Assembly: GCA_030154085.1 (NCBI GenBank)
Contig: JASKKR010000011.1
Location: 1 to 53,636 of the forward strand
Direction: 5' to 3'
From: Candidatus Cloacimonadota bacterium
GTDB taxonomy: Bacteria > Cloacimonadota > Cloacimonadia > Cloacimonadales > Cloacimonadaceae
DNA: 53,636 bases
The notes beneath the pieces were generated by a model, which was not told the origin of the DNA, searched no databases, and was given only the letters and a program-made list of their open reading frames with translations. The first letter of the stretch is position 1, and the number at the start of each line of letters is the position of its first letter. Made by a program: the position numbers and the translations under genes. Below are positions 1 to 53,636 of this stretch, one piece after another.

Positions 1-1182
1 ATGATGAATATCTTAGTACCAAACATCATTTTTGAAGATCTTGGACTCAAATATGTGGGACCTATCGATGGACATGATACGCCACATCTGATCTCGATTC
101 TAAAGCGGGTCAAAAACAATATCGTGGGCCCAGTCTTGATTCACGTAGTCACTCAAAAGGGTAAGGGTTATCGCCCCGCCGAAAAAGATGCCTCCACTTT
201 CCATGGAATCGGTCCATTTAATGAGCTCAGCAGCAAAATCGTATGTAGTGATGGCAAAAGCTACAGTAACGTAATGGGCGATGCTCTGATGGAGTTAGCC
301 GCCAAACATGATAACGTCGTCGCAATCTCAGCCGCTATGAGTGCCGGAACTGGGCTCAGCGGTTTTGAAAAACAGTATCCCACACGCTTCTTTGATGTAG
401 GGATTGCCGAGCAACATGCTGTAACTTTAGCCGCCGGCATGGCTACTAAAGGAATTAAAGCTTTCGTTGCAATCTATTCTACTTTTATGCAGCGTGCCTT
501 GGATCAGGTGATCCATGATGTGGCGATGCAGCGACTGCCGGTTGTCTTTTGCTTGGATCGAGCAGGACTTGTCGGCGAAGATGGTGCCACTCATCATGGC
601 GCTTTTGATCTGGCTTTTTTGTCCTTTATTCCAAATCTCGTGATCCTCGCTCCCTCATGCGCAGAGGAGTTGGTAGCAATGATAAATTGGGCAGCAACAT
701 ACCAAGACGGTCCCGTCGCCATCCGCTATCCCAGAGGCAAAGCTCTATACCGAGGAATCGAAGTAAAAGACTTCACCCCCGGGAAAGTAGAAATTCTCGA
801 GCCCGGAGATGACATGACGAATCCCCCGATAGCATTTGTCGCGGTTGGTGATGCTTTGACAACTGCTCAGCAAACTGCTGAGATTCTCAAAACAGACGGC
901 ACAAGAGCTGTAATCGTGAATCTACGCAGTGTGAAACCGCTTGATAAGAGAGTCTTAGAGGCTCTCGGAGAGGCTTGCCGATATATCTTTACCTTTGAAA
1001 ACGGTACCCGCTATGGCGGAGTTGGCGCTGGAATTGCCCAACTTTTAGCAGAAAAGTCTGCGCGTGTCATCAATTTTGGCTATCCAGATTCATTTGTCCC
1101 CCATGGTGATATAGAGCGTCTCAAGAAGAATATCGGCTTTGATCCAGATACTCTTGCAGACCGTATCCGACAATATCTATGA
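1..1182 (+). CDS. dxs: 1-deoxy-D-xylulose-5-phosphate synthase, C-terminal part (5' end outside window)
   Basis: Dxs condenses pyruvate and glyceraldehyde 3-phosphate with a TPP cofactor to DXP, the cytosolic entry to the MEP isoprenoid route and a precursor for thiamine thiazole and pyridoxal. The visible 393 residues begin just before the YVGPIDGHD motif, cover the pyrimidine-binding domain (GIAEQHAV with the catalytic Glu, then GEDGATHHGAFD) and end with the transketolase C-terminal domain (RYGGVGAGIAQ). The family is about 620 aa, so roughly 230 N-terminal residues lie upstream; the ATG at base 1 is probably an internal Met. The stop overlaps the mnmE start by 4 bp, implying co-transcription. 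Proximity to the thi operon fits DXP supply. Identification is firm; only the start is missing. Confidence 0.96.
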   Translation: MMNILVPNIIFEDLGLKYVGPIDGHDTPHLISILKRVKNNIVGPVLIHVVTQKGKGYRPAEKDASTFHGIGPFNELSSKIVCSDGKSYSNVMGDALMELAAKHDNVVAISAAMSAGTGLSGFEKQYPTRFFDVGIAEQHAVTLAAGMATKGIKAFVAIYSTFMQRALDQVIHDVAMQRLPVVFCLDRAGLVGEDGATHHGAFDLAFLSFIPNLVILAPSCAEELVAMINWAATYQDGPVAIRYPRGKALYRGIEVKDFTPGKVEILEPGDDMTNPPIAFVAVGDALTTAQQTAEILKTDGTRAVIVNLRSVKPLDKRVLEALGEACRYIFTFENGTRYGGVGAGIAQLLAEKSARVINFGYPDSFVPHGDIERLKKNIGFDPDTLADRIRQYL

Positions 1183-2507
1183 ATGACATTATATGTGCCC
1201 GCATCACAGCTCCCGGGCGAAGCGCTATCGCTGTTATAAGGATCTCCGGCAAAGGTGCGATTGAACTTGTATCCGAATTCTTTAGCCCCCGCCAAAAGCT
1301 ACTTAAGGCTCCAGGAAACAGCATTGTCTATGGGAATTTCCATGATGACTCCGGTAGGATTATCGATGAAGTCCTCCTGAGTGTATTTCGCGCACCGCAC
1401 AGCTATACTGCAGAAGACACCATCGAGTTGAGCTGCCATGGAAATCCTGCTCTTGCAGAACGAATTCTAAGTACATTATTAACCAAAGCACGTCTGGCAA
1501 ATCCTGGTGAATATACTCTTCGCGCCTATCTGAATGGGAGAATGGATCTCAGTCAAGCCGAGGCAGTGAATGATCTCATCACAGCTGAAAGTTCCAAAGC
1601 AGAAACTGCTGCCTTGATGCAGATCAAAGGTTATTTGGGTAGACATCTTAGCAACATTCTTGAAAGAATTCGAGATGCCCGGCTGCGCTGTGAATTAGCA
1701 ATTGATTTTGCCGATCAAGATCTTCCCCAGATTGATCTGGATGACCTTAAGAGGCGGATCCAGCAAATTCTCAAAGATGCCAAAGATCTCTATGCCGAGG
1801 GCTCAGGGGGCATCAAGCTCCGGGAGGGAGTCAAAATCTGCCTGGCAGGCGCCCCAAATACTGGAAAATCATCCCTCTTTAACGCCTTGCTCAAACAAAA
1901 TCGGGCAATCGTGACACCACATCCAGGTACCACTCGTGACTATCTGGAAGAATCTTTTTCTCTAAATGGATATCCAATCGTCTTGTGGGATACCGCCGGC
2001 TTGCGAGACAGCGAGGATAGCATAGAACAAGAAGGCATTGCTCGTAGCTATTCCCTGATGCGCAAGGCAGATCTCATCCTCTTGCTCTACGAAGGTGAAT
2101 ATCCCGGCATCGGTGATGAACTCAGCAACTTTGTTGATAAAATCATCCCTGTGGCAAGCAAAGCCGATATCATTAGCTATCCCGCTTTGCCGGAAGACCA
2201 TGTCAAGATCAGTGTAAAGCTTAAAGACGGCTTGGTTGACCTTTCCGAGAAAATTCTCCAGCGCCTAAGCTTGCCCACGCAGATCATTGACCGCCCCTTG
2301 ATCACTAATAGCCGTCATCTCGCTGCCCTACACCGCTCGATAACTTCTCTTCAAGATGCTTTAACAGCCTTGGATATGAATGCCGGATTTGAGATCATCG
2401 CCTTTGAATTGATTACGGCTGCCTCAGCCCTGGAAGAAATCTTGGGAGTCTTGCCCACTGACGAATTGTTAAACAAGATCTTTTCCGAATTTTGCATCGG
2501 AAAATAG
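1179..2507 (+). CDS. mnmE: tRNA uridine-5-carboxymethylaminomethyl(34) synthesis GTPase MnmE
   Basis: MnmE works with MnmG (also here, at 25137-26987) to modify the wobble uridine of certain tRNAs, using GTP and a methylene-THF-derived carbon. The 442 aa are full length. The N-terminal folate-binding domain (about 1-115) starts DIICARITAPGRSAIAVIR. The G domain inserted in the helical domain (about 215-370) shows the P-loop GAPNTGKSS and DTAGLRD. The protein ends in FCIGK, the family C-terminal signature with its functional cysteine. The ATG overlaps the dxs stop (ATGA). A 7-bp inverted repeat at 2515-2536 follows but has no T-run, so I do not call it a terminator. Confidence 0.97.
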   Translation: MNDIICARITAPGRSAIAVIRISGKGAIELVSEFFSPRQKLLKAPGNSIVYGNFHDDSGRIIDEVLLSVFRAPHSYTAEDTIELSCHGNPALAERILSTLLTKARLANPGEYTLRAYLNGRMDLSQAEAVNDLITAESSKAETAALMQIKGYLGRHLSNILERIRDARLRCELAIDFADQDLPQIDLDDLKRRIQQILKDAKDLYAEGSGGIKLREGVKICLAGAPNTGKSSLFNALLKQNRAIVTPHPGTTRDYLEESFSLNGYPIVLWDTAGLRDSEDSIEQEGIARSYSLMRKADLILLLYEGEYPGIGDELSNFVDKIIPVASKADIISYPALPEDHVKISVKLKDGLVDLSEKILQRLSLPTQIIDRPLITNSRHLAALHRSITSLQDALTALDMNAGFEIIAFELITAASALEEILGVLPTDELLNKIFSEFCIGK

Positions 2508-2684
2508 CCTCATAATCAGCTATCCTACCAGCTGATACTGTTCGATAAAACCTGGTCTCCTCCCAATAAGTTACATCCAGATAGGAGTTAGAGAAAAAAT
2601 ACATTGACCTTGACACAAAATGATGGGCTAATTAGGTAGGCTAATCTACGTTTTGATTTTCATAATATTTTTGAGGATGGAGTT

Positions 2685-3462
2685 TTGGAACGCATAGCAT
2701 CAAAAGCCTTAGCTGAAAACCTTCGAGAGACTAGAGCAGCTTTTTATCCAACTCAGCACACCTGCACGCAAAGCGTTGGTAAAACTAGAACCGCACTGTA
2801 CTAATGTAGATCGCTGCTTCAGGATGCTTCAGGATATTCTTACTAAGAACTTAGTCTATTGGCAGAAACATGCCAATATCCATGAATGGTTGCATAATTT
2901 GGGTGATCCTACTTTGGAGCTTATGTCAGACAGATTGAAGATAACAGAATTTTACAGTTATTGGGAACAGCAAATCCAGAAAGCTCAGTCTACTGAAGAA
3001 CTCAAAGATATCCCTGCTTTTACCGAAATCGCTGCTATGTATAGAGATTATATTACCCTCTTTTCAACCTTGAGCCACAGAATCCAATACATATTTTACC
3101 TACTTGGCCTACCTACAATGGTGGATCTGATGAACCATCTACTCTGGGATCTCAATCGACAATTGGCTGATCTGTTTCGCAATAGAAATATAATTAATGC
3201 CCATCCTAATATCTCGCAGGAATTTGACTCTCTTCTAAAGAAAAATCTGCAACAGATGGAGCATTATACCCGTTTAATATTTGGCGATCCAGAAAAGCTC
3301 CTTCTCCTTTCCGTGCGTAGTGGTGCTCCGATGAGCCTCCCTGGAGCTATGGATACCTTTTTGAATATCGGTTTGAATGGCGAGATTACTCAACAACTAT
3401 CCCTAAAAGAAAACTATGGCTGGACAGCGTTCCACAGAAAATGTTATGAGACCCACAACTGA
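2685..3462 (+). pseudogene. fragment of a pyruvate phosphate dikinase (PEP/pyruvate-binding) family gene, frameshifted and truncated
   Basis: The open frame from a TTG at 2776 to 3462 ends with SVRSGAPMSLPGAMDT, which closely matches the PPDK signature SVRSGAxxSMPGMMDT and continues FLNIGLN. It then stops at 3462, about 30 residues later, with no ATP-binding remainder, swivelling His domain or PEP-binding barrel, which together need several hundred more residues. At the 5' side a better start is TTG 2685 with GAGGA seven bases upstream. That frame reads LERIASKALAENLRETRAAF and, if one T of the T5 run at 2741-2745 were absent, continues as IQLSTPARKALVKLE into the main frame. I infer an old gene with one frameshift and a 3' deletion. 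The long helical stretch before the motif (about 200 aa) has no recognised domain. An isolated TTGACA lies at 2610. It could instead be a short expressed protein. Confidence 0.6.
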
Positions 3463-3535
3463 TTCTTGATATATATTAGCCGAACTTTACCACCTCTTTT
3501 GACCAATCGAAAAAAGGTTAAATATAAAAAAGGGA

Positions 3536-3563
3536 TTGACAAAAAAGGCACCACAAATACAAA
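3536..3563 (+). promoter_or_regulatory. probable sigma-70 promoter of the thiamine operon
   Basis: A perfect TTGACA at 3536-3541 is followed after 16 bases by TACAAA (3558-3563), four of six matches to the -10 consensus. It sits directly before the TPP riboswitch, so transcription would begin at about 3570, the 5' edge of the aptamer. The position relative to the riboswitch is the strongest argument. Confidence 0.6.
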
Positions 3564-3569
3564 TACAAA

Positions 3570-3655
3570 CAACAGGGGTGCTGGATCAATTGATCCGGCT
3601 GAGAATAGACCCTTCGAACCTGATCCGGATAATGCCGGCGTAGGAAAAGACTCAA
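3570..3655 (+). promoter_or_regulatory. TPP riboswitch (THI element)
   Basis: The conserved aptamer blocks are present in order: GGGGTGC (3575-3581), a short self-complementary P3 arm (GGATCAATTGATCC, 3583-3596), GCTGAGA (3598-3604), ACCCTTCGAACCTGATCC, then GGATAATGCCGGCGTAGGAA. These match the THI-box consensus that binds thiamine pyrophosphate. The genes behind it are all thiamine biosynthetic, which confirms the call. The aptamer ends about 60 bases before the thi4 start, leaving room for the expression platform at 3679-3710. Confidence 0.96.
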
Positions 3656-3678
3656 TTGCATATCGAAGGACAATTCTT

Positions 3679-3710
3679 TTTCCCCTGAATAACTACCTAT
3701 AAAGGGGAAA
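3679..3710 (+). promoter_or_regulatory. Shine-Dalgarno-masking hairpin of the thi leader
   Basis: TTTCCCCT (3679-3686) is perfectly complementary to AGGGGAAA (3703-3710), an 8-bp stem with a 16-nt loop. The right arm contains the AGGGG Shine-Dalgarno of thi4 (ATG at 3713). No T-run follows, so the likely mechanism is translational: TPP binding would favour this hairpin and hide the ribosome site. The anti-sequestering partner was not identified. Confidence 0.65.
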
Positions 3711-3712
3711 CA

Positions 3713-4483
3713 ATGGAAAAAGACATTTCCACATCCATCCTGAGTGCATGGACTCAGAAACTCCAAGCTGCCACAGCCTCAGATCTAATCATCGCCGGAG
3801 CAGGACCATCGGGCTTGATTTGTGCTTCCGAATTAGCCCGTTTAGGTTATGCCGTCACGATCATCGAAAAGAATCTCGCTCCCGGTGGAGGCATGTGGGG
3901 CGGCGCTATGCTCTTCAATGAAATAGTCATTCCTTCTGCCGCTATACCTATTCTTGAGGCTTACAAAATATCTTACAAACAGGCCACCAAAGAGCTTTAC
4001 ACCGTCGATTCCTGTGAAGCCACATCCGCTTTGATCTACCACGCCAGCCACAATGGAGCAAAGATCTTTAATGCCGTCGTCGTGGAAGACCTGATTATTA
4101 CCGAAAACAAGGTAAACGGTGTGGTTATAAACTGGGCACCGGTACATGAACGAGGAATGCAGGTAGATCCGCTTTGTCTGGAAGCTAAGGCTGTGTTGGA
4201 CGCTACTGGACATCCTTGTGAAGTGGTGAGTATCCTGACGGCAAAGAATCACTTCCGACTAACCGATGGTAAGAGTTCGATTGAGTATGAGCGCTCGATG
4301 AACGCTAAAATGGGAGAAAAGGCTGCAGTCGAGCATACAGCGGAGGTATTCCCGGGACTCTTTGTCTGTGGCATGGCAGCCTGCGGAGTAAGCGGCAGCA
4401 ACCGGATGGGACCGATCTTTGGGGGCATGCTTCTTTCTGGGATGAAGGTCACCAAATTGATTGCTGCTGCCTTGGAGAGATAG
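3713..4483 (+). CDS. thi4: Thi4-type thiazole synthase (sulfide-dependent prokaryotic class)
   Basis: Thi4 makes the ADP-thiazole precursor of thiamine from NAD, glycine and sulfur. The 256 aa show an N-terminal FAD/NAD fold (IIAGAGPSGLICASELA, about residues 24-40), PGGGMWGGAMLF, DATGHPCEVV and a C-terminal CGMAACGVSGSNRMGP segment, all typical of the archaeal/anaerobic class. That class uses free sulfide with Fe(II) rather than a suicidal Cys. The active-site stretch reads ERGMQVDPLC: the sulfur-donor position (Cys in yeast, His in methanogen enzymes) is Gln150 here, with a Cys four residues after it. The ATG has AAAGGGG upstream within the leader hairpin. First gene of the riboswitch operon. 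No thiG, thiS or thiF is visible in the window. Confidence 0.93.
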   Translation: MEKDISTSILSAWTQKLQAATASDLIIAGAGPSGLICASELARLGYAVTIIEKNLAPGGGMWGGAMLFNEIVIPSAAIPILEAYKISYKQATKELYTVDSCEATSALIYHASHNGAKIFNAVVVEDLIITENKVNGVVINWAPVHERGMQVDPLCLEAKAVLDATGHPCEVVSILTAKNHFRLTDGKSSIEYERSMNAKMGEKAAVEHTAEVFPGLFVCGMAACGVSGSNRMGPIFGGMLLSGMKVTKLIAAALER

Positions 4484-4487
4484 ATTC

Positions 4488-5114
4488 ATGCAGGATTTTG
4501 GACTTTACATTGTGATCACAAATCCTGTTTTAGGATATCTTAAGTTCACCGAGATCTGTGTGGCAGAAGGAGTAAAGATGATCCAGCTCAGGGAGAAAAA
4601 GCTTACCGACCGCAAGCTGCTCAACCTTGCCCGACAAATGCGCTCCATCACTCATAAAAGTCAAACCAAATTCGTTATTAATGACAGATTGGACATCGCT
4701 ATGCTCTGTGATGCTGATGGTCTTCACTTGGGTCAAGATGATCTGCCCTGGTGGGAAATTCGAACCCTCTGGTCCAAAATACTCGGTGTTTCCACCCACA
4801 ATATGGACCAGGCAAAAGCTGTATTGCAAGCTCCCCTGCTGCCAGACTACATGAGTTTTGGTCCCATCTATCCTACATCTGCCAAGGAGAATCCGGATCC
4901 CCCACTGGGAACAGCACAATTAACTGAAATTTACAAGCTTCGAAAATGCCCCATCCTCGCTATCGGTGGCATCTTTGAACATAATCTCAAAAGTATAACC
5001 GACTGCAATATCAAAAATGTTGCTATGATCCGACAGTTTTGCGAGTTAGATGATCCGCACAAACTGCGAAACAAAATTCGGCACATCAAACAAGCCTTAG
5101 AGGAGAGGAAATGA
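4488..5114 (+). CDS. thiE: thiamine-phosphate synthase ThiE
   Basis: ThiE joins HMP pyrophosphate and the thiazole phosphate to thiamine monophosphate. From ATG 4488 (GGAGAG about 8 bases upstream, 4 bp after the thi4 stop) the protein is 208 aa, normal for this TIM-barrel family. Motifs are GVKMIQLREK, FVINDRLDIA, DGLHLGQDDLP and FGPIYPTSAKENPDPPLG, with AIGGIF near the phosphate site. A longer frame opens at 4461 but would run into thi4, so the internal ATG is preferred. The C-terminal phosphate loop reads NVAMIRQFCEL, somewhat divergent from the usual GVAVISAI. The stop overlaps thiC by 4 bp. Confidence 0.93.
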   Translation: MQDFGLYIVITNPVLGYLKFTEICVAEGVKMIQLREKKLTDRKLLNLARQMRSITHKSQTKFVINDRLDIAMLCDADGLHLGQDDLPWWEIRTLWSKILGVSTHNMDQAKAVLQAPLLPDYMSFGPIYPTSAKENPDPPLGTAQLTEIYKLRKCPILAIGGIFEHNLKSITDCNIKNVAMIRQFCELDDPHKLRNKIRHIKQALEERK

Positions 5115-6385
5115 CACAACTTTCACAAGCAAAAAGTGGCATCATAACAGAGCAAATGCAACGTGTAGCCAAACATGAAAATATAGATCCCGATAGTCTT
5201 CGCGAGCTAATCGCGCAAGGGAAAGTGGTAATTCCACACAACGTCCATAGCCCTGCTCGAGCCATGGGAATAGGTAAAAATATGAAGGTCAAGATAAACG
5301 CCAATATCGGCTGCTCGGATATGGGTAGCTCGCTGGACGAAGAACTCCGCAAGCTTGAGATCTGCAACCGTTACCAAGCTGATAGCGTGATGGATCTATC
5401 CACCGGCAGCCATTTACATGAAATCCGCAGTAAAATTCGAGAAAATACTGATCTCATTCTGGGCACCGTGCCAATCTATGCCGTAGCTGCCAAATTGGAA
5501 GAGCAGGGCAAAGACATCAGGTCATTGGAAGCAGATATGCTCTTTGACGAGATCCAAGCTCAAGCCGAGGAAGGCATTGACTTTATCACTGTCCATGCTG
5601 GGATCAATCGTTTTTCTTTGGATAGTCATCTCAAAGATAAGCGCACTTTAGGTGTAGTGAGTCGCGGAGGCAGTTTGCTGAAGCGATGGATGCTGCATAA
5701 AAACAGCGAAAATCCCCTCTATGAAGAATATGATCGACTCCTCAAAATCTGCTCTGAACATGATGTTACCCTGAGTTTGGGAGACGGATTGCGACCGGGA
5801 GCCTTGAGTGATGCCACCGATAGTTCTCAGATTGGAGAATTGATCGTTTTAGCCGAATTAGCAAAACGCGCCCGCAAAGCAGGAGTGCAAGTTATGATCG
5901 AAGGACCCGGTCATATCCCTCTTAACGAGATTCAGGCAAATGTAAAACTGCAAAAATGTCTCTGTGATGATGCTCCATTTTATGTGCTAGGACCATTACC
6001 CACCGATATTGCTTGTGGTTATGATCATATCAGCGGTGCCATCGGCGCTGCTCTTGCCGCCTGGCACGGAGCGGATTTTCTCTGCTACCTCACTCCCGCT
6101 GAACATCTCTGTCTACCGGATCTCGACGATGTTAAACAAGGGATAATCGCCACTCGAATTGCTGCTCACGTGGCTGACATCGCCCGAGGACATCCCCAAG
6201 CTCGTGAAATTGATGACGCTATCTCCCAAGCAAGGCGTAAGATGGATTGGGAAAAGATCTTTGCGCTGAGCCTGGATCCAGATTGGAGTCGCCAGAGAAA
6301 AAACAATAGCTCTATGGATGCGCAAGATCATTGCAGTATGTGTGGAAATCTCTGCGCAATCAAGACTGATAAAGCCAATGAATAG
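5111..6385 (+). CDS. thiC: phosphomethylpyrimidine synthase ThiC
   Basis: ThiC is a radical SAM enzyme that rearranges aminoimidazole ribotide to HMP phosphate, the pyrimidine half of thiamine. At 424 aa it belongs to the short form lacking the N-terminal extension of proteobacterial ThiC. Recognisable blocks are INANIGCSD, MDLSTGSHLHEIR, FITVHAGI, VSRGGS, SLGDGLRPGAL, MIEGPGHIPLNEI, GPLPTDIACGYDHI and YLTPAEHLCLPD. The C-terminal cluster motif reads CSMCGNLC, that is CX2CX3C, one residue shorter than the CX2CX4C of the E. coli type. It overlaps thiE by 4 bp and thiD by 8 bp, so it is translationally coupled in the riboswitch operon. Confidence 0.96.
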   Translation: MTQLSQAKSGIITEQMQRVAKHENIDPDSLRELIAQGKVVIPHNVHSPARAMGIGKNMKVKINANIGCSDMGSSLDEELRKLEICNRYQADSVMDLSTGSHLHEIRSKIRENTDLILGTVPIYAVAAKLEEQGKDIRSLEADMLFDEIQAQAEEGIDFITVHAGINRFSLDSHLKDKRTLGVVSRGGSLLKRWMLHKNSENPLYEEYDRLLKICSEHDVTLSLGDGLRPGALSDATDSSQIGELIVLAELAKRARKAGVQVMIEGPGHIPLNEIQANVKLQKCLCDDAPFYVLGPLPTDIACGYDHISGAIGAALAAWHGADFLCYLTPAEHLCLPDLDDVKQGIIATRIAAHVADIARGHPQAREIDDAISQARRKMDWEKIFALSLDPDWSRQRKNNSSMDAQDHCSMCGNLCAIKTDKANE

Positions 6386-7163
6386 CAGAATCCTCAGTAT
6401 TGCTGCTCTCGATAGCAGCGGAGGTGCAGGCATGAATCAGGATATCCGTGTTGCCACCCTATTTCAGCGCTCCATCTATTGCTGTCCCACCGGATATACT
6501 ATCCAAAGTTCGCAGGGGGTGGAGGCTATCTGCCCCCTCTCCCCTAGTTTTTTTCGAAAGCAACTTTGCCGCATATTAGACGAGTATAATCCGCAATATA
6601 TCAAGATCGGAGCTCTGTGCGCTCCCTCCCAAATCAGCATCTTAAAAGAGATACTATCTGAGTATAAATGCCTGAATATCCTGATCGATCCTATCCTCAA
6701 ACCAACCAAAGGAATAAGTTTTATCAGCAACCCAAAGCTTTATCAAGAGCTATTAAAAATAGCGGAATTCATCAGCCCAAATTGGAATGAATTAGCAGAG
6801 ATTTCTGGACGTCCCATCCATAATTTCGCCATGAGCCTGGACGCCGCAAAACTCCTTGTCCAAAGATATAAGATCAATATCCTGCTTACCGGAGGTCATG
6901 CAAATTGTGATCCGATTCCGGAGACATACATCTCAGTTGACAACACAAAGACTCACTATCTGCCTAAAAAGTACTGGAACTACTCTCACGGAACCGGCTG
7001 TGCACTGTCAATGACCTTTCTCTGCTATCTGGAGGATGGATATTCCGCAGAAAAAGCTTTTTGCGCAGCATCTCACTGGGTAAGTGATTTTTATGATAAG
7101 CTCAATGAACATTCCAATATAAATTTGGATATGGATAAGCATAGCAGAGATTTTCCCACATGA
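6378..7163 (+). CDS. thiD: hydroxymethylpyrimidine (phosphate) kinase ThiD
   Basis: ThiD phosphorylates HMP and HMP phosphate, giving the pyrophosphate used by ThiE. From ATG 6378 the protein is 261 aa, the usual size of the ribokinase-like family. Motifs are ALDSSGGAGMNQDI at the N-terminus, IKIGALC, DPILKPTKG, PNWNELAEISG, LLTGGH and the catalytic HGTGCALS near the C-terminus. A longer frame from 6318 lies wholly inside thiC, so the start at 6378, overlapping the thiC stop by 8 bp, is chosen. It is the last thi gene; an imperfect hairpin follows at 7208-7236 (AAACTGG/CCAGTTT) but has no T-run. Confidence 0.94.
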   Translation: MNSRILSIAALDSSGGAGMNQDIRVATLFQRSIYCCPTGYTIQSSQGVEAICPLSPSFFRKQLCRILDEYNPQYIKIGALCAPSQISILKEILSEYKCLNILIDPILKPTKGISFISNPKLYQELLKIAEFISPNWNELAEISGRPIHNFAMSLDAAKLLVQRYKINILLTGGHANCDPIPETYISVDNTKTHYLPKKYWNYSHGTGCALSMTFLCYLEDGYSAEKAFCAASHWVSDFYDKLNEHSNINLDMDKHSRDFPT

Positions 7164-7561
7164 TCTGAAAGCTATGGTAAGGAAATTATGCAAACAAGAG
7201 CATCCCTAAACTGGCAAGAGCTGGCACTTCCAGTTTGCTAAGTGCTTGGAATAGTAGCACTCTTGCTGCCTCCCCCGTTTCTTGCCCATTTGAGAAGTGA
7301 GCAAGAAACGGGAAAATAAAGAGTTACAGCTTTGTGAAGTGTGTTTGAAGATCATTATTATGCGCTGGGATTCAAGGTAGCGAACAATTTAGAAACGAGC
7401 AATAGAAGATAAGCTCAGCTTGCTATTTTCGCGTTATAGACATAGATATAAACCACGATGGCTACTATATCCCAGGCAAAGCCAAAATTCTTTCTTGACA
7501 AATATATGGCATCTATCAGATTGGAAAATCTTTAAATTATAAACAAAAGGTGGTGATGTAA
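7164..7561. other. 398-bp gene-free stretch between thiD and rpsU
   Basis: No coding region is supported here. It holds a 7-bp hairpin (7208-7236), copy A of the 100-bp dispersed repeat (7239-7338) and, close to rpsU, a TTGACA at 7495-7500 that may be the rpsU -35 box; no good -10 is seen at 16-18 bases. The remainder (7340-7490) shows nothing I recognise. Confidence 0.6.
7239..7338 (+). repeat. 100-bp dispersed repeat, copy A
   Basis: This block runs from TAAGTGCTTG to CTTTGTGAA and recurs with the same length at 31573-31672 and 46970-47069. Copy A has the best central hairpin: CCCGTTTCTTGC (7274-7285) pairs perfectly with GCAAGAAACGGG (7301-7312) around a 15-nt loop. It lies between thiD and rpsU. 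The left 35 bases are more diverged than the right 65. No transposase, target duplication or open frame is associated. Confidence 0.85.
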
Positions 7562-7768
7562 TTGCCTACAGTCGTAGCTAAAGAAAACGAATCCTTCGAT
7601 TATCTTTTGAAACGCTTTAAAAAGAAATGCGAAAAAGCCGCAATTCTTTCTGAAATAAAGAAGCATCAGGCTTACGAAAAGCCCAGCGTGAAAAAGAAAC
7701 GCGAAGCTAACGCTGCTCGCCGTAAAATGCTCAAAATGCAGCGTAGAATGCAACGTTACATGAGATAA
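7562..7768 (+). CDS. rpsU: 30S ribosomal protein S21
   Basis: S21 is a small basic protein of the 30S platform. The 68 aa (PTVVAKENESFDYLLKRFKK, then a Lys/Arg-rich tail KKKREANAARRKM) match the family in length and motif order. The start is TTG at 7562, preceded by AGGTGGTGAT; no ATG is available near the conserved N-terminus. It heads the rpsU-cvpA-mutS2-dnaG-rpoD cluster, a variant of the classical macromolecular-synthesis operon, but a strong terminator at 7801 separates it from the rest. Confidence 0.96.
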   Translation: MPTVVAKENESFDYLLKRFKKKCEKAAILSEIKKHQAYEKPSVKKKREANAARRKMLKMQRRMQRYMR

Positions 7769-7800
7769 AGCCTCAAAAATTAAGCTTTACAGAGAATCAG

Positions 7801-7837
7801 GCATACAGGGATTGTAAAAAGTCCCTGTATGCTTTTT
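7801..7837 (+). terminator. intrinsic terminator after rpsU
   Basis: GCATACAGGGA (7801-7811) pairs perfectly with TCCCTGTATGC (7822-7832) around a 10-nt loop and is followed by TTTTT. It sits 33 bp after the rpsU stop and 20 bp before cvpA, so rpsU transcripts mostly end here and cvpA onward depends on readthrough or a separate promoter. Confidence 0.9.
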
Positions 7838-7856
7838 ATAGCACAAGGAAGAAAAT

Positions 7857-8402
7857 ATGGGCGTAATAGATTGGATTATACTAGCAGTAATTCTGATATT
7901 TACCATTTTAGGCATAAGACGTGGTTTGGTGGGTGCAGTAGTGCAATTTGCCGGAGCCATCTTGGCATTTCTCCTCATTGGACACTATTATCCGCTTTTA
8001 GCAAATCAATTGATGCTCAAATATGAGCTCAGCAAGACCCTCGCTATCTTAATCTCGGTGATCCTGATCCTAGTGCTTGTCGTAGTAGTTATCCGTTTTG
8101 TGATTTGGATCTTGGATAGATTCATCAAAGCACTAAGACTAAGCTGGCTAAACCGCTTTTTAGGTGGTGTTCTGGGCTTAGTAAATGGTCTCATCTTGGT
8201 AGTTATTTTTGCGATTGTCATGGACTATGCCCCACGTTTATCTGAGCCGCTTCGGGATTACCAGAATCACCGGGTATATACTGGAATCGACACGCTAAAG
8301 GACGATGTTGTAAAACACCTGAAAATGAATAATTATTTTCAATACCTTACCCTCCCTGAGTTTTTGAAACTCGAAAAAAACAATTCTAATGACAGATCTT
8401 GA
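7857..8402 (+). CDS. CvpA family inner-membrane protein
   Basis: The 181-aa protein has four predicted membrane helices (about residues 4-20, 26-46, 61-83 and 100-122) and begins DWIILAVILIFTILGIRRG, the hallmark of the CvpA (colicin V production) family. The role of CvpA proteins is not settled; they have been linked to colicin V export and envelope stress. The C-terminal 55 residues are soluble. AAGGAAG lies about 7 bases before the ATG. The gene overlaps mutS2 by 14 bp, an arrangement seen in many genomes where cvpA precedes mutS2. Confidence 0.88.
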   Translation: MGVIDWIILAVILIFTILGIRRGLVGAVVQFAGAILAFLLIGHYYPLLANQLMLKYELSKTLAILISVILILVLVVVVIRFVIWILDRFIKALRLSWLNRFLGGVLGLVNGLILVVIFAIVMDYAPRLSEPLRDYQNHRVYTGIDTLKDDVVKHLKMNNYFQYLTLPEFLKLEKNNSNDRS

Positions 8403-10740
8403 ATACAGCAGCTTCCTAAAACATCTTGCCGACAGATGTCACAGCGCCTTGGGCAAAGCTCGGGCTCAGAAACTTGGTGTCCTGAGCAATATTGAGGAGA
8501 TGCGCGCTTCTCAAAAGTTGATTTCAGAATTTCAAGTTGCTCTTGAGGAAGGAGTGGATTTTGATTTATCCACACTTACAAATCTTGAACCGTATTTCAA
8601 AGAGCCAATCCACGGCATCTACGATTGGGAAGAATTTCGTGAGATCAGCATCAATGCAGAGCTTGCCACCAACTTTCACGAGCACTTGACGGCTTTTGAA
8701 GAGCTCCCTGAAGCATATAAAGTGGTCAAGAAACTCCATCCCCTTCCTCAAATCAGACAGGCATTTGAACGCATATATGATCCTGAGGGCGATGTCAAAG
8801 ACAGTGCTTCCCAAAATCTCACACGCATCAGAAAAGCGCTGTCATCCTTGCGGAGCAGGATTCAACACAGTATGCAGAATCTCCTCAATGAGCCGCGCTT
8901 TGAAGGTTATCTACAGGATAAGTATGTAACTCAGCGGGACGATCGTTTTGTGCTCCCGATCAAGGAATCCGCCGCCACCTTCGTCTCAGGAATCGTGCAA
9001 AGCCGCAGCGGCAGCAAATCCACCGTCTTCATCGAACCGGAGCAGATTGTCCCTCTAAACAACGAAATGCAGCTGCTTCGGGAAGAAGAGAAACGAGAGA
9101 TCTATCAGATCTTGAGCGATTTTTCAACCGAGATTCGAATGCACAGACGCGAACTTCTGGAAAATCAGGCTCTACTGATTGAGCTGGATTTTCTTTATGG
9201 CGCCGCTAGAATATCCAATGATTTACGTGCCAAAGTTCCCAAAATGCACTCTGCCCCCAGCCTGGATCTCAGAGCAGCCCGCCATCCGCTTTTGATTCTC
9301 AAAATGATCGCCGAGGAAGGTACAAACGCCTATCATAAGGTGATCCCCTTTGATCTCAGTTTAGGTGAGGATTATCATCTCATGATCCTTAGCGGACCGA
9401 ATACCGGCGGTAAGACTGTGCTCATGAAAGCCGTAGGACTGATCAGTCTGATGGCACTTAGCGGCCTACCCATCCCAGCAGATGAAGATAGTCGCGTGGG
9501 CTATTTTTCCAAGATCTATGCTGATATCGGTGATGATCAATCCATAGAAAATGCACTTTCTACGTTTTCATCGCATCTGGATAAAATCGGTAAGATGCTA
9601 CGCGAGGCAGATTCGCAAAGTTTGATTCTAATCGATGAGATTGGAGCTGCTACTGATCCACAGCAGGGTTCAGCCCTCGCTCAGGCAATTTTGGAAAAAC
9701 TTGTTGATCTGGGTGTAAAGGGAATTGTCACTACTCACTACACTGCTCTCAAAGTCTTTGCCGAATCCAATGACAGTTGCATAAATGCCAGTATGCAGTT
9801 TGACACAAAGTCACTATTGCCTACATACCGCTTCAGTACTGGAATCCCTGGTGATAGCTTTGCCATCGAAGTAGCTGCATCTTTAGGTTTGGATCCAGAC
9901 CTCATAGCTCGCGCGCGCAGTCTGGCTGGCAGCCAGAATGTGGAATTCAGCAGCCTCATCAAACGCCTCCAAGAGCAGAAGAAGACCTTGGGCAAAGAAA
10001 TATACCAATATGAACTCAAGCGTCGCAATCTCGAAGCAAAACTCCAAGAAATAGATAGCAAAGAAATTGAATGGGAAAAAGAACTCAAAGCCCGCCGTCA
10101 AAAGCACCTCAAAGAGATGCAGACAGAGCTGATTAGTTTTCAGAAGCTATACAGTAAGGAGATTAACGAAATCAAATCCCTACAAAAAGACCAACGAAAG
10201 AAAGTTTCGGAAAGAAAATTGCAAGATATTGCCAAGCAGTCAGAAGATCTATCCCGTCAGATCAAAATACACAGCGCCGAAGGTAGAGAAAAGCTCGCCC
10301 AGCCAAAAACAGGTGACCGGGTCTGGCTGGCAGATTTTGAAGCAGACGCCACTATCATCACCATAGACAAAGAGCAAGCTGTGGTTGACATGAATGGCAT
10401 CAGCTTTAAGACGCGCCTGAATAATCTATACAAAAGCTCAGCCGATGTCCCTAACCTGGAAAAGCAAGTGCCTCTTGCCAAAACTCACGCAGCAGCTCGT
10501 GTGCAAACTGAACTCAAGCTTTTGGGACTGACTTTTGATGAGGCAATACCGTTAATTGATGAATTTTTAGACAACGCCCAGCTCAACGGTTTTAGCACCT
10601 TACGCATCGTACATGGCAAAGGGACTGGGGCTCTTAGAGCAAAAGTTCGGGATTATCTTTCGCGGAAAAAAATAGTGAAAAGCATCGAAACTCCGCCCCT
10701 CTTTGAAGGTGGCAGCGGAGTGACGGTGGTCAAGATATGA
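8389..10740 (+). CDS. mutS2: endonuclease MutS2
   Basis: MutS2 is a MutS paralogue without the mismatch-recognition domain; family members act on recombination intermediates or on collided ribosomes. The 783 aa show a helical core/lever region (about 1-310), an ABC-type ATPase domain (about 320-560) with Walker A SGPNTGGKT, LILIDEIGAATDP and STFSSHLDKI, a long charged coiled coil (about 515-640), and a C-terminal Smr nuclease domain with RIVHGKGTGALR. Length is normal. The ATG lies inside the cvpA 3' end, so translation is probably coupled; no strong Shine-Dalgarno is seen. Confidence 0.96.
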   Translation: MTDLEYSSFLKHLADRCHSALGKARAQKLGVLSNIEEMRASQKLISEFQVALEEGVDFDLSTLTNLEPYFKEPIHGIYDWEEFREISINAELATNFHEHLTAFEELPEAYKVVKKLHPLPQIRQAFERIYDPEGDVKDSASQNLTRIRKALSSLRSRIQHSMQNLLNEPRFEGYLQDKYVTQRDDRFVLPIKESAATFVSGIVQSRSGSKSTVFIEPEQIVPLNNEMQLLREEEKREIYQILSDFSTEIRMHRRELLENQALLIELDFLYGAARISNDLRAKVPKMHSAPSLDLRAARHPLLILKMIAEEGTNAYHKVIPFDLSLGEDYHLMILSGPNTGGKTVLMKAVGLISLMALSGLPIPADEDSRVGYFSKIYADIGDDQSIENALSTFSSHLDKIGKMLREADSQSLILIDEIGAATDPQQGSALAQAILEKLVDLGVKGIVTTHYTALKVFAESNDSCINASMQFDTKSLLPTYRFSTGIPGDSFAIEVAASLGLDPDLIARARSLAGSQNVEFSSLIKRLQEQKKTLGKEIYQYELKRRNLEAKLQEIDSKEIEWEKELKARRQKHLKEMQTELISFQKLYSKEINEIKSLQKDQRKKVSERKLQDIAKQSEDLSRQIKIHSAEGREKLAQPKTGDRVWLADFEADATIITIDKEQAVVDMNGISFKTRLNNLYKSSADVPNLEKQVPLAKTHAAARVQTELKLLGLTFDEAIPLIDEFLDNAQLNGFSTLRIVHGKGTGALRAKVRDYLSRKKIVKSIETPPLFEGGSGVTVVKI

Positions 10741-10747
10741 GGCTATA

Positions 10748-12475
10748 TTGGAATCAGCTTTGATCGATCAAATTCGCCAGGCAAATGACATCGTGGATGT
10801 AGTGCAGAGCTATCTCCCGCTCAAGCGTGTGGGCTCAAATTGGCGAGGGATATGCCCCTTTCACAATGACACACGCCCCTCAATGTATGTCAGCCAAACC
10901 AAGCAGATCTTCAAATGCTTTGCATGTGGTAAAGCGGGCAATGTCTTTAGCTTTGTCCAAGAATATGAGAAGGTCAGCTTTATGGAATCGGTCAAAAAGC
11001 TGGCAATCAGAGCTGGAATCACGCTCCCGGAAGACTCTCGCACGAAAGTGGTCTCCACCAAACGCCAGCAGCTTATCGAAGTCTATCGAATAGCCTCAGA
11101 ATTCTTTACAAAGAATCTCTTCGAACATTCCGAAGACGCTATGGACTATTTGCGCCAACGCAAGGTCAGCCCCCAGACCGCCAAAGATCTGCAGCTCGGC
11201 TACGCTCTTGCTTCCAACAAAGCTCTACTCAATCATCTCATGAAACAAGGCTTTGGAGTGAGCTTGCTCAAAGAAAGCGGCCTCTTTGGAGAATACTCTG
11301 GGGCACTCATCGACCTTTTTCGGGATCGTCTTATATTTCCTATTCATAGCAATACTTCAGAGGTAATTGCCTTTGGCGGTCGTATCTTGCAACCCAAAGA
11401 AAACACTGGGAAATACATCAATTCTCCCGGTACGGAGATCTATACTAAAGGCAAAGAACTTTATGGTCTCTTCAAAACCAAATACAATATCAGCAAAACC
11501 GATCAATCCATCGTCTGTGAAGGATACTTTGATTTCCTGCGCCTCTATGAAAACGGCTTTACCAATGCCGTAGCAAGCTTGGGCACTGCCCTCACCGAAG
11601 ATCAAGTCTATTTGCTCAATCGCTTTTCTTCAAATACAGTGATCCTTTTTGATGGCGATAGCGCCGGGATCAAGGCGGCAGTGCGAGCGGGATTAGTCTG
11701 CTTAGCCCGCGGAATGAAAGTGAAAGTAGCGCTCCTTCCCCAAGGCGAAGATCCTGATGAGTTCCTCCTGTCCCATGGTGCTGATGCACTCAGAGCTTTG
11801 ATCGATACGGCAAGCGAACTCATTCCCTTTATAGCACAAAGCTCTGATCTGGATTCTTCGCCTAAAGAACGCATTGAACTCATCTTGGACGCCCTGCGCC
11901 AGCTTTGGGATCCCATTCAAAGAGAATTTTTCCTGAAGGATATATCAGAATCCTTTGGCATCAGCCAAAACGCCTTACAATCTTCGCTCAGACGCAGCTC
12001 AGCAAGGCAAACCACTTTAGAGCAACCCGTCCCAGAAAACCAGATTCCACAGAAGAGCCCCCATGAAAAGATTATCCTGCAAGCTGCTTTGAAAGATCGG
12101 GAAAGTTACAATCTTCTTGCCCGCGAGCTAACAGCTGATTATTTTAGTAATAGACTTTATAAACGTATCTTTGAATATTTGCAACAACGCCTGCAGTCCA
12201 GTTCTGGATTTGATCCCGCTGCACTGCTGGATGACACAGATAATACTGAGATACGGGATAGTCTGGCAGAGCTTCTTTTTGAGGATTTGCAGCATTTGGA
12301 TCTTAACGCGCAGATCAGAGACCTGAAATTGCGAAAGCTGAAGCGTGACCTGGATGATCTGGATAAAGCCATCAATGAAGATCCAACTAATCTGGAACTC
12401 CTCAAAGAGAAGGAAAAACTATTCCAGGAATATCGAAAGACGACCAAGCGAGTCGTAAACAAAGTCCTCTTTTAA
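10748..12475 (+). CDS. dnaG: DNA primase DnaG
   Basis: DnaG lays RNA primers at the replication fork. The 575 aa carry the N-terminal CHC2 zinc domain ([10 protein letters not shown], then CFACGKAGN), the catalytic core ([21 protein letters not shown]), Toprim motifs VCEGYFD and [10 protein letters not shown], and a helicase-interaction C-terminal region. The start is TTG at 10748, seven bases after the mutS2 stop; no ATG is available near the conserved N-terminus. It precedes rpoD by 22 bp, the usual dnaG-rpoD pairing. Confidence 0.96.
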
Positions 12476-12497
12476 GAGCTTATGCCAAGGAGCATCG

Positions 12498-14237
12498 ATG
12501 ATTACTTACAATGAATGTTTGAAAAAGCTAGTGGACATGGGGAAAGAATCAGGGTATATCACCTTCAAACAAATTAACGACATTTTGCCCAATAGTCCGT
12601 ACTTTTTAGATAAGGTGGATGACATCATTTTTGACCTCTCCCAAGATGGGATCGAGATCATAGATGAGACCGAAAAACGAATCACTAAGGGAGGAGCCGC
12701 CATCCGTAAACCTACTCCCCCCAAAAAGTTTAAAACCAAACGCTTCTATGATGATCCCGTGAGAATGTATCTCCGTGAAATGGGAAGAGTTCCGCTATTG
12801 GATCGGGAAGGCGAAGTGCGCGTGGCAAAAAAGATCGAAACCTACCAAAAAATGATCAATCAAAATGTCTTTAAATCAGGCTCAACCCTCCGCGAGATGT
12901 ACAACTTTCTACATCGCTACCGCGAACGCCGAGTGCGCCTTGACCAAATCTTCAAGGTCGATATTGGCACTTGGATAGACAAAAATCAAGATGTCAAAAT
13001 CATCGATCACTTCAAAGAAATGCTCAAAGAAAATGAAATCATCCTAGACAAAATTGGCACAATCTTGGATAATTGTGATTTTGACGATACGGGAACAGCC
13101 AGCCGCCAAGAAGAGATCGATGCCTTACGTGAGCAACTCGTCGATTCATTTATGAGCCTCTCATACAATGACAAGCTTATCAAACGCATGGTATATCGCA
13201 TCCGCAGCCTCGTCGAACGCATTGAAGAAAGCTACAATTCCATCAATGAGCTCACCAAAATTAAACGCTATACTATCGATGAAATTTGCACCTACGGAAG
13301 ACGCGCTAAAAAAAGCGAAGAAGACTTTGAGGAAGTAAAAGCCGAAACCAATATGGATCCAAACATCTTTGTGGAAACCCTGCGTAAGATCAAAAACGCC
13401 AGGCGTAAGATTCGCCGCGTAGAACTGGAAACAAAGATGACGGGAAATAAGCTCATCTTCCTTCTTCGCGAAATTGACCGTGCTGAACGGAACAAGGAAA
13501 AAGCTCAAAACGAAATGATCGAAGCAAACGTGCGCCTCGTGATCTCCATCGCTAAGCGCTATAATAATAGGGGATTAGAATTCCTCGACCTGATTCAGGA
13601 AGGCAATACCGGGCTGATGCGCGCCGTCGAAAAATACGATTACCGCAAAGGCTACAAATTCAGCACCTACGCCACTTGGTGGATTCGTCAGGCAATAACC
13701 CGCGCTATTGCAGACCAAGCCCGCACCATCCGTATCCCGGTTCATATGATTGAATCTATCAATAAGATAAATCGCACCAGTCGTCGCCTTATGCAAAAGC
13801 TGGGACGCGATCCCTATCCCGAAGAAATCGCGGAAGTGCTGGATATGCCCGAAGAAAAAGTAAAAAATATCCTCTCTATCTCCAAGGAACCGGTCTCACT
13901 GGATAAGCCCATCGGTCACGATAGCGAAGATAGTATCCTGGGCGATTTTATCGAAGATAGAACCATCATTTCCCCAGAACGTCTGGCAGAACGCAGCCTG
14001 CTCAAAAAACAGGTGGATGAAGTGCTCAAAACCCTCACCACCAGAGAAGAACGCGTAATTCGCCTCCGCTTTGGTATTGATGATGGCTATCATCGTACTT
14101 TGGAAGAAGTTGGTAATATTTTTCAGGTGACACGCGAACGCATCCGCCAGATTGAGGATAAGGCACTCAAGAAACTGCGCCATCCTAGCCGGGCTGTGAT
14201 CCTGCAGCAGTTTCTGGATAATTTCCACGTTAAATAA
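12498..14237 (+). CDS. rpoD: RNA polymerase primary sigma factor RpoD
   Basis: This is the housekeeping sigma-70 factor. The 579 aa include region 1.1 (about 1-80), region 1.2 ([11 protein letters not shown]), a long non-conserved insert (about 130-320), regions 2.1-2.4 ([41 protein letters not shown]), region 3 (RIPVHMIE) and region 4.2 ([20 protein letters not shown]). The RpoD-type insert and region 1.1 distinguish it from stress sigmas. AAGGAG lies at 12487-12492, six bases before the ATG. The window contains several TTGACA-type promoters consistent with this factor. Confidence 0.97.
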
Positions 14238-14612
14238 ATAAGATACAAAGATAAGATATATGGGCGGAACATCGGAGTTCCCAAACTTTTGGGGACAAAG
14301 ATTTTCCGCTCTACTTTTTGCCGTGCATCCCATAGTATCCCTTAACTATACAAAAGCAGCATTTTATTGCTCATTGATTTGCTTCCAACTCCATATCAAA
14401 GAAGCTACAATATGCCAATTGTATCCATTGTGGGTTGATACAAGATGAATATATAGATTGAGCCGGGTCATTACTCTTGGTTTTGACCGCTATTACAAAA
14501 CATCAAGAATATATGGAAAATCTCCGGCGCAGGGGAGAGAGTCGCCTGCGCCTTCTGGGAGCTATTCTATAAAGCTATTCAGATAATTGAACAGTGCAAG
14601 AGCCTAACTATA
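14238..14612. other. 375-bp gene-free stretch between convergent rpoD and the SIMPL gene
   Basis: No supported gene. An 8-bp inverted repeat GGCGCAGG/CCTGCGCC (14526-14533 and 14545-14552) could end transcription from either side but lacks a T-run. The open frame at 14260-14448 has no ribosome site, family motif or neighbour support. Confidence 0.5.
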
Positions 14613-15380
14613 TTATCTAAGTCCAAAATATCCTGTTAGGGTCACACTGATGCTTTTCTGTCGGGTACTGGTATTGTATATACCATAATCCGAGACATCT
14701 GTGGAATATGGCTCTGTAATCTGAAAAACACCAGCTCTGGCTTCGCGCAACTTTCCCAGGCCCGTGCCAGCAGAACTAGCGATCTCAAAAGCTCGCGCCA
14801 GAGCATCTTCCGTAGCTGCAGCAAGAAGTTCCTTTTTGAGCACCGGTAGTTTTGTATACAGATATTCCAGACGAGAGTTATTGAGCACTATACTGCGATC
14901 GGCAAAGAAATCCGAATTGAGGGCGAGATCTTCGACGAGATCTAACTCTTGCGAGAGCACAAAGATAGATTGGTTGATATTATATCCTGTCATATTACCA
15001 TTGTTATCAAAACGTTGATAGCTACTGGCAGGTTGGATACTGATATCTTTTTCAGCGAGTCCTTGCTCGATCAAATAGCTTTTGAAAGCCATAATATCAG
15101 AGTTCATATCCCGATATCCACGACTGAGCTCTGCAGCAGAGACGTTTTTTTGCAAGGAGACATTCCACTTTACGAGATCAGATTCAAACAGTTTACTGGC
15201 ATATCCCACGACTCTGAGGCTGGTTTCGGGTCGGCGACTTTGCCAAAACGCCATCGCAAAGATGCTGATGCCGATTAGGAAGGCAACCCCCAAAACGCTA
15301 AATTTGCTCTTAGCCACGATGATCCAAATTAATGATGCGACCAGCAAGATGAGAGCTATGATGAGAATATATATTGGCAT
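14613..15380 (-). CDS. SIMPL (DUF541) domain membrane-anchored protein
   Basis: The 255-aa protein starts with two hydrophobic helices (about residues 3-24 and 29-47), followed by an extracytoplasmic SIMPL domain (about 55-255): RVVGYASKLFESDLVKWNVSLQ, a region with DISIQPASSY, and the C-terminal ISVTLTGYF. SIMPL/DUF541 proteins are periplasmic or outer-membrane associated and mostly uncharacterised. It is the last of four apparently co-transcribed envelope genes (lipoprotein, barrel, vWA, SIMPL), 25 bp after the vWA gene. Family assignment is good; function is unknown. Confidence 0.8.
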   Translation of the reverse strand: MPIYILIIALILLVASLIWIIVAKSKFSVLGVAFLIGISIFAMAFWQSRRPETSLRVVGYASKLFESDLVKWNVSLQKNVSAAELSRGYRDMNSDIMAFKSYLIEQGLAEKDISIQPASSYQRFDNNGNMTGYNINQSIFVLSQELDLVEDLALNSDFFADRSIVLNNSRLEYLYTKLPVLKKELLAAATEDALARAFEIASSAGTGLGKLREARAGVFQITEPYSTDVSDYGIYNTSTRQKSISVTLTGYFGLR

Positions 15381-15405
15381 TGATACCTCCCAGTATCTTT
15401 CTTAT

Positions 15406-17403
15406 TTAAAGCAAACCCCAGCGTCTGCGGAAATAGAGTTCCACGCAAAAGCTGAGAATAAAAAGAGCAATGACATACCATCTCCGGTATAGGGCAAAGT
15501 CCCGACTTTGATCCTGATAAACTATTTTTGCGGGTGGAGGTGAGAAAGTCTGCGCTTGGTTGAGAAGAATAATCCTACCCTGATTGCTTTGTGAGGCAAT
15601 GAAATTGAGCAGGGGTAGGTTAAAGTCAAAATCCCGTTCCTCGGCAACCATAGCAGAGATGACAAAGCTTCCGGAGCTGCTTTGATTCTGATCGGGTTCT
15701 TGGATTTCAAAGTGATATTCTCCCACCTCTGTCAGATTTGTATGATAAACATATTCTTCGCCGCTGCGACTCATAAAATCTCTTCTGAGCTCATTCCCTT
15801 CAGAATCGTATATCGTGATAAGAGGATTTTTGTCTAGATCACTAGAACGGATTTCATCCTCCGCGCGCAGTCGAATGATTACTTCCTCTCCTTGCAGATA
15901 GCTGTTTTTATATATAGCGCTATATGCACCGATTGCTTTATTGCTGAGCCATGTCAGGATATTGACCATCATCTTTTGATAGCCACCACTGTCGCTCTGC
16001 ATCTGCCATCGCCAGAGATTAAGAAAGCTAAGTCCAAGCACGCGACTTTCACCTTGGCTTTTGATGCCAATAGCGGGAGATCCCTGGGGATTTGCGATGG
16101 TGGCAAGGATCTGAGCATTTTTGGCGGGAGTGAGGTAAAAATAATCCACCGGAGGCATTTTACTTTGCTCTTCCGCAAGGGGATTGAGCATCGGGAAATC
16201 AAGTGCATTAGGCTGCAGGTGAATAAAACCTTGATAGCTGTTGGTGATATTTGAGGGCAAAAGGGGCAGATATGCTGCGAGATCCATCAGCGGCATACCC
16301 TGATAATAGAATCCACATCCCCGCTGAAGATTGTCTTTAATAAAGCTCGACAGGTTCGGATTCAGGCTGAGATTGCCATTATTTATGATTACAATGACAG
16401 CTGGACGGCTCTGAGCATCAAGACGTTGCCCCTGTTCACCTTGATATGCCATCCCATCACGGATAAGATAGGACTCTAAATCCCAGCGCGGATTACCTGA
16501 GATGGCATCTAAGATAAATTTGTTGTCCCAGCCGGGAGCATCCGAGAAGAACATGATGAGCTCTTTTTCGCTGAGAACTTCCACTGCCCCAGGCATCTGA
16601 TTGTTTTCCAGACGCTGTTCTTCCGGTAGAGCTTCCAGCTCCACATGATAGTTGAAGAATCCAGTGCGATCAAAACGATATTCAAAATCCACAAGCTGTT
16701 CAATGGAAGGTTCGAGGGTTATCTGACGGCTTGCCGCTTTAGTTCCTTCGATCCAAAGATGTATCTTGGCAGGACCTCGGTAGTTTTGGGCAGCAATACG
16801 TGCCTGGATCAGAGTATTTTCATTGCGGTATGCGTAGCGATTGGTCTTTACATCCCGGATCATGAGATCTGGGTTTTGATATCTAAAACTGTCCGCAATC
16901 GCATAGATCGGAATCCCCAAGCGGGAGATCAAGCCAAAGTCTTCATCCCGTAACCATCCGTCTGACGCCAAGACTATCCCAGAAAGCTTGGTAAGGTCAG
17001 CGCTTTCACCAAGTTCTTGGAGAGATTTGACCAATAAACTATTGCCTCTCTCCCCGCGGATACCATCGGCAAAGCTCTCTTCAGAAATCGTGTAACCAGC
17101 ATTTTGGAAAGCATGGATGAGACTCTCCAAGGGGGCTGAAATTAGCTCGGACTTGCTTTGATTATTCCGCATGAGCTCCATTGACAGGGAATTGTCCCTA
17201 AGAATAAGGATCTGCGGTTCCTCAGTGATCCTACGCTTAAAATGCAGCACAGGACTGATTAGGAGCGAGAGCAGGATAAAAATACTGAGGCTGCGTAAAG
17301 CAAAGAGCATCCTCCGCCGACCACCACTGAGTTCTGGGCGAGTGCTTCTGTAAAAATAGCCTGAGATCAACAAAGCTATGACGGCCAGCGGAATGAATAT
17401 CAT
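15406..17403 (-). CDS. membrane protein with von Willebrand factor A-like domain
   Basis: The 665 aa begin with a hydrophobic helix, an Arg-rich loop and a second helix (about 35-52). A vWA-like domain follows (about 65-190) whose metal site DNSLSM fits DxSxS, with VLASDGW further on. Ig-like and beta-rich segments follow (about 200-290 and 500-600), with a glutamine-amidotransferase-like fold region between them (FFSDAPGWDNKFILDAI; about 295-480). A last membrane helix lies near the C-terminus (about 640-655). This layout resembles the BatA-like/aerotolerance-type proteins of Bacteroidetes relatives. Its start overlaps the barrel gene stop by 4 bp (ATGA), so the two are coupled. The role is inferred only as envelope-associated. 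Confidence 0.7.
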   Translation of the reverse strand: MIFIPLAVIALLISGYFYRSTRPELSGGRRRMLFALRSLSIFILLSLLISPVLHFKRRITEEPQILILRDNSLSMELMRNNQSKSELISAPLESLIHAFQNAGYTISEESFADGIRGERGNSLLVKSLQELGESADLTKLSGIVLASDGWLRDEDFGLISRLGIPIYAIADSFRYQNPDLMIRDVKTNRYAYRNENTLIQARIAAQNYRGPAKIHLWIEGTKAASRQITLEPSIEQLVDFEYRFDRTGFFNYHVELEALPEEQRLENNQMPGAVEVLSEKELIMFFSDAPGWDNKFILDAISGNPRWDLESYLIRDGMAYQGEQGQRLDAQSRPAVIVIINNGNLSLNPNLSSFIKDNLQRGCGFYYQGMPLMDLAAYLPLLPSNITNSYQGFIHLQPNALDFPMLNPLAEEQSKMPPVDYFYLTPAKNAQILATIANPQGSPAIGIKSQGESRVLGLSFLNLWRWQMQSDSGGYQKMMVNILTWLSNKAIGAYSAIYKNSYLQGEEVIIRLRAEDEIRSSDLDKNPLITIYDSEGNELRRDFMSRSGEEYVYHTNLTEVGEYHFEIQEPDQNQSSSGSFVISAMVAEERDFDFNLPLLNFIASQSNQGRIILLNQAQTFSPPPAKIVYQDQSRDFALYRRWYVIALFILSFCVELYFRRRWGLL

Positions 17404-18653
17404 CTAAAACCTATCTTAAAATTCATAGCAAATGCAATGCCTTTTGAGGAAGAGCCTGGAAGGATACTATCAAAGCTCTGCACTGCCAGCCCAAGCTCGG
17501 ATTTTTTGAGTCTGAGCCCAATCCCATAGGAAACCTTGAGCGGGACGCGACTGTTGGGAAGTGAGACACCCAAGCTGAGCGGAATGATTGGCACCGGCAG
17601 GATGCTGGCACCAAAGGATAATCTTCCCGTGGCATTTGTGACTGCTGACTCCCGGAAGCCCTGCACCCAATCCACGCTAAGCGAGCCAAGGCGGTTTTTG
17701 TACATTACTGCCATCCGCAGTTCAGGAGGCAAGGAAGTGCTAAAAGTATCTATATCTTCAGAAAAGTCATCAGTATCAATTATATCCTCATCAATATTCG
17801 CGGCATAGATACTATCTGCAGCAGCATAGAAACCATAAAGCTCTCTATCCAGCTCCCATGAGATAACTCCGAAGATATTGTCCAATGTTATCCCAGCTTC
17901 CAGATGGGGAGTGATCTCACTATAGACACCAAGCATACTTTTGAATCCATACCCTCCTATGCCTGTGCGAAGATTGACCTCTTGGCGGAAATTCGCCCCA
18001 CTATCTATATCATTGGTAAAATACCCTGCATAATCTTCAGTTGAAGCGCTATAAAGTCCCACCAGGAAGCTGGCAGAGAACCCAGCTTTTATCTGAGGCA
18101 ACATTTCGGGAATCCACGGGATCACGAAGTCTCCCATCCCATAAGTTATATCGGTGTATGCCATGGATGAAGCATTGTTATTTGATTCATAGAAGATATA
18201 TTCATCTTCGGTGTTGCCATACAAGGCAAGACGTAAGAATTTCTCTGAGATAGCTCCCTTGGCATAGAACTTCACGGAACTGGAAATAGCTTGATTTCCC
18301 CAAGAGAGTCCAAAAAGGCTGATATTACCCCCGGAAGAGAGCCTTAAAGCTCCATCCAGATCCCGGCAAATACGCTCCTTGTCCTCGGTGTTCAAAGTAT
18401 CTCTGCTCACTACATAATTGTAGGTGTCCAGATCTAGGCTGTTGTTTGCCACATAGATTCCAAAATCTGTGAGAGGAAGCCAGAGTTCATGATGCGAAGA
18501 GCTTGATAACTTAGCTGGGTTCCAGTAGATTGCTTCGATCCCGCTAGCCCGCAGCATATAGCTGTCGGCAAAGAAGATAGAACCGGCAGTATTGGAACCA
18601 TTCAGAGTAGCTAAACAGCATAATATAGCGGCAAATATCATAATCTTTTTCAT
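17400..18653 (-). CDS. outer-membrane beta-barrel protein, PorV/UPF0164/DUF5723-like
   Basis: From the ATG at 18653 (MKKIMIFAAILCCLATLNGS, a clear signal peptide) the protein is 417 aa. An open frame extends 24 residues further but runs into the lipoprotein gene and lacks a signal sequence, so the internal start is preferred. The mature N-terminus contains ASGIEAIYWNPAKL, the N-terminal motif of the OMPP1/FadL/PorV type. The rest alternates short amphipathic strands (SVKFYAKGAI, LRMAVMYKNRLGSLSVDW) and ends IAFAMNFKIGFR with a terminal aromatic pattern. PorV-like proteins are abundant in FCB bacteria. It starts 1 bp after the lipoprotein gene. Confidence 0.7.
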   Translation of the reverse strand: MKKIMIFAAILCCLATLNGSNTAGSIFFADSYMLRASGIEAIYWNPAKLSSSSHHELWLPLTDFGIYVANNSLDLDTYNYVVSRDTLNTEDKERICRDLDGALRLSSGGNISLFGLSWGNQAISSSVKFYAKGAISEKFLRLALYGNTEDEYIFYESNNNASSMAYTDITYGMGDFVIPWIPEMLPQIKAGFSASFLVGLYSASTEDYAGYFTNDIDSGANFRQEVNLRTGIGGYGFKSMLGVYSEITPHLEAGITLDNIFGVISWELDRELYGFYAAADSIYAANIDEDIIDTDDFSEDIDTFSTSLPPELRMAVMYKNRLGSLSVDWVQGFRESAVTNATGRLSFGASILPVPIIPLSLGVSLPNSRVPLKVSYGIGLRLKKSELGLAVQSFDSILPGSSSKGIAFAMNFKIGFR

Positions 18654-18654
18654 C

Positions 18655-20160
18655 TTAATTATCCTCCACTCTGACCTTGGCATGGAGCATGCTCTTGAGC
18701 CCAATGAAATCCTCCGGGCTGGCATAGATTTCTACTTCATCATCAGTTGCATCAAAATGAAAAGACCATTTGAGATAAACTTGCGGCAAGGTAAAGAGAT
18801 CCAGCTCACTCTTGGAAAGCTCCAAAGTCGCAGGTTCTTGCCAATCCTGGCTAATTTGAGAACTTTGGATAGATAATGACTTCACAAAACCGTAGCTCTG
18901 AGGATCATCCACATCTATTTCAGCCTCGCTGCCGAAATATGCATACGCGGTGCCTCCGATTGGGAGCTTGTTTTGCACTTGCATTATTAAACTGCTTTCC
19001 AACAGATTATTTTCTATCAAATCCCGATTGTCTTCAGTGATATCTATTTCCGTTGTTTCTTGCATGGTGATAGGATAATCAAAGATGGTCAATCTAAAGG
19101 GTACTTGCACCGTATAATCCGCTCTGAGCTTATCGTCTTTGTGCAAAATGCCCGATCCAGACTGACTGTCGATGATGAACCTAGCATCGATTATCTCAAT
19201 GGTTTCCGGCATCATTTGTATAATATCCTGGAATCCATCATGGATCATGAGAGTGCTATATACGGGACCCGAAAGTGTACTGGGGGCAATGCGAAAATTC
19301 TGACCATTGTCGTCCAAGATAGGGACAGTCAAGCTGAGATCGCCTCTGCTACCTCTCAAGAAACCAATAAATTCACACTCAAAACCAAGTTCATTTTCAA
19401 CCCCGATTTCCAAATAGACATCACTCACCTGAATTGCTTGGTCAATACCAAATGGATATTCGATCTGGATGGAAGCTGTAGACCCACTGGCAAAAATCTC
19501 ATATTCTTCTAAATCGCCAGCAAAAACACCAAAGCTGAGGGGGTCCACCATCAAGATGCTGAGCTCAGCAATAGGTGTATAATCCGGCTGAGATGATGTC
19601 GCTGACAGCTGCACGGTAAGCTCAGTTAGACTCTCTGTGGCGTCCAAAGAGCCAAAATAGTATCCGGCAAGATCAATATTTATCCACTCATCTGAGCCAG
19701 CATATTCTATCACAAACGGTTCCCCATCCGGCTGATGGATATCCAAGATGCTCAGGCTTAACTCCTGTACAGTTGGATCAACCGAAGCAAAGCGTACTTT
19801 GATATTGCCACTCTCCACCAAGCCATAACGAAGATTGAGATTTTGCTCATCTACCCCGATGGGGACGCTCTGGCTAATTTCTGTCCCCGAAAGCACGGGG
19901 AGATCCATGAGCTCAAGATTGGGGGATATATACACCTCACCCACTTCCGGAGTATCCAGCTCACCCTCAGTCTCCAGATACATGAGATCATTATCATCAA
20001 TGATGATGTTTACGCTGTCTGCCAGCTCTGAGATCAAGTAGCGCTCGTTTATGAGCGGAATATTCAGATCCAAATCCCAAATAGGCATTACAGGCTCTTT
20101 TATTTCGCAAGCGAAAAGAAAGATTGAAGCAAGCATTAAAAACAGTATCATTTGTTTCAT
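18655..20160 (-). CDS. putative outer-membrane lipoprotein, family not recognised
   Basis: The 501-aa protein has a lipoprotein signal (MKQMILFLMLASIFLFAC; lipobox LFAC, lipidated Cys18). The mature part is acidic and rich in short beta strands with repeated short Ile/Val-Asp patterns, and shows no catalytic motif I can name. It begins the block lipoprotein-barrel-vWA-SIMPL, with 1 bp to the barrel gene, suggesting the two act together at the outer membrane. An assembly, adhesion or scaffold role is possible but not shown. Confidence 0.75.
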   Translation of the reverse strand: MKQMILFLMLASIFLFACEIKEPVMPIWDLDLNIPLINERYLISELADSVNIIIDDNDLMYLETEGELDTPEVGEVYISPNLELMDLPVLSGTEISQSVPIGVDEQNLNLRYGLVESGNIKVRFASVDPTVQELSLSILDIHQPDGEPFVIEYAGSDEWINIDLAGYYFGSLDATESLTELTVQLSATSSQPDYTPIAELSILMVDPLSFGVFAGDLEEYEIFASGSTASIQIEYPFGIDQAIQVSDVYLEIGVENELGFECEFIGFLRGSRGDLSLTVPILDDNGQNFRIAPSTLSGPVYSTLMIHDGFQDIIQMMPETIEIIDARFIIDSQSGSGILHKDDKLRADYTVQVPFRLTIFDYPITMQETTEIDITEDNRDLIENNLLESSLIMQVQNKLPIGGTAYAYFGSEAEIDVDDPQSYGFVKSLSIQSSQISQDWQEPATLELSKSELDLFTLPQVYLKWSFHFDATDDEVEIYASPEDFIGLKSMLHAKVRVEDN

Positions 20161-20180
20161 AATAATTTCCTCTTTTTACC

Positions 20181-21119
20181 TTAATGGAGTTCTTCTCCCA
20201 ACTCCCGGCTTCTCGCGGAGGAATGGCTATTTAGATAGCTGCATTTGTGAGCTCGAAGGAGTTGGATTTGTTGGGCATCCAGTTGTGCCAAAAGATCTGG
20301 CTCTTTTTCCAATTTTCTAATTAAAAGTTCTTGTTTTACCAGCTCACCAAAAGCTGGATGAAAAGCTCCAGCTACAACATCTTCTGGATCGAGATTTGAA
20401 GGCAAGCCATACTTGATGATGCGAATCGAGAGCGGGAGACAATACTCGGTATAATCTGCACAGATACTCACCGCTTCTGAGAGCTGAAGAGGACGATATT
20501 CTCCTCTCCGATAGAGCCCCTCCAATAGTGTACCTTTAATCACCACGAGGGGATATAGCCTGAGCAGATCAGGCGCTAAATCGCCCAAAATCTCTATGTT
20601 AGTTTTGAGTGTCTGTGCATTTGATCCAGGCAATCCGGGAATGAGCTGCACCCCCAAGGTGAAGCCATCAGACCTCACCTTGCAGCAGGCTTCCAAAGCT
20701 TCTTTGCCGTTATAATTGCGTCCACTTTCTCGCAACGGACGATCACAGAAATCCTGAATTCCCAGTTCAATCGTCTTGACTCTATATTTGTGGCAAAGCT
20801 CGAGGGCAGCATCCTTCAGATAGGCAGGATGAGTCGAGATGCGGATGCTGGTATATTCATCCAATATCTCGAAGACTCGGCTCAAAAGCATTTCTTGGCG
20901 CTTCAAAGGCATAGCGGTAAAGCTACCCCCGTAAAAGGCAATCTCTTTCTTCCTGCCGAGATTACGACGGATAAAAGCCTGAAGTGCTGGAATTGCAGCA
21001 TCCAGATCAAAGCTTTCGACTCCAGAGATCTTACGTTGATCACAGTATACGCAGCCTCCGGGACAAGCCTCGTTTGGAATAAAGAGTGGATATATCAGGG
21101 TTCTATCCGGTTTGGACAT
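20181..21119 (-). CDS. radical SAM protein, Elp3/YhcC-like
   Basis: The 312 aa carry the [4Fe-4S]/SAM motif CPGGCVYC at residues 19-26 (CX3CX2C), AFYGGSFTAMP, and RISTHPAYL, ELGIQDF and VQLIPGLPGS, the strand motifs of Elp3-type radical SAM domains. The GNAT acetyltransferase domain of true Elp3 is absent, and the protein ends soon after the barrel. Related proteins without that domain are uncharacterised. It lies 4 bp after the hydrogenase gene and 20 bp before the lipoprotein gene on the same strand. A link to hydrogenase maturation is unlikely, since HydE and HydG have different motifs. Confidence 0.8.
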   Translation of the reverse strand: MSKPDRTLIYPLFIPNEACPGGCVYCDQRKISGVESFDLDAAIPALQAFIRRNLGRKKEIAFYGGSFTAMPLKRQEMLLSRVFEILDEYTSIRISTHPAYLKDAALELCHKYRVKTIELGIQDFCDRPLRESGRNYNGKEALEACCKVRSDGFTLGVQLIPGLPGSNAQTLKTNIEILGDLAPDLLRLYPLVVIKGTLLEGLYRRGEYRPLQLSEAVSICADYTEYCLPLSIRIIKYGLPSNLDPEDVVAGAFHPAFGELVKQELLIRKLEKEPDLLAQLDAQQIQLLRAHKCSYLNSHSSARSRELGEELH

Positions 21120-21123
21120 TGTT

Positions 21124-22875
21124 CTATTCAGGATGTGATATCTTTAGGGGACGGGCGATATAGCTGGTATGGAGCAGCTTCTTTGCCTTCGCACTGTTAG
21201 GTCTTTCTAGATACTCTTTATAGAGATTTTGAATGGACTGATTATTATGAGATTCACGTCTTAAAGCATTATCATCGTCCCTGTATAGTCCTCTGGCTCT
21301 TGCCATACGAGTCCGATTTGTACTGCGATATGGCTGTCCACCTCCACCTACACAGCCACCACTACAAGCCATCACTTCAACGAAGTGATAAGGAGGTTCC
21401 GCACCTTTTATCTTGGCACTGCGGATCTCTTCCATAAGGATATTGACATTGCCCAATCCGGAAGCAACTCCAATCCGGATTTCCTTGCCAAGTAAATTGA
21501 TCTTCCCTTTTTTGATGCCTTTGCCCCCACGTACAAATCCGATCTTGGGATCAGGAAGTTCCTCGCCTGTAGCAAGATAATGGGCAGTTCTCAGAGCTGC
21601 TTCCATCACACCTCCGGTAGCTCCAAATATAGTGCCCGCTCCGCTATATTCGCCCATAGGGTCATCTGCAACGCCATCCTGCAGCTTTGCTAGATCAATG
21701 CCGCGAGTCTTGAGCATGCGTGCCAATTCCCGAGTTGTGATGGTGAGATCAACGTCCTTATGCCCAGAGGCATACATATCTTCCATGCGCTCAATCTCAT
21801 ATTTCTTGGCGGTGCACGGCATCACTGAAACCAAGAAGATATTTTCAGGATTCAACTTCATCTTTTCTGCCCAATAGGTTTTCACCATAGTCCCAACCAT
21901 CTGATGTGGACTCTTAGAAGAGGAGAAATGCGGGATCAGATCGCTGTGGAACTTCTCCAAATAGTCAACCCACGAAGGACAACAAGTTGTGATCAGTGGG
22001 AATTGTTCAGGATGTTCCTGGAAAATATGCACAAATTCACTAGCTTCTTCCATGATCGTTAGATCAGCACCGAAGTTGGTATCGAAAACATATTTGAAAC
22101 CTAACTCTCGCAAAGCAGTGTACATTTTGCCTTTGACATTGGTACCTGGTTTGTAGCCAAATTCTTCCCCGAGAGCCACTCTCACCGCTGGAGCTTCCTG
22201 CGCAACCAAGATAAGGTCAGGATTATCAAGTGCTGCCCACAACGCTTCTGAATCATCATTTTCATAGATGGCAGCCACAGGGCAATGGGCACTGCATTGA
22301 CCGCATTTTACGCATTCACTGCTTTCCAACTTCCGGTCAAAGGTGGGTCCTACAAAAGTCTCAAATCCACGGTCACTACTCTGCAGAGCGTGCACTGCTT
22401 GCACTTCATTACAGACATAGGTGCAGCGTCCGCAATTTACGCAGTAAGAAGGATCCAAGGTAATGGAAGGAGAAGATTCATCCCTACCTTTATATTTGCG
22501 CTTGACCTTCTTCAAGTGCATATGGCGGATTGCCAATTCCTGCGCAAGATCTTGCAATTCGCAGCGTCCGTTCTTGATGCATTCAGGGCAGTTGTTGGGA
22601 TGGTTTGACAGGATAAGCTCAACCGCTTCCCGTCTCAGATCCAAAAGCTTCTTGCCCGTGGTTTTGATCTGCATCCCTTCTTCGCAGGGTGTTGAGCAAG
22701 CGCGAACTGCGCGTCCATTAATTTCCACCATACAGACTCCACAATTACCAAAAGCCGGTAAATCTTCATGATAGCAGAGATGGGGAACAGGATATCCGGC
22801 TTTGGTGCAAGCGTGCAAAACCTTGGTATTCTTTAGCACTTGTGTGGCTTTACCATTGACATAGACTGTGATCAT
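21124..22875 (-). CDS. [FeFe] hydrogenase catalytic subunit, multi-cluster HydA/HndD type
   Basis: This enzyme interconverts H2 and protons/electrons in the cytosol. The 583 aa contain an N-terminal [2Fe-2S] domain (GNCGVCMVEI), the His-Cys [4Fe-4S] site (HPNNCPEC..GRCELQ), two [4Fe-4S] motifs (CVNCGRCTYVC and CVKCGQCSAHC) and the H-cluster domain: TTCCPSW at about 298, MPCTAKKYE at about 353 and ACSGGCVGGGGQP at about 498. The C-terminal LLHT.Y tail is typical of HydA in multimeric, electron-bifurcating hydrogenases. No hydB/hydC lies next to it; NuoE/NuoF-type genes occur at 50545-52784. TTCCP replaces the more usual TSCCP. No maturation genes (hydE, F, G) are in the window. Confidence 0.93.
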   Translation of the reverse strand: MITVYVNGKATQVLKNTKVLHACTKAGYPVPHLCYHEDLPAFGNCGVCMVEINGRAVRACSTPCEEGMQIKTTGKKLLDLRREAVELILSNHPNNCPECIKNGRCELQDLAQELAIRHMHLKKVKRKYKGRDESSPSITLDPSYCVNCGRCTYVCNEVQAVHALQSSDRGFETFVGPTFDRKLESSECVKCGQCSAHCPVAAIYENDDSEALWAALDNPDLILVAQEAPAVRVALGEEFGYKPGTNVKGKMYTALRELGFKYVFDTNFGADLTIMEEASEFVHIFQEHPEQFPLITTCCPSWVDYLEKFHSDLIPHFSSSKSPHQMVGTMVKTYWAEKMKLNPENIFLVSVMPCTAKKYEIERMEDMYASGHKDVDLTITTRELARMLKTRGIDLAKLQDGVADDPMGEYSGAGTIFGATGGVMEAALRTAHYLATGEELPDPKIGFVRGGKGIKKGKINLLGKEIRIGVASGLGNVNILMEEIRSAKIKGAEPPYHFVEVMACSGGCVGGGGQPYRSTNRTRMARARGLYRDDDNALRRESHNNQSIQNLYKEYLERPNSAKAKKLLHTSYIARPLKISHPE

Positions 22876-22961
22876 ATTATCTCCAAATTCGATTATTCAT
22901 CATTAATGCAGTAATATACAGCTAACCTTTGTTGTCAAGCGCTGCTTTATCTAAGCTATAT

Positions 22962-24386
22962 CTAATTCTGAGGAGAAAATTCCCTTTCTACTACGCGGAT
23001 AATAACATCCAAAAAAAGATCACCAGTTTCTTCAATATCCTGTGGTTCAAATCCCAGATACTTATCCCATTGGCTGACTACATAGTCATGGGTTACTACT
23101 CGATATACTTGATCAGGATGGATATTCTCTCCATTGATGCGAAAGATGCCCCCATCTCCCAACCAATCCGGGCTGGAAACAGTGAGAATGTCATAGGGTC
23201 TATCCCGCGCAATCTGGAGATTCTTGGCTTGAGCAGTTAGGATGTCTTCCCCGGTGCAAGAAAACAGAGTGACCGTATTACCAAAAGGAATATATTCGTG
23301 CAGATCCCGGAGAGTTATAGGTCCTGCCGGAAGGTGTTTGCGCAATCCACCGTTATTTATCATAGCAAGCTGAGCTGAGGGATATTCAGATAAAAGTGCC
23401 TTTGCCACCCAATCCGAGCCCTTAGTAACCGAATACTTATCCACTTCAAAATCAAAAGGCAAGATCCCTGACACTTTGGAAAGCTGCCTTTCCATATCTG
23501 AGATATTTTCAATTAGAAAGTCCGCAATTTCGGATTGAAAGTCTTCTGGAGGCTGTGATAGCGCAATCAATTGACTGGATATCGAGCTAATGCGATCGTC
23601 TTCCACTTCCAGATCTATCTGCCCGAGGAAGCGAAGATGGCTGCCCGAAGACAGGATATAGATGCCATTTTCTACCACTGGCTTGGTTGTTGCCAAGTGA
23701 GAGTGTCCACCGATGATAAGATCCACCCTGTCATCCAGAGCCCGAGCCAGCTCCTGATCCTGATCGAAGCCATTATGCGTAAGCAGGACGATGAGATCGG
23801 TGGCTTCATCAACTTCATCCAGAATGGCATCCAGCGCTTCTGCATAGGGCAGGATCTCGATATCTTGCACATTCTCTGCTTTGACACGATCGGGTAGGCT
23901 TTGGATCGTAAGTCCAATGACGCCCACGGATACTGCTCCCATCTCAAAGATACCATATTTGCCATCACCAAATGAGGAGCCATCAGCGTTGAGCAAGTTT
24001 GCACTATAGAAGGGAAAGTCTGCCCTTTCCGTCAGAGCTTTGGCGTGCGCATAGCTGATGTCAAACTCATGATTTCCATATGTGGCAGCATCGATTCCGA
24101 GCCGGCTAAAGGTTTCCAACACAGCCCCACCCACAAGGTTTTCATATTCCAAACTGGAAAAGATTGTCCCGGTGAGCATATCCCCTGCATCGAGCCAAAG
24201 ACTGTGTTCCACTTCGCTGCGGCTTTGGGTCAGATGATATTCCAAGGCTGTATAGCCGCCGATTCCATCCGAAGATGGTTCATAGGCAGCGTGGCTATCA
24301 TTTGTATGTAGGATTCTCAGACTTTCGGCTGCTAAACTGCAGCTTATGATGATCAATAATAGAAGTACGAGGAATCTCTTAGTCAT
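22962..24386 (-). CDS. secreted 5'-nucleotidase / UshA-family metallophosphoesterase
   Basis: Members hydrolyse nucleotides or cyclic nucleotides in the periplasm. The 474 aa start with a signal peptide (MTKRFLVLLLLIIISCSLAA; IISC could also be a lipobox). The metallophosphoesterase domain (about 20-290) shows ILHTNDSHA, WLDAGDMLTGT, TYGNHEFD, LLTHNGF and IIGGHSH, all metal-site motifs. The 5-nucleotidase C-terminal domain (about 300-474) has AMINNGGLR, EYIPFGNTV and ILTVSSPDWLGDGG. Length is slightly below the 550 aa of UshA. It overlaps kdsB by 4 bp. Confidence 0.9.
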   Translation of the reverse strand: MTKRFLVLLLLIIISCSLAAESLRILHTNDSHAAYEPSSDGIGGYTALEYHLTQSRSEVEHSLWLDAGDMLTGTIFSSLEYENLVGGAVLETFSRLGIDAATYGNHEFDISYAHAKALTERADFPFYSANLLNADGSSFGDGKYGIFEMGAVSVGVIGLTIQSLPDRVKAENVQDIEILPYAEALDAILDEVDEATDLIVLLTHNGFDQDQELARALDDRVDLIIGGHSHLATTKPVVENGIYILSSGSHLRFLGQIDLEVEDDRISSISSQLIALSQPPEDFQSEIADFLIENISDMERQLSKVSGILPFDFEVDKYSVTKGSDWVAKALLSEYPSAQLAMINNGGLRKHLPAGPITLRDLHEYIPFGNTVTLFSCTGEDILTAQAKNLQIARDRPYDILTVSSPDWLGDGGIFRINGENIHPDQVYRVVTHDYVVSQWDKYLGFEPQDIEETGDLFLDVIIRVVEREFSPQN

Positions 24387-25117
24387 TGCTCCTCCACGAA
24401 AACCTTTGCAAGACGTTCCAGATCAGCCGGGGTGTCGATGCCTATGCCTTGATAATCGGTCATCATCATGCGAATGCGGATGCCGTGTTCCAAGGCTCGT
24501 AATTGTTCCAACTTTTCGATGACCTCATATTGACCTTGTGGCAGTTTCACAAACTCCATCAGTACAGCATGGCGAAAGCCATACACACCAATATGCCGAT
24601 AGTAGGTGCAAGTCCCGATTTGATCGCGATCATAGGGAATTGGGCTGCGGGAAAAATACATAGCATAGCCTTGAGCGTCGCAGACTACCTTGACAATATT
24701 GGGATCATTGAGCTGATCAAGCTCCGAGATTGGAGTCATCAGACTTGCCATCTGGGTATCAGGCTCTGCAAAAGCGCTTAGCACCTGTGACAATGCCTCA
24801 TTCGAAATCTGCGGCTCATCACCTTGCACATTAAGGATGATACTATCCTCTTCTAAAAGCTCTGCCACCACAGAAATGCGATCAGTTCCGCTGGGCAGAT
24901 TACTATCCGTTAACACGACCGTTGCCCCAATATCCTGCGCCATTGACGAAATGCGTAGATCATCAGTTGCAATAATCACATCGTCAAAAAGATTGCTACC
25001 CTTCACTCTTTCATACACATGTCTTAGGATTGGCTTGCCATGAAGTAATGCCAAGGGCTTCCCGGGGAAACGGCTTGAGTCATAGCGAGCTGGGATCACA
25101 GCATAATGTTTTACCAT
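24383..25117 (-). CDS. kdsB: 3-deoxy-manno-octulosonate cytidylyltransferase KdsB
   Basis: KdsB activates KDO with CTP to CMP-KDO for the LPS inner core, so the organism probably makes LPS. The 244 aa match family length. Motifs are VIPARYDSSRFPGKPL at the N-terminus, VIIATDD, TSNLPSGTDR-like (DSNLPSGTDRI), VQGDEP, and RHIGVYGFR in the C-terminal half. It lies 19 bp after mnmG and its stop overlaps the nucleotidase ATG (ATGA). Confidence 0.96.
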   Translation of the reverse strand: MVKHYAVIPARYDSSRFPGKPLALLHGKPILRHVYERVKGSNLFDDVIIATDDLRISSMAQDIGATVVLTDSNLPSGTDRISVVAELLEEDSIILNVQGDEPQISNEALSQVLSAFAEPDTQMASLMTPISELDQLNDPNIVKVVCDAQGYAMYFSRSPIPYDRDQIGTCTYYRHIGVYGFRHAVLMEFVKLPQGQYEVIEKLEQLRALEHGIRIRMMMTDYQGIGIDTPADLERLAKVFVEEQ

Positions 25118-25136
25118 CTTGTCTTCCTGCGGAGGA

Positions 25137-26987
25137 TCAATCTTGCCTCTCCTCAGTCTTTTTATAATTTTTCTTCAGCCAGATCAACAATGCTGAAGTG
25201 TCTGTATAGTTCACGCCTGGAATGCGCATTGCTTGAGCTATATTGATGGGTCTGATGCGATCCAATTTTTCGCGAGCTTCCCATGCCAGGCTTTTGATCT
25301 GAAAATAGTCGATATCGCTTGGGATGCGATAGTCCTCTGCCTTGCGATGCTTCTGAAGCTCTTGGTACATCCGCTTTAGATAGCCGGAATACTTAATCTC
25401 CAGCTCTACTCTTAGTCGGATATCCGCATCCATATCAACCGGAATCTCATAACCATATTTTGTTAGATCTTCCAGGCTTATATCAGGTCTTTTGAGAATC
25501 TGACAGAGCTTATCCGGTTCTTTCAGGTCTGGATGTTTTGTGCTATTGGTAGTTTGTAGATGCAGCAACTCGCGCTCTTTGATGCGGCGCATATTTTCAA
25601 AAGCTTGCCACCTGGAATCAGATATCAATCCCAATTGCCTGCCTAATGGCATTAACCGCTCATCAGCATTATCTTGCCTCAGTAGCAGCCGATACTCGGC
25701 ACGAGAGGTAAACATGCGATACGGCTCGTTTGTCCCACAATTCACCAGATCATCCAGCAAGACACCAATATATGCTTCACTGCGTGAGAGCACAATAGGG
25801 TCTTTATCCTCAAGTGACAGACTCGCATTGATGCCTGCCATAATTCCCTGTGCTGCAGCCTCTTCATAGCCAGATGTCCCATTGATCTGACCTGCCAAAT
25901 AAAGACCAGGTATCTTTTTGCTTTCCAGCCAAGGGTAAATTTCGGAAGGGTCTACATAGTCGTATTCAATAGCATAAGCATAGCGCATGATGCGAGCCTT
26001 TTCCAAACCTGGAATGCTGTGTACAATCTCCTCTTGGATCTCAGCTGGTAGACTGGTGGAGAGTCCATTGACATAGCCTTCGCTGGAGTGCAGCCCTTCC
26101 GGTTCGATGAAAATATGATGGCTTTCACGTTGCGGAAATTTTACGATTTTATCTTCGATAGAAGGACAGTAGCGCGGTCCTATCCCTTTGATCATCCCAC
26201 CATAAAGTGCGGAAAGACCAATGTTTGCCCTGATGATATCATGGGTTACCTTGGTGGTCTTGCTGATATAGCAGTCCACTTTATTCTGCAGTTTTATATC
26301 TCTGTAAAAAGAAAATCCCGAAGGGTTCTCATCTCCGGGCTGTGGTTCCAGGGCAGAATAATCCAGAGAATTCAGATCCACCCGCGGAGGAGTTCCCGTC
26401 TTAAACCGTGCGAGAGTCAGCCCTAGCTCTGCCAAAGATTGGGAGAGTTCGTCTGATGCGGGCTCTCCGCTTCTGCCGCCTTTGAAACTCGTCTTTCCAA
26501 TGTGGATTCGTCCTCTCAAAAAAGTACCGCTGGCAATAATTATCTTGCTAGCCTGATATTCCCGCCCAATCTGGCTAATGCAGCCAGATATCTTCCCATT
26601 GGTGAGGACCAGAGCCGTGATATTGGCTTCGATGATGCGTAGATTGTCCTGGCTTTCCACCGCTATTCGCATCTCTTCAGAATATCTCATGCGATCAATT
26701 TGTGCACGTGGTGCCCAGACGGCTGGTCCTTTGCTGCGATTTAACATCCGATAGTGAATTCCCGTCAAATCAGCCACGCGTCCCATCTCTCCCCCCAGGG
26801 CATCTATCTCACGCGCCAGGTGCCCTTTGGCAGGACCTCCAATCGACGGATTGCAGCTCATACGACCGATGGCTTCAAGCTTGATAGTAAAAAGTGCTGT
26901 ATTTGCTCCTCGGCGTGCCGCAGCAAGTGCTGCCTCTATTCCAGCATGCCCGGCACCGATTACAATGATATCAAATTTTTCTTGCAT
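25137..26987 (-). CDS. mnmG: tRNA uridine-5-carboxymethylaminomethyl(34) synthesis enzyme MnmG
   Basis: MnmG is the FAD-dependent partner of MnmE in wobble-uridine modification. The 616 aa are full length: [18 protein letters not shown] (FAD-binding), [53 protein letters not shown], the [16 protein letters not shown] block and the C-terminal helical domain. mnmE is about 23 kb away here, whereas the two are adjacent in many genomes. It is followed by kdsB and preceded by ysxC (37 bp). Confidence 0.97.
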
Positions 26988-27024
26988 TATGGACTCTGCT
27001 TTCTACTTCGAGAACTCGCTCCAG

Positions 27025-27633
27025 CTACAATCTGGATTCCAGAAACTTATTAATCTCTTCCATCCCAGTATTTTTTAGTGCAGACACCGGATAAATTGCC
27101 TCTGATCTCAAGCCAAGCCCTTTTGCCAAATCGCTTAATACCTTCTTGTGCTTAGTCTTGGGAATCTTATCAGCTTTGGTGGCAATCACACAGTGATCTA
27201 TCTCACGCAATCTGAGCATATCCAGCATCAAAATGTCCTTCTTGTCCGCAGGATGTCGTATGTCTACCAGGACAAAGATGCTCTTCAACTGAGGACGTTG
27301 CTCAAAATATTTATTCACCATCCTCCGCCATTTCTCCTGCTCATTTAGGCTTACTTGGGCAAAGCCATAACCAGGAAGATCCGTAAATTGCATAAAGCCT
27401 GATCTATTGTCTTCATCTATCTTGTAACGGATCAAAAAAAAGTTTAATAGCCGCGTCTTCCCAGGTGATCCAGAGGTTTTGGCAAGACCATTGTGTTTGG
27501 TTAATAGATTGATCAATGATGATTTTCCCACATTGCTACGTCCGGCAAAGGCAAATTCCGGATAGGCAGAAGCAGGATAGTCTGCTGGCTCTATCGCACT
27601 TTTTACATAAAATGAATCCACTATTCTAAGCAT
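27025..27633 (-). CDS. ysxC: ribosome biogenesis GTP-binding protein YsxC/EngB
   Basis: YsxC is an essential GTPase of the TrmE-Era class that assists 50S assembly. The 202 aa have the P-loop FAGRSNVGKSS, DLPGYGFA, and the base-recognition motif TKADKI, in normal order and spacing. It overlaps queD by 8 bp and precedes mnmG, so it sits in a tRNA/ribosome-oriented run of genes. Confidence 0.95.
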   Translation of the reverse strand: MLRIVDSFYVKSAIEPADYPASAYPEFAFAGRSNVGKSSLINLLTKHNGLAKTSGSPGKTRLLNFFLIRYKIDEDNRSGFMQFTDLPGYGFAQVSLNEQEKWRRMVNKYFEQRPQLKSIFVLVDIRHPADKKDILMLDMLRLREIDHCVIATKADKIPKTKHKKVLSDLAKGLGLRSEAIYPVSALKNTGMEEINKFLESRL

Positions 27634-27997
27634 GACTATAGATTACACTGCTGCGTTCTGATTCATAGATTTCCACTTCCTTGATCTGAGCAGGATATGC
27701 CTCTAAACCTTTCGCCATTTCTTCAAAAATGATGCGAGCCAAATTTTCGGAAGTCGGATTTTGACCATTCAACAGCGGTAGTTCATTTAGATATTCATGA
27801 TCCAAAAGATCCAGGATATTTTCCAAAACCTGTTTGATAACACCATAGTCCAGTGCCATGCCGATCTCGTCCAGATCTTCACAGATGATTCCTACCCGTA
27901 CCTTCCAATTGTGCCCATGCAATTGGGAACAAGCCCCTTGATATCCACAAAGGCGATGCGCTGCTGAAAAGTGGTCACTTACATTGAGTAAATACAT
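27626..27997 (-). CDS. queD: 6-carboxy-5,6,7,8-tetrahydropterin synthase QueD
   Basis: QueD makes 6-carboxytetrahydropterin in queuosine/7-deazaguanine synthesis. The 123 aa show the zinc ligands FSAAHRL and LHGHNW, the catalytic Cys in GACSQLH, LDYG and LDHEYLNE, and an ending with VEIYES, all QueD/PTPS hallmarks. Length is normal. No queC, queE or queF is nearby, and no preQ1 riboswitch was seen upstream. It overlaps ysxC by 8 bp. Confidence 0.93.
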   Translation of the reverse strand: MYLLNVSDHFSAAHRLCGYQGACSQLHGHNWKVRVGIICEDLDEIGMALDYGVIKQVLENILDLLDHEYLNELPLLNGQNPTSENLARIIFEEMAKGLEAYPAQIKEVEIYESERSSVIYSHA

Positions 27998-28006
27998 AAT
28001 GATCTC

Positions 28007-28939
28007 CTAAAAGTACTTTTTCCGGATGAAGATTATGACCAATAAGACCGATACTAAGACTGATATTCCCATAATCACCCAAAAGGCATATGACTCTTCT
28101 TGCAATGGTAGCCTGACATTCATACCATAGATGCTGGCAATCAGGGTTGGTACGGACACAATGATGGTCACCGAAGTGAGAAATTTCATCACTACATTGA
28201 GATTGTTTGATATCACAGAAGCAAATGCATCCATCATCCCGCTGAGTATGCTACTATGGATGTTTGCCATCTCAATCGCCTGTTTATTTTCGATGATCAC
28301 GTCTTCGATGAGATCTTCCGCATCGGGATCATTCTGTAGCCAACGCGATCTTTGCATTCGTTCCAGAATGATCTCATTGCTCTTCAGCGAAGTATTAAAA
28401 TAGACCAAAGATTTTTCCATCGTCAAAAGCCGAATCAGTTCTTTATTCCGCATAGATTGATGCAATTCAGTCTCGATATTATTTGTCCGACGATTGATCT
28501 CTTTAAGAAACTTTAGATAGTAGATTGCCGTGCGCAGATTAATCTCCAAAATAAAGCTTTGCTGAGTGATCCGAAATGAACGGTGCTTGCCATCCAGATA
28601 TTGAGTAAGGATCTCATTTTCATAAAAAGACACCGTGATCACCTTCTCTGCCACCACGATGATCCCCAGCGGAGCGGTCGCAAAAGATACGCTCGCAGCT
28701 TTGTGGCGATAATAAAGTGGTACCCGCAAGATGATGAGCATGGCCTCATCTTCATATTCCATGCGCGAATTCTCGTCGGCATCTTGCAGATCGGTAATGA
28801 AATCTTCCGGGAGATCATAGCGGGTGAGGACATCATTGACCTCTTCCGCATCTGGGTTTTCCATGTGTACCCAGAACGAATCATCCCATCCCAGCGCTGG
28901 GATAAAACGATTGCCTGCCACTTTGTGATACAGGATCAT
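28007..28939 (-). CDS. corA: CorA family divalent metal (Mg/Co) transporter
   Basis: CorA forms a pentameric inner-membrane channel for Mg2+ and related ions. The 310 aa have the long N-terminal cytoplasmic funnel and willow helices (about 1-245). Two C-terminal membrane helices follow, with the selectivity motif YGMN after the first (about 265-270) and a Lys-rich end (IRKKYF). It is 9 bp after queD on the same strand. No M-box or other Mg-sensing leader is evident in the 90 bp upstream. Confidence 0.93.
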   Translation of the reverse strand: MILYHKVAGNRFIPALGWDDSFWVHMENPDAEEVNDVLTRYDLPEDFITDLQDADENSRMEYEDEAMLIILRVPLYYRHKAASVSFATAPLGIIVVAEKVITVSFYENEILTQYLDGKHRSFRITQQSFILEINLRTAIYYLKFLKEINRRTNNIETELHQSMRNKELIRLLTMEKSLVYFNTSLKSNEIILERMQRSRWLQNDPDAEDLIEDVIIENKQAIEMANIHSSILSGMMDAFASVISNNLNVVMKFLTSVTIIVSVPTLIASIYGMNVRLPLQEESYAFWVIMGISVLVSVLLVIIFIRKKYF

Positions 28940-29029
28940 CAGAGCCTCCCTTTATTTATTCTGATTACCAGTATTTGGGAAGGGCTCGATTATGGCAAGA
29001 AAAAACTGCTTTAGAGCCTTGCTCCGATT

Positions 29030-29653
29030 TTATGGAAAGTTTATCTCTATCTTTTTTACTTCCGGATACTTCTCTAAATGTTCCTTAATCTCTTCTTTGA
29101 TATTATCGCGCCATGTGTCAAATGACATCATATTGAGATCGATTACCACTTCACCATCGTTGTAGCCCACATATTTGACCATCTTTAGGCTCACAATATC
29201 CTCTCCCACTTGAGGGTAGATTATCTTCTTGAGCTCTTCCAGGATGGTCTCTTTGCTAAAGTTTGGCACTTTTTTAAGTCCATGGGCAATCTCATAATTG
29301 GAAATCGCACTCTGCAGGGTATCTGCTGCCAAGACAGAACAATGCACCTTCACTGGCGGCAAGCCTCCAAGCGCTTCCATGGCATCACGCCAAGTAATCT
29401 GTTTGGCGTCATCCAAACTCTTGCCTTTGGCAAGATCGGTGATAATCGAGGCAGTTGCTATGTTTGAAGCACAGCCATAGGATAGGAAGCTGACGTCTTC
29501 TATAACCTTGGTGTCCTCGTTTACTTTGAGATAGACAGTAACCTGATCGCCACAGGCAGGACTTCCTTCCGTAGCTGTGGCATCAGGGTTTTCCATCTTG
29601 CCCACATTGTGGGGGTGCATAAAGTGGTCTAAAACTTTCTGTGAGTATTGCAT
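29030..29653 (-). CDS. IscU-type Fe-S scaffold fused to a DUF59/FSCA-like domain
   Basis: Residues 1-125 are an IscU/NifU-N scaffold with its three cluster Cys (SPACGDQ, YGCASN, KVHCSVLAAD) and a conserved Asp in the first motif. Residues about 130-207 are not the CxxC NifU domain; ILEELKKIIYPQVGEDIVSL..VKYV followed by VVIDLNMMS and a final VKKIEI resembles the DUF59 (FSCA/MIP18/SufT) fold used in Fe-S carrier steps, though its usual Cys is not seen. The start abuts the iscS stop with no gap. Operon order is iscR-iscS-iscU. The fusion suggests assembly and delivery on one chain, which is inference. Confidence 0.85.
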   Translation of the reverse strand: MQYSQKVLDHFMHPHNVGKMENPDATATEGSPACGDQVTVYLKVNEDTKVIEDVSFLSYGCASNIATASIITDLAKGKSLDDAKQITWRDAMEALGGLPPVKVHCSVLAADTLQSAISNYEIAHGLKKVPNFSKETILEELKKIIYPQVGEDIVSLKMVKYVGYNDGEVVIDLNMMSFDTWRDNIKEEIKEHLEKYPEVKKIEINFP

Positions 29654-30844
29654 TTATTTCTCCTGATTTTTTAAAAAAGCAGTGTAAAGCGGGCTGCGCT
29701 GACGCAGCTCCTCTGTGATCTCCGCCAAACGGTCTACCACAGTGTCCAGCTCTTCCTTGGTGTTATAACGGGAAACGGTAAACTTAATTGATCCGTGAGA
29801 TTGAACATGGGTTTTACCGATCGCCATCAATACATAATTTGCCTTAAGCCCTTCAGAAGCACAAGCAGAGCCTGTCGCCACTGTGATCCCGTGCATATCC
29901 AGCATCATTGTGATCGCTTCACCTTCGATGTAGTCAATGGAAATGTTCACATTATGCGGAGCACGCCCCTCGCCCTCGGCGCCATTTAATTCTATATAAG
30001 GAATCTTTTCGTTTAATCTTTTAATCAAATAATCAGAGAGCTCACGCAGATTGCGTATCGTGCCATCCAAATCTGCAAAGTTAAGCTCCACTGCCTTGGC
30101 AAATCCGGCAATCAAGGCAATCGAAAGTCCACCCGTCTGCAAATTGTCCACCCGCTTGACTCCGTGGATCAATTGCGCTAACTTAGTACCTTTGCGCTGA
30201 TACAAAGCTCCGATCCCCTGGGGACCATGAATTTTGTGGGCTGAGATTGCCATGGTGTCTATGCCGTATTCATCTACATTCAGATGCATCTTGCCAAAAG
30301 CCTGCCCCGCATCCACATGAAAATAGATCTTGTTGGGCGCTTTGCTGAGAATCTCATGAATCTCTCGCAGTGGTTGGATGGTTCCCACCACATGATTTAC
30401 AGCAGTGGTCATAAAGAGAAATGTATCCGGCCGTATCTCGCGCTTGAGCTGTTCCAAATCTATCACTGCCTTGTCATCTGCAGACAGATAGGAAACTTCG
30501 AAACCCTGCTGTTCCAGCCACGCCGCATTAGTGAGCAAATCCGGATAATCCACCACTGAACAGATCACGTGCCCCTTTTTCACAGCATTGGCTATACCTT
30601 TGATAGCGATGTTATTTGCCAAAGTTCCACCGGAAGTAAAGTGAATCTCATCCGCCTTTGCACCTATAGCATTTGCCACAGTGCTCTGAAAGCCAGCAAG
30701 AACTTCACGAGTGCTCTCTCCGGTGCTGATAAAATTGCCAGGAAACCAAAATCTCTGACTAAAATACGGTTGCATGGCCTCAAATACTTCCGGTGCCACA
30801 GCACTGGTTACACAATTGTCTAAATAAATCATTCCAGGTTTCAT
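29654..30844 (-). CDS. iscS: cysteine desulfurase, NifS/IscS family
   Basis: This PLP enzyme takes sulfur from cysteine for Fe-S cluster assembly. The 396 aa have TSGGTLANNIAIKG, DAGQAFGK, the PLP lysine in ISAHKIHGPQGIGAL, the active Cys in ATGSACASEGLK, and SIKFTVSRYNT near the C-terminus. It overlaps the iscR stop by 4 bp and abuts the scaffold gene, indicating one transcript. NifS rather than IscS naming is equally defensible. Confidence 0.94.
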   Translation of the reverse strand: MKPGMIYLDNCVTSAVAPEVFEAMQPYFSQRFWFPGNFISTGESTREVLAGFQSTVANAIGAKADEIHFTSGGTLANNIAIKGIANAVKKGHVICSVVDYPDLLTNAAWLEQQGFEVSYLSADDKAVIDLEQLKREIRPDTFLFMTTAVNHVVGTIQPLREIHEILSKAPNKIYFHVDAGQAFGKMHLNVDEYGIDTMAISAHKIHGPQGIGALYQRKGTKLAQLIHGVKRVDNLQTGGLSIALIAGFAKAVELNFADLDGTIRNLRELSDYLIKRLNEKIPYIELNGAEGEGRAPHNVNISIDYIEGEAITMMLDMHGITVATGSACASEGLKANYVLMAIGKTHVQSHGSIKFTVSRYNTKEELDTVVDRLAEITEELRQRSPLYTAFLKNQEK

Positions 30845-31251
30845 ATATCCTTACCTTCCCAAATACTTTTTATATCACTGAGTGAATATGACTTAAATAT
30901 TTCAGTCATTTCGCTTTCCAAACGGTTAAAAAACGGCGATAGAGTGCACCCTTTACCAAAACAGAACTGACCATCACGCTGCGCACAAGAGGCTGAAAAT
31001 GAATCGTCTTGTACAGCCTGCAAAACATCCAAAAAGTTTATCTCATCCGCAGGCCTACTTAGCTCATAGCCACCTGTGCTGCCGGGATTGCTGCGCACCA
31101 AATTGGCAGACTTTAGCAGCGATAAAAGATGCTCAATATATTTCTTGGGCAACCTCTGCGCTTCGCTGATCTTCTGGGCTGAAACATGACCCTTGTCCGC
31201 TATCTCCAATAGAGAGCGTAAGGCATATTCCGTCTTTGTGTTTACTGCCAT
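30841..31251 (-). CDS. Rrf2-family transcriptional regulator, IscR-like
   Basis: The 136 aa have an N-terminal winged helix (TEYALRSLLEIADKGHVSA, with LPKKYIEHLLSLLKSANLV and GSTGGYELSRP) and three Cys (C-x7-C-x4-C around SCAQRDGQFCFGKGC) suited to a [2Fe-2S] cluster. The Cys spacing differs from E. coli IscR (C-x5-C-x5-C). Placed first in the iscS-iscU operon, it likely represses that operon according to Fe-S status. Promoter elements lie at 31333-31360. Confidence 0.92.
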   Translation of the reverse strand: MAVNTKTEYALRSLLEIADKGHVSAQKISEAQRLPKKYIEHLLSLLKSANLVRSNPGSTGGYELSRPADEINFLDVLQAVQDDSFSASCAQRDGQFCFGKGCTLSPFFNRLESEMTEIFKSYSLSDIKSIWEGKDI

Positions 31252-31332
31252 CTTATCTCCTTGTCTCTTGAGTTCCCACAGTTACATTTTCAATCAATGT
31301 ATTGACTGCCTGTAGGAACAATTCCAAATAAC

Positions 31333-31360
31333 ATACTAACTCACTATGCTATTCTGTCAA
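31333..31360 (-). promoter_or_regulatory. probable promoter of the iscR operon
   Basis: On the minus strand TTGACA (31360-31355) is followed after 16 bases by TAGTAT (31338-31333), four of six matches to the -10 box. It is about 80 bp before the iscR start. I could not identify a convincing IscR operator. Confidence 0.6.
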
Positions 31361-31572
31361 GCACAATTTTGGCTTTTGATTGCAATATCAAATATAAAGA
31401 GTCGCCCATATTTGCGCTTGGGAATCACTTGTGCAAATAGAAATAATGGTATCAATATCAATTAAAACCCTCACTAAAAACTTTTCAGCACTTTTTGGAT
31501 TTATAAGCCCTCAAATCAGTAGCATATTTGACTTTGGTCATTGCATTGCAAAGATCATTCATTATAGATTCG

Positions 31573-31672
31573 TAAATGCTTGCAAAAGATGGGCTCTTGC
31601 TGTCTCCCCCGTTTCTCCCCCATTTGAGAAGTGAGCAAGAAACGGGAAAATAAGGAGTTACAGCTTTGTGAA
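31573..31672 (+). repeat. 100-bp dispersed repeat, copy B
   Basis: Same boundaries as copy A (TAAATGCTTG to CTTTGTGAA) and the same orientation relative to the window. The central stem is CCCGTTTCT (31608-31616) with AGAAACGGG (31638-31646), 9 bp, because the left arm carries CCC where copy A has TTG. It lies in the intergenic region between iscR and fhs. Confidence 0.85.
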
Positions 31673-31842
31673 GGATATCCTCGGGGTAGTTAGAAGGGAA
31701 AGAAAGTTTACGCTTTCCGCCCTCAGATTTACGATAATTTATCACCTTTTTGGCATTGCAGAGCAATCCCGTGAAGGATTACTGGCTGGTGTCCCAGCGT
31801 AATTGTGCAGCCATAAAGTAGGGGTATCAAAGACGGGGGTCC

Positions 31843-31871
31843 CCCGCGGGAATTAAGAGCATTCCCGCGGG
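31843..31871 (-). terminator. hairpin downstream of fhs, probable terminator
   Basis: CCCGCGGGAAT (31843-31853) and ATTCCCGCGGG (31861-31871) form a perfect 11-bp stem with a 7-nt loop, 9 bp after the fhs stop. On the minus strand it is followed by a second G5/C5 palindrome and only a short T3, so it is not a textbook terminator. Position and stability suggest it ends fhs transcription or protects the 3' end. Confidence 0.55.
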
Positions 31872-31880
31872 AAGATCCAT

Positions 31881-33551
31881 TTAGAATAAGCCTGTAATGC
31901 TGCCATCGGGAGCCACATCTATAGAGAGCGCACTTGGTGTTTTGGGCAGACCTGGCATGCGCATGATATCTCCAGTGATGGGTACCAGAAAACCTGCCCC
32001 ACTGGAGATGATGATCTCACGGACAGTGACCAGAAAGTCCTTTGGTCTGCCGATGAGATCTGGGTTATCCGAAAGGGATTTTTGGGTTTTTGCAATACAA
32101 ATAGGTAGTTTGTCAAACCCATATTTATTGATTTTTTTAAGATCGGCTTTAGCTTTGAGAGTATAATCCACAGCTTGAGCACCATAGATCTCAGATGCCA
32201 CAGTGAAGATTTTATCTTCTACCGGGCTATTCCAATCGTAGAGAGCGTGGTTTTTGCAGCGGTCTGCATCCACCATATCAGCGACTTTTTCTGCCAGTTC
32301 GAGCCCACCTTCGCTTCCTTTGGAGTGATATTCGACGATGCTCGCCTGAAAGCCGGATTGGATCACAAAGTCCTTCACTATCTTAAGCTCTTCTTCCGTA
32401 TCACTGCTGAAGCGATTTATCGCTACGATGAATTTCATGCCGAATTTATTGATATTTTCTAAGTGCTTTGCCAGATTGTCGAGTCCTTTGGTCACAGCTT
32501 CAGGATTGGGCTCATTGATATCTTTGATCTTCACTCCTCCATGTACTTTCAGTGCCCTTACTGTAGCCACGAGAATTACGGCATTGGCACAGAAATCGCC
32601 ATATTGGCAAACCAGATCAAAGAATTTTTCGGCTCCCAGATCAAAACCAAAGCCAGCCTCGGTGACTACATAGTCGCTGAGACGCATGGCTGTCTTGGTG
32701 GCAATGATGCTATTTGCACCTTGCGCAATATTAGCAAAGGGTCCACCATGTACGAAAGCAGGGGTGTTTTCCGTAGTTTGCACAAGATTCGGTTTAAGAG
32801 CTTCTTTGAGCAGTGCGGCAATCGCACCTTCAAAGCCCAATTGGCTCACTTTCACGGGCTCACCCTTGAAGGAAAAGCCCACAGTGATATTACCAATGCG
32901 CTCTTTTAGCTCATCCATATTGTTGGAAAGGCAAAGAATTGCCATTATCTCACTGGCTGGAGTGATATCAAATCCATCTTCACGTGGGTAGCCTTGTGTG
33001 CGCCCCCCCAGACCGATGACGATATCGCGGAGCATACGGTCGTTGACATCAAGCACACGTTTCCACGTGATTCTTCTGGGATCAAGCCCAAGCTCATTGC
33101 CGTGATAAATATAGTTATCGACTAAGGCAGCGAGGGTATTGTTGGCACTTGTAACAGCGTGAAAATCTCCTGTGAAATGTAGATTGATGTCCTCCATGGG
33201 AAGCACCTGAGACCAGCCCCCGCCAGCTGCACCACCTTTGATGCCAAAGACCGGTCCCAAAGAAGGCTCACGCAAAGCGACAATGGACTTTTTCCCGATT
33301 CTGTTTAGGGCTTGGGAAAGACCAATAGACACAGTTGTCTTGCCTTCTCCGGCAGGAGTTGGTGTAATTGCCGATACCAGAATCAGTTTCCCGGTGGGGT
33401 TGTTTTCATTTGCAAAGAGAGCAGAATAGCGTACTTTTGCTTTGTAATCACCATAGTGGTCTATATCTTGCGGAGTGAGACCTATGGTTTTTGCTATATC
33501 ATCGATGTGTTTCAACTTCGTAAGGTGTGCAATTTCCAGATCAGAAAGCAT
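31881..33551 (-). CDS. fhs: formate-tetrahydrofolate ligase
   Basis: Fhs makes 10-formyl-THF from formate, THF and ATP, feeding purine synthesis or running in reverse in amino-acid fermenters. The 556 aa match family length. Motifs are ITPTPAGEGKTTVSIGLSQAL (P-loop-like), LREPSLGPVFGIKGGAAGGG, HFTGDFHAVTSANN, PFANIAQGANS and a conserved C-terminus with ITGDIMRMPGLPK. AGGAGG lies about 5 bases before the ATG. It appears monocistronic. No folD or other Wood-Ljungdahl genes are in the window. Confidence 0.97.
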   Translation of the reverse strand: MLSDLEIAHLTKLKHIDDIAKTIGLTPQDIDHYGDYKAKVRYSALFANENNPTGKLILVSAITPTPAGEGKTTVSIGLSQALNRIGKKSIVALREPSLGPVFGIKGGAAGGGWSQVLPMEDINLHFTGDFHAVTSANNTLAALVDNYIYHGNELGLDPRRITWKRVLDVNDRMLRDIVIGLGGRTQGYPREDGFDITPASEIMAILCLSNNMDELKERIGNITVGFSFKGEPVKVSQLGFEGAIAALLKEALKPNLVQTTENTPAFVHGGPFANIAQGANSIIATKTAMRLSDYVVTEAGFGFDLGAEKFFDLVCQYGDFCANAVILVATVRALKVHGGVKIKDINEPNPEAVTKGLDNLAKHLENINKFGMKFIVAINRFSSDTEEELKIVKDFVIQSGFQASIVEYHSKGSEGGLELAEKVADMVDADRCKNHALYDWNSPVEDKIFTVASEIYGAQAVDYTLKAKADLKKINKYGFDKLPICIAKTQKSLSDNPDLIGRPKDFLVTVREIIISSGAGFLVPITGDIMRMPGLPKTPSALSIDVAPDGSITGLF

Positions 33552-33939
33552 GTTTGCCTCCTAGGCATTAATATTTGTACTATTACTATCAAGTTAATCG
33601 GAACTGCTCGCTTTGCAAATGCTGAAACCATAAAGGTTCCATGCCAAAAGACCTCAGAATCATCATGCTGTGAAATAGATATCATGCTTTATAGCAGGTG
33701 GATAGGCATAGGGGCATCCGCATAGAGCCTTGGGAGCCGATATTTGGTTTCATTATTCAATTTCAGGATGGGCACTGGCGTCTTTCCATTAGGATAATAT
33801 TCAAATAGCCTCATCCGGACTGTTAGCATTTACATATGTTTTTCTAAAAGTCAAAAAGCGACTTGACACAATATGGGCTTGAGTATATAAAGCATAAAAA
33901 TTAGAAGCCAAGTCTATCCGGCGGCGAAACGAGGTACAA
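33552..33939. other. 388-bp gene-free stretch between divergent fhs and the sensor kinase
   Basis: Apart from the kinase promoter at 33863-33891, I see no gene, strong hairpin or repeat. The fhs promoter must lie here too, but I could not pick a -35/-10 pair with confidence. Confidence 0.5.
33863..33891 (+). promoter_or_regulatory. strong sigma-70 promoter of the sensor kinase gene
   Basis: TTGACA (33863-33868), a 17-base spacer and TATAAA (33886-33891) make 11 of 12 matches to the consensus. It is 48 bp before the kinase ATG at 33940, giving a 5' leader of about 40 nt with GAGG before the start. Confidence 0.85.
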
Positions 33940-36156
33940 ATGATCTTAGAAACATTTATTAATCTCATCTATAATGCTGCTTTACTGCTTTCTTTAGCAG
34001 TGGTCTATGATCTCATCGCATATGAGGAATCCAAGATCAATGTATTTACCAAGATTTACACCGGGCTCATCATTGGAGTGATTGCCTTGGGGATCATGAT
34101 CAATCCTTGGACGATAGAGGAAGGCATTGTAGTTGATTCCCGGATTATTCTTTTTAGCTTAGGCGCATTGTTTTTTGGTCCTTTACCGGCTGTGGTTAGT
34201 ACTATGCCGGGTATCTTGTATCGCATTTTAATGGGAGGAGCAGGCGTATATACCGGCATAAGCACCATCATCACCTCGGTCTTGTGGGGACTATTGTGGC
34301 GACATCTACATGCCAAGAGCAAAAAAAGCTATAATTTTAAAGAATTATATGCGCTGGGATTTGTGAATTCAGTCTCCATGATCTTGCTAATGTTGCTATT
34401 ACCTGCGGAAAGTATCTGGCATGTTATCCGCGTGATATTCTTACCAGTAATCGTACTTTTCCCCTTGGCAACCGTCGTCTTGGGCATGATATTGGTTCGC
34501 CGATTTGAGAGGCAGAAAGAAAAGAAAGCCTTGCGGATCAGTGAAAAGAAATACCGCCAGCTTTCTGAAACCACAAATGACATGATCATCCTCCACGATA
34601 CTTCTGGCAAGATCCATTATGCCAATCGGATGGCACTTGACTTCTTTGGCATAGAATCCCTTGAGGTAGCAAACGTCAGCATCTACCAATATATCCAACC
34701 CGCGGATATCGAGATCGCAAAAAGTTATGCTAAAGAGATTTTAGAAGGCTATCAGGGTCTAAAGATATACACTTTGCACGCCATGGATTTTCAGGGACGA
34801 CAAAGGCTGTTGGAAATAAGTAGCTCTGCCCTGGAAGATGAACAAGGCAAGCTTTTATTGGCAGCTATTCGCGATGTGACAGATCGCATCCGTACTCAGC
34901 AACAGAAAGATAGCTATGCAAATAGACTTGAGATCCTGCACGAATTAGATAGCATCGTTTTGGAAACGCAATCCTTTGCCAAAGTCTGTAGTGCAGCTGT
35001 CGTAAAGCTTAAGAGACTGATTCCCTTTGAATTCCTGACTGCCATCGAAATCAAGGACAGAAAACTGCATATAGTAGCCATGCATAAACCCGAAGAAAGA
35101 TATAGATATTTGTCTGCCAACAGTACATATCCTTGCGATGATAGCTTTAACCTTGATCTTCTTCGCAAACGAAGCTTTGTGATCTCTGATACCTCAAACA
35201 TCAAAGATGAACCAGGTAAACCCATCAGAGCTGCTTTGATCCAAGATGGTATCCGTTCCTTTATGTATAGCAGTCTGATCATCCAGAATGAATTGGTGGG
35301 CTACCTCTGCTTTGGATCACGGGAAGTAAATGGCTTTAGTCTGGAACACATAGAGATAGCGCGTGAATTTGCCAATCAATTGGCAATAGTCATGCATCAT
35401 TTGGAATTGATCCAAAAGATCAAGGATCACGCCTCCGAGATGGAAAGACAGGTATTGGATCGCACTCGACAGCTGAGTGAAGCAAATCAAGAGCTCGAAG
35501 CCTTCTCCTATTCGGTGGCACACGATCTAATAGCCCCACTGAAGATCATCTCAGGCTTCTGCGAAGTATTGCGTGATGACTTTGGCCCAAGCTTGAAGCA
35601 GGACGCTATCGACATACTAAAAACTATTGAACATACAGCGAAACGGATGGATGATCTTATTAAGGATCTGTTGGAGCTTTCACGGATGAATCGAGAAGAA
35701 CTGCATAAGACAGAGATAGATACTGCCAAGATCGTCAAAGAAGTAATCTCGACAGTAGTTCCCAAGGATACCTTTGAGCTGGAAATCTCCGAGCTCCCTC
35801 CATGTTATGGGGATGAGACTCTCATCACTCAAGTATGGCAAAACCTAATCGATAATGCAGTTAAATTTACCCTGCCAGCATCAAAACGGAAGATTCACAT
35901 CGGATCTGAAATCCAAGCAAATTCGATCCACTATTATATCAAGGATAGTGGCATCGGCTTTGATCCCACCCAGGCAAAGGCTATCTTTGCACCATTCCAA
36001 AGACTGCACGGTAAGGATAAATTTGAAGGCTCCGGAATCGGATTGGCTTTGGTGAAGAAAGCAATTCAACGACACGGTGGAGACATTTGGGCGGAAAGTG
36101 AACCAGGCATAGGTAGCACTTTTAGCTTTTCCCTGCCGTTAATGGAGCAGAACTGA
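33940..36156 (+). CDS. membrane sensor histidine kinase with LytS-like 5TM, PAS and GAF domains
   Basis: The 738 aa start with an N-terminal membrane region (about 1-185) of the 5TMR-LYT type, with INPWTIEEGIVVDSR and GPLPAVVSTMPGILYRILMG. A PAS domain (about 200-320) and a GAF domain (about 335-490) follow. A HisKA domain has its phosphoacceptor in SYSVAHDL, His528, and the HATPase domain (about 625-735) shows QNLIDNAVKF, DSGIGFDP and GSGIGLALVKKA. The SYSVAHDL box is typical of phytochrome-like/PAS-linked kinases. No response regulator gene is adjacent, so its partner is elsewhere. A near-consensus promoter precedes it, and the DUF3795 gene follows after 1 bp. Confidence 0.92.
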   Translation: MILETFINLIYNAALLLSLAVVYDLIAYEESKINVFTKIYTGLIIGVIALGIMINPWTIEEGIVVDSRIILFSLGALFFGPLPAVVSTMPGILYRILMGGAGVYTGISTIITSVLWGLLWRHLHAKSKKSYNFKELYALGFVNSVSMILLMLLLPAESIWHVIRVIFLPVIVLFPLATVVLGMILVRRFERQKEKKALRISEKKYRQLSETTNDMIILHDTSGKIHYANRMALDFFGIESLEVANVSIYQYIQPADIEIAKSYAKEILEGYQGLKIYTLHAMDFQGRQRLLEISSSALEDEQGKLLLAAIRDVTDRIRTQQQKDSYANRLEILHELDSIVLETQSFAKVCSAAVVKLKRLIPFEFLTAIEIKDRKLHIVAMHKPEERYRYLSANSTYPCDDSFNLDLLRKRSFVISDTSNIKDEPGKPIRAALIQDGIRSFMYSSLIIQNELVGYLCFGSREVNGFSLEHIEIAREFANQLAIVMHHLELIQKIKDHASEMERQVLDRTRQLSEANQELEAFSYSVAHDLIAPLKIISGFCEVLRDDFGPSLKQDAIDILKTIEHTAKRMDDLIKDLLELSRMNREELHKTEIDTAKIVKEVISTVVPKDTFELEISELPPCYGDETLITQVWQNLIDNAVKFTLPASKRKIHIGSEIQANSIHYYIKDSGIGFDPTQAKAIFAPFQRLHGKDKFEGSGIGLALVKKAIQRHGGDIWAESEPGIGSTFSFSLPLMEQN

Positions 36157-36157
36157 G

Positions 36158-36448
36158 ATGAAACGACAAAGCATATGCGGTGTGATCTGTGCGACAGATT
36201 GTAAGGCTTATCAGGTAGAATGTGACGGTTGCAATGAATTGGAGGGGAGAGTGTCTTGGGCAGTATATTATGATCAAACACACTGCCCAATCTACATCTG
36301 TGCGCGAGAGAAGGGCATCTCCAGCTGCGCCTATTGCGGTCAAGCTCCTTGCCAGCTTTGGCTTGATACCAGAGATCCTTCTGCCAGCGATGAGGATTTT
36401 GAGCGCGATATCTTGAATCGTCTCAAAAACCTAAGCACTATATCTTAA
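36158..36448 (+). CDS. DUF3795 cysteine-rich protein
   Basis: The 96 aa carry the DUF3795 pattern: CGVICATDCKAY, CDGC, CPIYICAREKG, then CAYCGQAPC. About ten Cys suggest metal or cluster binding; function is unknown for the family. It starts 1 bp after the kinase stop, so it is probably co-transcribed and could modulate redox or metal signalling of the kinase (inference). Its last 11 bp overlap the convergent tldD 3' end. Confidence 0.85.
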   Translation: MKRQSICGVICATDCKAYQVECDGCNELEGRVSWAVYYDQTHCPIYICAREKGISSCAYCGQAPCQLWLDTRDPSASDEDFERDILNRLKNLSTIS

Positions 36449-37877
36449 CTCTGACGTTTATATTCTTAAATCTGGCAGGAGCAACTCCGTGGGATAGACG
36501 CATCACCTGCCCCGGCTCACCTTTGCCGCAATTAAAAGTAGATTGATATCCCCATTCTTCTTCACCACAGATAGCATCACAAGCATTCCAAAATTCCGGA
36601 GTGATTCCAAAATATGTGGGTTCTTTTACAATCCCGGTGATCTTGCCATCTTTGATCTTATAGCCAATCTCGGTCGTAAATTGGAAGTTATTACGATTGT
36701 CGTCTATGCTCCAAGTTTTGGTAAAATCAAGCAAATATCCGTGTTCGGTGTCAGCTATCAAATCTTGCAGGCTTCCCTTGCCAGGAGCTATACAAAAATT
36801 GCTCATCCGTACTAGCGGAATGTCATCTGCAAAAGATGCTCTCATATTTGAAGATGGCTCCAAACCAAGCTTGTGAGCAATATGTCGCGAAGTTTGCTGA
36901 TTCACGAGGATGCCATTTTTGATGATATCCACACGCTTTCCGGGCACACCCTCATCATCCAGAGGATGGTAACCCATGCCCTTGGGATCAGTACTATCGC
37001 TATATATATTTAGAATATCAGATCCATATTTGAATTTCCCTAGCATGGAAGGTTTGACGAAAGTCTTGCCTGCAAAGGAGATCTCTTGCCCAAAAATCCG
37101 GTCTGCCTCGGTGGCATGTCCCACAGATTCGTGTAGTTGCAGGGCTAGATGCCCGGCTCCGATGATGATATCAGCCTTCTCCTCGCTGATCGTCGGAGCG
37201 GTAAGAAGATCAGTAGCTTCTTTGATGATACGTTGTGTGTTTTCCATAAACTGCTGTTGATGAAATAGCTCAAACCCAGCACGTCCAGCACTCATGTGTC
37301 CCGGCCACGTGCGAGATTGGATGCCCCCAGCATCTGCAGCTACTACACCCATAAGGGGCAGAGTGTTATAAACCACAGTGTGACTATAGCTGCCTTCGCT
37401 ATTTGCATAGAACTTTTCCTGACGCTCAAATTCCGCCGCTACATGAGAATTCACGATCTTGCCCTGAGGCTTTATGAGCTCAGCCAACTTTTTGAAGTAT
37501 TCCAACTTCTCTTCTTGAGGCATCAGAAAGGGGTCTATCTCAGGTTTATGAATATATTCCCCAATGGTTGCAGGTAAAGCAGGGAACGTAAGCTTCTCTT
37601 TCTGAAACTTGGCACCATGGATGGCATTTGATTTTGCTCTGGCGATGAGACGGCTGATGGAGGCATCACTTAGATCCTTGGATCCTGCAAAGCCAAAACA
37701 ACCGTCAATAAGTACTCTGATGCCGATCGCTGGAGAAACTTTCGAGCTGGTATATCCTCTTAAGTTGCCATTCATGAAAAAAATGCTTTCGTAGTCTGTA
37801 AAAGTAATGCGGACGTCAGCAAAGGAAATATCCGGACTATCCAGTTTGCTAATGATTTGTTTTATTTTGTGTTCCAT
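36438..37877 (-). CDS. tldD: TldD-type metalloprotease subunit
   Basis: TldD/TldE heterodimers cleave unfolded peptides and process some modified peptides such as microcin B17. The 479 aa include the zinc motif LHESVGH (HExxxH), DDEGVPGKR, and the C-terminal CGKGEPGQVMRLSHG, all characteristic of the catalytic subunit. It follows the TldE-like gene by 9 bp. The 3' ends of tldD and the DUF3795 gene overlap by 11 bp on opposite strands. Confidence 0.93.
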   Translation of the reverse strand: MEHKIKQIISKLDSPDISFADVRITFTDYESIFFMNGNLRGYTSSKVSPAIGIRVLIDGCFGFAGSKDLSDASISRLIARAKSNAIHGAKFQKEKLTFPALPATIGEYIHKPEIDPFLMPQEEKLEYFKKLAELIKPQGKIVNSHVAAEFERQEKFYANSEGSYSHTVVYNTLPLMGVVAADAGGIQSRTWPGHMSAGRAGFELFHQQQFMENTQRIIKEATDLLTAPTISEEKADIIIGAGHLALQLHESVGHATEADRIFGQEISFAGKTFVKPSMLGKFKYGSDILNIYSDSTDPKGMGYHPLDDEGVPGKRVDIIKNGILVNQQTSRHIAHKLGLEPSSNMRASFADDIPLVRMSNFCIAPGKGSLQDLIADTEHGYLLDFTKTWSIDDNRNNFQFTTEIGYKIKDGKITGIVKEPTYFGITPEFWNACDAICGEEEWGYQSTFNCGKGEPGQVMRLSHGVAPARFKNINVRVKI

Positions 37878-37886
37878 AATTTAATC

Positions 37887-39215
37887 CTAAATTGTCCTGG
37901 TGGAGGAGCTAATGTTAAATCTCGCAATGCGTGCATGCGGGGCTTTGGTGGTTCTCACGCTAAAATCGGCGTAGTTCCCAGAAAAGGGAATGCTCTTGGC
38001 AGTGTCTTCCAGCTCTACTACATTTTCGAAGATGCGAGCGATCTTCTCTGTAAACCGAAGGTTATTCACGACCTTGGTGATCTTGCCATCCTCAATCAAG
38101 AAAGTACCATCCCGAGTGAGCCCCGTCAAAGAGGTTTCTTTGGGATTGATGAAGTTCATATAGTGTAAGCTCGAGATATATAGACCTTTCTTTACTTTTG
38201 AGATCATCTTTTCAAGAGTTGAAGATCCGGGCGCTATCGATAGGCAATTGCCTTGATTCCCATTTTTGGGCAAGCCCAATTTGTGATGGAAATAGTTATT
38301 GCACATAAAAGCACGAAAATAGCCTTTGTCGATCAGCTTGAGTGGGCGGTATATATGCCCACCATCACCATAATCACAGTGAATTAGCTCCGGATCATTG
38401 GGATCGTCTGTGAGACTAAATATCTCCGGGAATACCTTAGAATCCAGCTTGCCCTCAAAGAAACTGCTGCGTCTATCAATCGCAAAAGCCGACATCCCAT
38501 ATGCAAGATATTGCGCAAATTCCGCCACGCAGCGCGGCGCAAGAATCACTTCATACTCTCCCGGTTCTACATCCACGATCGAATTCTGGGCAAACTTGAT
38601 CTTTGCCAAAAGATTTCGCGAAAACTGCTCCTCGTCAAAGTAGCCGAAGTCTTCGCCGCCAAAGGTTTCCAAGACCGTAACCTGAGTCTTGCGATGCACT
38701 GCTTTCACCTCCAGATAGATCGGAGATTGCATGCTTATTTTATCTAGATGGTTACTATTGATCAGATGGTCGCTCTCAAAATTACAAATGAAAGTTCCAA
38801 AGAGCTCAAAATCATGCTCTCCCGCAATCTTTGCTAGTCTTGAAAGAATCGCCGTCTTCTTGTCCAAAGATATCTCGTTTATGTTGTTTGGAATATCTTT
38901 GGGTTCGGCTAAAGTGAGATCATCTTCCAGATCCACAAAATCCGGATCTTCCGGCATATGATCGATCATCTCCAGAGCAGTCTTAAGAGCAGAATCGATC
39001 TTAGCTTGATCAGGGCTATCGATGCTGAAACTGTAAGGCTTTTTGCCTTTGTATAGCTCAGCTGAGAGCGCAATTAAATCTTTGCTAATATTGTAGTTTG
39101 TCTGGCTCTGATAAAAGCGAAAGAAATCGGTCTGCCACTTATGCAATTGTAATTGGTATTTGATTCCTGATTCCTTTTTTAGAGCATCATTGAGATACTT
39201 GAGTTGCTCATTCAT
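37887..39215 (-). CDS. TldE/PmbA family protein, non-catalytic partner of TldD
   Basis: The 442 aa share the TldD/PmbA fold but lack HExxxH, as expected for the TldE subunit. Recognisable parts are VVNSNHL-like (LINSNHLDK), EVILAPRCVAEF and the C-terminal FSGNYADFSVRTTKAPHARIARF. It is upstream of tldD with a 9-bp gap, so the two are made together. No substrate peptide gene was found nearby. Confidence 0.88.
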   Translation of the reverse strand: MNEQLKYLNDALKKESGIKYQLQLHKWQTDFFRFYQSQTNYNISKDLIALSAELYKGKKPYSFSIDSPDQAKIDSALKTALEMIDHMPEDPDFVDLEDDLTLAEPKDIPNNINEISLDKKTAILSRLAKIAGEHDFELFGTFICNFESDHLINSNHLDKISMQSPIYLEVKAVHRKTQVTVLETFGGEDFGYFDEEQFSRNLLAKIKFAQNSIVDVEPGEYEVILAPRCVAEFAQYLAYGMSAFAIDRRSSFFEGKLDSKVFPEIFSLTDDPNDPELIHCDYGDGGHIYRPLKLIDKGYFRAFMCNNYFHHKLGLPKNGNQGNCLSIAPGSSTLEKMISKVKKGLYISSLHYMNFINPKETSLTGLTRDGTFLIEDGKITKVVNNLRFTEKIARIFENVVELEDTAKSIPFSGNYADFSVRTTKAPHARIARFNISSSTRTI

Positions 39216-39250
39216 GTGTTTATCCTTTGATATTTTTGTTTTTTTAAGTA

Positions 39251-40510
39251 TTAGATCCAGCTGCTTTTATTGTGGCGCCTTTTGGGGCTTTTTGTGCGAG
39301 TAAGGTAAGTTCCTTCCGGAGCAGAATCAGGATCCTGTTTTTTGCCTCGAAGCCACACGGATTCAAAGCTTCCGCTCAGCTCGAGCGTTCTACCGGCAGG
39401 ACTGGTAATTGCGGTATTGATTTCAGGATTGTAGACCACAAAATCCGCATCGGATCCGGCATCTATACGCCCTTTTTGCGGATAGATACCAAGTCGTTTA
39501 GCGGGATTCTCACTGGTCATCTTCAGGCAGGTAGCGAGAGGAATCTTGCGTTTTTTCCAAAGTTCAGAAAGCAGCCAAAGATAGCTATATTCCATCATTT
39601 GAGCCGGGGTGCCGGAGAAGATCTCACTATATTCAGAGATGATCCCAGTGCTATTGGATAGAATATAGATCTTATTTGTCCTGAGTAGTTCGTAGAAGAG
39701 ATCATAGTTCTCGGCAAGATCAGTTTCCCACAGGGGAGGAAAATCCTCCGGAGCAAGCAGATGCATCAGGTCTGATATGTTAAGTGCAAAGGATATATCA
39801 CTCCGCTTTGAAATGCTGTTTATAAATTCTATCACTGGATATGATGATACCCTGGGAATATGAATAGGATTTTCCTGCATGCGTCGCAACAACTTCTTGA
39901 TCGCCTCCAATTGCGCTTCAAAACTGAATTCTGGGGAGGAATCAAGATCATAACCCTGGAAGGCAAAGCAGGTATCACTTTCGTAAATATCCATAAATAG
40001 ATCCATGATCTCGTCAAAACTCAGTGCTTCTATGTTATCATTTGGTGAAGGTTGCATGATGCAGATTCCAGAGGCTCCTTGGCTCCAGAGCTCTTGCGCG
40101 CTTTCAGCATAATATGGATAGTCAGTTACATCGACATGTCCCCATAATGCCATATCGCAATAGATATTACTCGTAAGTTGGGATATTCTTTTTTTGAGAT
40201 CAGCAATACTGAAAATGGGAGATGATGTGTGATAGCTCAGTTCGGACAAGCAAGTCCAGCCGCCTATAATGGCAGACTTTGTGGCTTTTTTGAGATCTTC
40301 TTTGAGGCTGTCGTCTTGGCTGATTATATGACTGTGAATATCGATAGCCCCAGGCAAGAGGATCTTTCCTTTCAGATCGATGATCTCAGGCTCATCTTCG
40401 GTGATAATCTCGTCTGTCGATATTTTGATGATCTTTTCGTCAAACAGTATATTGACGCGCTTGAAGGCTGATGAACCAGTCGGGAGGGAGGCGTTTGTAA
40501 ATAGTTTCAT
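39251..40510 (-). CDS. dihydroorotase-like amidohydrolase with eroded metal site
   Basis: The 419 aa have amidohydrolase architecture: an N-terminal beta-sandwich, LPGAIDIHSHI (HxH at 59 and 61), a TIM-barrel middle and NPAKRLGIYPQKGRIDAGSDADFVV at the C-terminus, which is dihydroorotase-like. Expected ligands beyond HxH are missing. The carboxylated Lys in GxxGxK is Cys150 (GASGICIM), the His of HVST is Arg220 (HIPRVSS), the second barrel His is replaced (NISDLM), and the catalytic Asp is absent (ILSNSTG). The start at 40510, 4 bp after the fabI stop, is preferred over an upstream ATG inside fabI. No pyrB is adjacent. It is probably a non-hydrolytic relative. Confidence 0.75.
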   Translation of the reverse strand: MKLFTNASLPTGSSAFKRVNILFDEKIIKISTDEIITEDEPEIIDLKGKILLPGAIDIHSHIISQDDSLKEDLKKATKSAIIGGWTCLSELSYHTSSPIFSIADLKKRISQLTSNIYCDMALWGHVDVTDYPYYAESAQELWSQGASGICIMQPSPNDNIEALSFDEIMDLFMDIYESDTCFAFQGYDLDSSPEFSFEAQLEAIKKLLRRMQENPIHIPRVSSYPVIEFINSISKRSDISFALNISDLMHLLAPEDFPPLWETDLAENYDLFYELLRTNKIYILSNSTGIISEYSEIFSGTPAQMMEYSYLWLLSELWKKRKIPLATCLKMTSENPAKRLGIYPQKGRIDAGSDADFVVYNPEINTAITSPAGRTLELSGSFESVWLRGKKQDPDSAPEGTYLTRTKSPKRRHNKSSWI

Positions 40511-40514
40511 TCTT

Positions 40515-41279
40515 TTAGTATGCCATAATCGAGCTTCCTGCATCGACATATATGATGTCTCCGGTTACGCCTGAAGCGAGATCAGAGAGCAGATACAGGG
40601 CGGTCTTGGCGATATCCTCCTGTTCAATATTTCGGGCTAGAGGAGCGGTCTTTTCGATGCGTCTTTGCATCTGAGACATTCCGCCTATTGCCGAAGATGA
40701 TAGGGTGCGGATCGGACCGGCAGAAATGGCATTGATCCTTACTCCTTTATCTCCTACGGAATGCGCCAGATAGCGTACTGATGCTTCCAAGGCGGCTTTA
40801 GCTATCCCCATAACTCCATAATTTGGCACTACCTTTTGAGAGCCGTAATAGGTAAGTGTGATGACTGATGAGCCCGGCTTTAGAAGTGCCTCTGCCTCAC
40901 GAACCACCGCGATCAGAGAATAGACAGAAATATCCATCGCCGTCAAAAAACCATGGCGGCTGGTATTGTGAAATGGGATATTGAGATCACTGGAGGGCGC
41001 AAATGCTACGCTATGTACCAAGTAATCTAAGCTCTCCCATTCTTCAGATAGGAGGCTCATCATGTTTTTGATGTCGTTGTCTTTACTGAGATCACATTCA
41101 AAACGCAGCTTAATACCCAGCTCATCGGCGATTGGATTCACCCGTTTCGCAATGCTGGGAGAGGCATAACTCAGTGCCAGTTCTACGCCTTGCTCCGTAA
41201 GCGATTTTGCGATCCCATATGCAATACTGTGTTTATCTGCGATCCCCAAAATCAGGGCTTTTTTGCCTTGCATCTTCAT
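40515..41279 (-). CDS. fabI: enoyl-[acyl-carrier-protein] reductase FabI
   Basis: FabI does the last reduction of each fatty-acid elongation round. The 254 aa have GIADKHSIAYGIAKSL (nucleotide loop), VHSVAFAP, the catalytic Tyr/Lys in YYGSQKVVPNYGVMGIAKAAL, and ISAGPIRTLSSSAI, the standard FabI pattern. The ATG overlaps the upstream lipoprotein stop by 4 bp, so fabI is the downstream member of the lipoprotein-mlaD run and could couple lipid synthesis with outer-membrane transport. Confidence 0.95.
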   Translation of the reverse strand: MKMQGKKALILGIADKHSIAYGIAKSLTEQGVELALSYASPSIAKRVNPIADELGIKLRFECDLSKDNDIKNMMSLLSEEWESLDYLVHSVAFAPSSDLNIPFHNTSRHGFLTAMDISVYSLIAVVREAEALLKPGSSVITLTYYGSQKVVPNYGVMGIAKAALEASVRYLAHSVGDKGVRINAISAGPIRTLSSSAIGGMSQMQRRIEKTAPLARNIEQEDIAKTALYLLSDLASGVTGDIIYVDAGSSIMAY

Positions 41280-42145
41280 TGTCCTTCTCCTTGCAGACGG
41301 CTCAGAGAGATCTGGGTCTTGGCAACCATGTCGTCGATGCCAAACTCGCTGAAGATGGTCTCGGCGCGCACATAATCCGCCAAAGCTTGGCGTTTATCCT
41401 GATTGGCTTCGTGGATCATCCCTCTAAGCCAATGGGCATAGCCCAAGCCGATGAAGTTCTCATGAAGCATATCCAAGGAAACTACTTCGTCGATATGATC
41501 GTTGGCCAAGCTGTAGTTTTGATTCAGATACTGATGATAAGCCATCGCATATAAAGCAGAGGAAAGCACGGAAGGATCGGCACTAAAATCCGACTTCAGG
41601 CTTTTCCGATATTTCCCCGCCAAGCGTTGCAGATCAGTATAGGTCTTTCCACTAAATCCAGGTCTGAGATATGATTCTGCTTGCAACTTATAGCTTAGAA
41701 TCTGCATTCTGACATGGATAGGATAGTCATATGAATCCTGGGCTGCTTTTTCCAAGGAAACATAATCCCCCTCCTGCTGCATCCTATAAAGATCCAAAAG
41801 CAGTAGGATATATCCGTAACCGGGTGCTGCATTTTTGACAAGATAGCTCATCTGAACATGCCGGGTTTCATAGTCTGAGAGATTACCCTCAAGATATGCT
41901 AACCTCGCTAAACCTGACAATGCGGACAGCTCTCCGGGAACATCTCCGAAAGAGCGATATTGTTTCAACGCAGATTCATACGTCTGCCGACTGTCAAGAA
42001 TACGGTGCTTTTGTTCAAGGTTTTGGGCCAAGCGAAGAGTCACATCCGCTGAACTTTTGGCAGGTGCTTGTGTCACCTTGGGAGGACTAGAACAAGCTGC
42101 CATGCCAACTAATAATATCAGCAAAGCAAATGCCCTAATTCTCAT
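41276..42145 (-). CDS. TPR-like lipoprotein associated with the MCE transporter
   Basis: The 289 aa start with a lipoprotein signal (lipobox GMAAC, Cys18). The mature chain is helical with TPR-like repeats (RILDSRQTYESALKQYRSFG; ALYAMAYHQYLNQNYSLAND; LADYVRAETIFSEFG). It overlaps mlaD by 11 bp and fabI by 4 bp, so it is tightly coupled. It may be the outer-membrane partner of the MlaD hexamer, but it is not related to MlaA or PqiC as far as I can see. Function is unproven. Confidence 0.78.
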   Translation of the reverse strand: MRIRAFALLILLVGMAACSSPPKVTQAPAKSSADVTLRLAQNLEQKHRILDSRQTYESALKQYRSFGDVPGELSALSGLARLAYLEGNLSDYETRHVQMSYLVKNAAPGYGYILLLLDLYRMQQEGDYVSLEKAAQDSYDYPIHVRMQILSYKLQAESYLRPGFSGKTYTDLQRLAGKYRKSLKSDFSADPSVLSSALYAMAYHQYLNQNYSLANDHIDEVVSLDMLHENFIGLGYAHWLRGMIHEANQDKRQALADYVRAETIFSEFGIDDMVAKTQISLSRLQGEGQ

Positions 42146-43223
42146 TTGGTACCTCGTTTATCCTGCCTTCAGGAGCGTATGATCGTATTCTGGAAGGAGG
42201 AATTCCCTTGCGTAATAGAGGATTATTGTTCAGTGCTTCCAAGGTAAGCGTCGCCCGCGATAGGGTCTCATTTAAATTGTTTATAATCAAAAGAATTTCC
42301 GGATTTGCCCGGGCCAAACTGCTTAAGATCTTTTCAGTCTCTTGCAGACTGCCGCTCAGGGCATATAATGAAGAGCTGAGTGGCGCAATCAAGACATCGC
42401 CTTCGGGGTCCAGCATCCGCAGGATGAGGCTATCCGGATCAGCATAGTTCTCTGCTGCGAGATTGACCGTAGAGACCAACTGCTCGATGTCGTCCATCTG
42501 ACCCGCAATGCTTTGGCTGATTTCAGTCAGATTGCTGACCATCCTGAGCACCATCCCGTCATCCGGCTGATACTCTCTATTGAGCCCTTCTGTCAATTTG
42601 CTCATCTGATCCAAATTTGCATTGAGAAGGTCGAGAGTTTGATCTACTTTTGAAATAAGGTCTGCGGTTGAGACTAAGATGCGCATAAGAGCACCCTTGT
42701 CGGCATTATTATCTCTGTTTAATTCAGTAGTGAGCATCTCTATGTTTTCGACGATAGTGCCGATGGGATCGCTACTTTTGGGAGAATATCGTTTTAATAG
42801 TTGGCGTCCCTGAGGAAAATCTGTGGAGATAATGTAGCTCCCTTCTTTGAGATAGTTATCTGATTGAGCAGCTCGCACGTATTCCAACGTGGTCTTATTC
42901 GTAATTGGAATAGTGGTACGATATATCACGCTCTCTTCCACCATAAGATGATTATATCTTTTTAGCACATAGAATTCAACATGGATCATGCCATCGTCAC
43001 CAAGCTCAAAATTGCGTATTCGCCCGATTTCAAAACCCTTGTACAGCACAGGTGTCTGGGATGATACTCCTATGGCATTTTCTAAAGATGTGGTATATAA
43101 AAAGCGTTTTTCAAACATGTTTTGCCGTATCGCGATAAACACGATAGTAAGGATCAGCACCACCACAGGGATGATGATGAACGCAAAAACGATTTGCCGA
43201 GTGTGTTCCAGCTTATATTTCAT
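42135..43223 (-). CDS. mlaD: MlaD/MCE-domain lipid transport protein
   Basis: MCE proteins form hexameric rings that shuttle phospholipids between membranes. The 362 aa have one N-terminal membrane helix (about 10-32), an MCE domain (about 40-120; SSQTPVLYKGFEIGRI, VEFYVLKRYNHL) and a long helical C-terminal region (about 150-330) that could form a tube or coil, longer than the 180 aa of E. coli MlaD. It lies 57 bp after the ATPase gene in the order mlaE-mlaF-mlaD-lipoprotein. Confidence 0.9.
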   Translation of the reverse strand: MKYKLEHTRQIVFAFIIIPVVVLILTIVFIAIRQNMFEKRFLYTTSLENAIGVSSQTPVLYKGFEIGRIRNFELGDDGMIHVEFYVLKRYNHLMVEESVIYRTTIPITNKTTLEYVRAAQSDNYLKEGSYIISTDFPQGRQLLKRYSPKSSDPIGTIVENIEMLTTELNRDNNADKGALMRILVSTADLISKVDQTLDLLNANLDQMSKLTEGLNREYQPDDGMVLRMVSNLTEISQSIAGQMDDIEQLVSTVNLAAENYADPDSLILRMLDPEGDVLIAPLSSSLYALSGSLQETEKILSSLARANPEILLIINNLNETLSRATLTLEALNNNPLLRKGIPPSRIRSYAPEGRINEVPNEN

Positions 43224-43280
43224 AAATTTTTCCAGACGAAATAAGTCTTTTATGGGGGCTCAATTTTGTCAAGATAAGAT

Positions 43281-43928
43281 TCAATTCTCGCTGATATTTT
43301 TTTGATGCCTACTCAAATCAATCTGAATATCCGAAAAACTTGAACCAAATTCATCATCAATGCTGGCTATCAACATCGGATATGAGTCCTTTAGCCTGCG
43401 TAAGTTGCGGTAGAGGACTATTCTTTCATTTTTATTCAAAAGGAAAAAGGGATTATCCAACAATAGAACTTGGGGCGAGATGAGCAAAGTGCGCACAAAG
43501 CCTAGAAGCTTCAATTGCCCTGGACGATACGTTGCCGGACGCTGTTGTATATCAAGATCAAGTTCAAATGTATCCAACCAACTTGCAATCTGTTCATCGA
43601 TCTCTTTCTCGTCCAATTCCGGTTGTAACCACCTCAGTGGCAAAAGCAGATTCTCTCGTAAAGACAGATTGGACAGCATTACCCCCTCATCAAAGACATA
43701 ACCCAATTTCTTGATGTGGGGATCATCTTTGAAAAAACTGTGCATATTTTGCTCACCAAAGTAGACCTCACCACTACAAATTTCATCCAAACCCGCCAGC
43801 AATGCCAAGATCTTACTGGCAAGATCCCCGGACGGATCATAAAGCAAAGTCACTTTACTCAGATCCATACTCAAACTGAGATCTGAAAGTCCTTCTTGGC
43901 TGCATACCTTATCAAATCTAACTATCAT
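43281..43928 (-). CDS. mlaF: MlaF-like ABC protein with degenerate nucleotide-binding motifs
   Basis: Position between mlaE and mlaD and overall length (215 aa) identify it as the MlaF-type subunit. Its ATPase motifs are eroded: Walker A reads DPSGDLASK at 31-39 (Ala37 where Lys is expected), the Q-loop Gln is Asp (YVFDEG), the signature is YRPGQ instead of LSGGQ, Walker B ends LLLDNP (Asn for catalytic Glu), and the H-loop His is absent (ASIDDE). The frame is intact and the fold looks preserved, so it is not a pseudogene by sequence. ATP hydrolysis seems unlikely. The start is ATG 43928, overlapping the mlaE stop (ATGA); an upstream in-frame start at 43949 is less likely. Confidence 0.85.
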   Translation of the reverse strand: MIVRFDKVCSQEGLSDLSLSMDLSKVTLLYDPSGDLASKILALLAGLDEICSGEVYFGEQNMHSFFKDDPHIKKLGYVFDEGVMLSNLSLRENLLLPLRWLQPELDEKEIDEQIASWLDTFELDLDIQQRPATYRPGQLKLLGFVRTLLISPQVLLLDNPFFLLNKNERIVLYRNLRRLKDSYPMLIASIDDEFGSSFSDIQIDLSRHQKNISEN

Positions 43929-44647
43929 GATAATACCCAAAATAACCAAGTGATGAGTATGTCACATAAAATCACGGCAAAGATAGAGATCACCACAGCT
44001 TTGATGGTGCGCTGCGGTACTTCTGTACTCGCATGACCCACTTGCATGCCGTGATAAGTTGAAACCAATGATATGATCACCCCAAAACTTATGGATTTGA
44101 TTATACTTGAAATCACGTGGGAAATCTTGAGTATTGATAGAAAATCGTTCATAAAAGTTCGAAACTCTAAAGGATAAAAGAATCGAGAAAAGAGCCATCC
44201 TCCAAGCACTGCGATGAGATTGAAATATAGGGTCAAGATCACCATCGCTATCACGACTCCGATGATCCGGGACACCACCAAATAGCCTATCGGAGAAATC
44301 CCGAAGGATTCAATCAGATCAATCTCTCTGCGCACTTTCATATTACCCAATTCTGTAGATATCGCCGTGCCACTACGCGCAACCACGACCAAAGCCGTCA
44401 AGATTCCCGAAAGCTCATTTACCACCACCGTGACCAGGATCACATGTACCCAAATGCCCTGCCCAAAATCCGTCAGCAAATTCATCCCCTGCAGGATCAC
44501 CAACCCCCCAATCGCCAAAGCTAAAAAGCTAATCAAAGGGAGCGCTTCGTATCCCGTGAATAAAATCTGCCTTAGTACCACCATCGAGCTTACGTGGCGA
44601 TTGGATTTCAGGCGGAAAGCCTCTTGAAGGGTTATAGCAATGAACAA
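43925..44647 (-). CDS. mlaE: MlaE-type ABC permease
   Basis: MlaE is the inner-membrane permease of the phospholipid transporter. The 240 aa have five to six membrane helices and the coupling-helix region ARSGTAISTELGNMKVRREIDLIESFGISP, which matches the MlaE consensus, including the ELG-MKV core. The start is TTG 44647, with AAGGGG seven bases upstream inside a terminator stem. An internal ATG at 44584 is the alternative but has no ribosome site. The stop overlaps the ATPase ATG by 4 bp. Confidence 0.92.
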   Translation of the reverse strand: MFIAITLQEAFRLKSNRHVSSMVVLRQILFTGYEALPLISFLALAIGGLVILQGMNLLTDFGQGIWVHVILVTVVVNELSGILTALVVVARSGTAISTELGNMKVRREIDLIESFGISPIGYLVVSRIIGVVIAMVILTLYFNLIAVLGGWLFSRFFYPLEFRTFMNDFLSILKISHVISSIIKSISFGVIISLVSTYHGMQVGHASTEVPQRTIKAVVISIFAVILCDILITWLFWVLS

Positions 44648-44672
44648 AAAAAAGCCCCTTGCGGACTTTTTT
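44646..44672 (-). terminator. intrinsic terminator after the Ig-domain gene, overlapping the mlaE ribosome site
   Basis: On the minus strand AAAAAAGTCC (44672-44663), a GCAA tetraloop and GGGGCTTTTTTTT form a near-perfect stem (one G-U pair) with an 8-base T-run. It lies 38 bp after the stop of the 44710-45060 gene. The right arm also provides AAGGGG, the only Shine-Dalgarno for mlaE. Confidence 0.85.
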
Positions 44673-44709
44673 CGCTTGTCTTTGTCATGTCGTTATATTT
44701 TTGTGTGTC

Positions 44710-45060
44710 TTACTTCAATATGAGCGTCTTCTTTGTGGAGGTATAGCGACTTTGATAGTTTATCACTACAGAGTATTCTCCAGGCATTACCCAGTTACCA
44801 TAGTCGTCTTCGCGTTCCCAAATGAAAGTTTCGCTCTTAGATATAGCACCACTGTAAATAGTGCGAATCACTTGCCCACGCTGATTCTCGATGGTCAGGA
44901 TAATCTCTGTCTCTTGGGCAAAAGCCAGCTCAATTGCACACTTATCTTTCATCGGATTGGGGCTTATTTCAAACACTTGCAAGTTACTTTTGCTTTCTGC
45001 TAACAAACTAGCTGCAAAAAGCAATAATAGTCCGACAACTAAAAATGCTCTTTTTTTCAT
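44710..45060 (-). CDS. small secreted FlgD/Ig-like domain protein
   Basis: The 116 aa start with a signal peptide (MKKRAFLVVGLLLLFAASLLA). The rest is a single domain with ISPNPMKDKCAIELAF, RGQVIRTIYSG and MPGEYSVVINYQ, the pattern of FlgD-type Ig / T9SS-associated sorting domains (SPNP...G.Y). These are normally at the C-terminus of larger secreted proteins; here the domain stands alone. It could be a stand-alone adaptor or the remnant of a larger protein. A strong terminator follows. Confidence 0.75.
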   Translation of the reverse strand: MKKRAFLVVGLLLLFAASLLAESKSNLQVFEISPNPMKDKCAIELAFAQETEIILTIENQRGQVIRTIYSGAISKSETFIWEREDDYGNWVMPGEYSVVINYQSRYTSTKKTLILK

Positions 45061-45114
45061 GGTATCCTCACATTTTCCTATTTAACTTCTTTATTACACA
45101 CGCAATTATCGTTC

Positions 45115-46011
45115 CTATATGAGATTTCTTTCACAGAGGATAATCCCTCCCATCACTCCAGAACGATTGCCATAACCAGCCAATTCACAACGGAATGTCT
45201 CACGATGCGCTTGTGGCAGCAAGTGCCCTACTGCCTCCCTGATGCGATTTATGTTGTAAAGCCCCAGCTCCATGCCACCTCCACCGAGGACGATCAGCTC
45301 AGGATCCATGACTATCACAAGGTTTGCTAGCGCACGGATCAATACCTCTTCCCCTTCGGAAATAATCTTGTCCAGTTCATTTACATCTGATCTACGCTCG
45401 ATCAGCTCCGGTAAGAGACGATTCGCATATAATGAGCCTTGTGCCCGCAATCTACGATAGATACCATCTACTGAACTATACGCTTCCAAGCAACCGTGCT
45501 GCCCGCATGAGCAGGATTCTCCGCCGGGAACCATATTGCAGTGACCCAGCTCAGCAGCATAGCCATGGCTTCCATGATATATCTGCCCGTCCAACACCAT
45601 CCCGGAGCCGATTCCGCTTCCAACGGTCACTCCCATACAGCTCTCTGCTTTGTAATACTCTGCTTCTGCCAGGGTCATCAGATTGGCGTCATTATCGACA
45701 AAGATGGGTAAGTCAAGTTCAGCTGGTACCAGCTCTTTGGGTGACATCCCACTCAAAAAGGGAATATTGGGATTCACTCCTCTGATTATAGCTTCGGGCT
45801 GACTGATGGTTCCCGGACTGCCAATTCCGATTCCGGCTAGATCCCAGTCTGCAGCTTCCGCAAAGATATCCTCAAATATGCGGCTAAAGGTAGCCCGATC
45901 TTTAGATTGAAGGCGAATCGAAGCAAAATATTGTAAACCTTGTTTACTGTCTCCAATCCCATACTTTATGGAAGAAGCTCCAATATCTATTCCGAGATAT
46001 CTCTGTATCAT
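45115..46011 (-). CDS. ROK-family sugar kinase (glucokinase-like)
   Basis: From ATG 46011 (AGAGGTGAGG just upstream) the protein is 298 aa; a longer frame to 46095 has no ribosome site. It has the ATP loop GIDIGASSIKYG, SPGTI, FVDNDANLMTLAE, GTGIG-like SGIGSGMVLDG, and the zinc/ROK motif GHCNMVPGGESCSCGQHGCLE, with LGGGGM near the C-terminus. It lacks an N-terminal DNA-binding domain, so it is an enzyme rather than a regulator. The substrate is likely glucose or a related hexose, but not proven. Confidence 0.9.
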   Translation of the reverse strand: MIQRYLGIDIGASSIKYGIGDSKQGLQYFASIRLQSKDRATFSRIFEDIFAEAADWDLAGIGIGSPGTISQPEAIIRGVNPNIPFLSGMSPKELVPAELDLPIFVDNDANLMTLAEAEYYKAESCMGVTVGSGIGSGMVLDGQIYHGSHGYAAELGHCNMVPGGESCSCGQHGCLEAYSSVDGIYRRLRAQGSLYANRLLPELIERRSDVNELDKIISEGEEVLIRALANLVIVMDPELIVLGGGGMELGLYNINRIREAVGHLLPQAHRETFRCELAGYGNRSGVMGGIILCERNLI

Positions 46012-46344
46012 CCTCACCTCTTTAATTTTTCCATATTTACAATATGATTCTTTCTCGCCATTTACCAAGCCAGAAATGATCATCCAGCTAAGCATAAAAT
46101 TGTGTCCTTCTCAGTTGGCGGGGATAAGTAAGACTATGGTCTAACCAAGCATAATCTGGACATTTAGATAATTGTACTTGACGTAGAAACCAAGCTGGAG
46201 AAGAAAGTACTTAGCTGTATATTAATTCCATAGTGTGTAAAAACGAGGTTAGAAAGCGCTCCTCAAATAACTGAGAAACAATAAGTTGATATTTATGTCA
46301 ACACTTGCGACTCAACTAAATTTTCTAAAAAAGGATTGGAAATA
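46012..46344. other. 333-bp gene-free stretch between divergent ROK kinase and membrane methyltransferase genes
   Basis: An 18-bp imperfect palindrome GTTGATATTTATGTCAAC lies at 46285-46302, about 45 bp before the next start, and could be an operator. A TTGACG at 46178 has no adequate -10 partner. Nothing else is recognised. Confidence 0.4.
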
Positions 46345-46920
46345 ATGCCCAAAACAATTACCGATTTTGTCGCCAGAAACAGACTAAAAATCACTCGCAT
46401 TGTCATCATTGTGTGTGTAATCGGAATGTTGCTGAATGGAATAACAAGGACACACTTTCAATATCGCAATGCTACCATATTTATCATTGGATCAATATTA
46501 GTCATCCTGGGAAATTTAATTCGCTCCTGGGCAGCCGGAATCGTGCACAAAGGGAAAATATTGGCTGAGACCGGACCTTACAGTTTATGGAGACATCCTC
46601 TCTATTTTGGCTCAGCTATGATTGCTTTAGGCTTTGGTTTATTGCTAAACGATCCATTCTGTTGGGCTGGCATCATATTATTATTCCTAATCGTTTATCC
46701 CTCTACCATTAAAAAAGAAGAAAATGATATGAGAAATACCCATGGACAACATTGGGATGATTTCGCCCAAAAAGTAGGATATATTATTCCAAAACATATA
46801 GATTTTGCTAAGATATTCGATCGCTGGTCTTCTCGACAGTGGGCTAAAAATAAGGAATATAATTCACTGATCACATCATTTGTGGTTTGGCTTGTAATTT
46901 GGATATTAGGACTGCTATAG
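46345..46920 (+). CDS. isoprenylcysteine carboxyl methyltransferase-like membrane protein
   Basis: The 191 aa have about five membrane helices and the ICMT/PEMT motif ETGPYSLWRHPLYFG at about residues 73-87, followed by KKEENDM. The superfamily methylates isoprenylcysteine or phospholipids; in bacteria the substrate is mostly unknown. ATG 46345 is chosen because AAGGA lies about 9 bases upstream; a TTG three codons earlier is possible. It stands alone, with convergent transcription from the 47258 side. Confidence 0.82.
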   Translation: MPKTITDFVARNRLKITRIVIIVCVIGMLLNGITRTHFQYRNATIFIIGSILVILGNLIRSWAAGIVHKGKILAETGPYSLWRHPLYFGSAMIALGFGLLLNDPFCWAGIILLFLIVYPSTIKKEENDMRNTHGQHWDDFAQKVGYIIPKHIDFAKIFDRWSSRQWAKNKEYNSLITSFVVWLVIWILGLL

Positions 46921-46969
46921 ACCAATAATCTGGATTCATTTCCCCAATCTTGTCCCAAATTTAGAGCCG

Positions 46970-47069
46970 TAACTGCTTGCAAAAGTAGGGTTCTTGATGC
47001 CTCCCCCGTTTCTCCCCCATTTGAGAAGTGAGCAAGAAACGAGAAAATAAGGAGTTACAGCTTTGTGAA
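46970..47069 (+). repeat. 100-bp dispersed repeat, copy C
   Basis: Boundaries TAACTGCTTG to CTTTGTGAA, 100 bp as in copies A and B, and the same orientation. The stem is CCCGTTTCT (47005-47013) with AGAAACGAG (47035-47043), one mismatch at the base. It lies between two convergent genes. Confidence 0.85.
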
Positions 47070-47216
47070 CTGCATTTTGGTGCCATCAAAAAAATATAAT
47101 TATCTAATGATGACCGCCGCGACAAGAGACTTCAACCTACACAGTATCTCTTTCAATCTACGATCCTGCATCAGGATAGCTGCACCCATTTTTTGGGACC
47201 CAAATGCTGTTAGCAT

Positions 47217-47241
47217 TAAAAAACCCCGCTGATGAGCGGGG
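47217..47241 (-). terminator. intrinsic terminator of the flavin/Fe-S oxidoreductase operon
   Basis: On the minus strand CCCCGCT (47241-47235), loop CATC and AGCGGGG (47230-47224) are followed by at least six T. It is 16 bp after the stop of the 47258-50539 gene. The rest of the 337-bp gap 46921-47257 holds only copy C of the repeat. Confidence 0.92.
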
Positions 47242-47257
47242 CAGAGGAATATCATAT

Positions 47258-50200
47258 TCAAAAGGTCAAAGGTGTCTTTCTTAGTTCAAACAGTCTACTT
47301 AGATATTCACATATCGCAGCATCGGAGGACAGCGGTACATCTCTCAAACCTTTTTCCGGAGTACTCTGATATAAAGCCGGTTCATGCTTGGCAAAATCCC
47401 GAATCCGGTCCTGTGCCAGGGCATTCCAATGGGGAATATCGGCAGTAGCGGGGGATATCATACCCAGCATATAAAAGACTCTTAAAAGCTCATTTGTGAC
47501 CACTGATTTTTGGGGGTTCACAAAGTGAGATATCTTGCCCATATCTCCCAAAGCCATAGCTTCGACCTGCAGATAACTTGCGTTTGGCAAGATCATATCT
47601 GCAGAACATTCTTCTGGCTGATAGGAACTGATTGCTACACTAAAAGCTGCCTTTGTAAATGGTTCTTTGCCAAAGCAAAGGGCAAAATCCACATGCTGCT
47701 TTTGGGTAGCGCGGGGAGCCATATGCAGGAAACCGGAATGATTTTGATAATCGGTGGTCACCATTATCTGCTGGGTTTCTACAGTTTCCCAGATCACATG
47801 GGCTTGCTTTTCCGAGATGCGATTTTGATTGTAGATATACAGAGCATGGGGAGAAACTGGGAGTTTGTGAAGATCATCAAGGTTCTCGTCTGCAAACCTT
47901 GTAAAAGGAGAATCTTTGGGATACAAGACCAAGGTCAGCTTTTTGCCTTTACGTTGTTCGAGCCGGATCAAGGTTAGGAGGCTCTGATTTAGCTCACCGA
48001 CAACTACATATTCCTGATAGTCTTTGAGGCGACCAAAGGCATCTTCTTTGGGCTTTATGTCCAGATATGGATCACTAAAGCTAAAATAACTGGGATCAGC
48101 TGTCAGTTCGAGCTCCCAAGTTTTGGCTATCCGTTCGGCAATCAGCATTTCTTCCAGGCTCACATGTGGACTGATCTCCACACTGCGACTTTGAGCCAAT
48201 TCGAGTCTGGTTTGTAGCAATTCCAGTGCGTCTTGCCAACTGATCTGTTGATATTCATCTTCTAACTTGATTAAGGGAAGTTTAAGTTCTTCCTGCTGAC
48301 ATTGCCAGCCAAAGCGTCCCTTGAAACAGAGGTTTTTGCCGTTGAATCCGGGTTCATTTTTGGGGGTGCTGATCAGCGCGATCTCAGAAGCTTGCACTTG
48401 GACTTCGATGTCACAACCCACTCCACAAAGTCCGCAATTTTGGCGATATGAATCCTTAGGATGGGGATTGAGTTTGTAATACAGATTTCTTTCGACCAAT
48501 GCCCCCACAGGACATACGTCGATGCACTTCCCGCAGGCTAAGCACCCGGTCTTAGTCAAAGACTCGCCAAATTCGGGCGCCATCACCGCTGAAAATCCAC
48601 GATAGATAAAACCTAATACTCCTGCTCCCTGAATCTCGGCGCAGGTACGGATGCAGCGTCCACAATTGATGCATTTGTTTGCATCACGCACAATGAACGG
48701 ATGGCTGTAATCAATGGGATGCTTGCATATGCTTCCCAAAAAGCGATCAATCTCCACTTCAAATTGGCTGCAGTAATCTCTGAGAGCACAGCTTTCATTT
48801 ACTTGGCAGCCACACTCGATGCAACGGGCTGCTTCGGCTCTGGCTTCTGCTTCATTAAAGCCTAATTCCACTTCCTGAAAGCTCCCGCACGCTTTTTCAA
48901 GCGGAATCTCTCGCATCTTGACCCGAGAGAGACGGGTAAAAATGTCGTACTCCTTGGAATCAACGTCTGAAACCTTTTTTGCCTTCTTGGAATCAAATAC
49001 AAAGCGAGCTTTGGGCAATTCTCCCGTGCGTAGGAAAGAGTCAATCGCCTCGGATGCCTTACGACCATCAGCGATAGCTTCGATCGCCGTGGCAGCTCCC
49101 CGTTGAAAATCTCCACCAGCAAAGATTCTGCCCAATCCACTATACATATTTTCCTGATTTACGATAGCAGTCTGCCAACGCGAAATTGCAAGGCGATCCC
49201 CGTCAATCTCATTGTCTTTTTCTGCAAAAGTCTGCACTTCTGGCACTTGAGATATGGCAGCAATAATGCTATCAAAATGTTCCGTAAAAAATTCACCCGT
49301 AGGTTCAGGGCGGCGTCTACCACTCTTGTCAGGTTCTCCCAAGCGCATCTTTTCAATCTTTACTTCCGCAAGCTTCCCGTCTGTTCCTGCATATTCCACC
49401 GGGTTACAGAGAAAGAGAAAGTTCACTCCTTCATGTTCAGCAGCCTCGATTTCAAAATCTTCTGCTGGCATTTCAGCTTTGGTGCGGCGATAGATCACAG
49501 TGACTTCAGCGCCCAAGCGGATGCAGGTTCTGGCACAATCAATAGCGGTATTTCCGCCACCAACGATAGCCACTTTCTGCCCTATTTGTGGAGTATTCCC
49601 TTTGGCATGTGCCTTTAGAAAGTCCACTCCCAGAAAACATCCGGTAAGGTCACTTCCCGGCACTGGCATAGGCACCGCGTTTTGTGCTCCAATAGCCAAA
49701 TAAACAGCATCATAATCCTGGTTTAGTTGGCTCAGAAAGACATCTCTGCCCAGGACCTTGCCGGTGTGGATCTTCATCCCACTCATACACATCAATTCGA
49801 TCTCTTTATCCAAGATTGCCTTGGGTAGACGATATTCCGGAATTCCATAGCGTAGCCAGCCTCCGCAGGCTTCTTCTGCTTCAAATAAATCCACATCATG
49901 ACCCTCAATACTGAGGTAGTAGCCACAAGTGAGCCCACTGGGACCGCCGCCGATGATTGCCACCTTCTTTCCTGTTTTTGGTTTAGTCTCGGGAATATAT
50001 TGCCAATAATCGTTCAAATCTTCATCAGCGGCAAAACGCTTTAGCTGACGGATGGCAATAGCCTCTTCCACAATCTGCCGGCGACACTCTTCTTCACAAA
50101 AGGCTGGACATACTCTGCCGATGGAAAGCGGCATGGGGAGAGTCTCTTTGATCACCTTCACCGCTTCGTGATATTTACCATTGGCTATGAGAGACACATA

Positions 50201-50539
50201 GCTTTGGATGTCAACATGATCTGGACAGGCGACTTTGCAGGGCGCTTCGCAATCCGCATAGTGATTGCTGATGAGAAGTTCCAGTGCCATCTTACGTGCC
50301 GCCTTGATCTCATCGCTATCAGTGGTGATAATCATGCCGGGACTGATCTTGGTGCCACAGGATGTCACAAATCCTCTGCGACCTTCCACCTTGACAGCAC
50401 AAACCCAGCAAGATCCAAATGGATTTAGCTCTTCGTCATTACACAGGGTGGGAATTTGGATTCCTTCACGTCGAGCAAGCTCCAGGATCGTGATTCCTTC
50501 AGGAGCTTCTACGCTTTTTGAATTTAAAACTACTTGCAT
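47258..50539 (-). CDS. large Fe-S flavoprotein: [2Fe-2S] + GltD/NfnB-like + NuoG-like fusion (StnC-like)
   Basis: The 1093 aa have, in order: [2Fe-2S] ferredoxin domain (about 1-80; CNDEELNPFGSCWVC), an Fe-S helical domain (about 90-185; CEAPCKVACPDHVD, CPAFCEEECRR), FAD and NADPH domains (about 190-510; AIIGGGPSGLTCGYYL, AIVGGGNTAIDCAR, FAGGDF), a Cys motif CIECGCQVNESC, two [4Fe-4S] motifs (CINCGRCIRTC, CLACGKCIDVC), a further CGLCGVGCD..NLCFKG cluster and a molybdopterin-oxidoreductase-like tail (about 750-1093). The tail lacks a recognisable catalytic Cys/Sec region, so formate dehydrogenase activity is unlikely. With the NuoF and NuoE genes upstream, the set resembles the Sporomusa-type transhydrogenase. 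The start lies 5 bp after the NuoF-like stop. Confidence 0.88.
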   Translation of the reverse strand: MQVVLNSKSVEAPEGITILELARREGIQIPTLCNDEELNPFGSCWVCAVKVEGRRGFVTSCGTKISPGMIITTDSDEIKAARKMALELLISNHYADCEAPCKVACPDHVDIQSYVSLIANGKYHEAVKVIKETLPMPLSIGRVCPAFCEEECRRQIVEEAIAIRQLKRFAADEDLNDYWQYIPETKPKTGKKVAIIGGGPSGLTCGYYLSIEGHDVDLFEAEEACGGWLRYGIPEYRLPKAILDKEIELMCMSGMKIHTGKVLGRDVFLSQLNQDYDAVYLAIGAQNAVPMPVPGSDLTGCFLGVDFLKAHAKGNTPQIGQKVAIVGGGNTAIDCARTCIRLGAEVTVIYRRTKAEMPAEDFEIEAAEHEGVNFLFLCNPVEYAGTDGKLAEVKIEKMRLGEPDKSGRRRPEPTGEFFTEHFDSIIAAISQVPEVQTFAEKDNEIDGDRLAISRWQTAIVNQENMYSGLGRIFAGGDFQRGAATAIEAIADGRKASEAIDSFLRTGELPKARFVFDSKKAKKVSDVDSKEYDIFTRLSRVKMREIPLEKACGSFQEVELGFNEAEARAEAARCIECGCQVNESCALRDYCSQFEVEIDRFLGSICKHPIDYSHPFIVRDANKCINCGRCIRTCAEIQGAGVLGFIYRGFSAVMAPEFGESLTKTGCLACGKCIDVCPVGALVERNLYYKLNPHPKDSYRQNCGLCGVGCDIEVQVQASEIALISTPKNEPGFNGKNLCFKGRFGWQCQQEELKLPLIKLEDEYQQISWQDALELLQTRLELAQSRSVEISPHVSLEEMLIAERIAKTWELELTADPSYFSFSDPYLDIKPKEDAFGRLKDYQEYVVVGELNQSLLTLIRLEQRKGKKLTLVLYPKDSPFTRFADENLDDLHKLPVSPHALYIYNQNRISEKQAHVIWETVETQQIMVTTDYQNHSGFLHMAPRATQKQHVDFALCFGKEPFTKAAFSVAISSYQPEECSADMILPNASYLQVEAMALGDMGKISHFVNPQKSVVTNELLRVFYMLGMISPATADIPHWNALAQDRIRDFAKHEPALYQSTPEKGLRDVPLSSDAAICEYLSRLFELRKTPLTF

Positions 50540-50544
50540 CTATC

Positions 50545-52311
50545 TCATCCTTTTCTGATCGCATCAAATTTGCAGGCACTATAACAAGCACCACATTTTA
50601 TGCATTTATCTTGATCTATATGATGTACTTCTTTGACCTTGCCGGATATGCAGGATACTGGACATTTGCGGCTACAAGCGGTACAGCCGATGCACTTTTC
50701 CGGAATCACTTCATAACGCAAAAGAGCAGTACATACTCCAGCAGGACAGCGCTTTTCTTCGATGTGAGCGAGATATTCGTCTCTAAAGTAACGTAGAGTG
50801 GTCAAAACTGGATTCGGAGCAGTCTGTCCCAAGCCGCAAAGCGAACCTTTGATGATGTTTGACGCTAATTCTTCCAGCTTGTCTAAATCTTCCGGTTCTC
50901 CTTTACCTTCGGTAATGCGAGTCAAAATCTCCAGCATGCGACGGGTACCGATCCGGCAAAACGTGCATTTGCCGCAGGATTCATTCTGTGTGAAATTTAA
51001 GAAAAAGCGTGCTACATCGACCATACAGGTGCCACTATCCATGACCACCATCCCCCCGGAACCCATGATCGCTCCAGTCGCATTAATGGAATCATAATCG
51101 ACAATGGTATCCAAAAGTGAAGCCGGAATGCAGCCGCCAGAAGGTCCTCCCATCTGTACCGCCTTGAAAGGTTTGTCTGTCTTCATCCCGCCACCTACTT
51201 TGTAGATGACGTCTCGAAGCTCGATTCCCATGGGGACCTCTATGAGTCCACTGCCGGCAATCTTTCCCGCCAGCGCAAAGACCTTGGTTCCAGTGGAATT
51301 TTCGGTGCCAATCTTCCGAAAAGCACTTGAACCGTTATTTATTATATAGGTAATGTTTGCCCAGGTTTCCACATTATTAATGTTCGTGGGGCATCCCCAG
51401 AGACCTCGTTCGGCAGGAAACGGCGGACGAATCGTTGGCATTCCACGCTTGCCTTCGATAGACTGCATCAAAGCTGTTTCTTCTCCACAGACAAAAGCCC
51501 CCGCTCCCTCTTTGATATGGAGCTCAAAGCTAAAGTCGGAACCTAAAATGTTTTTCCCCAGATAACCTTTTTCTTCGGCTTTTTGGATCGCGATCGTGAG
51601 ATGTCGGATTGCCATCGGATATTCTGCCCGACAATATATATATCCTTCATCTGCTCCCATGGCGTAAGCACCGATGATCATGCCTTCAATCACATTGTGA
51701 GGATCCCCCTCCAGTGTACTCCGATCCATAAAAGCACCAGGATCTCCTTCATCTGCATTACAGATTACATATTTCTTCTTGCCTTGAGCACGAGCTGCAA
51801 AACTCCACTTAAGTCCGGTGGAAAATCCCGCACCACCTCTGCCCCGCAAACCGGAAGCCTTGACTTCTTCCACGACCTTTTCAGGATCCATCGTGAGTGC
51901 TTTTCTTAGCGCGGTATAGCCCCCATGAGCTTCATAATCATCGATAGACTTGGGGTCGATCACTCCACAATTTCTGAGAACGATGCGCGTCTGCCCCCGT
52001 AGAAGCTCATTATATTTACCGTCATAATGGTCTGCCAAGATGATGTTTGCATCTGGCAACTTGGCATCAAGGTAATCCCGCAGATGCTCTTCTACCTTCG
52101 CTGGATTCACAGCTCCTAAGGAGATTGTCCCCAGTTTCCCTCCGCTAAACTCTACGATCGGTTCTTCAAAACACATACCTATGCAAGCAGTACTGACCAA
52201 CTTAAAGCCTCCTGACTCTTTTTGGCGTCTTGCTAAAACCTCATAGACCTCACTTGCTCCGGCAGCAATCCCGCATGAAGCCATGCCGACTTTTACGGTA
52301 ATCTCGTTCAT
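50545..52311 (-). CDS. NuoF/HydB-type FMN NADH-binding subunit
   Basis: The 588 aa carry an N-terminal thioredoxin-like [2Fe-2S] domain (about 1-95; ASCGIAAG, TACIGMCFEEP), the NuoF core with GLRGRGGAGFSTGLKW (NADH/FMN), CNADEGDPGAFMDR, GAGAYICGEETAL-like (GAGAFVCGEETAL), the [4Fe-4S] site ESCGKCTFCRIGT, and two C-terminal [4Fe-4S] motifs (CIGCTACSRKCP and CIKCGACYSAC). This is the HydB/HndC layout of bifurcating hydrogenases and transhydrogenases. It overlaps the NuoE gene by 4 bp. It could partner the 1093-aa protein or the hydrogenase at 21124. Confidence 0.93.
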   Translation of the reverse strand: MNEITVKVGMASCGIAAGASEVYEVLARRQKESGGFKLVSTACIGMCFEEPIVEFSGGKLGTISLGAVNPAKVEEHLRDYLDAKLPDANIILADHYDGKYNELLRGQTRIVLRNCGVIDPKSIDDYEAHGGYTALRKALTMDPEKVVEEVKASGLRGRGGAGFSTGLKWSFAARAQGKKKYVICNADEGDPGAFMDRSTLEGDPHNVIEGMIIGAYAMGADEGYIYCRAEYPMAIRHLTIAIQKAEEKGYLGKNILGSDFSFELHIKEGAGAFVCGEETALMQSIEGKRGMPTIRPPFPAERGLWGCPTNINNVETWANITYIINNGSSAFRKIGTENSTGTKVFALAGKIAGSGLIEVPMGIELRDVIYKVGGGMKTDKPFKAVQMGGPSGGCIPASLLDTIVDYDSINATGAIMGSGGMVVMDSGTCMVDVARFFLNFTQNESCGKCTFCRIGTRRMLEILTRITEGKGEPEDLDKLEELASNIIKGSLCGLGQTAPNPVLTTLRYFRDEYLAHIEEKRCPAGVCTALLRYEVIPEKCIGCTACSRKCPVSCISGKVKEVHHIDQDKCIKCGACYSACKFDAIRKG

Positions 52312-52784
52312 TTCCCCTCCTCATACGCATAACGCTCAAGAATCCTAGAGATTCCATCTGGACTCAATTTGCCATAGGTAGTGTCATCAATCATGATCAC
52401 TGGAGCCAGCGAGCAACAGCCCAGACATGCAACTTCAGTCAGAGTAAATAGCATATCAGAAGTGGTGTCTTCTCCGTCTTCCAGTTCCAGTGCAGTCTTG
52501 AGCGCATCCTTGATCCCATCTGCATTAGATACATGACAAGCCGTGCCTTTACAAACGCGGATAATGTGCTTGCCTTGAGGTTTGAGCTTGAACATTGAGT
52601 AAAAGGTGGCAACCCCATATATCTCTGCAGCCGGAATATCCAGCTCGCGGGAAAGGTAGGCCATTGTGTCCTTAGAAAGATAGCCCATGATTTGCTGAAC
52701 TTCCTGTAATAGGGGGATCAAAATGCCGGGTTTGCCCCGATATTTCTTGATGCTTTCGGTAAGCTGAGAAAAGTCTTGTTCCAT
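52308..52784 (-). CDS. NuoE/HydC-type [2Fe-2S] subunit
   Basis: From ATG 52784 (AGAGGA about 7 bases upstream) the protein is 158 aa, family length. A longer frame to 52868 is Cys/Lys-rich and not NuoE-like. Residues include LLQEVQQIMGYL and the [2Fe-2S] ligands VCKGTACH and ACLGCCSLAP. It transfers electrons between the NuoF-like subunit and partners. First gene of the three-gene operon; its stop overlaps the next ATG. Confidence 0.93.
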   Translation of the reverse strand: MEQDFSQLTESIKKYRGKPGILIPLLQEVQQIMGYLSKDTMAYLSRELDIPAAEIYGVATFYSMFKLKPQGKHIIRVCKGTACHVSNADGIKDALKTALELEDGEDTTSDMLFTLTEVACLGCCSLAPVIMIDDTTYGKLSPDGISRILERYAYEEGK

Positions 52785-53229
52785 TGCATATCCTCTGATC
52801 TGAGCATTTGGCAAAAAGCTTTGTCCAAAAGCACAAAAGCAATTCACCTTTTTGGCGATAAATCTCAAAATAGGCTATATTGTCAAACAAAATGTAAACA
52901 AAGACTGCTTCGCATTATTGCTGTTTGTAAATATAAAGAGTCACCGAAAATTGCAAATCGGCTTTAGCGAGCGACGATCAGGGGACCCCATATCTGCCTA
53001 TTAATAGCATAAAAAATATCGTGGGAAGCAACGGGCAGTGTTCCCACGTATCGGAGGCATTATATGTATGGTCTGTAGGCTGTATTTAATTTGAGCTTTG
53101 GTTTGATTTCTGTTAGTAAAGATTCTTGCCTAATTTTATCATATTGAGCGGAAAGGACTTGACAACGGTTGCGAGACGTGTACAGTAGACCTATTAATTA
53201 ACAGTTGGGCAACCGAGAAGGAGATCAAG
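52785..53229. other. 445-bp divergent intergenic region
   Basis: It separates the minus-strand NuoE operon from the plus-strand gene at 53230. A minus-strand TTGACA (52886-52881) with a weak ATTTAT at 17 bases (52863-52858) may drive the operon. A hairpin CGTGGGAA (53020-53027) / TTCCCACG (53041-53048) with a 13-nt loop has no T-run. No gene is supported. Confidence 0.55.
53159..53186 (+). promoter_or_regulatory. probable promoter of the gene at 53230
   Basis: TTGACA (53159-53164), 16-base spacer, TACAGT (53181-53186; 4 of 6). It is 43 bp before the ATG, a reasonable leader length. Confidence 0.6.
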
Positions 53230-53636
53230 ATGACTAAGCAAAACAAAAATTGCAGAAAGCAGGCAACGCTGGGGCAGATGGTAGAATCAGACAGCCAGAT
53301 TGTATTGATGAGAGAAGATGGAACAGAGCAGCCAATTGAAGAGATTATCGAATCCCAGCCCGGATTATGCGATTATCCTTTTGATGCAGTCACCCTCCCA
53401 CATCGCTTTGGCAACAATCTTCACACCGGAGATTATGTCCAATATGAAGTTAGTAACCATCATTCTGGTGATAGCGAACCTGAGCTTAACAGTTTGGAAG
53501 TTACTGATAGGCAGGATGATGTGGTAACGATCAAGGAAGAGTTTGAAGGCAACATCCTCTTCTATAAGATCAATTTAAGCAGCAACACTCTGTTAGAATA
53601 TTGGGGCTATGATGAGGATGGTATGGAGCATCGGCC
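53230..53636 (+). CDS. hypothetical protein, 5' part only
   Basis: From ATG 53230, with AAGGAG and six bases of spacing, the frame is open to the end of the window (135 codons, 3' end missing). It is acidic, with motifs such as VLMREDGTEQPIEEI and GDYVQYEVSN that do not point to a family. A beta-rich, possibly SH3-like regulatory domain is conceivable; I do not assign a function. A promoter at 53159 supports that it is expressed. Confidence 0.7.
   Translation, partial: MTKQNKNCRKQATLGQMVESDSQIVLMREDGTEQPIEEIIESQPGLCDYPFDAVTLPHRFGNNLHTGDYVQYEVSNHHSGDSEPELNSLEVTDRQDDVVTIKEEFEGNILFYKINLSSNTLLEYWGYDEDGMEHR

Follow-up and report, generated by a model that had tools for sequence, protein, structure and literature searches.

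A degenerate MlaF-type subunit retained beside MlaE in Cloacimonadota: a probable pseudo-ATPase

Introduction

What does an MlaE/MCE transporter do with an ATPase subunit whose catalytic residues have all been replaced, and why would such a subunit be kept? The question is raised by an operon in the window, the whole stretch of 53,636 nucleotides of Candidatus Cloacimonadota DNA analysed here, in which the gene in the position of mlaF encodes a degenerate ABC protein, referred to below as pseudo-MlaF. It has been disputed whether MCE and Mla systems depend on ATP, and which way lipids move in its absence. In this MlaE-type transporter selection seems to have done away with the ATP cycle and preserved the other parts, and living relatives still show stages of the loss; the system thus offers a natural test of what a permease and its MCE ring do without their engine.

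The pseudo-MlaF operon

The operon comprises four genes, listed here with the coupling-helix region of the permease.

43925..44647, minus strand: mlaE permease gene (PF02405); the listed TTG start is uncertain
44267..44383, minus strand: MlaE coupling-helix region, residues 89-127, TELGNMKVRREIDLIESFGISP, kept phylum-wide
43281..43928, minus strand: pseudo-MlaF, degenerate ABC nucleotide-binding subunit of 215 aa (ATG at 43928, stop at 43281)
42135..43223, minus strand: MlaD-like protein of 362 aa with a single MCE domain and an extended C-terminal region
41276..42145, minus strand: TPR protein with a lipoprotein-like signal, LLVGMAACSS (by eye), encoded after mlaD in the operon

The stop codon of mlaE overlaps the start codon of pseudo-MlaF by four bases (ATGA), and the pseudo-MlaF frame runs from ATG to stop with no internal stops. 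The first-pass annotation had credited this gene with an intact frame and its proper place in the operon, and both descriptions hold, as the frame is open and the gene order is kept in relatives. Its statement that MlaE and MlaD look normal is accurate for MlaE, which matches PF02405 in Pfam with 206 bits, and only partly so for the MlaD-like protein, where the MCE domain (PF02470) is present but scores barely over the cut-off (26.4 versus 25.1 bits) in a protein of the long type. No second nucleotide-binding domain (NBD) is encoded in the operon, and no MlaB/STAS gene is seen in it.

A terminator-like hairpin (44647-44673) lies directly before mlaE and touches the listed TTG start; the true start of mlaE may be located further in. 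Upstream of mlaE (44710-46095) are genes for a small FlgD-Ig-like protein and a ROK-like protein, both recognised by eye, which stay in this place in most of the window's family. On the other side, a FabI-like enoyl reductase gene (40515-41279) follows 3' of the TPR gene with a 4-base overlap and possibly links the operon to fatty-acid synthesis; it went undetected beside the system in the longer loci from relatives. A sigma-70 promoter scan gave a result no better than shuffles, and a viral scan gave no match.

Loss of the nucleotide-binding residues

Pseudo-MlaF belongs to the ABC fold by homology (Pfam ABC_tran, 42.4 bits, 1.4e-10, above the cut-off) and matches the solved MlaF of P. aeruginosa (7ch8) at 1.2e-11, with MalK-type chains scoring slightly better. 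A single-sequence AlphaFold2 model was of low quality (pLDDT 43.7) and was left unused. The residues were assigned in an alignment of 39 degenerate NBDs, including that of the window, with 32 canonical MlaFs of the same phylum and 7ch8.

43812..43838, minus strand: Walker A position, DPSGDLASK (residues 31-39) for G-x-x-G-x-G-K-T-T, Lys replaced by Ala37
43689..43691, minus strand: Q-loop position, Gln replaced by Asp80
43641..43688, minus strand: post-Q-loop segment, residues 81-96, the most strongly conserved part of pseudo-MlaF and the presumed contact with the permease
43515..43529, minus strand: signature position, YRPGQ (134-138) for LSGGM/Q
43449..43469, minus strand: Walker B position, VLLLDNP (154-160), Asp158 kept and catalytic Glu replaced by Asn159
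43350..43373, minus strand: H-loop/switch position, LIASIDDE (186-193), His replaced by Ile190, then acidic residues

Every residue call made at first reading (Ala37, Asp for the Q-loop Gln, YRPGQ, Asn for the catalytic Glu and no H-loop His) is borne out by this alignment, anchored as it is on a solved MlaF, and it contains no canonical residues at shifted positions. A sequencing error or frameshift is ruled out because orthologues at about 32-60% identity have the same degenerate state.

Distribution and order of the losses

Of 125 genomes from the phylum, 41 contain a match to the MlaE of the window at E ≤ 1e-38; these relatives are 49-83% identical, with 62-83% identity inside the window's family. 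The adjacent NBD is complete in 39 of the 41 and is degenerate, with an open frame, in each of the 39; of the other two, one is broken by Ns and looks alike (G060) and one lies at a contig edge (G001). The order mlaE-NBD-mlaD-TPR is found in every stretch long enough to read, and the TPR gene is retained alongside the system across the phylum; in some of the 3.5-kb loci MlaD or the TPR protein was undetected, partly because the stretch ends.

The Gly of the signature (LSGGQ) and the His of the H-loop are missing in all 39 NBDs, which come from six families of the phylum, and the Walker A Lys is missing in 32. Walker A GK is retained in the remaining seven orthologues, all outside the window's family, and nucleotide binding may therefore persist in these. 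Within the window's family Lys, Gln, Glu and His are missing together in 24 of 24 members, and the Walker B Asp is retained in 22. The Lys position is occupied there by A, S or P with neighbouring columns that are more variable still; the alignment of this family contains no Gly-rich loop with a Lys replacing Walker A, and no conserved substitute for the H-loop His was found in the alignment. A C-terminal motif, GVEDEI/V, occurs in most NBDs of two families (f9 and f13, L087-L096) but not in those of the window's family, which are shortened.

The history of the losses was read on the MlaE tree, which is independent of the NBD columns. Signature Gly and H-loop His each require one loss on this tree, and Walker A Lys, catalytic Glu and Q-loop Gln about three changes each. 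GK is kept in f6, f7 and f9 and lost in f1, f10 and f13, where f10 has a long branch of unsure position. The degenerate NBDs all fall on one side of a 100/99 branch that separates them from the canonical MlaFs of the phylum. Signature and H-loop were lost first, in the common ancestor, and Walker A, the catalytic Glu and the Q-loop followed later in several lineages, so that the five changes of the first-pass annotation are all present but did not arise simultaneously. Intermediate stages of ATP loss thus seem to be preserved within the phylum.

Selection and constraint

Constraint was compared as column entropy in 22 genomes that hold both a canonical MlaF and the pseudo copy, with 10,000 random column sets as reference. 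In canonical MlaF the 15 catalytic positions do not vary at all (zero entropy), whereas in the pseudo copy their entropy is 1.56 bits and they behave like random columns (mean of 1.73 bits, P=0.25). Over the 16 columns that follow the Q-loop mean entropy drops to 0.54, versus 1.73 over all columns, and none of the 10,000 random sets is as low; from what is generally known of ABC transporters, we take this segment to be a permease contact. On the side of the permease, the coupling-helix region of MlaE is likewise constrained (mean entropy 0.61 versus 1.08 bits elsewhere in MlaE), and the coupling helix of MlaE is known to bind MlaF (PMC7790496). Estimates of dN/dS in close f13 pairs are 0.09-0.28 for the pseudo-NBD and 0.03-0.08 for MlaE, and six residues are fixed in the window's family (R130, P131, K140, R169, D191 and F194). 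Mean pairwise identity in the same genomes is 0.42 for the pseudo-NBD versus 0.73 for canonical MlaF. Catalytic residues have been lost in all relatives, and frame, operon, purifying selection, docking segment and coupling helix have been kept. The suggestion at first reading of a pseudo-ATPase is strongly supported by the phylum-wide degeneracy, the relaxed catalytic positions and the constrained permease-docking segment.

Conserved acidic residues have also been gained in the former ATP pocket of the window's family (residues 31, 34, 80, 192 and 193 of the protein encoded at 43284-43928), and this acidic pocket might bind a metal ion.

Canonical Mla components in the same genomes

The window's own genome (G000; 1.95 Mb, 99.75% complete) encodes three MlaE, three MCE proteins and two canonical MlaFs, so the search for a second, intact MlaF recommended at first reading was successful; the other MlaE proteins account for that number. 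One canonical MlaF (on contig C16) adjoins a STAS-MlaE, the other (on C40) has no MlaE or MCE protein beside it, and the third MlaE adjoins the pseudo-subunit. A canonical MlaF is encoded in 44 of 44 genomes checked, at least one and mostly two per genome. These genomes include four relatives without a detected pseudo system; three have two canonical MlaFs and the fourth, which is 80% complete, has one. Genomes that carry the system usually encode three MlaE and the others usually one or two, and for this reason the pseudo-MlaF system looks like an addition to canonical-type systems. In G006 and G008 three MlaE matches are owing to contig-edge fragments; these fragments, at contig starts, were rejected as copies of this system, the next gene being the one that follows the C20-type MlaE.

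In the window's genome that MlaE is encoded on C20 (L052, 5137-5886) between dnaB and a solute-binding-protein-like gene. It is not beside the canonical MlaF of C40 (L049, 4906-5622) or an MCE protein gene on C1 (L050, 4958-5857), nor are these beside each other, and a second Mla-type set is apparently split over three contigs; that the three products act together is a guess.

A probable scaffold without an ATP cycle

The locus is probably best explained by a lineage-wide pseudo-ATPase that is kept as the docking scaffold of an MlaE/MCE lipid conduit, without ATP hydrolysis at the NBD. Pseudo-MlaF would no longer bind or hydrolyse ATP in the ABC manner and would dock on the coupling helices of MlaE, keeping the MlaE/MCE complex assembled or fixed in a single shape. 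Lipids would pass through this complex, or be exchanged by it, between the inner membrane and the MCE protein in the periplasm, and their flow would be driven by lipid gradients or another partner and not by an ATP cycle at pseudo-MlaF. What we infer in this is the absence of nucleotide binding, the scaffold role, and the passive nature and direction of transport. Transfer of lipids from MlaD to MlaC is reported to be independent of ATP hydrolysis and MlaE to be open towards the MCE ring when ATP is absent (PMC10212509), and Pqi and Let have no ATPase subunit, which makes a gradient- or partner-driven conduit the most economical reading. A point against this reading is that a dead NBD alone does not leave a working Mla transporter: when the Walker A Lys of MlaF is mutated in A. 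baumannii, whose Mla system is canonical, the mutant is dominant-negative for barrier function (PMC6365058). A more far-reaching version, tentative and somewhat short of an even chance, is that this is an ABC lineage wholly without ATP, in which MlaE is an ATP-independent lipid channel or exchanger and the motor has turned into a scaffold, in the window's family possibly a cation-sensing gate by way of the acidic pocket.

In ABC dimers each composite site combines the Walker A and B motifs of one subunit with the signature of its partner, and since the pseudo-subunit has lost both Walker A and signature, a mixed dimer would have two incomplete sites. This makes it unlikely that pseudo-MlaF pairs with one of the two canonical MlaFs in an asymmetric ABC transporter with one active site, comparable to heterodimeric exporters with one degenerate site. 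Such a partner is encoded in every genome checked, and degenerate sites in heterodimers are described with a structural and mechanical role (PMC7756269), but the operon has no second NBD and three of the four checked relatives without a detected system have the same two canonical MlaFs, so that the canonical copies do not depend on the pseudo system. A regulatory subunit, which would gate the MlaE conduit by binding a nucleotide, a metal ion or a protein that it does not turn over, is equally improbable. It would agree with the Walker A GK that persists in three families and with the acidic nature of the old ATP pocket in the window's family, where the 24 pocket positions include six of the nine columns with over 80% acidic residues (hypergeometric P=7e-5, which is optimistic as the pocket was defined after seeing the columns). 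However, some of the pocket acids are ancestral (Walker B Asp158, the residue after the His, and Glu81), and the pocket of other lineages is not acidic.

Ordinary decay, with a pseudogene in progress and a non-functional system, could account for an NBD that changes much faster than the canonical MlaF of the same genomes, but it is ruled out as far as a pseudogene is concerned by the open frames of all 39 complete orthologues, dN/dS well below 1 and the residues fixed across the family, and the partner MlaE is kept as well; there is hardly any probability left for it. Just as improbable is a non-canonical yet active ATPase that works through shifted or substitute residues: the Pfam ABC domain still scores above the cut-off and most of the window's family have the Walker B Asp, but neither the variable Lys position nor the missing His has found a replacement.

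Relation to known systems

As a pseudo-ATPase scaffold, pseudo-MlaF would link the ABC-driven Mla class to the ATPase-free Pqi/Let class. Like the MlaFEDB-type MCE ABC transporter (PDB 6xbd, 7ch8), the system encodes together an MlaE with a coupling helix, an MCE protein and an ABC-fold subunit. It differs in the absence from this subunit of the Walker A Lys, the Q-loop Gln, the signature motif, the catalytic Glu and the H-loop His, and in having a long MlaD and a TPR protein and no visible MlaB/STAS gene in the operon. With PqiABC and LetAB (YebST) it would share an MCE lipid conduit thought to run without an ATPase subunit, but their membrane protein is PqiA or LetA, whereas here it is a PF02405 MlaE with a retained, apparently dead ABC fold. 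TM287/288, TmrAB and the ABCC family, which have one degenerate site, also combine lost catalytic residues with a structural NBD that is retained; there one site is active, whereas this operon has a single NBD, which is degenerate, and both sites of its homodimer would be degenerate too.

Searches of the open PMC literature turned up no description of a degenerate MlaF. The 'minimal' MlaEFD system of Veillonella parvula (PMC10665443) is alike in having MlaE, an ABC subunit, a long MlaD and no MlaA or MlaC in the operon, but the MlaF there has been described as very similar to the MlaF of model diderms.
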